Below the pieces are notes generated by a model that was given only the letters and a program-made list of their open reading frames with translations, was not told where the DNA came from and searched no databases. A stretch of DNA of 36,796 nucleotides from a virus: the IMG/VR virus record IMGVR_UViG_3300045454_000143, positions 1 through 36,796 of that record. One strand, 5' to 3'. Numbering within the stretch: the stretch's first letter is position 1; each line of letters starts with the position of its first letter. Positions 1 through 36,796 of this stretch are shown one piece after another. The position numbers were made by a program, and so were the translations under genes.

Positions 1-147
1 TTACGCGGATGCTTCGGGCATCGTATCCGGCAGCACCTCGACGATGGGAAGCTCAAATGAGATCGGCACTTCCATCGATCGAGATTGCCTCGCGATGAAA
101 TCGAACATCGCCGCATGCCGATCGGTTCTCAAGTAGACGGTCATCAT
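1..147 (-). CDS. small hypothetical protein (48 aa)
   Basis: Unrecognised 48-residue protein and the last gene in the leftward direction; its TAA stop occupies the first three bases. Two ATG codons stand in tandem at the start. The upstream one (147-145) makes an ATGA overlap with the stop of the preceding gene and has an AGAGG-like ribosome site about 8 nt upstream, so I chose it. The protein is mildly acidic with a hydrophobic stretch near residues 29-40 but no clear membrane helix and no cysteine motif. Tight coupling to the upstream gene is the main reason to believe it is expressed. Function unknown. Confidence 0.55.
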   Translation of the reverse strand: MMTVYLRTDRHAAMFDFIARQSRSMEVPISFELPIVEVLPDTMPEASA

Positions 148-626
148 CGTCGCTGCCTCTGGAATTGCGGGTGCTCGCCGTAGAAGCGGCATTCCATGCA
201 CACAGGGAAGCCGAAGCCATCATCGACAGCGCAGATCACTTTGCTCGTGCAGCCGTCGCACTTGAATTCGATCGAGCCGTCCGGATTGTGCTGGACCTGA
301 CCGGGCTTCTGATCTTCGAGGATGAAGCCGGTCATAGGACGTCGACTCCCTTCGGGAGCGAGCTGCCTCAGCCGCTCGATGAAGGCTTTGAACGCCTTGA
401 ACTTGTCATTGCCTTCCGCTTCGGGAACGCCGGGTACGAGCAAGTGCTCCGTACCCTTGACCTTCGTCGGTCTGCCGTCGACGACTTCGGTTTTGTAACC
501 GTGTCGCGCTTGTCCTTCGATGAAGTCGCGCAGCGGCTTTGCGCGCCCCATCGCGATCGGCATCGCACCTTCGGGAAGGTTGTCGCCGAACTCGATTAAC
601 CCGCTTGCAAAACAAAATGCCCTCAT
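144..626 (-). CDS. hypothetical protein with C-terminal zinc-ribbon-like cysteines
   Basis: A 160-residue protein of unknown function. The chosen ATG at 626 overlaps the TGA of the upstream gene (ATGA coupling); an in-frame ATG at 641 would add five residues. The N-terminal half contains a basic stretch (MGRAKPLRDF, then VKGTEHLLVPGVP). The C-terminal third has CDGC and, about 20 residues later, CMEC, a CxxC...CxxC arrangement typical of a zinc ribbon. It may bind nucleic acid or protein, but that is inference. It sits downstream of the lysis genes in a cluster of small unknown genes. Confidence 0.65.
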   Translation of the reverse strand: MRAFCFASGLIEFGDNLPEGAMPIAMGRAKPLRDFIEGQARHGYKTEVVDGRPTKVKGTEHLLVPGVPEAEGNDKFKAFKAFIERLRQLAPEGSRRPMTGFILEDQKPGQVQHNPDGSIEFKCDGCTSKVICAVDDGFGFPVCMECRFYGEHPQFQRQRR

Positions 627-1150
627 CGGCGTATCCTCCACTGCGCGTCGGCTGCGTTGATTTCCTGATCGAGGCGGTCGCGCTGCTCTTTCGCCATTTC
701 GCGGCGGATCAGCGCTTCGTACTTGCCGGGCACCGCGATGACGTCGGCACCTTCCAGCAGCGCGTTGATGAGGCGGATATCGCCGGTCGCCTGATAGAGC
801 GCGACCAGCCGGTATGCCGGGATGTTGTGCTTGTCGTTCGCGGTCGACGTGTACTGATCGAGCATCGCGGCGGTGACGGTCTCACCGGTCGCTTCCGACA
901 TGAGCAGCGCAATGGCGCTGCGGCCGAACCTCGATTCCTTGATCGTCTCGGCGATCGCGCGCTTGATACGGGCTGCGGCACTGACGGCGCGGACACGCTC
1001 CGGCGCGAAACGCTCGACCACCGGCTGCGGGACGTAGTCCGCAAACAGGTCCGTCGTGTTCGGATCGCGCCGGCGCTTCATTGCAGATGCATCCGGTCGC
1101 AGAACGTCGCACCCGAACGCGCACCGTGCTGCGATCATGGATCGCAGCAT
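623..1150 (-). CDS. CII/CP76-like phage regulatory protein candidate
   Basis: A 175-residue protein if started at the ATG at 1150, which has GGAG nine bases upstream; a shorter start at 1081 (MKRRRDPN...) gives 152 residues but has a poorer ribosome site. The first ~23 residues look less protein-like than the rest, so the start is uncertain. The core is predicted helical, with SAIALLMSE followed by HNIPAYRLVALYQATGD. This resembles the 'keep-to-the-end' part of P2 CII-like (Phage_CP76) regulators, in which a helical DNA-binding domain is followed by a short 'ATGD..L...L' helix. That assignment is weak. A perfect 21-bp inverted repeat lies at the distal start codon (1128..1148). It lies between the lysis genes and the terminal small genes. 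Confidence 0.5.
   Translation of the reverse strand: MLRSMIAARCAFGCDVLRPDASAMKRRRDPNTTDLFADYVPQPVVERFAPERVRAVSAAARIKRAIAETIKESRFGRSAIALLMSEATGETVTAAMLDQYTSTANDKHNIPAYRLVALYQATGDIRLINALLEGADVIAVPGKYEALIRREMAKEQRDRLDQEINAADAQWRIRR
1128..1148. repeat. perfect 21-bp inverted repeat at a gene start
   Basis: GCTGCGATC, a 3-nt centre, then GATCGCAGC: two perfect 9-nt arms. It directly abuts the ATG at 1150-1148 of the CII-like gene. If the start is at 1150, the element is the first part of the coding sequence and would fold as a strong mRNA hairpin over the initiation region; if the start is at 1081, it lies in the leader. It has no T-run, so it is not a typical terminator. An operator or translational control element is possible. 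Confidence 0.6.
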
Positions 1151-1171
1151 TGTTCAGTTCTCCGGAATGGC

Positions 1172-1534
1172 TTAGGCTTGGGGTTTGCGTCGCCGCTTAG
1201 TTCGGCGGCGCATCAGCTTGCTGTCGACAATCTCTGCCAGCTTTCTGATCTCTTCCGACAGCTTCGAGAGTTCCGCGGGCAGCTTGGCGACCTCGATCAT
1301 CGCCTCTTGTGCTCGCTGGTGGTCGAGCTCGATCTGGACGAGATGCTGCGTGATCCATGGATACTCAATCGGCCGTTCGGCCGCCGGCGATCGCTTCGCG
1401 GTACGCACAGCAAGGATAGCGACCACGCCGCCGATCAACAGGATAAAGACCGCGGCCGCGAGCTGCACGTACGGCCAAGGATCGAGGGCACGGAATGCTT
1501 CGATCGCGATCTGCTTAGTCGGGTCTGCGGACAT
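1172..1534 (-). CDS. single-pass membrane protein with coiled coil (lysis-associated?)
   Basis: A 120-residue protein with one clear transmembrane segment at residues 22-43 (YVQLAAAVFILLIGGVVAIL), a short basic stop-transfer stretch (RTAKR), a helical coiled-coil-like region (about 60-105, with LPAELSKLSEEIRKLAEIV) and a very basic tail (MRRRTKRRRK). The topology suggests an inner-membrane anchor with a long soluble helix. It follows the holin candidate with a 20-nt overlap. It could be a second holin, an antiholin or another lysis accessory; the clearer inner-membrane spanin is the gene at 2145. Function is inferred only from topology and position. Confidence 0.55.
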   Translation of the reverse strand: MSADPTKQIAIEAFRALDPWPYVQLAAAVFILLIGGVVAILAVRTAKRSPAAERPIEYPWITQHLVQIELDHQRAQEAMIEVAKLPAELSKLSEEIRKLAEIVDSKLMRRRTKRRRKPQA

Positions 1535-1952
1535 TCTTCACCAGCACCAGCGCGATCGCGATCAATTCAAACAGCGTGAGGATGCCGTAGACCGTGATGC
1601 CGGGTGAAGGTGGAGTTCCGACTTTCGGTATCAGGAGAAAGAGCGCCAAGCACATCTGCGACCAGAGCACCGCGCCGAAGATCGCGCCGGCGACGCGCAG
1701 CTTGTAGCCGTGCCGTGGCCAGTTGCCATTGGCTATGAGGGCGACCAGTCGAAGAAGGCCGCCGACCATGAAGAGCACCATCATGGTGACTGGGCTCATC
1801 AGCTGCAGCATAAAGCGGAAGGCGCTTGCGCCGATCGCATCCGGCCAGATGAAGATATGGATGCCGAGGCCGATCATCATGCAGGCGCTCTGCAACTCCA
1901 GCAGCCGATGATCGAAGTGCTGGATCAGGTAATGAAGCTGCCGCTGTGTCAC
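1515..1952 (-). CDS. polytopic membrane protein, holin candidate
   Basis: A 145-residue protein with about four hydrophobic segments. Approximate positions are 24-40 (SACMMIGLGIHIFIW), 48-70 (FMLQLMSPVTMMVLFMVGGL), 84-106 (VAGAIFGAVLWSQMCLALFLL) and 116-137 (VYGILTLFELIAIALVLV). The GTG start at 1952 makes a GTGA overlap with the TGA of the o-spanin-like gene; upstream in-frame codons would run further into that gene. A small multi-pass protein inside the lysis cluster is the best holin candidate here, but no family signature identifies it. It could instead be an unrelated phage membrane protein. Confidence 0.55.
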   Translation of the reverse strand: MTQRQLHYLIQHFDHRLLELQSACMMIGLGIHIFIWPDAIGASAFRFMLQLMSPVTMMVLFMVGGLLRLVALIANGNWPRHGYKLRVAGAIFGAVLWSQMCLALFLLIPKVGTPPSPGITVYGILTLFELIAIALVLVKNVRRPD

Positions 1953-2242
1953 TTCGGCGCCTCCCCTGCGTACTCGCCTCGGATGCGATCGTACCAATCA
2001 CCCGCCTTCGAAATCCGGCCATTGGCGAGCCGTAGCGCACTGAGCGCGCGATCGAGCTTCAGCCGGGCATCGACCCTTTCCGGCGCGGGCTCAGGGACCG
2101 TAGCGAAAAGCGCAGGGTCTTTAGGCGGAAGCTGACGCTTTTGCTCAACGAACGCGGCGCTGTGTTGGCCACAGCCGGCGCAGATCATCGTCAGTGAGAG
2201 TGCAACCAGGCGCGGCAGGACGTTTCTTGAGTGCTTCAGCAT
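1949..2242 (-). CDS. Rz1-like outer-membrane spanin lipoprotein
   Basis: A 97-residue protein starting with a basic N-terminus (MLKHSRNVLPR), a hydrophobic signal core (LVALSLTMICAG) and a cysteine at about residue 23 in ICAGC. This fits a lipoprotein signal, although the -3 residue is an atypical Cys. The mature part contains a proline-bearing stretch (QLPPKDP, PEPAPE), as is usual for Rz1. Its first ~100 bases overlap the end of the i-spanin gene in another frame, the classic Rz/Rz1 arrangement. Known role of the family: with Rz it bridges the periplasm and fuses inner and outer membranes in the last step of Gram-negative lysis. The start at 2242 puts the basic residues directly before the signal core. 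Confidence 0.7.
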   Translation of the reverse strand: MLKHSRNVLPRLVALSLTMICAGCGQHSAAFVEQKRQLPPKDPALFATVPEPAPERVDARLKLDRALSALRLANGRISKAGDWYDRIRGEYAGEAPK

Positions 2243-2564
2243 AGTCCTCGCTCCTCTTCTTCTCGGCCGCGACATCGGCATCGAGTTCCTTGACCTTCGC
2301 GGCCGAGAAAGCCGCAGCGTTGCGCGCGGCCTGCAGATCGGCGTGCGCTGCGTTCAGCTGCGACTGCAGTTTGTCCGCTTGGCACTTCGCCCGTTCCTGC
2401 GAAACGCCCTTGTTGAACTGATGGACGCCGAACCATGTCAGGCCACCGCCGATGCCGATCGAGACGGCCGCCATCAGCAGCGCACCGGCCGCGAACGGCG
2501 ACAGGCTGACGCCGGCAGCGCCGGCCAGCAACGTAATGCCGCGAACGGCGAGTCCGGCGATCAT
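2145..2564 (-). CDS. Rz-like inner-membrane spanin
   Basis: A 139-residue protein. The ATG at 2564 overlaps the endolysin TGA (ATGA). Residues about 5-48 are hydrophobic (LAVRGITLLAGAAGV and GALLMAAVSIGIGGGLTWF), giving one or two membrane passes. A long alanine- and charge-rich helix follows (ERAKCQADKLQSQLNAAHAD to KVKELDADVAAEKKRSED), a predicted periplasmic coiled coil. It ends with APGCTLTDDDLRRLW, a tail form often seen in Rz-type proteins. The Rz1-like lipoprotein gene starts inside its 3' end. Role: inner-membrane subunit of the spanin complex. Topology and embedded partner together make the call fairly firm. Confidence 0.72.
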   Translation of the reverse strand: MIAGLAVRGITLLAGAAGVSLSPFAAGALLMAAVSIGIGGGLTWFGVHQFNKGVSQERAKCQADKLQSQLNAAHADLQAARNAAAFSAAKVKELDADVAAEKKRSEDYAEALKKRPAAPGCTLTDDDLRRLWPTQRRVR

Positions 2565-3799
2565 GTGTTCTTGCCCATGCGGTATTCGAGCACGCGCTTC
2601 TGCTCGAATTTGTCGACGATGAACCAGATCGCAAGGCCGATGCCGGCGACGATCAGTGCCATCACGCCGACGGTGATGATTATGCTCCATGTCTCGGAAC
2701 TGAAGCCGAGACCTTCGACTGCATCCTTCGCGCCCGAAATCTCATTGGTTCGCTCGGTAGCGATCGCGATGACGCCGGTGCCGCCACCGAAGCCGAAGAT
2801 TTTCCCGGCCCAGCCCTTGAAGCGATCGATGATGCCCATCGTCTCCGAGCCTTCGGCGCGGAGGTCATCGGCCGTCGCCTCCGCCCGATCAGCTGCAACC
2901 GGCTTCGGCCGTGCCTTCTCGATCGCCGCCAAGAACTCATCATCGATCGAGGTCAACAAGGGGAGGCCATTGCGTCGGCGGAAGGTCAGGATGGCGTCCT
3001 TCGTTCTCTCGGTCAGTTCGCCGTCCACCTTGCCGACTTCGAAGTAACCGAGTTCCCGCAGGCGCTCCTGTACGCGCGCGGTGACCTCGCGATCGCTGGC
3101 CGGATCGTGATCCATGATGTCCGCGTGTTCTTGGTCGACTGGCGCAGCCCACGTCGGCGCCTGCTCGACGCGAGGGTCTTCGATATCGTCTGGCGAAGCC
3201 ATGAAGCGCGCCGGCGCTGCGGTGGACCGCTTGCGGTAGGCCGTGGCGAGCTTCCCGTGATAATTGTGCTCGGCGTAGGCCGGGCCGTTGTAGGCCCGCG
3301 CAAAGGCCACCCAATTCTTGGTCCGAAGGTGACCGGCGAGTCCGTTGGCAACGATGAAGTTAGCCATCGCCTCTATCTGAGCGTCCTCGCTTTCGCAGAA
3401 AGCCGCGACCATGTCTTGCGGGCTATCGAAACCGGCGGCCTCATAGTTCTCGCCGAGGATCTGAGGCAGGCCCCACGATGTCGCCTTGAGAGCGGCCGTT
3501 TCATCGATCGCACACGCCGCATCGATGCGTGCATAACTATCCTTGGGATAGTTCCCTTTCCGCCATTTCGGGTAAGCGAGGCCTGCCTTGACGGCGCGGT
3601 CTCGCGCACGGCCGCTCGAGCATCGATAGAAGACATGCGGCTCATAGAGCGCCTTGGGCCGCCCCCGGCCGTCGAAGCCGCTGCCTGCTGTCTCCACGTC
3701 GACAACGGCCTGAATGGCCGCGATTTCGCACCCCAGAAAGCGAGCCGCGCGCGCGAACGCCTGCGGCGAGCGGCGGCGTGCCGCACCCGTGAAATCCAT
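2561..3799 (-). CDS. endolysin: N-acetylmuramidase + peptidoglycan-binding domain + C-terminal TM
   Basis: A 412-residue lysin. Residues about 10-190 match the phage N-acetylmuramidase family (DUF3380/PF11860): the expected catalytic Glu is E36 in VVDVETAGSGF, followed by the family signature RPKALYEPHVFY and later TSWGLPQILGENY. It would cleave the MurNAc-GlcNAc bond of peptidoglycan. Residues about 236-296 form a PG_binding_1 repeat (VQERLRELGYFEVGKVDG). Unusually, after a linker there is a strong membrane segment at about 371-396 (WSIIITVGVMALIVAGIGLA) and a short basic tail. An in-frame Met at 321 could begin a separate 92-residue membrane product. The start has GGAG eight bases upstream. 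There is no N-terminal signal peptide, so export would depend on a holin or the C-terminal segment. Confidence 0.88.
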   Translation of the reverse strand: MDFTGAARRRSPQAFARAARFLGCEIAAIQAVVDVETAGSGFDGRGRPKALYEPHVFYRCSSGRARDRAVKAGLAYPKWRKGNYPKDSYARIDAACAIDETAALKATSWGLPQILGENYEAAGFDSPQDMVAAFCESEDAQIEAMANFIVANGLAGHLRTKNWVAFARAYNGPAYAEHNYHGKLATAYRKRSTAAPARFMASPDDIEDPRVEQAPTWAAPVDQEHADIMDHDPASDREVTARVQERLRELGYFEVGKVDGELTERTKDAILTFRRRNGLPLLTSIDDEFLAAIEKARPKPVAADRAEATADDLRAEGSETMGIIDRFKGWAGKIFGFGGGTGVIAIATERTNEISGAKDAVEGLGFSSETWSIIITVGVMALIVAGIGLAIWFIVDKFEQKRVLEYRMGKNT

Positions 3800-3906
3800 G
3801 TCTGGAACTCCGATTTTGATGCGTGTAAACCCCGAGGCGGCTCAGCGGTCCCCGTCATCATCGAACGGTGGAGACAATCACGAGCGCGCAAGCGCGGCGA
3901 GCGTTA

Positions 3907-6150
3907 TCAAGCCGCGTAATGCTCTTTGACGATGATCTTTCCAGTTGCACCGGCGCCCCCAGCCGTCCCGCTCGAACCTTGTGCACCAGCCGACCCCCCG
4001 GCACCGACACTGTACGAATAGGTCGCCGATGGGTTGGTGATGATGACACAAATGTTGCCGCCGGCGCCGCCGCCGCCCCCAGCTCCGGTCGATCCACCGC
4101 CACCACCGCCGCCACCGCCGCTTCCGCTGTTGGTCGAAGCCTGACCTCCGAACGAACCAGCAATGCCGCCGGCGGCAGCGCCGCCTAACGGCGAGTTCCC
4201 GCCGTTGCCACCGGAGAAAGAGCCGGAGGTCACGTTACCGCCTGGCCCGCCCTGAGCGCCCACAATTGCCTTGACGGTTGTCCCCATTGCGACAGACACC
4301 GCGCCACCCGTGCCAGCCGACCCGCCGCCCGAACTGCTGGCAGCCGCGCCGCCGCCACCACCGCTCGCCGTGTTGCTTCCGAAAGTCGTGTTACCGCCGT
4401 TGCCGCCATTGGTCTGCGTCGAGTTTCCGGTTCCGCCGCCACCACCACCGCCGCCTTGCATTTCGACTTCGATCCACTTCACTCCGGCGGGCGTGGTGTA
4501 GGTGCCGGACCCGCTGTTGAACACCTGCACAGTCGGCAGAGACGGGCTACCAGCATTCTCCGTGACGTATGCCTTCACAAAGGCCGTGCTGGCTGCCTTG
4601 GTCGAGTCATCCGTCGTCGGCTGCGTGCCGACGACTGGGTTGATCAGCGTCGGTGCGTTCGCGAAGACCAGCGAGCCCGTACCGGTTTCGTCTGAAATGA
4701 CCGATGCGAGTTCTGCCGAAGTCGTGGCGGCGAATGCCGACAGCTTGTTGCCGAGGTATGCGACCGTGCCGCCGGCGCCGAAAGCGACCATGCTGCCGTC
4801 AGTGCCGCCGAAGGTCAGCGACGCGGTGACGGCGAACGTCTTGCCATTCGTCAGATTGAACGTGCCGGTCGTGGTGCCAACGGTCAGTCCGTTATAGGTC
4901 TTGTTCGACAGCGCTTGCGCGCCGGTGGTCGTTACAACGCTGAGGTCGATTGAGAAGGTAGACCCTACCAGCTGCAGGCCGGTCCCAGCAGCAAACGTGC
5001 CGGCGCCAGCGAACTGCGACCACGTAATCGCGGTCGATCCCAGCGTACCGCCCGCGTCCGCAGAGCAGAAGAACGCACAATCCGCGAAGAGAGTCCCTTG
5101 CTCGACGAACGCGAACGATCCGGGCACTTCCGCCCAGGCATCCATGTCGGTGGCACGCGACCATGCACCGGCCGCGACCACATAAATGCCGTTCTCCGCC
5201 GGCGCGCTCTGGTTTTTGACCAGAACGCGATCGCCGGCGATCAGCGCCACACCATCGATGGTCTGCGTACCCGACAGCGTGACGTTGGCCGTGGTAGCCG
5301 CGCGCACCGAAGCCTTCGGATCAAGGCCAAATGCAACGCTGTCAACGTATTGCTTTGTCGCGGCCTGCAGCGCCGTGGTCGGGTCCGCTGGAAGGACCAG
5401 CGGACCGGTCATCGTATCGCCAGCCTTGGCGACGGCGCCGAGGGTGGTGAGCGCTTCCGACCCCGATGCATCGTCCAACAGCGAGCGCGCGTACGACGTG
5501 ATCGTCGTGACGGCAAACGTGTTCGCACCGCTGAAGTACGCGAGCTTGTCCGACGCACCGCTGACCGATGCGAGCGATGCAAGCTTCGGTGAGAAGGCCT
5601 GCACGTCACTGCCAGGCACAAGCGAGAGCAACGCCCGCACTTCCTCAGCGCTGACCTTGCTAAGCAGGCTTCGAGCAAAGGCAGTCAGGGCGGTGAGCGC
5701 CATGGTGTCAGCAGCGCTGAAATACGGCGCAGTGTTTGCGGAAGGGACAAGCCCAGAAAGCATCGAAACGATCAGGCCGCCAACGCCTGATGTGCGATAC
5801 GCGCCACCGGACGATATCAAGAAGCAGCTCTGGCCGGCGCCGATGGCCTTAGACGGCTGACCATCGATCTGGCAGCCGCTCGGCGTGATCACGCACGGAC
5901 CACTGACCAGGCAGTACCAGCCATCGCCGAATGGTAGTTTCTTGTTTTCCTGCGCGGTTGCAATCGAAAGCGCGGTCTGCGCGTCGCACGTAATCATCGA
6001 GCCGCGATCGTTGTTCAGGATCACGCCTGTGCCGGTCACCGAGCGCGTCGGGAAGGACGTCACATGCTCTGCGTTCCAGTCCGACGGCAAAACCATGCGC
6101 GGATCGCCGCCGTCCTCGCTAGCCGAGACTTTTGCGTGCTCAATTTTCAC
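3907..6150 (-). CDS. tail fibre protein with glycine-rich C-terminal tip
   Basis: A 747-residue fibre. The N-terminal ~120 residues look like a baseplate-attachment domain. The middle has repeated shaft-like units, including two related segments ending in FARSLL and YARSLL (about 165-235). A segment common in phage fibres follows (GDTMTGPLVLP, AATKQYVD, then DRVLVKNQSAPAENGIYVV). From about residue 540 the sequence VFNSGSGTYTTPAGV leads into a ~180-residue domain that is mostly Gly, Ser, Ala and Asn with runs of 5-9 glycines. In T4-like adhesins such gly-rich segments build polyglycine-II bundles that carry receptor-binding loops; here that is inference. It is the most distal tail gene. A 107-bp spacer separates it from the endolysin gene. 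Confidence 0.85.
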   Translation of the reverse strand: MKIEHAKVSASEDGGDPRMVLPSDWNAEHVTSFPTRSVTGTGVILNNDRGSMITCDAQTALSIATAQENKKLPFGDGWYCLVSGPCVITPSGCQIDGQPSKAIGAGQSCFLISSGGAYRTSGVGGLIVSMLSGLVPSANTAPYFSAADTMALTALTAFARSLLSKVSAEEVRALLSLVPGSDVQAFSPKLASLASVSGASDKLAYFSGANTFAVTTITSYARSLLDDASGSEALTTLGAVAKAGDTMTGPLVLPADPTTALQAATKQYVDSVAFGLDPKASVRAATTANVTLSGTQTIDGVALIAGDRVLVKNQSAPAENGIYVVAAGAWSRATDMDAWAEVPGSFAFVEQGTLFADCAFFCSADAGGTLGSTAITWSQFAGAGTFAAGTGLQLVGSTFSIDLSVVTTTGAQALSNKTYNGLTVGTTTGTFNLTNGKTFAVTASLTFGGTDGSMVAFGAGGTVAYLGNKLSAFAATTSAELASVISDETGTGSLVFANAPTLINPVVGTQPTTDDSTKAASTAFVKAYVTENAGSPSLPTVQVFNSGSGTYTTPAGVKWIEVEMQGGGGGGGGTGNSTQTNGGNGGNTTFGSNTASGGGGGAAASSSGGGSAGTGGAVSVAMGTTVKAIVGAQGGPGGNVTSGSFSGGNGGNSPLGGAAAGGIAGSFGGQASTNSGSGGGGGGGGGSTGAGGGGGAGGNICVIITNPSATYSYSVGAGGSAGAQGSSGTAGGAGATGKIIVKEHYAA

Positions 6151-6176
6151 GGATGCAATCCCCTTGATGTGGGCAT

Positions 6177-6815
6177 TCAGGCGAAAAGCGCGTCAATGCC
6201 GGCCTTGGACGTGATCTGTCCGGCGTTTACCGCAGCGGCGCCCTGTGCTTCGATGTCGAAGGCCGACTGGACGAAACCGAACGCGGTGACGATCGCGTCG
6301 CGCATGTCTTCGTTGCTCACAGCGCGCGAAACCCCGTCGGCGAACTTGAAGAACGAATTGTCCGGGCGAAGATCGTCCTTGATCGCGGAATAGGTGGATT
6401 GCAGCGCCGCGCGATCATCACCACGGGCGGTGCTGAGGCGGACCCAATCCTCCCCGATCTTCACGTTGACGCCGCCAGTTTCGTAGCGGTAACGGACGGA
6501 AGCGAGGTACTGCAGAAGATCTGCTTTCTTGCCAGCCGCCGACTTCGCGGTGGCCCATTCGCCTGATCCGATTTTGATCAGGTCATCGTCCCATAGGCAG
6601 TCCAGCGCCTGCCAGTTGGGCGAAGCTCGCATCGGATGCTTGTTGCCGAGATCGTCGATGAAGAACGTCAAGAGGGATTTCGCATCCACGATCTCGCCAT
6701 CGAGCAGAACGGCGCTCTTCGCGTCGAGGTCGCTCGGCAATTCGACCGCAGCAGCATCGAACTTCATATCGCCGCAGACTTCGATGCGGCCTCCGGCATT
6801 GAAAACAGCGAACAT
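6177..6815 (-). CDS. DUF4376-containing tail fibre-associated protein
   Basis: A 212-residue protein between two fibre genes. The C-terminal ~110 residues carry the DUF4376 pattern: KKADLLQYLASVRYRYETGG, then a region (LSTARGDDRAALQSTYSAI) resembling the family's 'T...R...L...' helix, and a final helix pair with AVSNEDMRDAIVTAFGFVQ. The N-terminal part begins MFAVFNAGGRIEVCGDM and looks like a small beta domain as in fibre-assembly or fibre-tip proteins. It is likely a fibre chaperone or an accessory fibre subunit, since DUF4376 is commonly linked to tail fibres. It is 4 bases downstream of the preceding fibre gene. No catalytic motif is visible. Confidence 0.72.
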   Translation of the reverse strand: MFAVFNAGGRIEVCGDMKFDAAAVELPSDLDAKSAVLLDGEIVDAKSLLTFFIDDLGNKHPMRASPNWQALDCLWDDDLIKIGSGEWATAKSAAGKKADLLQYLASVRYRYETGGVNVKIGEDWVRLSTARGDDRAALQSTYSAIKDDLRPDNSFFKFADGVSRAVSNEDMRDAIVTAFGFVQSAFDIEAQGAAAVNAGQITSKAGIDALFA

Positions 6816-6819
6816 TGGC

Positions 6820-8028
6820 TCAAGCCCTCATGTTGAGATCGTAAATCGGCGCGTAATAGGTCGCGTTCTCGACCGAGAACGTGTAGCTGCCGACCGAGAA
6901 GCCGTAGCGCGTGCGACCGAAAGGCGTGATCAGGGTCTCTTCGCCGTCCGTGTTGGAAACGGTGACGTTCTCATTCCAGCCGGCCAAGCTGATGATTGGC
7001 TGGCGCGACCAGTTCAGCGTGTAGTTGTCGATGATTGACGAAGAGGAAGAGGACGCTGTCGTTGTTCGCGACACGCTGCTGTTCAGTGCAGCGCGGTTCA
7101 GGAGCGGCGTGATCGTCGCGACGTTCGAGCCGTTCGTCACGACGCGAGCGACGAGCATGCTGTCGTAGGTCGTATCGAAAGCCGGATCGGCTTCTACGCG
7201 CGCCAGCGGATTGTAGGTGCCGTTAGCCAAATCGTTCAGCGTGAACCGGCCGGACGGATAGGACGAGCTCGGCGTGGCCGCGCCTGTGCCAGGCGCGTCC
7301 CAGCGCAAGTGATAGGTCTTGTTCGCCGTTGTCGCGAACGTGCGCGCGGCAATCAGAAACGCATCGGTCGAGAACTTCTTGAAGCCGCGGTGCTGGAAGG
7401 TGTGCGCGGGATCGACGATGACCGATGCGGTACCGGCGGACACGCCCATGACGCCGTTGTTGGTCAGAACTTCGGGGAAGAACGGTGCGGTCGCGCCATC
7501 GATTGCCGCCGCCTGCTGAAGTCCGGCCACCAATTGGAACGACGTACCGTCGTACACGAGGAACGCGATCATATTCGCCTTCAGATCACCTGCTGAAAGC
7601 GCGGTCGCCGCCCCCCGGACGATCGCTTTGGCCGGGAAGTCCTCGACCTCGATGTCGGTGGCGCCCGTGTTGTCGGCAAACACCTTCACGAACAGAGCCA
7701 AGCCGGGGTAGAGCGACGAAACAGGCGGGCTAAAGGTGGCCGCCAGGTTGTCCGCAGTACCAGTGTCAACCCCGAAGCGGATGCCAACCGATTGCACCGC
7801 GCGCCACACCATGTCGTCGGCGTTGTTCGCGTCAATCCCGGAATTGCTGATCAGCGTGCGTAACTGCGCCAGCAAGTCATTGTAAAAGTCGGCGGTGTGC
7901 AGCGTACCGTCGTCCGTCTCCGGCCCGGTGCAATCGATGAACCACGTGTTCGCGCCGCCGCGCGAAATGGTGCGCGCCGGCCGAACCGTTACCGAATGGT
8001 CTGATGCGGGGCCAAGGACGTCGGTCAT
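6820..8028 (-). CDS. tail fibre / baseplate-attached structural protein
   Basis: A 402-residue protein. The N-terminus (RPARTISRGGANTWFIDCTG) leads into an 'LGxTxxxN.L..QL'-like region (FYNDLLAQLRTLISNSGI) seen in proximal fibre or side-fibre proteins. The remainder is beta-rich, with many Thr, Asn and Ser and a late serine run (TTASSSSSSIID). It lies directly after the gp48-like baseplate gene, where Mu-like phages encode fibre S, and before the DUF4376 gene. It probably connects the baseplate to the distal fibre. I see no chaperone or enzymatic domain, and homology is judged from position and composition rather than a strong motif. Confidence 0.65.
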   Translation of the reverse strand: MTDVLGPASDHSVTVRPARTISRGGANTWFIDCTGPETDDGTLHTADFYNDLLAQLRTLISNSGIDANNADDMVWRAVQSVGIRFGVDTGTADNLAATFSPPVSSLYPGLALFVKVFADNTGATDIEVEDFPAKAIVRGAATALSAGDLKANMIAFLVYDGTSFQLVAGLQQAAAIDGATAPFFPEVLTNNGVMGVSAGTASVIVDPAHTFQHRGFKKFSTDAFLIAARTFATTANKTYHLRWDAPGTGAATPSSSYPSGRFTLNDLANGTYNPLARVEADPAFDTTYDSMLVARVVTNGSNVATITPLLNRAALNSSVSRTTTASSSSSSIIDNYTLNWSRQPIISLAGWNENVTVSNTDGEETLITPFGRTRYGFSVGSYTFSVENATYYAPIYDLNMRA

Positions 8029-8032
8029 CGTT

Positions 8033-8731
8033 TCATGCCTCTTCCAAGAGTTCGTATTGAATTTGCAGGTGCGCCGGCGTGATGCGCTCGATCAGGCATT
8101 GCAAAGGACGGATGTTCGGCGGGCACGGCATCGGCCGACCCATGCGCCAGCGGCCCGCACGCGAAGGCGTCTGAATGCGTCCGCCGAAAGCCGGGCTTTC
8201 GTTCAGGTGAACGACGATGCGGAGGATGTTGCCGAACTGGTGGCCGGTCTTTCCCTTGCCTGACCGGAAGCATCCGATGCGAGAGCCGCAGCTTTGCGTT
8301 CCATCGATGCAAGAGATCGTCCAGCCAAGGCGGGCGACGATGGCGCTGAAGTATTCGCAGCGCGAGCCGCCGAGCGCCGCCACCTTCGTGCAGAGGTCGG
8401 GAAAGGGGTCGCACGCATCCGGGAGACCATACTCTGTCATCCACTGGTCATGCGTTTCGGAATGCGTCGCGCACCAAAACTCCAAGCGAAGCGCGCAGAT
8501 GCGCTGCTCGAGATAGTTTCGAACCTCGCCGATCGCTGCGAAGAAAGCGTAGATCACAGATCCTTTGCGGCCCTCGGTCGAGAAGGTGTCCCCCTGAAAA
8601 GCGCCTGGCTGGAAACCGGAAACAATCTCGCGCCATGGGCCGCCTTCATGGGTCTGCCAGGCGCGGCCGCGCGGGAGCAATGCCAGCGTGGCAGCTATGC
8701 TCTCGCTGAGCGTCGGGCAACGGAATTTCAT
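8033..8731 (-). CDS. Mu gp48-like baseplate protein (DUF2313/YmfQ family)
   Basis: A 232-residue protein. The N-terminus ALLPRGRAW followed by a ~90-residue helical part (LEQRICALRLEFWCATHSET HDQWMTEYGLPD, quoted in two parts) matches the family of Mu gp48/YmfQ proteins, where 'LLPxGxAW' and a 'W...LGLPD' motif are typical. It is longer than many relatives, with a cysteine-rich second half (CEYF, TISCIDGTQSC, IGCF) that may bind metal or form disulfides. Position after gp47 and before the fibre genes is exactly that of Mu. It likely forms part of the baseplate wedge that holds fibres. Confidence 0.75.
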   Translation of the reverse strand: MKFRCPTLSESIAATLALLPRGRAWQTHEGGPWREIVSGFQPGAFQGDTFSTEGRKGSVIYAFFAAIGEVRNYLEQRICALRLEFWCATHSETHDQWMTEYGLPDACDPFPDLCTKVAALGGSRCEYFSAIVARLGWTISCIDGTQSCGSRIGCFRSGKGKTGHQFGNILRIVVHLNESPAFGGRIQTPSRAGRWRMGRPMPCPPNIRPLQCLIERITPAHLQIQYELLEEA

Positions 8732-8742
8732 CGATCTTGCCT

Positions 8743-9852
8743 TTAGGAGAAGCTGACTTCGCCAAGGACCGGGATTTGGCCCGGCTCAACTTCAACGTCC
8801 TCTTCAGGCGTCACGACAACTTCGCGCAACACGCCTTCGGCGTTGCCAACTGCCTGCCAAATCCACGCTACCGGGAAGGAGTACGGGTATGCCAAATAGG
8901 GCATCGCGATATCGACATCATCACCGGCAACCCGCGACAGACGCTTGAATGCTTCGCGGAGTTCAGCGAGCACCGCTTCGCGCGTGGTGATGGTGTCGGG
9001 CGTAAGCCCAGAGATCGAGATATCGATCGGCAAGGGCGTCGGTGCCTGCACCGTGACGCGCGCCGTAGCCGGCTGCAGCGCCGCGAGGTGCCTTTCGATC
9101 CGCGTGATTTCACCGCCAGACGGGATGCCGTCCTGATAGAGATCATCCATCAGCGGGAAGATGCGAACCGTTCCCGGACCATTCCAGAGCCGCTCGACGA
9201 AGACGCGCGTAACGCCTGGCACCTGCGTGGTCCAAATCACGTAATCCGAAGCCGAGCCGCCGTGATGCGGGTTGCGCTTCCGGAAGAGAATGCGCGCCCG
9301 ATAGTCCTCGATATTCTCGATGTCGGCACCGAGCGCAATATTGTCCGGCCCGACCTCGGCAAGCGCATCGTCGAGCACCGCGTCGACACCACTCACAACC
9401 TCGAGCGCCGTGCCTTCGATCGTGTTCGTGATCTTCCCGGTCGCGATCGCCACCACCGTGACTTGGATCGTGCCAGCGCCGGCCTGCGATCCGCCATTCA
9501 CCGAGGTAAACTCGACACCGTCAGCGCGTCGAAAGATAGCGCCAGCGTTGATCGTCATCGCGCCATCAGATGCGATTGACACCTTCCCCGACGCCGGCGC
9601 GGCCGGTTTCTGCGGGATCGAAAACTCTTCGCCGTGAAGGGTCAGGCTCTCAAGGTCGGGGGCGGTGTGCGCGAACTTCTGCCGCGATACGTACGACATG
9701 AAGCCGAACACCTCGAAGACCATCCCGGCGACGACCTTTGCGGTGGTGTAGAGGTTGTTCGGCCAGATATGCGCGTCGCTGCCCTTCAGATTGGCACGGA
9801 ACGACTTGCGCGATCGCTCCATCAAATCCTTTAGTGTGGGCAGTTGAAACAT
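8743..9852 (-). CDS. baseplate J/gp47 family protein
   Basis: A 369-residue baseplate wedge protein. Key signs: N-terminal FQLPTLKDLMERSRKSFRAN, then ALEVVSGVDAVLDDALAEVG and the strongly conserved ENIEDYRARILFRKRNP with SASDYVIWTTQVPGVTRVFV, the core of the Baseplate_J domain (P2 gpJ, Mu gp47, T4 gp6 superfamily). It would form the ring of the contractile-tail baseplate that dimerises and links to the tube-end proteins. It begins 3 bases after the gp46 gene stops and belongs to the run gp44-gp45-gp46-gp47-gp48, the same order as in Mu. Length is normal for the Mu type. Confidence 0.9.
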   Translation of the reverse strand: MFQLPTLKDLMERSRKSFRANLKGSDAHIWPNNLYTTAKVVAGMVFEVFGFMSYVSRQKFAHTAPDLESLTLHGEEFSIPQKPAAPASGKVSIASDGAMTINAGAIFRRADGVEFTSVNGGSQAGAGTIQVTVVAIATGKITNTIEGTALEVVSGVDAVLDDALAEVGPDNIALGADIENIEDYRARILFRKRNPHHGGSASDYVIWTTQVPGVTRVFVERLWNGPGTVRIFPLMDDLYQDGIPSGGEITRIERHLAALQPATARVTVQAPTPLPIDISISGLTPDTITTREAVLAELREAFKRLSRVAGDDVDIAMPYLAYPYSFPVAWIWQAVGNAEGVLREVVVTPEEDVEVEPGQIPVLGEVSFS

Positions 9853-9855
9853 CGA

Positions 9856-10443
9856 TCACCTCGGCGGATACATCGGGAAAGCCTGCGGCTTCGGGGCCGT
9901 AGCAGTCTGTTTCCAGATGTCTTCGAAACGGAAATCGTAGATGCGCGTGTCGTCGCGTCCGTAGATTTGGACCGCGAGATCGAGACGATTGACAGCGAAC
10001 GAAGCCGAGGCCTGCACCTCGATCCGCACCGCAACGCGCTGGAAGATCAGCGTCGCCAGCGCTTCGAGCGCGATGGCTTCGACCCATCTGCGGATTTCCT
10101 CAGTCAGGATCGACCGCTCAAAAATCCACAGCAGCGAACCGAGTTCGCGTTCGCCCAGAGCAGGCTGGATATCGATGGCATCGCCATACCAACCACGCGG
10201 GTCACCGTCGCCGATCAAGTAACGCAGAGGATGATCGTCGGGGATACGCTTGTCCGTGAACAGCGCAAGGATGACTGCGGTGTGCAGGGCTGCTTTCGAC
10301 CGTAAGCCGCCGCGGTTCTGCGCCTCGTCAGCGTCGGCGAGCGCCCAATCGGCCCTGCCATCGGGCGGCGACCAGATGCTATCCCAATATAGGATCGGCT
10401 GCTTGTCGGAGCCCTCATCGATGCGGACGCGGAGCGATGCCAT
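9856..10443 (-). CDS. phage GP46 family baseplate protein
   Basis: A 195-residue protein of the Mu GP46 family, counterpart of gp25/W-type baseplate subunits. Visible family features are the beginning (LRVRIDEGS), the ADWALADADEAQNRGGLRS stretch near residues 30-50, ALFTDKRIPDDHP (about 60) and GWYGDAIDI, which is the GP46 hallmark ('LftdrRa..dd..p......rGWWgD'). It is a baseplate wedge component of contractile tails, beside gp45 (spike) and gp47 (J). Its start codon overlaps the preceding stop by one base (TGATG). Confident by motif and order. Confidence 0.9.
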   Translation of the reverse strand: MASLRVRIDEGSDKQPILYWDSIWSPPDGRADWALADADEAQNRGGLRSKAALHTAVILALFTDKRIPDDHPLRYLIGDGDPRGWYGDAIDIQPALGERELGSLLWIFERSILTEEIRRWVEAIALEALATLIFQRVAVRIEVQASASFAVNRLDLAVQIYGRDDTRIYDFRFEDIWKQTATAPKPQAFPMYPPR

Positions 10444-10952
10444 CAGCTCACCCTCGCGTACACGTTCATCGAAATGCCTTCCTCCGTCGCGACGCGGGCG
10501 TAAGTGCCTTCCGTGCCGTCACCGCCCAGATAGACATCCTTGCCGCTGCCAGGCGTGACGGTGACCTTGTCGTCTTGGGATCGTATCTCGACCACGCCCT
10601 TCTTGGCGTTCACCGAAATGCCGTCATTGCCCTTCGCGAAGATCACGTTGCCCTTGTCGTCGTAAAGGACAGCCTGACCTTCCTTCAGGTTCTTCTGACG
10701 GTGGTCCTTGTGCTCACCGCCAAAGAACAGCGTACGGTCGGATCGACCGCCAAGCTGGATCATCACGCCTTCCGCTTCGCGGTTCGGGTTTGATGTGAAG
10801 CCGTGCGGCAGGACGCGGACGATCTTCTCTGGACGCTCTTCGCGTAGTCCCGCGAGATCGATCTTCTGCTGCGTCCCGTCGTCATAAACCTTCATGACTC
10901 GCGCGCGTCGGATCACGCTGCGCACCATGTCATCATGCTCGTTGAATGACAT
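10443..10952 (-). CDS. baseplate assembly protein V / Mu gp45 spike
   Basis: A 169-residue protein of the Mu gp45 / P2 gpV group. The N-terminus has VIRRARVMKVYDDGTQQKID, an OB-fold-like start, followed by LPHGFTSNPNREAEGVMIQL and GGRSDRTLFFGGEHKDHRQK, a recognisable Mu gp45 core. The C-terminal half is a repetitive beta-rich segment (KGNVIFAKGNDGISVNAKKG) suited to a trimeric beta-helix needle. It forms the central membrane-piercing spike at the baseplate hub. The extreme C-terminus (MNVYARVS) shows no HxH metal motif at the tip. It lies between the gp44-like hub and gp46. Confidence 0.88.
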   Translation of the reverse strand: MSFNEHDDMVRSVIRRARVMKVYDDGTQQKIDLAGLREERPEKIVRVLPHGFTSNPNREAEGVMIQLGGRSDRTLFFGGEHKDHRQKNLKEGQAVLYDDKGNVIFAKGNDGISVNAKKGVVEIRSQDDKVTVTPGSGKDVYLGGDGTEGTYARVATEEGISMNVYARVS

Positions 10953-10954
10953 AC

Positions 10955-12013
10955 CTATTCCGCATCGCTATCGTCTTGGGTCCACTCGGACCCGGATTTG
11001 TTGCCTTTACCTCCCCCGCCGCCGTAGGAGCGAGGATCCGTGAGGCCAACGGAAGCAATGCTGCCGTTCTCATCCTGTTTGAACGTCACGTGCTCGATCA
11101 GCATATCTTGCGTGATGTCGAAGGTCGGGCTCTCGGTCCAGATCAGATGACCGGGCTCGAAAACCTTGCCGCCTTCGTCGCGGAAGCCCTGCGTCTCGAC
11201 CAGCGCCTTCAGCGCGTGCCCGGCTGAGCGATCCCGGCGGTTCTTCGCCCGCTTCTTGGCGCGATCCTTCGTCGTGTCGGCGTCCTGCACGATGATGATC
11301 GGACGGTGCCGATCGATGCCCTTGTCACGCGCGATCGCTTGAATTTCGAGGTTGTCGACGCCGTGGTCGAAGGGGCGCTGACCGCGCACCGTGTATTTCG
11401 AATGGCGATTGGTCCCGTTGTGATCCGCCGTGCCCGACAGGATGTTGCGGCCCTCGATCAAACCACCGCTGTGGCGCTGGCTTCCAGCCTTCGTGATCTT
11501 GGCGTTTCCGTTTGCAACGCCGGTGATCGTCATACCCTGATCGCGCGCCATTTTCTCAACAGCGCGAAATACACTCTCGCCAGGCGTGATCTGATACTGG
11601 TCGATCTTTTCGAGCTGCTGATCGGTCTCGAAGCGCGCGGATATGCCTACCGAGATTTCGTTGCCGATTTCGAGCGGGTCTTTCTTCTTGAACGCTCCCG
11701 TCTTGTGCTCGGCACTGCTGTCAATCAAGTCCGCCGACTTCGACCGCCCCGAAACGGTGATCATTCGGTTCGTTGCTTCGAGGCGCGGCTGCTTCTGGTC
11801 GACGTAACCCTTCAGCAGCAGATCGGAATTGGCATATATCGCCACCTCGGCGCCGACCCTGAAGATAGCATTGGCGGCCGAGACGCCAGGCTCGGCCGCG
11901 ATCTCGATCGTGAACGTTCGCGCCGCGTCGTTGAAGGCAGCACGCACGGAAACGGATTTGAAAGCCGTGTAGCGCGTCCCGCCGACGACGATGGAAATGA
12001 CCTCCACACCCAT
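10955..12013 (-). CDS. baseplate hub protein, Mu gpP/gp44-like
   Basis: A 352-residue hub protein. N-terminal region VEVISIVVGGTRYTAFKSVS with FKSV...AFNDAARTF is typical of Mu gp44/gpP, related to T4 gp27 and gpD. Later MITVSGRSKSADLIDSS and the GESVFRAVEKMARDQGMTIT segment match the 'G.t.v...i.ra.G.....' hub domain. The tail has LVETQGFRDEGGKVFEPGHL. It would sit on top of the spike and serve as the tube's adaptor. TGATG overlap with the upstream gpN-like stop shows tight coupling. The final 20 residues are gly/ser/acidic (GGGGKGNKSGSEW), probably flexible. Confidence 0.87.
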   Translation of the reverse strand: MGVEVISIVVGGTRYTAFKSVSVRAAFNDAARTFTIEIAAEPGVSAANAIFRVGAEVAIYANSDLLLKGYVDQKQPRLEATNRMITVSGRSKSADLIDSSAEHKTGAFKKKDPLEIGNEISVGISARFETDQQLEKIDQYQITPGESVFRAVEKMARDQGMTITGVANGNAKITKAGSQRHSGGLIEGRNILSGTADHNGTNRHSKYTVRGQRPFDHGVDNLEIQAIARDKGIDRHRPIIIVQDADTTKDRAKKRAKNRRDRSAGHALKALVETQGFRDEGGKVFEPGHLIWTESPTFDITQDMLIEHVTFKQDENGSIASVGLTDPRSYGGGGGKGNKSGSEWTQDDSDAE

Positions 12014-13221
12014 CAGCGCGCTAAGGCCTCAAACTTGGCCGGCATGAACGACGGGTGAGCAACGCGGTTGCGCTCCGCGATCTGCGTTGACCGCGTCGGG
12101 TCTTGGTAGAGGCGCCAGGCCCAGAACAGTGACGGCATGCTGAGATTTGCCTCCACCGTCAGAACGGGAGCAAGGTTCGTGATGGTGGTCGACAGGAACT
12201 CAATCACGGCGTCGCGAAGCACTCCGATCGCATGATGAAGGTCAATTTCTGACGCCGGCAATTCCATCACTTCAGCTTCGAAATACTCTGCGACATTCGC
12301 TCGCAGCGTGATCCCGGCCGGACGATCGGTAAGCGAGGTGCGCGCGATCGCCTCGGAGTATGCCGCAAGCGATGCCATCTTAAGCGTACGGGCGGCGGCG
12401 GCATCGTTCACTGCTGCGGCACGCGCTGAGGGCGTTGGATATGGTGCCGAAGAGGCAGACCGCGTCAGGGTTGGATCGGAAATGATCTCTTCAAAGGCGC
12501 GGACAGCCGTATCGGCTGGCAAGCCGTCGCCCAAAGCGCGTGCCGATGCGATGATCCTCAGCGGCAGCGCGATATCGGCGGCGCGAACCAACTCCGGAAT
12601 TTCGTTGAAGATGGCCTCGATCTCAGCGCGCTGGACCGTGCTGACTGCCGGATCGACCGGAGTTGTCGTCCGGACCGCTTCGAGCACCGCGGCGGCGTCC
12701 TCCATCCCTGCATTCGCGGCTGCGACCACGAAGTCAGGCTTGCGGGTCACCTGAAGGTTGGAGACGAAGGACGCGGCTGCAGCCGTCGCCAGATTGTCGG
12801 CAGCAATAAAGATCAGGTTCGCGAGCGAACTGACCGTCGCAAGCGCGGTGGCGAAGCCCTCACGCACCATCTTCATATTGATCGCTTCGTATCCGGCTTG
12901 GTCCTTTGAATAGTCCCGCTTGAATTCGAGGCAGCGGACCAGCACGGGGCCGATCGATGGCAACACCATGATGCCCGGGCCGCGCTGCGCGCAGATGGCA
13001 ATCACAGCGTTGGCTTCAGCGTCCGCGCGGTCCGATGCGACGTAAGCGGTGATGTTGTAACCGCGCTTTCCCTCGCCGAGGTCTTCGAGGAACGGATCAT
13101 CGCGCATCGGGAATTCGTGAACAACGATGCGGCGGCTGCCCTCTTCGTCGTTCCGCTCGACCCAGAACGGAACGCCCTTGAATGACGCGAGCCAGAGCGA
13201 TTTGCGCCAGTCGCGTGCCAT
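12013..13221 (-). CDS. DNA circularization/tail protein gpN (Mu)
   Basis: A 402-residue protein with the N-terminal DNA-circularization domain of Mu gpN: MARDWRKSLWLASFKGVPFW with HEFPMRDDPFLEDLG and GYNITAYVASDRADAEANAV, the conserved 'a.frGvpF.v.......grr...hefP.rd.p..edlGr' start of the family. The remaining ~270 residues are alanine-rich and helical. Despite the historical name, the Mu protein acts as a tail/baseplate component joining tape measure and hub. It follows the tape-measure gene with a one-base overlap, as in Mu. The C-terminus ends with FWAWRLYQDPTRSTQIAERN, also typical of the family. Confidence 0.88.
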   Translation of the reverse strand: MARDWRKSLWLASFKGVPFWVERNDEEGSRRIVVHEFPMRDDPFLEDLGEGKRGYNITAYVASDRADAEANAVIAICAQRGPGIMVLPSIGPVLVRCLEFKRDYSKDQAGYEAINMKMVREGFATALATVSSLANLIFIAADNLATAAAASFVSNLQVTRKPDFVVAAANAGMEDAAAVLEAVRTTTPVDPAVSTVQRAEIEAIFNEIPELVRAADIALPLRIIASARALGDGLPADTAVRAFEEIISDPTLTRSASSAPYPTPSARAAAVNDAAAARTLKMASLAAYSEAIARTSLTDRPAGITLRANVAEYFEAEVMELPASEIDLHHAIGVLRDAVIEFLSTTITNLAPVLTVEANLSMPSLFWAWRLYQDPTRSTQIAERNRVAHPSFMPAKFEALAR

Positions 13222-15113
13222 TAGCGGCTCCCTATTCCAGACGACGGCGCAGCGTCAGGCGATGATCGGCCGGTCGAGCCGGCGCCGTTCGCCATGAGCT
13301 TGCCTTCAAGGCGCGCCAGCGCGCTTTCGACGCTGTTCTTCAGCGCGATCAGATCAGAACCAGCCGTGACTTCTACCTTAACCATCGCCTCGCCCTTCAC
13401 CTCAGCGCTGCCCTCGAGCTTCGCCGTGATGCCGGACAGGTCTAAATCAGAAGCTGCGGGGAATGCTGGACCGCCGCCTGAGCGCTTGCGCGGATCGGCG
13501 TCAGGCGTCGGGATCGAACCTTTCTTCCTAAAAGGCGTGTCGAACTGCGGCGTCAGCGAGTTCGGATCATCCGCGAGGCGACGATCGCGAACAGCGTCTT
13601 GCAGCTTCTTTACCTCAGCATCCGAGAACAGCTGCGAGGCGGTATGGCCCGGCCGTTCCAGAGCGGATCGCAGTTCGAACATTTCCGTACGAAGTTCCTG
13701 GAGTTGTTCATCGCCGGCGACCATTTCATCGGTCGACCGTTTGTCGCCGTCGGCGCGCCGCTTCCACCAACCGAGCTTGTCGCCCTCTCGCAGCTTGTTC
13801 TCTCGGAAATCGATGTCAGAACCGACCTCGCGCATGCGCTTCTCGAGCCTGCCGCGGCGATCATTCTCGATCTCGATCTGCAGACGCTCTTCCTTCGATT
13901 TGTTCCAATACTCGGCGGACTGCTCGAAGTTCTTCGAGAGCCAGTTCATCACCGACGATGCGCCCATCGCCTCGAAAGCAGCGCCGGCCGATGTCTTCAG
14001 CCGGTCGAAGCTTTCCGACAGGCGATTGATCGCGATCTGCGGCCGGGCGACGACGCGATCGAAATCCCTCATCGTCGATCCACCCGCTTTTTCAAGTTCG
14101 GCCGATACGTCGCGCAGCGTGTCCTTGTACGTCAGCAGGGCGCGCATACCGCGCGCGAACTCCATGTCCGTGAAGAGCTGCGGGATCTTCGAAAGGTCGC
14201 CTTTTGTGGCCTTCTCGGTCAACTGCGTGAATGTGGCGAGCAAATCGCCGCCCTCTTTGCGCGTCTTCGCCATTTCCTTGCGAAGGTCGATCCCAAACTT
14301 CTCGAATTTATTCGTGGTCTCTTCGCTCTCCATCTTCGCGAAGATGTTCTGGATCGAGGCCGCCGCCTCTTCCGTGGTGCCGGTGCCCTGTCGGATCGTC
14401 TGCATCACCGCGACGATCTTCTTCAGGCCTTTCTCGCCCTTCAAGCCAATCGCAGCCGCCGCCGGCGCGATCGACGGAAAGTAGCGAGCCATGTCCTTCA
14501 GTTCGAACTTGCCTGCCTTGCCGCCCGTGACCATCACGTCGAAGGCGGACTGCATTTTGTTCGTCGCAATGCCCATCGCCTGATCGAGCGATAGCGTCGT
14601 CGTCGCGATGTCCTTCACCTCGGCGCCTGCGGCCTGAGCGGTCTTGATGATGGCCGGCAGGGCGTCCCCAGCCTTCTTCAGGTCCATACCACCCGTGACC
14701 AGGCTTTCGATGCCTTCGCGAACCTCGTTGAAGCCCTTGCCGCCTTCATAGGCGAGATCGCGGAGCCGCGTCTGCAGATCTTCGATCTGCGCGTCTGTGG
14801 CATCGGCCGTGATACCGATGCGCGTGACAGCCAGGTCGGTTTCGCCGAAGCGCTTCACGGCTTGCGCACCGCCGTAGACCGCAGCTGCAGGGCCGAGAAC
14901 CCGCGCCGAGGCCGCGACCACAGAGCGCTGCGCGCGCGCCGCGATGCCTGAGCTCCGTTCAGCCGTGCTGACGGTGCGCGCGGCTGCGGCGGTGCTGCGG
15001 CTGGCAGCGGCGGCGGCGGAAGTGATCCGGCCAATCTTGGCCGCGATCCGATCAAACACACTGCCGGTCTTGTCGGCAGCCGAAAGTATCGCGCGGGCTT
15101 CGATAGTACGCAT
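13221..15113 (-). CDS. tail tape measure protein (TP901-like core)
   Basis: A 630-residue tape measure. The N-terminal ~75 residues are alanine-rich and helical (TSAAAAASRSTAAAARTVS). A TP901-type core follows at about 85-330, with FGETDLAVTRIGITADATDA, EVREGIESLVTGGMDLK, and KMQSAFDVMVTGGKAGKFEL. The rest is charged coiled coil. Known role: it fills the tail lumen, sets tail length and is ejected before DNA. By the usual rough rule of 0.15 nm per residue it predicts a tail of roughly 95 nm; this is an estimate. Its ATG overlaps the stop of the -1 frameshift product of the tail chaperone gene (TGATG). Confidence 0.87.
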   Translation of the reverse strand: MRTIEARAILSAADKTGSVFDRIAAKIGRITSAAAAASRSTAAAARTVSTAERSSGIAARAQRSVVAASARVLGPAAAVYGGAQAVKRFGETDLAVTRIGITADATDAQIEDLQTRLRDLAYEGGKGFNEVREGIESLVTGGMDLKKAGDALPAIIKTAQAAGAEVKDIATTTLSLDQAMGIATNKMQSAFDVMVTGGKAGKFELKDMARYFPSIAPAAAAIGLKGEKGLKKIVAVMQTIRQGTGTTEEAAASIQNIFAKMESEETTNKFEKFGIDLRKEMAKTRKEGGDLLATFTQLTEKATKGDLSKIPQLFTDMEFARGMRALLTYKDTLRDVSAELEKAGGSTMRDFDRVVARPQIAINRLSESFDRLKTSAGAAFEAMGASSVMNWLSKNFEQSAEYWNKSKEERLQIEIENDRRGRLEKRMREVGSDIDFRENKLREGDKLGWWKRRADGDKRSTDEMVAGDEQLQELRTEMFELRSALERPGHTASQLFSDAEVKKLQDAVRDRRLADDPNSLTPQFDTPFRKKGSIPTPDADPRKRSGGGPAFPAASDLDLSGITAKLEGSAEVKGEAMVKVEVTAGSDLIALKNSVESALARLEGKLMANGAGSTGRSSPDAAPSSGIGSR

Positions 15114-15570
15114 CAGCGGCCCCGCATCTTCTTCCGGAAATCGACACCGCGGTTAGTCCAGTGCGCGATCTCGAGGAATGTCATCTGTGCAACAGATCGG
15201 GCGTCAAAGCCGAAGCCGAAGATGAGCGCGTCGGCGCAGAGAACTACGTCTTCGCCGACGCCATCTTGAAAAAACCGAGTACCGCGTCCCTGAGCGCAAG
15301 AGCGTCGCGATAATCGATCTGCTCGAGCAATCCTGCTTCACAATCGCAAAGCGTTTCGACGTACTTCCGTACGATTTCCGGGTTAACGTCCGGCATCGCG
15401 CCGCCGCTGACCACGATCAGCATAGTCGGATCGCCGTAGGTCATGATGTCGACGTAGCGAGGCATCCGGAGCCGGATGACCTTGATTTCGCCAGCATGCC
15501 CCCGGATCGGCTTCACGAGCGTGCGGACGTGGGAGCCATCCACGTCCTTGGCGTAGCTCTCATCAGCCAT
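15113..15570 (-). CDS. tail assembly chaperone, long -1 frameshift product
   Basis: Predicted 152-residue fusion made by -1 slippage at T TTT TTC (15274..15268) near the end of the short chaperone frame. After the slip, the frame stays open for 51 residues (starting QDGVGEDVVL, ending RKKMRGR) and stops exactly at 15115-15113, in a TGATG overlap with the tape-measure ATG. This mirrors lambda gpG/gpGT and the conserved -1 frameshift of Mu-like tails between gp41 and the tape measure. The extension lacks its own good start and ribosome site, and it fills otherwise unexplained sequence between the two genes. The site sequence and open frame are directly visible; actual slippage is inferred. Confidence 0.78.
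15244..15570 (-). CDS. tail assembly chaperone, short 0-frame product (Mu gp41-like)
   Basis: A 108-residue protein in the tube/tape-measure interval, where contractile-tail phages encode the short tail-assembly chaperone. It contains the family-like stretch TLVKPIRGHAGEIKVIRLRM near residues 17-36 ('l..Pi...g..v..l.lR.p...d') and MTYGDPTMLIVVSGG. The 3' end encodes VLGFFKMASAKT, where FF covers the slippery site. The chaperone coats the tape measure during tail assembly and is not in the virion. It overlaps the tube gene by 8 bases. Confidence 0.82.
   Translation of the reverse strand: MADESYAKDVDGSHVRTLVKPIRGHAGEIKVIRLRMPRYVDIMTYGDPTMLIVVSGGAMPDVNPEIVRKYVETLCDCEAGLLEQIDYRDALALRDAVLGFFKMASAKT
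15268..15274 (-). other. -1 ribosomal frameshift slippery heptamer
   Basis: T TTT TTC in the zero frame of the tail chaperone gene, read on the minus strand (plus strand gaaaaaa). The zero frame ends 8 codons after the slip codon (TAG at 15246-15244). The -1 frame continues to 15113. This is a classical X XXY YYZ heptamer at the position where lambda and Mu use frameshifting to make the extended chaperone. Confidence 0.78.
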
Positions 15571-15964
15571 TGACGGTCTCGTAACGTTCTGCCGCCAAGC
15601 CGAGGCCGCTCACCTCGCCCGTCGCAGTGTTGTGCTGCGGTTGGCCCGTGAAGAAGGCATTCGAAAGCAGGTGCATGATGTTCGTGTCCTGCTCAACGAA
15701 GGTCACCGGGATGTTGTCGAGCAGCATCAAGGTCTCGTCCCACTTTAGCGGACGGCCCGCCCCATCCACCAAACCAGAATTTCGGTCGAAAGTGATCTCG
15801 ACCGTTCGGGCCTTCGGCTTGACGGTGCGGTAGAGCGAGCCGTCCTGATTGACGCCGGCTTCGACCGAGATACCCGAAGCGTCGATCGTGATCTCGCCGC
15901 GCGCGGAATACTGCACGCCGTTGATGGTGGTCGAGACCCGGCCACCGGTGGTGTGACGTCCCAT
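15563..15964 (-). CDS. tail tube protein, Mu gpM-like
   Basis: A 133-residue tube subunit. The N-terminus GRVSTTINGVQYSARGEITI is characteristic of Mu gpM/PF10618 ('r.aG.a.v.v.G......g.l'), followed by VEITFDRNSGLVDGAGRPLK and the C-terminal FFTGQPQHNTATGEVSGLGL, which closely follows the family ending 'l.gr...n..tGev....f.g'. It polymerises as the inner tube inside the contractile sheath. It comes directly after the sheath gene with a 63-bp spacer carrying a terminator-like stem-loop, and has AGGAG upstream of its ATG. Length is normal. Confidence 0.9.
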   Translation of the reverse strand: MGRHTTGGRVSTTINGVQYSARGEITIDASGISVEAGVNQDGSLYRTVKPKARTVEITFDRNSGLVDGAGRPLKWDETLMLLDNIPVTFVEQDTNIMHLLSNAFFTGQPQHNTATGEVSGLGLAAERYETVNG

Positions 15965-15989
15965 CTTCGTTTCTCCTGAATGCCTAGAT

Positions 15990-16020
15990 TAAAACGGAGG
16001 CGCGGCTCAGCGGCCGCGCC
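15990..16020 (-). terminator. terminator-like stem-loop between sheath and tube genes
   Basis: On the minus strand GGCGCGGC, a 6-nt loop, then GCCGCGCC (perfect 8-bp stem, 16020..15999), followed by TCCGTTTTAATC with a short T-run. It resembles a weak intrinsic terminator or attenuator placed just after the sheath stop and before the tube ATG. It may balance sheath and tube levels or mark a 3' end for processing. The T-run is short, so strong termination is unlikely. Confidence 0.55.
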
Positions 16021-16027
16021 CGCGGTG

Positions 16028-17536
16028 TCACTGCTGATATTGCAGGAAGGTGGTGACGTTCGCCGCGAAGATGCGGAACTGATTGACCACGTCGACCGGA
16101 AGGTAGGCGTTGACACGGTTCGGATCGCTTCCGCGCTCCACGATCAACTGCTGGGCGAACAGGTCGCTGTTTTCGACAAGGCCGCCAAGCTCTAGCTCCT
16201 TGTAGACGTGCACACATTCAGCCTTGAGAATTTTCGGCGTGACGATGCCCTGCTGGTTGCCCGGATTGTCGTCTGCGAGGGCGTGACGGCCGTACTTCTG
16301 GGTGATGCGCTGCCGCATGTAGCGCACGAAGTAGACCATCTGCGCGCGGGTTTCGACGTCCAGCCAGGTGATATCAGGCTGACCGTAGGCATTGAGTCGG
16401 TAGGTTGTCGTCACGCGATCGATAAGCACCTGACCGTCGACGGTTGGCTTGAAGCCCGAAATACCGTCTTGATACAGCGTGTTGCGCTGCTGGATATCAA
16501 ACCAGTTCGCTTTGGACTTAGGGGGCTTGATGCCGACGAGCGGAAGCGTCTGCAGCGGCAAGCTGATCTTGTAGGCCTGATCAACCTCGCCGCCGATGTT
16601 CTTGTCTTTCGCGATTGCTCCACCGAGCGCGGCCGCCCAGCGCCACGGCGGCGACGGCGAATTCGCTACACCCATGATAGTGGCGTTCGGATCGTTGCGA
16701 GCGGAGCCTGCGCTCGCGAGGTTGCCGAAGGTGTCGAAAAGCGCGGTCACGTAGTGACCATAGAGCTGCTTGATCGGCGACCACCGGCCGGAATTGCCGT
16801 CGAGGAAGTCGCGGATCGCGTTCAGCGTCGTGGTGTCGGCGTAAGGCGCTGCGATCCAGTCAAACTCGATATCGCCGAGGGAAGCGAGCAGCGTCGCGAT
16901 CGACGGCACGCCGGTTCCAGTCGTCCCCGCTGCGATAGTCAGATGGACCTGCAATGGGCCTTCGTCGCCCACCAGATCCTTTTCGATCGAGATTTTGTTG
17001 CCGATCGTGCCGACGTTGCGCGAGGTCAGCGTGACCACGTTGGTCGAGGCCGCTGCCGAGACCGGGAAGGTCAACGGACGTTCGAACTTCGTGAAGCCGG
17101 CGTTGATCGCGGCCGCAAGGTTCGTGGCAATGTTGTCATCAGTGTCGGTCGCGGCGACGGCCAACTCGACCCGCTCACCGCAGACATAGATCACGATGGT
17201 GCCCGAACTGCCTTCGATCGCCGAAGCGATCGTGATCGTTTGCGTTGCGGCGTTGCCAGCCGGATCGTCCAGCGCACCCATCCAGATTTCGCCGAACGGA
17301 TGGTTCTGGCGAGCCCAGATGCCCATTTCCGCGAGCTGCGATCCGGCGCCGGCCATTGCCTGCGGGTCGTTATCCATGATGTGGATGTTGTTCGCGGCAA
17401 GGCTGCCGCCCGAAAGCCGCTGACCGATCAGCAAGAGGCGCGACGGCCCCTGATAAGCGTTCGGACCAGCGTTGACCTCCGCATAGAACAGCGGAACGCG
17501 AAGGTTCGACGGGATGTTCGGGGTCGAAACAGCCAT
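16028..17536 (-). CDS. contractile tail sheath protein, Mu gpL-like
   Basis: A 502-residue sheath. Beginning IPSNLRVPLFYAEVNAGPNA followed by PSRLLLIGQRLSGGSLAANN is the Mu gpL family start. The C-terminal domain has TVDGQVLIDRVTTTYRLNAY, DITWLDVETRAQMVYFVRYM and QRITQKYGRHALADDNPGNQ, the conserved part of the Phage_sheath_1C fold that makes contacts with the tube. It polymerises around the tube and contracts during infection, so this phage would be a myovirus. It follows the DUF2635 gene after 3 bases. Length is typical for Mu-like sheaths (about 495 residues). Confidence 0.92.
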   Translation of the reverse strand: MAVSTPNIPSNLRVPLFYAEVNAGPNAYQGPSRLLLIGQRLSGGSLAANNIHIMDNDPQAMAGAGSQLAEMGIWARQNHPFGEIWMGALDDPAGNAATQTITIASAIEGSSGTIVIYVCGERVELAVAATDTDDNIATNLAAAINAGFTKFERPLTFPVSAAASTNVVTLTSRNVGTIGNKISIEKDLVGDEGPLQVHLTIAAGTTGTGVPSIATLLASLGDIEFDWIAAPYADTTTLNAIRDFLDGNSGRWSPIKQLYGHYVTALFDTFGNLASAGSARNDPNATIMGVANSPSPPWRWAAALGGAIAKDKNIGGEVDQAYKISLPLQTLPLVGIKPPKSKANWFDIQQRNTLYQDGISGFKPTVDGQVLIDRVTTTYRLNAYGQPDITWLDVETRAQMVYFVRYMRQRITQKYGRHALADDNPGNQQGIVTPKILKAECVHVYKELELGGLVENSDLFAQQLIVERGSDPNRVNAYLPVDVVNQFRIFAANVTTFLQYQQ

Positions 17537-17539
17537 GGA

Positions 17540-17788
17540 TCAGGTCTCCTGTGCGGCTTTGTTGTCGGAGTTTGCGGGAGTCGGCCCAGTATCGTGGTGA
17601 CCGCGGGGCTGGCGCTTGCTTTCCTTCGCCTTCGGCGGGTCGGACTCGACAAGATCGCCGCTGAGAATGAGGCGGGTATAGAAATCATTGCGCGGGACTG
17701 TGTCGCCATCGGCGGGCATGATGCGGTTGTTACGGTTCGGCTGACGGATGCGCACGCCATCGGCGGGCTTCACGAAAACAGTGTCCAT
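17540..17788 (-). CDS. DUF2635 family protein (Mu gp38-like)
   Basis: An 82-residue protein starting VFVKPADGVRIRQPNRNNRI and continuing PADGDTVPRNDFYTRLILSG, the signature of DUF2635 ('vkPa.G..VrdP.tg..lp..G..V.r..yW.Rrl.dGdv'). It lies immediately before the sheath gene exactly as Mu gp38 does. The C-terminal 30 residues are polar and low complexity. Precise role unknown; it is conserved in Mu-like tail clusters and probably acts in tail assembly or completion. Confidence 0.88.
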   Translation of the reverse strand: MDTVFVKPADGVRIRQPNRNNRIMPADGDTVPRNDFYTRLILSGDLVESDPPKAKESKRQPRGHHDTGPTPANSDNKAAQET

Positions 17789-17799
17789 GGGGCTGGCCT

Positions 17800-18555
17800 C
17801 TATGACTGCGGAAGTTCGATGGTGCCTTGGACCGATGGATCGCCATCGGAAAGGGAATTAGCGTCGTATTCGACGTCCATGCCTTTGAAGGCCGGAGCAG
17901 TGAGCGGGTCGATTGCCACAGCGATTGCGGTGCAAGCCTGCGCACCAGCCGAACCGCTGGGCAGAAGTGCGCAGACCTCACGAAGCGATTGAGGTAGAGC
18001 AGCGCTGCCGCTCGGCACCGCGCACGACGCATTGTAGGTATCGACCTGATCGTCGTTGCACTGGCAAGTAAGCGTGAGCACGCGGCAGGCGATCTTGACG
18101 CCGCTGTCGTCCATTACATGCCGATGGTTCTCGTACTTCACGATCCGCGCCATCTTGCGGAACTGGATCGAAAGCGGGTCGAGGCCGTACGCCAGTCGGC
18201 GCACGATCTGGAACTCGAGCAGATCGAGCGATGCCTCGAGCCTGGCGTCCGTGTCGGGATATCCGATTACGAAGTCGGCGCCATCCTTCAAGGTCATAAC
18301 CATGCCGAACTCGACCACAAGGTCGATCATCCGAATGAAAGGAGGCCCGCCGTTCTGGCGCGACAGTTCGTCCCCCTGATCGTTGTCGGTCAGGGCGATG
18401 ATGACCGGCTTCGCATCTTCGCCGAAAGTTTCCGGTGACAAGTCTCCGATCCGGCTGTCGTAAACGCGCTCTTCCGCAATCGTTGGGCGGGCGTCAGCAG
18501 TTCCCGTCCATGCGCCGATCGCGCACAGCCGCAGTGCCGTCCGGACCAGACTCAT
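17800..18555 (-). CDS. tail-completion/terminator-like protein (Mu gp37 position)
   Basis: A 251-residue protein; ATG at 18555 makes an ATGA overlap with the upstream stop. The first ~150 residues look like a neck or tail-terminator domain (LVRTALRLCAIGAWTG, PVIIALTDNDQGDELSRQNG, MIDLVVEFGMVMTLKDGADF). The later part includes a Cys-containing beta segment (ACRVLTLTCQCNDDQ) and an ala-rich tail. It sits where Mu encodes the tail-terminator-type proteins gp36-37, ahead of DUF2635 and the sheath. I see no unique motif, so the call depends on synteny; it is longer than the usual terminator (about 140-190 residues). Confidence 0.55.
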   Translation of the reverse strand: MSLVRTALRLCAIGAWTGTADARPTIAEERVYDSRIGDLSPETFGEDAKPVIIALTDNDQGDELSRQNGGPPFIRMIDLVVEFGMVMTLKDGADFVIGYPDTDARLEASLDLLEFQIVRRLAYGLDPLSIQFRKMARIVKYENHRHVMDDSGVKIACRVLTLTCQCNDDQVDTYNASCAVPSGSAALPQSLREVCALLPSGSAGAQACTAIAVAIDPLTAPAFKGMDVEYDANSLSDGDPSVQGTIELPQS

Positions 18556-18953
18556 CGCTTCTTCGCCGTCAGCTTGAACACAGTGCGGCCCATTCCATCG
18601 GGCAGCGCATCTGCGATCAGATAGGTCGCGCCGTCGAAAAGCCGGATCGTGATATCGTCGCGCGTCGGCTTCCACGGCATCGCATCATCATGAACGCAAA
18701 CGCTCGGCATCGATGCTGACCATTGATGCGTGTTGTCGTCTTGCTGCGCTCCACGCGCGCGCGGGAAGCCTGCCTTCGCAGGCCCGTCCCACACACCGGT
18801 CGCGGTGAAATTCGGGCGGTTCGTATCGGCAACCGCGGGCAGATTGACGTCGCCGGCTGAGACCTTCCGGGCAACGAAGGTAAAATGCTCGCCGAAGGCC
18901 TTGTCGATCGCGCCCGATAGTTTTGCGTATCGGATCGCTAACGGCGTGGCCAT
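18552..18953 (-). CDS. head-tail connector-like protein
   Basis: A 133-residue protein next to the major capsid gene, where lambda-like phages encode FI/FII-type connectors. It begins MATPLAIRYAKLSGAIDKAF, has a middle with NRPNFTATGVWDGPAKAG and ends with ITIRLFDGATYLIADALPDG and VFKLTAKKR. The last part resembles the small beta-barrel ending seen in gpFII-like joining proteins ('f.dg..Y.v.....dg.g...l.L'). It probably joins the head completion complex to the tail. Moderate certainty from position and the C-terminal pattern. Confidence 0.6.
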   Translation of the reverse strand: MATPLAIRYAKLSGAIDKAFGEHFTFVARKVSAGDVNLPAVADTNRPNFTATGVWDGPAKAGFPRARGAQQDDNTHQWSASMPSVCVHDDAMPWKPTRDDITIRLFDGATYLIADALPDGMGRTVFKLTAKKR

Positions 18954-18989
18954 CGGCGTGCTCTTTCTATCAGATCAGATGCCGTCAGA

Positions 18990-20006
18990 TCAGGTGCGCT
19001 TGCCCTTGAGCAGCGCCTTCGGACGGGTGCAGATGTTGAGGCTGTTCATCTGGCTTTCCAGATTGACGCCCTTGTCGTTCTCCATGCGCCACTGCTTCAT
19101 GTAGAGCTTCTTGCCCATGGTGTTGACGGTTTCGATGTAATCCGCCGGCGCCTGATAGGTACGGAAGAGGTTCGGCACGCCGGTTGGGAAAAGGTGGCAC
19201 TTGTTCGTGTTGATGAACGTGGTCGCACCGACGCCGCCGCGATAGTTCTCCCAGATGATGCCACCGAACTCGAAGCTGCCGAACGACTGTCCGTTGGCCA
19301 CGTAACTCGTACGAAGTTCGGCTGCGGACGGGTTGTTCTTGAACGTCTCGCGGACTTCCTTGTGCGCGAGGAGATCATCGAAGAAAGCGTCGCCGCAGAG
19401 CGCGCGGACGCCGAAGAACGGAACGCCGCCGAGATTGGCAGAAATCTGCCGGATCACAGTTGCGCACGCTTTGCGCAACACGCCTTCAGCAGGCGAACCG
19501 GCATCGAGGTCGAAGTCGATCTCGGTGTCCTGCGAGATACCGAAGAAGTCGAAGAGATCGAGCGTCGAGCCGTCAGCATAGGTGACAACACCGATCACGG
19601 CGCCGATGCGCGCGTATTCCAACGTCACTTCGTGCGAAGCGCCATGGATCATCATGCGATCGGAGATCATGCCCTGCACCGTCTCGAGCTGGTCCTCGGT
19701 GCCCCAGGCTCGCACGCCTTGCACCTCGTCAGCATAGACAGCGTCATCGATCTGGAAGTGCGGGACTACCAGCGCGCGCGCCGATGCCCTCTTCTTCTCG
19801 ATCGTGGTGCCGGGGCCACCGCGCGGCGTGGGCGGGATCAGGATCAGCGTGCCGTCCTTTTCCTCGATCTGAACGGTCGTGGTCGACACTGGGCGAGTGG
19901 TGAAGATACCCATCTGGCCAAGGCGGCCGGGCTGGAACAGCGGCTTGTTGATCGCGTCAGTCAGGCTGACGACGCCGAAGACATTGTTGTTGAAGACGTC
20001 CAACAT
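18990..20006 (-). CDS. major capsid protein, lambda gpE type
   Basis: A 338-residue capsid protein of the Phage_cap_E family. Typical features are the N-terminus LDVFNNNVFGVVSLTDAINK with PFQPGRLGQMGIF, VQIEEKDGTLILIPPTPRGG and LVVPHFQIDDAVYADEVQGV, then AVIGVVTYADGSTLDLFDFF and VPFFGVRALCGDAFFDDLLA. It ends with LYMKQWRMENDKGVNLESQM and LNICTRPKALLKG, the usual gpE-type close. It assembles the T=7-type HK97-fold shell with the decoration protein encoded just upstream. The spacer to the decoration gene carries a strong stem-loop. Length equals the lambda gpE class (about 340). Confidence 0.93.
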   Translation of the reverse strand: MLDVFNNNVFGVVSLTDAINKPLFQPGRLGQMGIFTTRPVSTTTVQIEEKDGTLILIPPTPRGGPGTTIEKKRASARALVVPHFQIDDAVYADEVQGVRAWGTEDQLETVQGMISDRMMIHGASHEVTLEYARIGAVIGVVTYADGSTLDLFDFFGISQDTEIDFDLDAGSPAEGVLRKACATVIRQISANLGGVPFFGVRALCGDAFFDDLLAHKEVRETFKNNPSAAELRTSYVANGQSFGSFEFGGIIWENYRGGVGATTFINTNKCHLFPTGVPNLFRTYQAPADYIETVNTMGKKLYMKQWRMENDKGVNLESQMNSLNICTRPKALLKGKRT

Positions 20007-20057
20007 CGTGTTGGCCTTTCTTTTGCGAGGATTGCGCCGCAGCGCGGTTAAACGGAA

Positions 20058-20084
20058 GCGGCGGCACCTTTCGAGCGCCGCCGC
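20058..20084 (-). terminator. GC stem-loop in decoration/capsid spacer
   Basis: GCGGCGGC, 11-nt loop, GCCGCCGC, a perfect 8-bp stem in the 118-bp gap between the decoration and major capsid genes. On the minus strand it is followed by TTCCGTTTAACC, only a weak T-rich tail. It may be a partial terminator, an RNase processing/stability stem or a regulator of capsid stoichiometry. Confidence 0.5.
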
Positions 20085-20124
20085 CTAACTCAGCTCAGAC
20101 TGGATGTACGGACGACCGCGCAGA

Positions 20125-20796
20125 TCAGCGGACGATGATGCCCTTGCGGTCCAGTTGCTCGATCGCTGCAGCCTTCTGCGCCGCAGTGATGCCCGCGGGC
20201 CATTCGAGGCACTTGCCGTTGACCTCGGCCTGGCGAACGATACCCGAAATCTTCGCGCTCTCGCCGACGCCGGTAACGGCCGGATAGATTGCGATCGCCG
20301 CCGCCTCGGCCTTGCCATCGGTCGCAGCGAGATCGAGCGCACCGAAGCTCAAGTCCTCGGTGTTCTCGACGCCGACGCGGAAGATGATGCTGTCACCGAC
20401 CACGAAGTCCGTCGCACCGTCGGCGAGCGTGAATTTGATTTCCTTGTTGAACGCGACTCCGACCGTCATCGGGCCGATCTCGCGTCCGTCCGGCGTCTGC
20501 ACGCTGAACGTGCCGGCATTGGATGAAGCTGCGGTGCAGGTGAGGATGTAATCGCCATCCTTCGCTTTTGCTGAGACCGGCGGGCTGGCCGGGGTCAGTA
20601 CACCGTTGCCGGTGTTGCCGGCGGCCGGTACCGCCGAGGCCGTGACGCCACCGGGGACGACAGCCGCGCCGAGCACAGTGCCCGCAAAGATCGTCTGCGA
20701 CGCGCCGATCAGAAGGTTCTCGCGCGAGATGTTGCGATTGCCTTCGCTGAGAATGAACTCGCCCGGATGACGGGCTTCGGTAAGAACAGGTGCCAT
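20125..20796 (-). CDS. head decoration protein, gpD/HDPD type with inserted domain
   Basis: A 223-residue protein. The N-terminal arm (TEARHPGEFILSEGNRNISR) and the C-terminal part (AKISGIVRQAEVNGKCLEWP, then AAIEQLDRKGIIVR) match head decoration proteins that trimerise on lambda-like capsids. Between them, at about residues 75-145, is an extra beta-rich segment (DGDYILTCTAASSNAGTFSV; VGVAFNKEIKFTLADGATDF), a known optional insertion in larger HDPD proteins that probably projects from the capsid. Lambda gpD is only about 110 residues, so this is the enlarged form. It lies directly before the capsid gene and after the protease/scaffold gene. Confidence 0.88.
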   Translation of the reverse strand: MAPVLTEARHPGEFILSEGNRNISRENLLIGASQTIFAGTVLGAAVVPGGVTASAVPAAGNTGNGVLTPASPPVSAKAKDGDYILTCTAASSNAGTFSVQTPDGREIGPMTVGVAFNKEIKFTLADGATDFVVGDSIIFRVGVENTEDLSFGALDLAATDGKAEAAAIAIYPAVTGVGESAKISGIVRQAEVNGKCLEWPAGITAAQKAAAIEQLDRKGIIVR

Positions 20797-20845
20797 TTCG
20801 ATATCTCCGTCAGTGGGGAGGGTTGCAGATACTCAGGACAGGGCG

Positions 20846-21247
20846 TCAGTTGGCGAACTTCGCGCCCGCTTTCGCCAAGGACTTGTCCCACGACGAGGCG
20901 GCGGCCTCGCGCGTGCTCTTGTCGATAACCAAGCCGACTGGCGTATCGCTGGCGCGCGGGCCCGGCGCGGGTGCCGCTTCAGCCTTCGGCGCGGCCGCGA
21001 GCAAGCCCTTAGCTTCTTCGACAGTGTGCGCCGTGTTCATGGCGAGGTGTGAGGCGAACGTCTCGCGGCCCTTCGCTTCCTCAAGACCGGTGATCGCCTG
21101 AATGCGCGTGCGCTCGGCGGTCGCACCGGCTTTGGTGGCCTCGGCAACAGCTGCCGCCATGGTCGCAGTGCCCTGCGTCACGCCTTCGGCTCGAGCGGTA
21201 GCCACAGCGGTGTCGAGTTCGGCCTGCGAGAAAGTGCGAGTATCCAT
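20846..21247 (-). CDS. internal in-frame scaffold protein (Nu3-like)
   Basis: Inferred internal start inside the protease gene. ATG at 21247 (MDTRTFSQAELDTAVATARA, residue 293 of the parent) is preceded by AAGGAAG about 8 bases upstream, a strong ribosome site inside a coding region. The 133-residue product is acidic and alanine-rich with predicted long helices and a low-complexity proline/alanine linker (KAEAAPAPGPRASD), like phage scaffold proteins. In lambda, scaffold Nu3 is translated from inside gene C in exactly this way. Independent expression is inference. Confidence 0.65.
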   Translation of the reverse strand: MDTRTFSQAELDTAVATARAEGVTQGTATMAAAVAEATKAGATAERTRIQAITGLEEAKGRETFASHLAMNTAHTVEEAKGLLAAAPKAEAAPAPGPRASDTPVGLVIDKSTREAAASSWDKSLAKAGAKFAN

Positions 21248-22123
21248 TGCAGTCTTCCTTCTGGTTGGTGTTGCGCGCACCAGGTCGGCGAGCGCCGTTT
21301 CGAAAGTACCCACGCGATCGGCAAGCCCGCGCTCTACCGCAGCTTGGCCGATGAACGTCTCCGCCTCGGTCGCGCGCGCGGCATCCACGGTGAGGCGCGA
21401 TCCGCGTCCCAGATGAACCGTTTTCAGAAACGCTTCGTAGAGAGCGTCCACTTCGGCTTGCAGGTTGGCCTTCACGTCCTTTGAAAGCGGCTGGAACGGG
21501 TTGCCGTCGACCTTCCTCGCGCCGGCGTGGATCAACGTCGGGGTGATGCCATCGCGATCAAGCTTGCGGCTGAAGTCGGCATGCAGAAGCACCACGCCGA
21601 TGGAGCCGGAAACGCCGGTCTCGGTGGTGACGATCTCCGTGGCTCCGGATGCGATCGCGTAGCCCGCGCTTGCCGCCATTCCATTGATGAAGGCAACGAC
21701 GCGCTTCTTCTTCGCGAGTTCCCTCACCACGGCAGCTGTCTCGAATGCGCCAACCGCCTCACCGCCCGGCGTGTGCAGGTCCAGCAGCACTGTGTTGACT
21801 GCTGTTTCGTTTTTCGCCGTGTTCAGCTGATGCTGGATGCCTTCGTATGAGGTCAGGCCCGAACTCGCGCCTACCCAAGCGCCACGGTTCACAAGCGATC
21901 CGGTGATGGTGACGACGCCAACGCCTTCGGAGACTTTGAACGGAACGTATCGCTTGCCGGCCTCATCTTCGATGTGGCTTTCGCCGACGAACCGGCTTGC
22001 CTCTGGACTATTGATGCCGATACGTCCGCCGAGCACGGCCATCACGACTTCGGCCTTGGACGGCAGAAGCAGCAACGGCGTGTTCAACACACGGTCGGCG
22101 ATGTGCAGAAGCTCTGTGTTCAT
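20846..22123 (-). CDS. S49-family capsid maturation protease (lambda gpC-like)
   Basis: A 425-residue protease. Residues about 65-290 form the SppA/ClpP-fold S49 domain: VTITGSLVNRGAWVGASSGL, LDLHTPGGEAVG (oxyanion region), nucleophile Ser152 in GMAASAGYAIASGA, TGVSGSIGVV, and the likely Lys204 of the Ser-Lys dyad in HAGARKVDGNPF. The C-terminal 133 residues form an ala/glu-rich scaffold-like region. It would process portal and scaffold during head maturation. The start at 22123 (MNTELLHIADRV) has GAGG upstream and follows gpW by 7 bases; longer in-frame starts run back into the gpW gene. Confidence 0.9.
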   Translation of the reverse strand: MNTELLHIADRVLNTPLLLLPSKAEVVMAVLGGRIGINSPEASRFVGESHIEDEAGKRYVPFKVSEGVGVVTITGSLVNRGAWVGASSGLTSYEGIQHQLNTAKNETAVNTVLLDLHTPGGEAVGAFETAAVVRELAKKKRVVAFINGMAASAGYAIASGATEIVTTETGVSGSIGVVLLHADFSRKLDRDGITPTLIHAGARKVDGNPFQPLSKDVKANLQAEVDALYEAFLKTVHLGRGSRLTVDAARATEAETFIGQAAVERGLADRVGTFETALADLVRATPTRRKTAMDTRTFSQAELDTAVATARAEGVTQGTATMAAAVAEATKAGATAERTRIQAITGLEEAKGRETFASHLAMNTAHTVEEAKGLLAAAPKAEAAPAPGPRASDTPVGLVIDKSTREAAASSWDKSLAKAGAKFAN

Positions 22124-22130
22124 GCGGACC

Positions 22131-22388
22131 TCAGCAGCGACGCGAGCCAGCGCGAATAGCGAAGCGGCGCAATCTGTTCGGAGTGCCATTGGTCTCGGCG
22201 CATTCGGCTTCCGCAGAACGCATCTCAACCTGCAGTTTTGCAAGATCAGCGCTTTGGTACCGGACCTCTTGCTCGCCCTCCGGCCCGCGATAGCGGATCA
22301 GGGACTCGCCCTGTCCGCTGACCAGCGCGTAATACGCTTTGCGCAGTTCGGCGGCCCGAACGCACGGATCGTCCCAATTGATGGCCAT
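22131..22388 (-). CDS. gpW-like head-tail joining protein
   Basis: An 85-residue protein between portal and terminase-side genes, where lambda encodes gpW, the head completion protein that lets tails attach. The sequence INWDDPCVRAAELRKAYYAL with GESLIRYRGPEGEQEVRYQS and ADLAKLQVEMRSAEAEC follows the gpW pattern of helix, beta hairpin ('R.r..dg..v.y...d...L'), helix. Its ATG overlaps the portal stop by one base (TGATG). Normal gpW is 68 residues; this one has a basic C-terminal extension. Confidence 0.8.
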   Translation of the reverse strand: MAINWDDPCVRAAELRKAYYALVSGQGESLIRYRGPEGEQEVRYQSADLAKLQVEMRSAEAECAETNGTPNRLRRFAIRAGSRRC

Positions 22389-23965
22389 CAGGCGGTCTCA
22401 CTGATCAGCTTGTCAGCAACAGGATCGGGCGGGATCAGCGTGTCTGTCTCCGGTAAGTCGAGTTCTTCGCGCTTCGCCTTCTCTCGGCCACGCTGCTCGT
22501 ACTCGTCTTCCCAATCAAAGCCGAGCTCGCTGGCGATCCGCTCGTCCGACATGAGACCTGTGCGCTTGTAGACCTCGAAGGCCTTCGCCGTTTTCAGATC
22601 ATCGGCCTGTGGCTTCGCTGGGCCGCGCCACTCGGCTCGCGTCAAGGCGCCGCGGTTGGCGTAGAAGAAAAACACCCCGCCCGGGACCGCGATCCGGCCA
22701 GTCGCGATCTCTTCCTCGAGCCAGGCCTCAAAGACTTGCTGACAGAGGCGGCCGATACAGTCGCGGCGGTTCAACACCAGCGGCCAAATTTCGCTGATGG
22801 CCATGCGCACCGACGAATAGGTGGCGCCGGAATAGTCGCCGGTTAGCATTTCGAAGGTGATGCCGAGGCAGCGCGCAATCTCGCGCAGCAAGAACTTGGC
22901 GAAGGCCTCGTAGTTATCGTTCGGACTGGTCGAGGCTTTGAAGTTCAGCTTCTCGCCCGGATACAGATGCGCAATCTTGCCGGCGCGGCCGAGATCGATC
23001 TTCGTGTTTTCGTAGAAGCCAGCCTTGGCCGTGAGATATCCTTGGAGCGAACCGGTGGTGCCCTGCTCTTCCTCGTCCTGCAGAGCGTTCAGTACGTCCG
23101 CAGTCGGCGCGTCACTCTCGATCGTCGCAGCGAAGATTGCCTGAATGAGCGTTGAGGTAAGCGTGGCGTCCGACAGCTGGTCGAACTGCCGAACAACGCG
23201 CAGTGCCGGCGCGAGCAGCGAGATACCGCGCACCTGATCTGGCGCACCATCGAAAACGTGCACCACCTGCGGGCGTCCGGCGCCATCGCGCGCCGGGATG
23301 GTGACCGGCTCTTCGTAATTCTGCCCGATGCGCATGTCGACGCGATAGGCCGCCGGGTAACCCCAATCGTCCATTACAACGCCTTGGAACATCCGCGTTC
23401 CATCGTTGTCCTGCCGAAGCTTGTGCGCCGGCATCAGCTTGACCTTCGACCGGCTGGTCGAGAAGTCGCGCCTCACGTGTGGGAGAAGCGCCAGCACCTC
23501 GCCATGCGTGAACATACTCGCAAGCGCGGCGCGAACGATCTGGCCGAATGTGTGCTTACCGGCCGCGTCGCACTCGATCGGACTAGAAGCCCATGCCTCG
23601 AAGCGCCGTTCGACGGTCTTGGCGAATTCGTCCGCCTTTTCCTTGCTCCAGCCGAGCGCGTCGGCGTCCGGCTTCGATGCCAGGCGCAGGCCGTTGCCGA
23701 CGGTCAGACCGACGGCGAGATTGATGCCACCGGCGAGCCATCCGGAGTTGTGGAGCGCATCCACCGCTCGCGCAGCAGCGCGAACGTAACCCTGACTAAC
23801 ATCATCGCGACCGTCCCGCAGTGATGGGTTCCAAGAGAAGAAGAACGGCGACTGTTCGCCGCGCATGTACTGCGAACTGACCCTGCCATGCAGCGCCGGG
23901 GGCGCCGGCATCGCGCGCGCGTTCGAGCCATCGCTGCCAATGCGATAGCGTGGCTTCGTCTGCAT
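22388..23965 (-). CDS. portal protein, lambda gpB family
   Basis: A 525-residue lambda-type portal. Markers include a charged N-terminal arm with FSWNPSLRDGRDDVSQGYVR, the clip/stem region with AARAVDALHNSGWLAGGINL, FGQIVRAALASMFTHGEVLA, IPARDGAGRPQVVHVFDGAP, and KASTSPNDNYEAFAKFLLRE with ARCLGITFEMLTGDYSGATY, the most conserved part of the family. It forms the dodecameric ring at the head vertex through which TerL pumps DNA and to which gpW and connectors bind. It starts 7 bases after the TerL stop. The C-terminus (LGFDWEDEYEQRGREKAKRE) also matches family members. Confidence 0.92.
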   Translation of the reverse strand: MQTKPRYRIGSDGSNARAMPAPPALHGRVSSQYMRGEQSPFFFSWNPSLRDGRDDVSQGYVRAAARAVDALHNSGWLAGGINLAVGLTVGNGLRLASKPDADALGWSKEKADEFAKTVERRFEAWASSPIECDAAGKHTFGQIVRAALASMFTHGEVLALLPHVRRDFSTSRSKVKLMPAHKLRQDNDGTRMFQGVVMDDWGYPAAYRVDMRIGQNYEEPVTIPARDGAGRPQVVHVFDGAPDQVRGISLLAPALRVVRQFDQLSDATLTSTLIQAIFAATIESDAPTADVLNALQDEEEQGTTGSLQGYLTAKAGFYENTKIDLGRAGKIAHLYPGEKLNFKASTSPNDNYEAFAKFLLREIARCLGITFEMLTGDYSGATYSSVRMAISEIWPLVLNRRDCIGRLCQQVFEAWLEEEIATGRIAVPGGVFFFYANRGALTRAEWRGPAKPQADDLKTAKAFEVYKRTGLMSDERIASELGFDWEDEYEQRGREKAKREELDLPETDTLIPPDPVADKLISETA

Positions 23966-23972
23966 GCTGTAC

Positions 23973-25985
23973 CTATCGGTTCAATCTCGCCGCTAGCTCG
24001 GCGAACTTGTTTCGCGTCGTCGTCGGAGACTTCGGTGCGGTACCGGCCACCACGTTCTCCGCAGCAACTTCGGCCTCGGCGGGCTCTGGCGCGGGGCGCT
24101 TCCCAGCCTCAACCGGCCGAAGATGATGCACGTTGAGCATGAAGCCCGCCGCGGCTGCCATCGCCTCGCAGTCCAGAAAGTGGTTCTTGCGCGACTTCTC
24201 GACCCATATCGGCTTGTTGTTGTCGCCGATCATCCGCACCTCGGCGACGATCTGGCGCGCGTAGAACTCATTCACCTCTTCGTGCACGTGCCAGCCGCCG
24301 AGCGCATCAAGCTGCCAAGTCAGCCTCTCATGAACGAACGATTTCCAGTGATCGGTATCGAGCCGGATCAGATCGAGCCCGTACTTCGCGATGTCCGCCT
24401 GCTTCGTCACGTCCGGCTTCGACTTCACCAGCGGGCGAACCATCGGGTTCGAGGATCCCTTCGTCGGGAACACGAAGCGCTTGAAGCGCCGACAGAACGC
24501 ATAGACCCGATTGAGCGGCAGGTTGATCGGCTTGCCGGGGCGAAAGCCGCTGTCGACGAAGGCCAGTTTGATCAGCTTCCCTCCGATCGGCGTCGTCAAC
24601 TTCGTCGCGAGGTCGTCCCAGACCTCCGGCTGCGACGTTTCTCCGAAGAGTTCGCAGAACTCGATCAGCCACGAGGTTGCACGCGGACCCCATCCGCGCA
24701 CAACGCAAACCAACCGATCTTTCTGCACGTCGATGCCGGCAGTCAGGTGAACAACCCCGGCCGGGATCGTTCCCGGCCGATACGGCTCAGCGCGATTGAC
24801 GATCGCCTTCCAGTCCGGAACCTCTCCGATCTGCGGCGTCCAGAGCTCGCCGGTCTTGTTCGTCGCGCCTTGGATCGTTTCGCTATCGCCGGTTGCCTCG
24901 GCGTTGATCATTTCCTCGACCCGCTCGCCCCAGCTGAGAAACGGGGACGCCAGTCCCGAAACCCAGAGCGACAACGTCATGTTCTCAGGCATGTCCGCTT
25001 CGAGCGGCAACCCGTCGCCGCCGATGCGCATGCCCGGCGCGAAGAACGCTCCAGATGCGTTCATCGCGGCCTTGTTGCCCTCATCGATCACGCAGCCGCT
25101 GACGGGACACTCAAGCCAAGTCCGCTTTCGCGCTTGCGTTGCGGTCGCGCCCTCCGGATAGCGCAGGTACTTCATCCGCGGGATGAACCACTCGTCGCAG
25201 TGCGGGCAACGCCAAGCCCAATGGTGCCGGGTGCCCTGCTGGAATTTCAGCCAGATCGGGCTTTCGACATCACCAGCTTCGGCCACCTTCCAGAACTCCA
25301 GCCCGGTTGCTTCGTCCTTCTCAGTTTCGACGTTGCCGCGCTTTGGGGTCGACGTGACCACGATCTTGCGATCGGCGTAGGTATCCGCGCGGGCCTTGGC
25401 GAGCGTAAACGGGTCGCCCTCGCCCTTCACGCCGCCGACCATCTTGTCGAATTCATCGATGTAGACATCGCCGGCCTGGTCGGAAGCCAGCGATGTTGCG
25501 GAGCCTGCCCACGCGAGGCGGACGCTCACGCCGTTTACAATCTTCCGCGTTTTCTTGTTGCGCTTGCCTCGCGCGACCAGCGCTTCGAGCCGCGGCGCTT
25601 CATCGAACAGCTTCATGAGCCGAGGCTCAAACTGCTCACTGACGAAATCCTTCGACGGCCCGACGTACAGTTGCGGGCGCGGCTTCGTCTCGAGCCTCCA
25701 ACCCATCACGTCGAGAATGCCGTCCGTCTTCGACATTTGCGTGCCGGTGATCAGCACGCAGGTTTCGTAGCGAGGATCCTCGAAGAACTCTTCGAACCGG
25801 ACAATGTACGGCGTCAGCCCGGGATCACGCGGCCCGGGTACGCCGGCGCTTGGCGGGTATGTTCTGTTTCGCCTTGCCCAGACGGGCGGGCTGACCTTCT
25901 CCCTCCGAGCCCACAACAGTGCGAGGCGGCTCAACGAGACTTGCCGCGGCCGCTGCTCGCTCGCCAGCGGCGCCGAACGCTTCAT
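23973..25985 (-). CDS. terminase large subunit, gpA family
   Basis: A 670-residue terminase ATPase/nuclease of the lambda gpA family. Walker A-like GTQMSKTD at about 81-88, Walker B DVYIDEFDK at 173-181, a zinc-binding set CPHC (260-263) plus CPVSGC (293-298), and acidic nuclease residues around D419 (LTAGIDVQKDRLVCVV) and D478 (FVDSGFRPG). It translocates DNA into the prohead and cuts genome ends. The ATG at 25985 has AGGG upstream but overlaps the small subunit gene by 161 bases. A later start closer to PPVWARRNRTYPPSAG would reduce the overlap, so the first ~30 residues are uncertain. Confidence 0.92.
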   Translation of the reverse strand: MKRSAPLASEQRPRQVSLSRLALLWARREKVSPPVWARRNRTYPPSAGVPGPRDPGLTPYIVRFEEFFEDPRYETCVLITGTQMSKTDGILDVMGWRLETKPRPQLYVGPSKDFVSEQFEPRLMKLFDEAPRLEALVARGKRNKKTRKIVNGVSVRLAWAGSATSLASDQAGDVYIDEFDKMVGGVKGEGDPFTLAKARADTYADRKIVVTSTPKRGNVETEKDEATGLEFWKVAEAGDVESPIWLKFQQGTRHHWAWRCPHCDEWFIPRMKYLRYPEGATATQARKRTWLECPVSGCVIDEGNKAAMNASGAFFAPGMRIGGDGLPLEADMPENMTLSLWVSGLASPFLSWGERVEEMINAEATGDSETIQGATNKTGELWTPQIGEVPDWKAIVNRAEPYRPGTIPAGVVHLTAGIDVQKDRLVCVVRGWGPRATSWLIEFCELFGETSQPEVWDDLATKLTTPIGGKLIKLAFVDSGFRPGKPINLPLNRVYAFCRRFKRFVFPTKGSSNPMVRPLVKSKPDVTKQADIAKYGLDLIRLDTDHWKSFVHERLTWQLDALGGWHVHEEVNEFYARQIVAEVRMIGDNNKPIWVEKSRKNHFLDCEAMAAAAGFMLNVHHLRPVEAGKRPAPEPAEAEVAAENVVAGTAPKSPTTTRNKFAELAARLNR

Positions 25986-26379
25986 CGATCTGCCCTTCGA
26001 TCTTCTGCCTGAGCGCCAGGTCGGCGGTCACCCGCGCCGGGATCGCCATCAGGTCGGCGCGCAGTTGGCCGGCGAATTCGTCGATCACGGCCACCGCGGC
26101 CTGCTGCGCCTCGATAACGTGAGACTGCTTTCGGCCCTCGACCCGGAGCGCGATTTCCTCTGCGCGCGCGTCCTGCACCTTGCTTGCCGCCAGTATCCGC
26201 GAAGAACGCCGATCATCGGCGCGAAGCCATCGAATGTAAGCCAGCCGACAGGCATCGACCTCATAGCTGCCGTCGCCCAGCTTCGTCAGAACACCCTCGG
26301 CAGCGAGCTGCGCCACGCGCTGTTTCGAGAGGTCCAGATGCTTGCCGAGTGCCGCGGCTGAAAGCCCCTGTTTCGGCAT
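25825..26379 (-). CDS. terminase small subunit, Nu1-like
   Basis: A 184-residue protein directly upstream of TerL. The N-terminal winged-helix region (LSAAALGKHLDLSKQRVAQL, AAEGVLTKLGDGSYEVD) is the MerR/Nu1-like DNA-binding domain that recognises the packaging site; it is followed by CRLAYIRWLR and a long helix (RILAASKVQDARAEEIALRV), the dimerisation/TerL-contact part seen in this family. The last ~35 residues are basic. I chose ATG 26379 with GGGA eight bases upstream; a GTG two codons earlier is possible. Role: binds cos/pac DNA and recruits the large subunit. Confidence 0.85.
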   Translation of the reverse strand: MPKQGLSAAALGKHLDLSKQRVAQLAAEGVLTKLGDGSYEVDACRLAYIRWLRADDRRSSRILAASKVQDARAEEIALRVEGRKQSHVIEAQQAAVAVIDEFAGQLRADLMAIPARVTADLALRQKIEGQIDEAFGAAGERAAAAASLVEPPRTVVGSEGEGQPARLGKAKQNIPAKRRRTRAA

Positions 26380-26406
26380 CCCCACCGTCCCAGCCCATCT
26401 AGTGAA

Positions 26407-26423
26407 CCGCGATTTGCTCGCGG
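26407..26423. repeat. inverted repeat upstream of the small terminase gene
   Basis: CCGCGA TTTGC TCGCGG: perfect 6-nt arms, 28 bases before the chosen TerS start. It lies in a 215-bp gap (26380..26594) with a second imperfectly nested pair, GTTGC...GCAAC at 26491..26506. In lambda-like genomes the cos site lies beside the small terminase gene, so these could be packaging-site symmetry elements; operator or hairpin roles are equally possible. Confidence 0.45.
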
Positions 26424-26594
26424 CCAGTTTTTCTCAAGTTTCGGGCCGGCTTAGCGCCGCACTGCAAAGCAGCAAAACACGGTCCCTAGTGTTGCGATGC
26501 TGCAACGCTTTCAATCGCGATGGGAAGGCTGCCGGTGCTGGCTGCTGCGTCGCTGGTGTAGTAGCGCGCACGATAGGGCGCGCCTGCGATGCTC

Positions 26595-27152
26595 TCAACC
26601 GATGATGCGAAGAAACTCGTGAGCGAGGCGTGGAGGCAGTTCGCGCTGAGCAGTGCCGTAGAACGCTGCTTGCGATTGACCTGTGACCATCTCGATCGGA
26701 ATGAACAATCCTGACTTAGTTGTCTTGAGCGGGAAGCGAGACTTGCCCGCACGCTTGACCACCGCACCACCGAGGTTGATGGGCACGCGCTTAGGAAACT
26801 TTCCGCCCTTCATGAACGTGCCGGGATAGACGCGGCGTGCGCTCCATGGTGCAGCGCTGACGCCTTTGCGGGTCTCGCGTGCTCTGAAGAACATCAGGCG
26901 GATATTCCCGCCTTTCGATTTGATGACGTAAGCCGCACCACCGTAGTTTGCGCGTGTGGATGTCACGGCCTTGTTGATCGTCTTGCGCTTGAGGCCGGTC
27001 TGAACGACCAGCACCTTGCGCATCTGAGTTCGCGCCTTGTCGCCGGTGTGGTTGATCGCGCGGCGAAGTGCGTGAGGTGCTTCCTTGCCTGCTGCGGCGA
27101 TCATGTTGCCGAGGTGCGCGATCTGCGACACGTCGACCTTGAGCTCGATCAT
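26595..27152 (-). CDS. minor tail protein Z-like
   Basis: A 185-residue protein of the prophage minor-tail-Z (GPZ) type. Signature parts: MIELKVDVSQIAHLGNMIAA, then APHALRRAINHTGDKARTQM with VLVVQTGLKRKTINKAVTS, a basic beta region (IRLMFFRARETRKGVSAAPW), FPKRVPINLGG and the ending IPIEMVTGQSQAAFYGTAQR with LAHEFLRIIG. In lambda, Z acts at the head-proximal end of the tail and is needed for infectivity. Here it is upstream of the terminase genes rather than inside the tail block. ATG at 27152 overlaps the TGA of the preceding small gene (ATGA). Confidence 0.8.
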   Translation of the reverse strand: MIELKVDVSQIAHLGNMIAAAGKEAPHALRRAINHTGDKARTQMRKVLVVQTGLKRKTINKAVTSTRANYGGAAYVIKSKGGNIRLMFFRARETRKGVSAAPWSARRVYPGTFMKGGKFPKRVPINLGGAVVKRAGKSRFPLKTTKSGLFIPIEMVTGQSQAAFYGTAQRELPPRLAHEFLRIIG

Positions 27153-27337
27153 CGGCGGCGCTGGAGCGATGCGCGTGCCGCGCTGATTTTTGAACTGATG
27201 CCCTTGGCGGCATCCTCGACCATCGACTGGCCGATGAACTTCAGGTCTTGAGCCACCGGTTTCGCGATCTCGCCCTCGCGTACGCTCCGGGCGATCCGCG
27301 TCAGGGCATCGCCCCTCTCTCGGCACCTGCAGCCCAT
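27149..27337 (-). CDS. small hypothetical protein upstream of tail Z
   Basis: A 62-residue basic protein. Its C-terminal two thirds look like real coding sequence (ARSVREGEIAKPVAQDLKFI, AAKGISSKISAARASL), and its TGA overlaps the tail-Z ATG, implying coupling. The N-terminus is uncertain: the ATG at 27337 lacks a convincing ribosome site, and the frame remains open upstream into the end of repeat module A without another ATG. The gene may have lost or exchanged its original 5' end next to the repeat. Function unknown; possibly a small tail-completion partner of the Z-like protein. Confidence 0.5.
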   Translation of the reverse strand: MGCRCRERGDALTRIARSVREGEIAKPVAQDLKFIGQSMVEDAAKGISSKISAARASLQRRR

Positions 27338-27368
27338 GAACTTGATCCGGTGGTTGGTTGGCGCTCCG

Positions 27369-27471
27369 GACGGGCTCGCCTGTCGGCGGCCCGGCCGCCT
27401 GTCCCGTCCGTGCTGTGTGTCCGCGCGCGAGGCGCAATGCGGAGCGCGGGGAGGTCGGGCGAAAGGAAGGG
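27369..27471. repeat. 103-bp direct repeat, copy 1
   Basis: Identical over 103 bp to 27759..27861. Contains a strong nested inverted repeat: GACGGG at positions 1-6 pairs with CCCGTC at 35-40, and GGCGGC at 17-22 pairs with GCCGCC at 26-31. The rest of the modules is clearly diverged, so this block looks recently copied, gene-converted or strongly constrained. Confidence 0.9.
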
Positions 27472-27496
27472 GCTAAGTTTCGGTTCTTGGCAAGGG

Positions 27497-27518
27497 GTAC
27501 AAAAAATAAATTTTGTAC
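27497..27518. repeat. AT-rich palindrome in module A
   Basis: GTACAAAA, a 6-nt AATAAA centre, TTTTGTAC: perfect 8-nt arms in an A/T island within GC-rich DNA. The arms are two inverted copies of the module A word. A third word in the same orientation as the right arm follows 13 bp later (27527). Confidence 0.8.
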
Positions 27519-27758
27519 TCTCTCGCTGTACCCGTGCCGTGCTGGGGAGGAAATCACCCATTTATAGCGTCGTAGAGCGGACTTTCTCGCAATTTCACCC
27601 TCTGTGGAAATCGACCCCGGTACACCGTATCTGTATCCGAGTTGTGCCGGGCGGCGGTGCGATTTTGATTGACCGCTTTCCGGCACTCGAAGTGATTTGC
27701 ACGGAACATGGGTACAGAACAGCGGTACAGAGCCGTGTCACCGCGGCGTGTATGGAGC

Positions 27759-27861
27759 GACGGGCTCGCCTGTCGGCGGCCCGGCCGCCTGTCCCGTCCG
27801 TGCTGTGTGTCCGCGCGCGAGGCGCAATGCGGAGCGCGGGGAGGTCGGGCGAAAGGAAGGG
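27759..27861. repeat. 103-bp direct repeat, copy 2
   Basis: Second identical copy, 390 bp from copy 1, at the head of module B. It holds one TGTCCG word (27808..27813), which copy 1 shares at 27418..27423. Recombination between the two copies would delete exactly one module. Confidence 0.9.
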
Positions 27862-27884
27862 CAGATTTTTCTCGCCTGACAAGT

Positions 27885-27909
27885 CGGACAAAAAAATAAA
27901 TCTTGTCCG
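27885..27909. repeat. AT-rich inverted repeat in module B
   Basis: CGGACAA, an 11-nt A/T-rich centre, TTGTCCG: the counterpart of the module A palindrome at the same module position, with word CGGACA replacing GGTACA. A further TGTCCG follows 13 bp after the right arm word, as in module A. Confidence 0.8.
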
Positions 27910-28148
27910 CTCTATTTGTCCGCCGCGTTGGCCGGGAGGAGATCACCCACTTATAGCGGCGTAAGGCCTACATCTTGCGCGTTTAGTCCCTTGTGGAAAT
28001 CACCCCGGCAACATTCTGTTGTCCGCTCGTGTCCGCTGGAACCGGTGCGAATTTCCTTGACGGGAAAAGTCACTCCACCGGTTCGGCAGGTGATTTGGCG
28101 GACAGATCGAGCGGACAAGACGGACAAATCGGTGTCCGCAATGGCCAA

Positions 28149-28223
28149 AATTCGCCACCGCGAGCGCGCGACGGTTCCCAGTTTTCGCCATTGCCGGGCT
28201 TGTCCCGGAAGTGTCTGCCGCAG
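28149..28223. other. remaining non-coding spacer
   Basis: About 75 bp between module B and the stop of the DnaJ-type zinc-motif gene. I see no gene, promoter or terminator of note here. Together with 27338..28148 it forms the only stretch above 300 bp without a supported gene. Confidence 0.5.
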
Positions 28224-28409
28224 TTATGACGGCCTCAGCAGTTTGTGATCGTCGGCGCGTTCGGCGCGGAGGTCTGCGATCTGGCGCGCCGTGAGGCTAG
28301 CCACCGATCCAGTGCCAACGCACGGACTGCAATCAAACCACGCGCCACGCCCTTCGTGACCAATGCAGCGCTGGTACCGCCCTTTCCCGTCGCAGCGCGG
28401 GCACTTCAT
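28224..28409 (-). CDS. small DnaJ-type zinc-finger protein
   Basis: A 61-residue protein starting MKCPRCDGKGRYQRC and carrying a second CSPCVGTG. Two CxxCxGxG repeats are the defining motif of the DnaJ central cysteine-rich domain, which binds two Zn ions; a single pair as here would bind one. No J domain is present. The C-terminal helix (LTARQIADLRAERADDHKLL) is charged. ATG at 28409 overlaps the TGA of the 24-residue gene upstream (ATGA). Such mini zinc proteins occur in phages with unknown roles. It is the last gene before the repeat modules. Confidence 0.7.
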   Translation of the reverse strand: MKCPRCDGKGRYQRCIGHEGRGAWFDCSPCVGTGSVASLTARQIADLRAERADDHKLLRPS

Positions 28410-28480
28410 CGGCCGGTCTTTCTGATAAAGTAGGCGCGCTTGGCATCGGCGACGCGGTTGATGCTCGACCACTCGGCCAT
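28406..28480 (-). CDS. 24-residue microprotein
   Basis: A very short reading frame beginning MAEWSSINRVADAKRAYF and ending KTGR. It has a strong ribosome site (GGTGGAG about 8 bases before ATG 28480, overlapping the higA stop region) and its TGA overlaps the next ATG as ATGA. A good start signal and coupling on the downstream side argue that it is translated, either as a small basic protein or as a leader that couples translation from higA to the zinc-motif gene. No known family recognised. Confidence 0.5.
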   Translation of the reverse strand: MAEWSSINRVADAKRAYFIRKTGR

Positions 28481-28484
28481 AATC

Positions 28485-28802
28485 TTACTCCACCTTCAGC
28501 GGCTCGATCTGCGCGAGTTCGTCGCGAAGCTCCTGCTCGACCTGCCAGAGGTCGTAGTCGGCCTGCATGTGCAGCCACAGCTGTGATCCGTTGCCGAGGT
28601 AGACGCCGAGGCGCGCTGCGATATCGGCGGTGACCGGCTTGGGGTCTTTTTCGTCAGTGATCCGGCTCAGCGTCATCGCCGAAACGCCCATGGCGGTTGC
28701 GGCCTTGCGCAAACTGACGCCAGCGTCAGTCAGCGCGGTCATCAGGATGCGACCGGGATGCGTTGGAGGCCGCTTGCGCGGCCGGGCCTTAAACTCTGCC
28801 AT
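28485..28802 (-). CDS. higA: HigA-family antitoxin
   Basis: A 105-residue antitoxin. Basic N-terminus (MAEFKARPRKRPPTHPGRIL) with the HigA hallmark 'P.HPG.iL...l...g.s', then an XRE-type helix-turn-helix (GVSLRKAATAMGVSAMTLSR), DPKPVTADIAARLGVYLGNG and LWLHMQADYDLWQVEQEL, all classical HigA. It neutralises the HigB toxin by direct binding and represses the operon. ATG at 28802 has GGAG upstream; longer in-frame starts run into the toxin gene. A stem-loop lies at the toxin/antitoxin junction. The gene order toxin first is usual for higBA. Confidence 0.9.
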   Translation of the reverse strand: MAEFKARPRKRPPTHPGRILMTALTDAGVSLRKAATAMGVSAMTLSRITDEKDPKPVTADIAARLGVYLGNGSQLWLHMQADYDLWQVEQELRDELAQIEPLKVE

Positions 28803-28813
28803 TTCCGGCTCCC

Positions 28814-28840
28814 CCACCGGGGGCCGTCGCCCCTCAGTGG
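28814..28840 (-). other. stem-loop at the higB/higA junction
   Basis: GGGGC, 4-nt loop, GCCCC (28820..28833), flanked by an outer CCAC (28814..28817) / GTGG (28837..28840). It spans the higB stop codon and the short spacer before higA. No T-run follows, so it is more likely a translational or processing element that tunes antitoxin relative to toxin than a terminator. Confidence 0.45.
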
Positions 28841-29112
28841 TACTGTTCAAAATCGACACGATAGGCGTCTCCTTTATCCCATTCGAAGGTGATACGCCAC
28901 GCACCTGATACCCAGATTGAGTGTCGGACCGGCTTAAACTGCTTAAGCTGATGCAGCCGGTAACCCGGAATATTTAATGCCCGGAGGTCTGTTGCCCGGT
29001 TCAGCACGTCCAGCACTTCGATGCACCGGGCGTGGAATTTCTTGTCAATGCGGGCCGTGTTGCCCGTTTCGAACAGGTCGCTAAGACCCTTGCTTTTGTA
29101 TGTCTTGATCAT
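28834..29112 (-). CDS. higB: HigB-family toxin (RelE superfamily)
   Basis: A 92-residue toxin beginning MIKTYKSKGLSDLFETGNTA, with KFHARCIEVLDVLNRATDLR and LNIPGYRLHQLKQFKPVRHS, then WVSGAWRITFEWDKGDAYRV and an ending YH. These are the features of HigB/'proteic killer' RelE-fold toxins, which cut mRNA on the ribosome; the basic and terminal Tyr/His residues fit the family active site. It is the first gene of a two-gene operon. A near-consensus promoter places the transcript start almost at the ATG, and there is no Shine-Dalgarno sequence, so the toxin may be translated from a leaderless mRNA. In a phage, the pair may stabilise the element or exclude competitors. Confidence 0.92.
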   Translation of the reverse strand: MIKTYKSKGLSDLFETGNTARIDKKFHARCIEVLDVLNRATDLRALNIPGYRLHQLKQFKPVRHSIWVSGAWRITFEWDKGDAYRVDFEQYH

Positions 29113-29119
29113 GGAAATG

Positions 29120-29148
29120 ATTGTAACGCAAATCGTTACATCTGTAAA
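29120..29148 (-). promoter_or_regulatory. higBA promoter (sigma-70-like)
   Basis: On the minus strand TTTACA (29148..29143), a 17-nt spacer and TACAAT (29125..29120), each one base off consensus. The -10 box ends 7 nt before the higB ATG (29112), so transcription would begin at or next to the ATG. Both operator copies overlap it. Confidence 0.8.
29122..29140. promoter_or_regulatory. higBA operator copy 1
   Basis: TGTAACGCAAATCGTTACA: 7-nt perfect inverted arms around a 5-nt centre, covering most of the -10 box. Likely binding site of HigA or the HigBA complex for autorepression (inference from family behaviour). Confidence 0.75.
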
Positions 29149-29161
29149 GCGTCGCGTTACA
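29143..29161. promoter_or_regulatory. higBA operator copy 2
   Basis: Second, imperfect 19-bp copy (TGTAAAGCGTCGCGTTACA) starting exactly 21 bp from copy 1, i.e. two helical turns, covering the -35 box and the end of the upstream gene. The same-face spacing suits cooperative binding of two dimers. Confidence 0.72.
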
Positions 29162-29666
29162 TTTTGGGCGATTTATTTTGCGCGGCATGGGCTACCGCAC
29201 GCACCATTTCCATTTTCCGGCCATGCATCCAGACTGCGAAGGCGGCGGTTTTCTTACCTGTCTCCGCGTTGCGCAGGCGAAGGTCTTGATACTCCTGATG
29301 CAGCTTCCGGAGTTCGCCATCAGCCTTCAGCGAAGAGAGACGCGCGTTGATCAGATTGATCGCGCCGTCGGCGCGCTGGATCAGAACATGGTGCGGCGTG
29401 AGGCGGATGCGATTGCGCTCTGCTCCGACTTCGATCAGGCGCAGGGTATCCTCCAGATCGAGACTCTTCGGAATGCCGTCGGCGATCTTGCGCAGGTCCA
29501 TCGCGGAGCAATGCCAATAGATCGCCGCGTGTGATCCCTTCCAGTCCAGCGTTTCGACCACTGCGATACGCGCGCTGCCCCGATTAACCTGCACGGTCAA
29601 CGCCGCGAAAGCGTGCGCCTCGACATAGGCGCGAACAAGCTCTGCGTGGCGGGCTTTCGCGACCAT
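29157..29666 (-). CDS. hypothetical early protein (169 aa)
   Basis: A 169-residue protein with no family I recognise. The N-terminal ~60 residues are predicted alpha/beta (AELVRAYVEAHAFAALTVQV), then RLIEVGAERNRIRLTPHHVL, followed by a helical charged C-terminus (LKADGELRKLHQEYQDLRLR) and a basic end. It has GGAGG nine bases before its ATG. Its stop lies inside higBA operator copy 2, so the toxin promoter is wedged against its end. It belongs to the early cluster of small genes. A nucleic-acid-related role is possible but unsupported by a motif. Confidence 0.6.
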   Translation of the reverse strand: MVAKARHAELVRAYVEAHAFAALTVQVNRGSARIAVVETLDWKGSHAAIYWHCSAMDLRKIADGIPKSLDLEDTLRLIEVGAERNRIRLTPHHVLIQRADGAINLINARLSSLKADGELRKLHQEYQDLRLRNAETGKKTAAFAVWMHGRKMEMVRAVAHAAQNKSPKM

Positions 29667-29669
29667 CGG

Positions 29670-29963
29670 TCACGTCCTCCGTGGTCCACGCGGCGTACGG
29701 CAGAACGCGCAGAGATCGCGCCCGCCGCGCAGGCCCGATCCGCTGACGGTCTCTGTCAGGTTCTTGCATTTCTCGCACATCAGTCGGTTCTCGTTATCGG
29801 CACTGAAGATGAAGAGGCCGAAGAAAATGCGCATCATGTGATAGTTGGGATCGGCCGCACGTTTGGCCTCGCGCCGCGCGCGGTCTTTCTCTTTCCGCGA
29901 TCGCCGCCGACGTTCTCGATCGATTTCCGTTCTCGCCTTCGGAAATTTGGTCACGTCGCTCAT
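29670..29963 (-). CDS. basic protein with zinc-ribbon cysteines
   Basis: A 97-residue protein. The first ~40 residues are extremely basic and helical (RTEIDRERRRRSRKEKDRAR), then a hydrophobic segment (MMRIFFGLFIFSA) and CEKC (about 69-72) with CAFC (about 88-91), a CxxC...CxxC pair typical of a zinc ribbon. It may bind nucleic acid. ATG at 29963 overlaps the preceding TGA (ATGA). Such short zinc proteins recur across this early region. No defined function. Confidence 0.6.
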   Translation of the reverse strand: MSDVTKFPKARTEIDRERRRRSRKEKDRARREAKRAADPNYHMMRIFFGLFIFSADNENRLMCEKCKNLTETVSGSGLRGGRDLCAFCRTPRGPRRT

Positions 29964-30994
29964 CGCACAACCTCATGCGCCGCGTTCAGCGCGGTGGCGA
30001 TCGCTTCGAAGTATTCCTTCGGCGTCGTTTCGCTATCCAGTTCGCTGTCCGGATCGTTGAGCCAAAACAGCAGCCATTTCTTTTCGAACTCGGGCACGTT
30101 GCTGAGAAATTGCAGCGGCCAATCGATCGCGTCTTCCATCAATTCGACATCGATCGCGCTGACGCTTCGGCGGCCGATGCCGGTGGAGTGCGTTCCCTGC
30201 ACCACCTGCCCGGCGAGGTCGCCGGCATCGATCCGATACGATGGCCACATCGATGCGAAGTGCTTCGGCTTATCTTTCTCAGGAAGTGCGCGCAGCGTAT
30301 CGAACGCGCGCAGCAGACGCGACCCCACATGCCGCCACGTCCAGCGCGGTGGTAAAGGATCCTCGTCAAGCAGCGGCATCAGCCGCGCCGGGTCCATCAC
30401 GGTATACGTGCCGGGTATCAGGTCCGGCCGGTCTGGCAGCGAAGGTGTTACCATTACGGCAACGGCTTCAGGTTGAGGCTGCTCGATCGGTGGCGGCAAT
30501 GTGGCGGGCCGGCGCCTCCACTCCGCCGGGGCCTGGTGGTCTTTTTTGGTGCGATCCCTGATCTTCTTCGTGAGCTTCTTGATGTTGCGCGGCTCATCGC
30601 GGCGTTCTTTCCGCCACCGCTGGTCTACCGCAGCGGCCGTTTCCTTCAGTGCGTCCAGACGACGCTCAATAGCCGCGGTAGCGGCGCGCAACCGCGCTTT
30701 CTTGGTGTTGGCCTTCCGCTGACTGATAGCGATGTCGGTGGCGCGCTCCTTGGCGCGGGGAAGCCGCTTGAGAGCCCTTGTCAGTTGCGCTTCCGCCTTC
30801 GCAATCGGCGGGGCGTGGCGCGACCAGGCGGCGAACCAGCCGGTGGCGAGCCGTCCTTTCGATGGGGATGCCAACGCCCGGGCTTTTGCCGCTGCCATGT
30901 TGGCACGCCGATCTGCAATTTCCTTGCGCAGACGCGGGATTGAGGCTTCGAGCCTCACCGCATATTCCTGCGCCTGCACTGCACGGTCAGTCAT
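29960..30994 (-). CDS. coiled-coil hypothetical early protein (344 aa)
   Basis: A 344-residue protein in two parts. Residues 1-165 are a charged, alanine-rich helical region with high coiled-coil potential (ASIPRLRKEIADRRANMAAA, LRAATAAIERRLDALKETAA) and very basic stretches. A proline-rich linker (EWRRRPATLPPPIEQP) leads to a compact C-terminal part with GSRLLRAFDTLRALPEKDKP and FASMWPSYRIDAGDLAGQ. The 'L..LP....p..f...WP.Y' element resembles the small phage DUF6362-type proteins, which are proposed DNA-binding proteins, but I rate this as a hint only. The C-terminus (EKKWLLFWLNDPDSELDSET) is acidic. Confidence 0.55.
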   Translation of the reverse strand: MTDRAVQAQEYAVRLEASIPRLRKEIADRRANMAAAKARALASPSKGRLATGWFAAWSRHAPPIAKAEAQLTRALKRLPRAKERATDIAISQRKANTKKARLRAATAAIERRLDALKETAAAVDQRWRKERRDEPRNIKKLTKKIRDRTKKDHQAPAEWRRRPATLPPPIEQPQPEAVAVMVTPSLPDRPDLIPGTYTVMDPARLMPLLDEDPLPPRWTWRHVGSRLLRAFDTLRALPEKDKPKHFASMWPSYRIDAGDLAGQVVQGTHSTGIGRRSVSAIDVELMEDAIDWPLQFLSNVPEFEKKWLLFWLNDPDSELDSETTPKEYFEAIATALNAAHEVVR

Positions 30995-31160
30995 CGTTCT
31001 GACGTCGCTCGACTTTGATCACTGGCAACACAATGATGGTGGCGTTTTCGCCGCTTTCCAGACGCTCAAGGCGGATTGGCCGATCGTTGCCGGGGAACGG
31101 AACAACCTCACCATCTTGCGGTGGTGGTTCGTCCCTTCCCCGGCGACCGCGGTAACTCAC
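30987..31160 (-). CDS. 57-residue hypothetical protein with GTG start
   Basis: A short gene between two early genes. GTG at 31160 forms a GTGA overlap with the TGA of the preceding gene, and its stop at 30987 overlaps the next ATG by 8 bases, so it fills the gap exactly. The protein starts MSYRGRRGRDEPPPQDGEVV and contains RLERLESGENATIIVLPVIK, a plausible beta-rich core with a basic N-terminus. A search for ATG alone would miss it. No family recognised. Confidence 0.6.
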   Translation of the reverse strand: MSYRGRRGRDEPPPQDGEVVPFPGNDRPIRLERLESGENATIIVLPVIKVERRQNDD

Positions 31161-31552
31161 GCTTGTTCGTCCACTTCGATGAAGTCCAGCTCGTCTTCGT
31201 CGCGCTCCGGCCCTGGCAGCGCCGCGGTGGCGCGGTATGGTGGGGCCCACGGCCTGTTGTGGGCCATTGCGCTCGCTTCGTCCGTCAGCGTGAACGAGAA
31301 GATGGAAGAACCGCCGTAGTAATGCGTCACCCACGTCGTCTCGAACTTCGGTTCCGGCTTCGCGCCTTCGGTGGTGGTCTCTTCATAGCCGATGTGCGCC
31401 ATGTTTGGCACATCGATGCGCAGCATCTTGGCACCGAAGCGCTCTTCCTCGCGCGTGCGGCCCGCATGGCGACGGTGGCCGAAGATTTCAACGATCGCCC
31501 ATTCCCATCCTTCCTCGGCGTGGTCGATTTCGTTGCCAGTTTCGATGTTCAT
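31157..31552 (-). CDS. hypothetical early protein (131 aa)
   Basis: A 131-residue protein. The beginning (GNEIDHAEEGWEWAIVEIFG, HRRHAGRTREEERFGAKMLR) and IDVPNMAHIGYEETTTEG look like a small compact beta domain; EFETTWVTHYYG-like and GGSSIFSFTLTDEASAMAHN follow. It ends in a very acidic tail (PERDEDELDFIEVDEQA). ATGA overlap with the gene before. It is reminiscent of small phage early proteins with an acidic tail; I cannot assign a function. Confidence 0.6.
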   Translation of the reverse strand: MNIETGNEIDHAEEGWEWAIVEIFGHRRHAGRTREEERFGAKMLRIDVPNMAHIGYEETTTEGAKPEPKFETTWVTHYYGGSSIFSFTLTDEASAMAHNRPWAPPYRATAALPGPERDEDELDFIEVDEQA

Positions 31553-31914
31553 GCTGGTGCCCTTTCTAGGTTTGCGAGTTTGACCTTCAGTAGAACGGCG
31601 GTGATGGCCCGCGCGACATCTGGACCATCAATATCGTTTGAGCACTTCCAACCGCCGCGCACCCTCTCGCGGAGCCACGCGGTGGCTGACTGCAAGACCT
31701 CGAATTGCGGTTGCTTCATCCAGTTCGCAAGATGGATCGCGCAATCCATGCAGGTGACCGGGTCGCCGATGCCGATCGGCGCATCAAGTGCGTTCAGGAT
31801 GTCGGCGCCCAGCGCATGATCAGCGCCGCTCGTGTCGCCGTCGATCAGCAGCAGCAGGCTGCGCAGCTGGCGCGCCTGCTCTCGCTCGTTGTCATTGGAG
31901 TGCAGCCGGTTCAT
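31549..31914 (-). CDS. hypothetical early protein (121 aa)
   Basis: A 121-residue protein starting MNRLHSNDNEREQARQLRSL. AGGGGAT nine bases before ATG 31914 fixes this start; longer in-frame starts would run deep into the gene upstream. The core has LLIDGDTSGADHALGADILN, MDCAIHLANWMKQPQFEVLQ and DVARAITAVLLKVKLANLE, mostly helical. One Cys pair (TCMDC) is present but no full metal site. Overlaps the upstream gene by 23 bases. Function unknown; belongs to the early co-transcribed block. Confidence 0.6.
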   Translation of the reverse strand: MNRLHSNDNEREQARQLRSLLLLIDGDTSGADHALGADILNALDAPIGIGDPVTCMDCAIHLANWMKQPQFEVLQSATAWLRERVRGGWKCSNDIDGPDVARAITAVLLKVKLANLERAPA

Positions 31915-32104
31915 CGTAAATCCCCTGCAACGCCTGCGCGGCCGCCAGCGCCTGCGCGCTGATCGAATATCGGTGGCCATCGATCTCAGCGTACCATTCG
32001 CCGAACTCGGCGAGCACCGTCACGCCCGGCTGATCCCACCAGCCGACAAGCGCCCGCTCGATCTCGGCGAAATCGGATTGGACCTTGAAGGCCGGATCGG
32101 TCAT
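31892..32104 (-). CDS. hypothetical early protein (70 aa)
   Basis: A 70-residue protein with a hydrophobic/aromatic pattern ALVGWWDQPGVTVLAEFGEW followed by DGHRYSISAQALAAAQALQ. ATG at 32104 overlaps the HerA-like gene's TGA (ATGA), so it is probably translated by coupling. No domain recognised. It could be a small partner of the ATPase, which is suggested by position only. Confidence 0.55.
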   Translation of the reverse strand: MTDPAFKVQSDFAEIERALVGWWDQPGVTVLAEFGEWYAEIDGHRYSISAQALAAAQALQGIYDEPAALQ

Positions 32105-33804
32105 GCAGCCTCGCGCAGGAACTCGGAGAGGCGGAAAGACTTGCCGCGATCGTCTTCGATCAGACCCGGATTGCGGATCGCCCTGACGCCCTTGTACCAG
32201 TAGCCATTGCCGGGCTTAGCACCAATCGCTTCCGAAAGTTCTTCGGTGGTGATGGTCTTGTGGCGGTGCTTCGCGAGGTATTGCAGCATCTGCCCGCCCG
32301 GAGCTGTCACCTTGCCGGACCAACTCGCGACGATGTCGGCAAGCGTCAGCGGTTCGCGCGGCAGTCCTTCGGCTTTTTCAGAGCCTTCATCGGTGAGCGC
32401 CACCAAACCGCCTCGTTCGCAGACGAAGCCGCCCTCAACCAGCATCCTTTTTCCCTTGTAGAAGTATCCGTTACCGGAAAGCATCCCAGCGACGATGCAA
32501 GCGTTATCCCAAGAGATCGCGTCGTAACGCGCGATCGCGGCCAGCAGCTTGATCGCTGCACCGTCAAGCGACCCATCGCTCATTGGCTTCGGTTTCGGTG
32601 GTGCTGCAGGACTCGGCTTAGCCATCCGTGCAGGCTCGCCTGCGGGCAAACCAACATCCTCCGCGATCGCGCCCATAATTTTCCAGTGAGCGAGCTCTTC
32701 CTGTGCGACGGCGGCGGTGTTGAAATCCTCGACAGTGGATTTAAAACGGTGAACGGCAGCTTCGATGCCACGTCGCAACCACACGCCTGCAGCTTCCGAT
32801 TGGCCGCGCTCGTAACCTGCCCGCTCAGCCGCAGCTAACGCAGCAGGATCAGGTTCCTTCACGCCATTTAACGTGGCAATGGTTTTGCCTTTTCCGTCAG
32901 TCTTTTGCGATGCCTGTTTTTCTTGATCGCGTGCTGCAGCCATCGCGGCTTCGATCGGGCCGATATCAACTTGTGCAAGCGTCTTCTGCTCAATGCGCGC
33001 CTCGCCCGCCTTCGGCGTGGCTGATGTGTCGAGCGTCTTGATCTTCGGGAAGCGCTGGCGGCAGAGCTCGTTGTCGACCGTCGACCACACCCACGCTTCG
33101 CCAACCGGAAGGCGGGCCAGCGTGTCGAAAACCTCCTTCGCCTGGTCGCGGTCGCCGTTGCCGTCGATCCAAGCTTTAGCCGCATCGCGATCCTGTGGCG
33201 CCGGCAGGCGGTGCATCACAAGCGTGGCCGCTTGCGTCAGCACGTCCTTCGACAGCCGCGCGGGCCGCTGCGTGATGGTTATGAGCCGGAAGCCGCGGAA
33301 GCGACCACGCCGCGCGATCCAATCGATCTCCGCGTGCAAAGCCTTGCTGTCATCGCCCATCGGGTTTTGTGGCGCGAACACGTCCGCCTCTTCCAGCACA
33401 ATCGTGAGCGCGTCCTTGTTCACGCGCCGAAGCTCTCGCAAGAAGGCGAGCAAGAACGATTGCTGCGCTGTCTTGGAAAGATCGGAAATGTCCAGAACGG
33501 CCGGAACGTTATTGCTGGCGATGACCTCAGCCATCGGTACGGCAGCAGCGAGCTCAAGCGGCAGATCGCCATGCACACCGCCGAAGATGGCGACGGGGTA
33601 GCCCGGGCCCTTGCCATCGGCCGCGGTGCGCAGTCCGGCCCAGACGCCGAGAGGATCTAGGATAAGCACTCTCCGCTGCATGACGAGCAGGCGCTCGACA
33701 ATGCCCTTCGAGGTGTACGTCTTGCCGCCACCCTTGCGGCCGAGCACTGCGATATCCTCTTCGAGGTAGGCGTCAGGGAGAAGCACGGCGGGCTGCTGCG
33801 TCAT
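32101..33804 (-). CDS. HerA/FtsK-like P-loop ATPase (DUF87-type)
   Basis: A 567-residue ATPase. Walker A GRKGGGKT at residues 22-29, Walker B-like ALTIVLEEADVF at about 132-143, and the motif ITITQRPARLS at 175-185, characteristic of the HerA/VirD4/FtsK-like hexameric motor class ('...TQrp..l...v...'). The first 300 residues form the motor. The C-terminal ~200 residues carry two repeats, GNGYFYKGKRMLVEGGF and GNGYWYKGVRAIRNPGL, which look like paired winged-helix units. In phages, such ATPases are found in early/replication regions and may act in DNA processing or partition. AGGGGG is upstream of its ATG. Confidence 0.85.
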   Translation of the reverse strand: MTQQPAVLLPDAYLEEDIAVLGRKGGGKTYTSKGIVERLLVMQRRVLILDPLGVWAGLRTAADGKGPGYPVAIFGGVHGDLPLELAAAVPMAEVIASNNVPAVLDISDLSKTAQQSFLLAFLRELRRVNKDALTIVLEEADVFAPQNPMGDDSKALHAEIDWIARRGRFRGFRLITITQRPARLSKDVLTQAATLVMHRLPAPQDRDAAKAWIDGNGDRDQAKEVFDTLARLPVGEAWVWSTVDNELCRQRFPKIKTLDTSATPKAGEARIEQKTLAQVDIGPIEAAMAAARDQEKQASQKTDGKGKTIATLNGVKEPDPAALAAAERAGYERGQSEAAGVWLRRGIEAAVHRFKSTVEDFNTAAVAQEELAHWKIMGAIAEDVGLPAGEPARMAKPSPAAPPKPKPMSDGSLDGAAIKLLAAIARYDAISWDNACIVAGMLSGNGYFYKGKRMLVEGGFVCERGGLVALTDEGSEKAEGLPREPLTLADIVASWSGKVTAPGGQMLQYLAKHRHKTITTEELSEAIGAKPGNGYWYKGVRAIRNPGLIEDDRGKSFRLSEFLREAA

Positions 33805-33816
33805 GGCGTTCCCCCT

Positions 33817-34230
33817 TCAGAGTACGTAGGCGACGGTGTCGGCGCGGCTGCCGCCGCCCTCGAGGTGCTTGCCGAAGCTCTCGAAGAACTGCTCCCGCCG
33901 CTCGCGATCGAAGTCGTCAAGTGTTTTGGGTTTCGACGCCAGCCATGATCCTTCGATATCTCCCCACGTCGGCGAGCAGGCTTCGCAGAGGATCGGGCCA
34001 TCATCGCAGCGGTGGCCCTTGTCGCCGATCAGCAACAGGCGCTCGCAACCCTCGCACTCGCCCGCGACTTCAAGGCCGCGCTTGTCGAGCAGGATTTCGC
34101 GGCACATCACGACGCCGTCCATTGCGAGCTTCAAGGGCTTCATCGCGCTGAGGATCGAGGCCTCGGCGTCTTCGAGCATCTTCAGGCCAGCCTGCAGTTC
34201 CTTCCGGCCTTCCTCAGTCAATTCGATCAT
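33817..34230 (-). CDS. zinc-ribbon-like hypothetical protein (137 aa)
   Basis: A 137-residue protein. Helical N-terminal ~45 residues (RKELQAGLKMLEDAEASILS), then a cysteine cluster: CEGC (59-62), C75 in GHRCDDGPI and CEAC (82-85), consistent with a treble-clef or zinc-ribbon fold. The C-terminal part (LDDFDRERREQFFESFGKHL) is charged. ATGA overlap with the DUF5131 gene. One of several small cysteine-pair proteins here. Function unknown, possibly nucleic-acid or protein binding. Confidence 0.65.
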   Translation of the reverse strand: MIELTEEGRKELQAGLKMLEDAEASILSAMKPLKLAMDGVVMCREILLDKRGLEVAGECEGCERLLLIGDKGHRCDDGPILCEACSPTWGDIEGSWLASKPKTLDDFDRERREQFFESFGKHLEGGGSRADTVAYVL

Positions 34231-35324
34231 GCTGCAATCCTCGCTGTTGGAAATTCCAGATGTGCGACGCCGTCGAGCGTCTTGGGATCACGTTTTCCGA
34301 CGCGGTCCATTTCGGAGCCCGCACCGCCATTCTCGTTTGCGCCGCCGATGCCGCCTCCGGTACGACCGTTGGGCCAGACGCAGATATCCCCGCGCATACC
34401 TCGCACCGGCGCATACTCACCCCACTGCTTGAAGAAGAACGGCACGCCCTCAGCCGCGCACTGGTCGCGGAGTGTTCGCGCCCATTGGGGATGCATCGGC
34501 CGCGCGTCACCGCCGCTCTCGCCGCCGCAAATGACCCAGTCGAGTTTCGGATACGGCACATCCCGGTCGCAGTGAGGAAGGTGGTGCCAGCGCAACGCGC
34601 TTCCGAAGTATCCGGGCGACAGCGTGAACTTGACCTCATCAAGATCGATTGGCCCGATCAGCGGCTCGGCGCTGATGAAGCGGATCGCCGCCGGCGTCGC
34701 CATCAGATCGGGGATGCGCTGATTGGCTTCCTTCTGCCGCTCGGTCGACACGCCCAGCCAGACGTTCGGCAGCGGCCACTGATCGAGCCGCACGCGCGGA
34801 CCCGCAGGTGCAAATTCTTCGTTGATGCCTGGCGCGATCAGCACCATCTGCAGTTCTTGATTTATAGTCATATCGCAAACGAGCTCATAGACCCGCCGCG
34901 GTGTCTCCGGATCGGACAGGTAGGCGCGCATTTCGCGCGACCGCTTCGTGAGAAGCTGAAATGTGATGTGTGGAGCGAGCGCCATTGTCGCGAACGTCCG
35001 ATCAATCCAATCGCGGCGCATGCCTTGATGGAAGAGGTCGGACATGCTGTTCACGAAAACCTTCTTCGGCTTTCGCCAGTGCAGCGGCTTCTCCCAGATG
35101 TGATCCGGCGCGCTGACCAGCTTTCCGGTCCAGATCGCCTTTCCCTTCACATGCTTGACCGTTCCGGCGTAGTGCGTCTCGCGTTTCAGCCCGGCCGCGC
35201 ATCGGATTTGGCGCATCGCCTCTTCCATTGCGAAGCAGCCTTTGCAGCCTGGCGAATAGACCGAGCAACCTGCCACCGGGTTCCAAGTCGCATCGGTCCA
35301 CTGAATTCCGGTCTGATCAGCCAT
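34227..35324 (-). CDS. phage Gp37/Gp68 family protein (DUF5131)
   Basis: A 365-residue protein matching the phage Gp37Gp68/DUF5131 family. Diagnostic parts: TGIQWTDATWNPVAGC, C20/C27/C30 in CSVYSPGCKGCFA (a three-cysteine cluster suggesting a metal or iron-sulfur site), FVNSMSDLFHQGM, LLTKRSREM, WLGVSTERQKEANQRIPDL with AIRFISAEPLIGPIDL, and VICGGESGGDARPMHPQWAR with FFFKQWGEYAPV. The pattern resembles radical-SAM-like TIM barrels, yet the biochemical function is not established to my knowledge. TGATG overlap with the RepA-like gene. A frequent phage early gene, so the family call is firm while the role is open. Confidence 0.92.
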   Translation of the reverse strand: MADQTGIQWTDATWNPVAGCSVYSPGCKGCFAMEEAMRQIRCAAGLKRETHYAGTVKHVKGKAIWTGKLVSAPDHIWEKPLHWRKPKKVFVNSMSDLFHQGMRRDWIDRTFATMALAPHITFQLLTKRSREMRAYLSDPETPRRVYELVCDMTINQELQMVLIAPGINEEFAPAGPRVRLDQWPLPNVWLGVSTERQKEANQRIPDLMATPAAIRFISAEPLIGPIDLDEVKFTLSPGYFGSALRWHHLPHCDRDVPYPKLDWVICGGESGGDARPMHPQWARTLRDQCAAEGVPFFFKQWGEYAPVRGMRGDICVWPNGRTGGGIGGANENGGAGSEMDRVGKRDPKTLDGVAHLEFPTARIAA

Positions 35325-36796
35325 CAGTAGAAATCCTTCAGATCGTCGTCGCCCGGCCCTTCGCCTTCATCGGTGAACATGTCGCGCGTCTTCCGCTGCG
35401 TCGCCGGCACGCCCTGCACCGGCTTGCCTGTCCACCAAATGAATGGGGCGTGGCAGCCGATCACCTTGACGTGCATCAAGCCTTCGCGCGCTCGGCGAAC
35501 GGCCATCTTCACGCGGTTCTTATGACGCTCGCGGCCCTCGTCCGTGTTGTCGTCCTCACGCAGCATCTTCTGCTTGATCCGGTGCTTGACCGCATCGTAA
35601 TCGACCACGCGATCCAGCGACCTCGGCAGGCCTAGCTCCGGCGGAGGCGGAACACCTTGTTCGGCTGCGGCGTCAATCACGCACTGGATGAACATCTGCT
35701 CATTGCGCGAAATCTTTACGCCGTAGCCCTTCTTGCCGTCCTGATCGGTGGTGACAGCCTCGCTGATCTCGGTCATCACCGGCTTTGCAACGACGCAGGA
35801 AGTGCGGGCTTTTCCAAACTTGTTCGTCGTCCCGTCCTCAACGACGTGCAGAACGAAGTCGAACTCGTCGCCGTCTTGCCCTTCGCGCTGCTTTTGAACC
35901 TTCAGGGTCCGGATCGCTCGCCCCTCTTCGTCCTTGATCGGGATGCTTTCCTTCGCGCTGATCGCTTTGAGTTTGCGCGAGACGCGCAGCGTCGTCTCGA
36001 TATTGTTCGTCAGCTGCTCGTTGCCGCGGTGCTTGCCCTGCGCGTTCGTGTGCCCGATCAGCAGAAGTGCAGCCTCGGTCTCGGTGACGATGCGCTTGTA
36101 GTTTTCACGGATTTTCGAGGTCGCTTCGCTATCTATCTCACTCGCGCCGGGCGTCCCAGCGTTGTGAGTGTCAACAATAACCAAGCCCAGCTTGACACCG
36201 TTGAAGTGGGCGCGGGCGATGCCGATGATCTCAGCGATCAAGGCGCCGATTGCATCCTCAGCTGGCCAAAGCCGCGCCGGCTTCGTCAGCACGGCGAACG
36301 GAAGGCCTTCAAGCGGCAGATCGTGGAATTTTCGATACGCCCGCATGCGCGCCGTTGCGCCACGCTCGGCTTCGTACGCCAGCCAGATCACGCCGCGCGG
36401 TTCGAGCACGCGACGGCCGAAGAAGCCCTTGCCTCGCGCAATCGACATTCCGAGATGGTAGCCGAGGAACGACTTGCCCGTCTGGCTTTCGCCCATCATC
36501 AGGCAGAGCTCACGCTCCGGTATCAGATCCTCGACAAGGTACTCATAAGCTTCGCCCGGGTCGTTCTGGTCGGCCCATAGCTTGAGGCCCATGCGAGAGT
36601 TGAACGGCTCGTTTGTAGGAAACGTGTCGTTCGCGTCGCCGACAGCGCGTCGCTCCGCGGCTTGGAACAGCTGGCGCGCGATATCGACTGCATCGATATC
36701 GACCGGCGCATCGGCCATCATCCGGGCCACGTACTGCGACACCGTGATATCGCCGGTGATCTTCGCCGTCGGGTCACCACCGAGTGCTTCTACAAT
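35324..36796 (-). CDS. RepA/AAA_25-like ATPase, 5' end outside the window
   Basis: The reading frame stays open to the window edge: 18 codons precede the GTG at 36742, with no stop, no good start and no ribosome site, so the gene almost certainly begins beyond 36796. At least 490 residues are visible. ELCLMMGESQTGKSF carries the Walker A motif, followed by VIWLAYEAERGATARMRAYR, LGLVIVDTHNAGTPGASEID (Walker B) and LLIGHTNAQGKHRGNEQLTN, the pattern of hexameric RepA/RecA-fold (AAA_25) helicase-like ATPases in plasmid and phage replication. The C-terminal ~150 residues are a basic helical part (EDNTDEGRERHKNRVKMAVR). It may be the replicative helicase/initiator of the phage. No polymerase is visible in the window. 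Confidence 0.85.
   Translation of the reverse strand: MVEALGGDPTAKITGDITVSQYVARMMADAPVDIDAVDIARQLFQAAERRAVGDANDTFPTNEPFNSRMGLKLWADQNDPGEAYEYLVEDLIPERELCLMMGESQTGKSFLGYHLGMSIARGKGFFGRRVLEPRGVIWLAYEAERGATARMRAYRKFHDLPLEGLPFAVLTKPARLWPAEDAIGALIAEIIGIARAHFNGVKLGLVIVDTHNAGTPGASEIDSEATSKIRENYKRIVTETEAALLLIGHTNAQGKHRGNEQLTNNIETTLRVSRKLKAISAKESIPIKDEEGRAIRTLKVQKQREGQDGDEFDFVLHVVEDGTTNKFGKARTSCVVAKPVMTEISEAVTTDQDGKKGYGVKISRNEQMFIQCVIDAAAEQGVPPPPELGLPRSLDRVVDYDAVKHRIKQKMLREDDNTDEGRERHKNRVKMAVRRAREGLMHVKVIGCHAPFIWWTGKPVQGVPATQRKTRDMFTDEGEGPGDDDLKDFY

Follow-up and report, generated by a model that had tools for sequence, protein, structure and literature searches.

Two tandem homologous modules with different iteron-like words in one phage genome, a putative pair of paralogous replication origins

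Origins of the PICI/SaPI type carry short iterons, arranged in two sets and in both orientations around an AT-rich tract, and the iteron sequence varies between elements (PMC6092414, PMC7581432). The SaPI Rep protein recognises its downstream iteron origin via its C-terminal domain, and in the SCCmec protein Cch2 the C-terminal domain alone binds the iterons located downstream of the gene (PMC7581432). The locus described here has its precedent in PICI/SaPI origins; what is new is the presence of two putative origin alleles in one phage.

The alpha protein of phage P4 is a primase-helicase which binds the iterons of ori1 and crr via its C-terminal domain. The crr region is a pair of direct repeats carrying iterons, with the same word in both copies, whereas the two repeats analysed here carry different words. 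Plasmid RSF1010 uses a separate iteron-binding protein, RepC.

The window, i.e. the whole stretch of 36,796 nt that was analysed, is the 36.8-kb virus record IMGVR_UViG_3300045454_000143. It belongs to a contractile-tailed phage, as evidenced by a tail sheath, a lambda-type portal and a GpA-type terminase, and nearly every nameable gene lies on the minus strand. The twin modules occupy a gap of about 1 kb between an early and a late block. The early block includes a HigB/HigA-like pair (XRE/HigA-like gene at 28485-28904, near the modules), a DUF5131 gene, a HerA/FtsK-like ATPase (32101-33804) and an AAA_25 helicase. The late block, across from the helicase side of the modules, starts with the small (25825-26385, minus strand, PHROG 57) and large (23973-25985, minus strand, GpA type according to Pfam) terminase subunits. 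A tRNA scan of the window found none and an Rfam search returned nothing.

The two modules, A (27369-27758) and B (27759-28148), are homologous and stand in tandem. Each begins with an exact copy of a GC-rich 103-nt block (27369-27471 and 27759-27861, 100% identity, spacing 390), followed by a 287-nt core (27472-27758 in A, 27862-28148 in B). The cores align end to end: with the words masked, the alignment score is 149.5 against 44.8 for the null (sd 9.7, maximum 71, 300 shuffles), and 162 of the 201 aligned non-word positions (81%) are identical. The proposal of two tandem homologous modules of about 390 bp, made in the preliminary description, is thus borne out, and the homology clearly extends beyond the 103-nt block.

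Each core is enriched in its own short word. Core A contains five copies of GGTACA/TGTACC plus one TGTACT and no CGGACA, core B nine copies of CGGACA/TGTCCG and no GGTACA. Dinucleotide shuffles of the cores gave means of 0.15 (A) and 0.21 (B), and never more than 3 in 3000 shuffles. When the whole window was scanned for 6-mer clusters without bias, the top cluster was CGGACA in module B (p 1e-13), and GGTACA in module A reached p 4.5e-7. The ten B words reported earlier indeed lie far above chance; nine of them belong to module B proper, and the tenth (TGTCCG at 27808) is located in the 103-nt block, whose other copy places the same word in module A as well (27418).

The arrangement of the words is also largely shared. 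In module A (27496-27532), GGTACA (27496) and TGTACT (27514) form an inverted pair around the AT tract AAAAATAAATTT, followed by TGTACC (27527); in module B (27885-27922), CGGACA (27885) and TGTCCG (27904) flank AAAAAATAAATCT, with a further TGTCCG at 27917. Beyond these inverted words, each core has a second word set on its far side. In A it is a direct pair of GGTACA on the plus strand (27711-27729, words at 27711 and 27724, 13 bp apart), in B a group at 28099-28138 with CGGACA at 28099, 28112 and 28121 and TGTCCG at 28133. The 13-bp spacings noted previously hold throughout (27514/27527 and 27904/27917, 27711/27724 and 28099/28112). In the masked alignment, four of the six A words fall within 1 bp of a B word; the fifth (27527) sits in an alignment gap, yet has the same spacing as its partner. 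Correspondence of places, which had been described as general, therefore holds for most words and fails for some: GGTACA at 27619-27624 (plus strand) has no B partner, and the B words at 28020, 28030, 28121 and 28133 have no exact A partner. The first two of these form a TGTCCG pair (28020-28035, minus strand) opposite degenerate A sequence.

Non-word elements are conserved too. The box GGAGGAAATCACCCATTTATAGCG of module A (27546-27569) is kept in B (27935-27958), and a similar box, GAGGAAATCACC, occurs twice in the related contig L018. The GTGATTTG box is found on the plus strand in both modules (27692-27699 and 28090-28097). A TGATTT box lies within the origin region of modules A and B and of L017, L018, L291, L088, L354 and L293 despite their differing words; it is absent in L061, L364 and L296. 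Searches of viral and bacterial contigs with the pattern ATCACCCAYTTATAGCG gave chance-like matches only, the match in L004 being situated in unrelated sequence, and a DNA similarity search of the modules against annotated phages found none. A pattern search of contigs with the 103-nt block hit four unrelated contigs and no homologous one. The block itself contains a mirror (not inverted) repeat, GCGCGAGGCG-CAAT-GCGGAGCGCG, at about 27427-27450 and 27817-27840, as well as a GGCGGCC..GGCCGCC palindrome. The minus-strand RNA of its first copy folds with z = -2.1.

We propose that the word reader is the AAA_25 (RepA-like) helicase encoded at 35324-36796 on the minus strand, which matches Pfam PF13481 with 83.1 bits (curated cut-off 27, E 2.6e-23). 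Its reading frame meets no stop up to the contig end, and in alignments the protein falls inside longer relatives; the N-terminus is thus cut off. In the AF2 model (mean pLDDT 75.7 for the whole helicase, 78.4 for the tail alone), C-terminal residues 346-437, numbered from a GTG start, form a winged helix whose predicted recognition helix comprises residues 401-424 and includes Asn409. A PDB fold search with the tail model returned the E2F-DP winged-helix DNA-binding domain as best match (E 0.014). The ATPase core resembles RSF1010 RepA (1nlf_A, E 2.9e-10; TM-score normalised to target 0.71-0.72 for PDB entries 1nlf and 1g8y); in contrast to the RSF1010 system, the window helicase itself carries the winged-helix tail. 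Sequence search of the PDB gave nothing meaningful, and the helicase as a single query in viral contigs recovered the L017 contig again and nothing else. It is the only AAA_25 helicase found in the 36.8-kb fragment, which ends inside its gene, and no second initiator was seen there.

Next, we looked at relatives identified with the large terminase as query. L017 and L018, whose terminases are 68-69% identical to that of the window, both carry a GGGGACA cluster on both strands in the same early/late region. Three relatives found in this way have one dominant cluster each, upstream of the terminase genes in the early/late region: GGGGACA x8 in G001/L017, GGGGACA x10 in G002/L018 and GGTGCA x11 in G004/L034. 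An AAA_25 helicase is encoded upstream of the cluster in G001, G002 and G004. A search of phage genomes for the same layout with other words had been proposed as a check; judging by these genomes, the layout is conserved, the word varies, and there is ordinarily one word per genome. In the window and its close relatives, about 7-12 kb separate the cluster from the helicase gene (about 7 kb in the window), unlike the usual arrangement. The G002 helicase (L281:1018-2754) has about 110 extra N-terminal residues resembling, by eye, the DnaB N-terminal domain, which suggests a protein composed of a DnaB-type N-terminus, a RepA-like core and a winged-helix tail.

The usual arrangement became apparent when viral contigs were scanned for three TGTCCCC, TGTCCG, GGTACA or GGTGCA words close together. 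Such clusters occur on at least hundreds of viral contigs. Among the matches listed, 66 loci had dense two-strand TGTCC-type clusters, and one protein family adjoining the cluster was common to 28 of these 66. A profile built from this family detected AAA_25 helicases in 33 of the 66 loci, and in 31 of these 33 the helicase stop codon lies in the cluster or within 150 bp of it, again among the matches listed. N-termini of these helicases vary (Prim-Pol with or without PriCT-2, or Toprim), so the constant partner of the clusters is the helicase with its tail. Of the sampled genes whose 3' end lies at other clusters, several encode DUF3987, VapE-like, D5/DUF5906 or DUF927 primase-helicases, the last with a Cch-type HTH; other sampled cluster-abutting genes had no Pfam match or unrelated matches. 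Where scan matches to GGTACA/GGTGCA and TGTCC, as in many cases, recurred on a single strand at a fixed spacing of 6, 9 or 15 bp, they resembled coding repeats and for that reason were not counted as origins.

Both words of the window recur in this class. CGGACA is the cluster word in many other loci. GGTACA occurs eleven times right after the primase-helicase stop codon in Idiomarinaceae phage 1N2-2, and forms two-strand clusters in at least 11 AAA_25 loci among the matches listed from the GGTACA/GGTGCA triplet scans. Each of the two words is thus used singly, as a putative origin word, in other phages. Further words directly after the helicase stop codon in named phages are GCGGAGAT in RHph_N65, TTTATAC in CRP-821, GCGTGACA in RHph_X2_25, GGTTCA in two Alteromonas phages and GGGACA in CGphi29 and ct3Oc712. 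No 3' word cluster was found in AAA_25 relatives from Mycobacterium, Gordonia and Kosakonia phages and Salmonella phage Lumpael. An AGGCTG cluster near gp39 of BFK20 was considered as a set of iterons and rejected, being a coding repeat.

Each window module thus resembles PICI/SaPI origins in that one short word recurs many times, facing either way, within a small non-coding region, and in both of them inverted words flank an AT tract while a second set lies across the core. In the wider family of phage clusters, the putative origin is likewise located next to the 3' end of the initiator gene. In the window, by contrast, it is not immediately 3' of the helicase gene, from which it lies about 7 kb away, and for this reason we do not file it as a PICI origin, only as one predicted to work like it. 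The host is moreover a phage and not a satellite, the two tandem alleles have different words, and the helicase is of the AAA_25/RecA fold and not of the DUF927/D5/Pri-Rep type, although DUF927/D5 types adjoin the same kind of clusters in other contigs. The SCCmec Cch2 system differs in its helicase family, in having three iterons and in residing on a cassette element instead of a phage.

Comparison of two closely related contigs provided a natural experiment. L354, with a GGTACA cluster, and L088, a GGGACA locus, share 94% identity over 2.85 kb. The six words that align all differ at the same position, a G-to-T change from GGGGACA (L088) to GGGTACA (L354), and the intervening origin sequence is largely unchanged, its AT-rich centre excepted. 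The two helicases are 96% identical, with 22 differences, half of which are concentrated in an 18-residue winged-helix patch at the recognition helix, GKGMSNDAAKKALQNGTN versus SRGMKENSAKQALKDQPN: 11 of 18 residues differ within the patch and 11 of 538 elsewhere (hypergeometric p 6e-13 for that chosen patch). This pair, which displays the same substitution of all words at once as modules A and B, is the strongest evidence suggesting that the helicase tail reads the words. Together with the winged-helix model, it makes the C-terminal domain of the window helicase a putative iteron reader. Of the readers proposed in the preliminary description (a CII-like protein, HigA, TerS and the RepA-like ATPase), the evidence points to the RepA-like ATPase only. 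Two more relatives of L354, contigs L123 and L127, are of the GGGACA type.

One position of the recognition helix varies with the word. It is acidic (Asp/Glu) in 17 of 23 reader groups whose word has G at position 3 and in none of nine with T there (Fisher p 2e-4), and Asn occupies it in four of the nine T-readers and in none of the 23 G-readers (p 0.0035); the Fisher values overstate independence, since the reader groups are related sequences. For these counts, alignments were read by eye, near-identical sequences were grouped and proteins that aligned poorly were omitted; Asn was entered for the L327 group, where the position is hard to align and its offset uncertain. Of five phages examined later, two with Ala or Ser have a GGGACA word and one has no cluster. 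A non-acidic residue alone does not, therefore, predict a T word, and a one-residue specificity code was rejected as too simple. Whole-tail swaps may be a second route of specificity change, as suggested by two primase-helicases (L143:630-2696 and L364:45-2156) which are 66% identical in the body and differ in their winged-helix tails, with GGGACA words in L143 and GGTACA words in L364.

Taken together, the modules are probably two tandem paralogous replication origins, whose iterons would be bound by the C-terminal winged helix of the AAA_25 helicase, A and B representing specificity alleles. This reading is the best supported, since the words belong to a class adjoining primase-helicases, both are used singly elsewhere and words and helix have been exchanged together between L088 and L354. 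Twin origins with different initiators or alleles had been among the roles initially suggested; the origins and alleles remain the favoured reading, and a second initiator finds no support in a fragment with one AAA_25 helicase. GC skew, put forward for mapping the origin, has no clear switch at the modules and did not localise it.

According to this proposal, each origin copy would have an AT tract surrounded by six to nine iteron words of either orientation, together with the conserved non-word boxes. Helicase tails would bind the iterons on both sides of the tract, the helicase ring would assemble and open it, and replication would start. Words and recognition helix would evolve together, GGTACA (A) and CGGACA (B) being two specificity alleles of the same origin that now stand side by side. 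They could have come together by unequal recombination between related phages, the exact 103-nt block serving as their common border, or by duplication followed by word turnover. The extra module may be a remnant, or may make this genome responsive to a helicase of the other type.

The patch of the window helicase aligns at Asn409, where acidic residues go with GGACA-type words, and module A (GGTACA) is accordingly predicted to be the cognate one, an assignment that we favour with some reserve. Module B would then belong to the other allele, either as an origin no longer in use or as one fired by a related phage's helicase. The larger number of intact words in module B is hard to square with A as the active module and is left unexplained by this assignment.

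As a sub-case of the twin-origin explanation, only one module may be functional, the other being a decaying relic of origin replacement, kept briefly after a change of helicase allele. Presence of a single helicase, the rarity of two-word origins and the degeneracy of some A positions matching B words agree with this possibility, which we give somewhat less than an even chance; five exact words remain in A and nine intact ones in B, where decay is not evident, and the conserved boxes persist in both modules. It appears rather unlikely that a bilingual origin is kept on purpose, to be fired both by the phage's own helicase (GGTACA) and by that of a related co-infecting or resident phage (CGGACA-type), or to allow exchange of helicase alleles by recombination without loss of a matching origin.

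Equally doubtful is a single helicase with relaxed specificity, reading both words while the tandem copies raise iteron dosage. Only one helicase gene is visible and both words fit the frame xG(G/T)ACA, but the surveyed families use one word per origin, the words of the two cores are cleanly separated with no cross-words, and in L088/L354 a one-base word change already goes with a swap of the helix.

It is very improbable that the words serve a transcription regulator of the early/late junction, for example a late-gene activator or the HigA/XRE repressor, as duplicated operators of diverged specificity. The modules do sit between early and late genes, close to the XRE/HigA-like gene, and a twin late-gene control region had been suggested for them. 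Across unrelated phages, however, the word class tracks primase-helicase genes and not a regulator family, and the word swap between L088 and L354 is matched by a swap in the helicase recognition helix. No sigma-70-like promoter sites were found, and the conserved feature of the relatives is the word cluster, so this suggestion is not supported.

A chimera, in which metagenome assembly fused two strains carrying different origin alleles at the 103-nt repeat, is just as improbable. In its favour, the contig comes from a virus collection, an exact repeat of this length can mislead assemblers and the tandem was found in no second contig. A plain switch at the repeat, however, would leave a single core and not block-A-block-B, an order that needs some real molecule with core A followed by the block.

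The two-strand clusters that were checked for a second word, a set chosen by words and hence no basis for a frequency estimate, included no case of two alleles in homologous tandem modules besides the window. Two strong word clusters occurred at one other surveyed locus only, L268. These are dense and adjacent, GGTGCA x9 and GGACAA x11 at L268:6755-6937 and 7101-7372. They do not align to each other, and L268 was rejected as a second twin origin. No AAA_25 helicase was detected at this locus, which possibly represents a second kind of two-word origin.

In origin evolution it is an open question how an initiator can change in step with all of its sites, when each change on its own should break replication. 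L088 and L354 represent a finished switch in otherwise near-identical phages; the window, where the two words stand in tandem, may be an intermediate. Between them, the pair and the window bring the question within reach of experiments on two small protein domains and short DNA.

Two observations concern the early block. The DUF5131 gene (34227-35324) lies directly downstream of the AAA_25 helicase gene. The HerA/FtsK-like ATPase is similar to the terminase large subunit family PHROG 2666, besides the GpA terminase of the same phage, and is kept in L017 at 65%.
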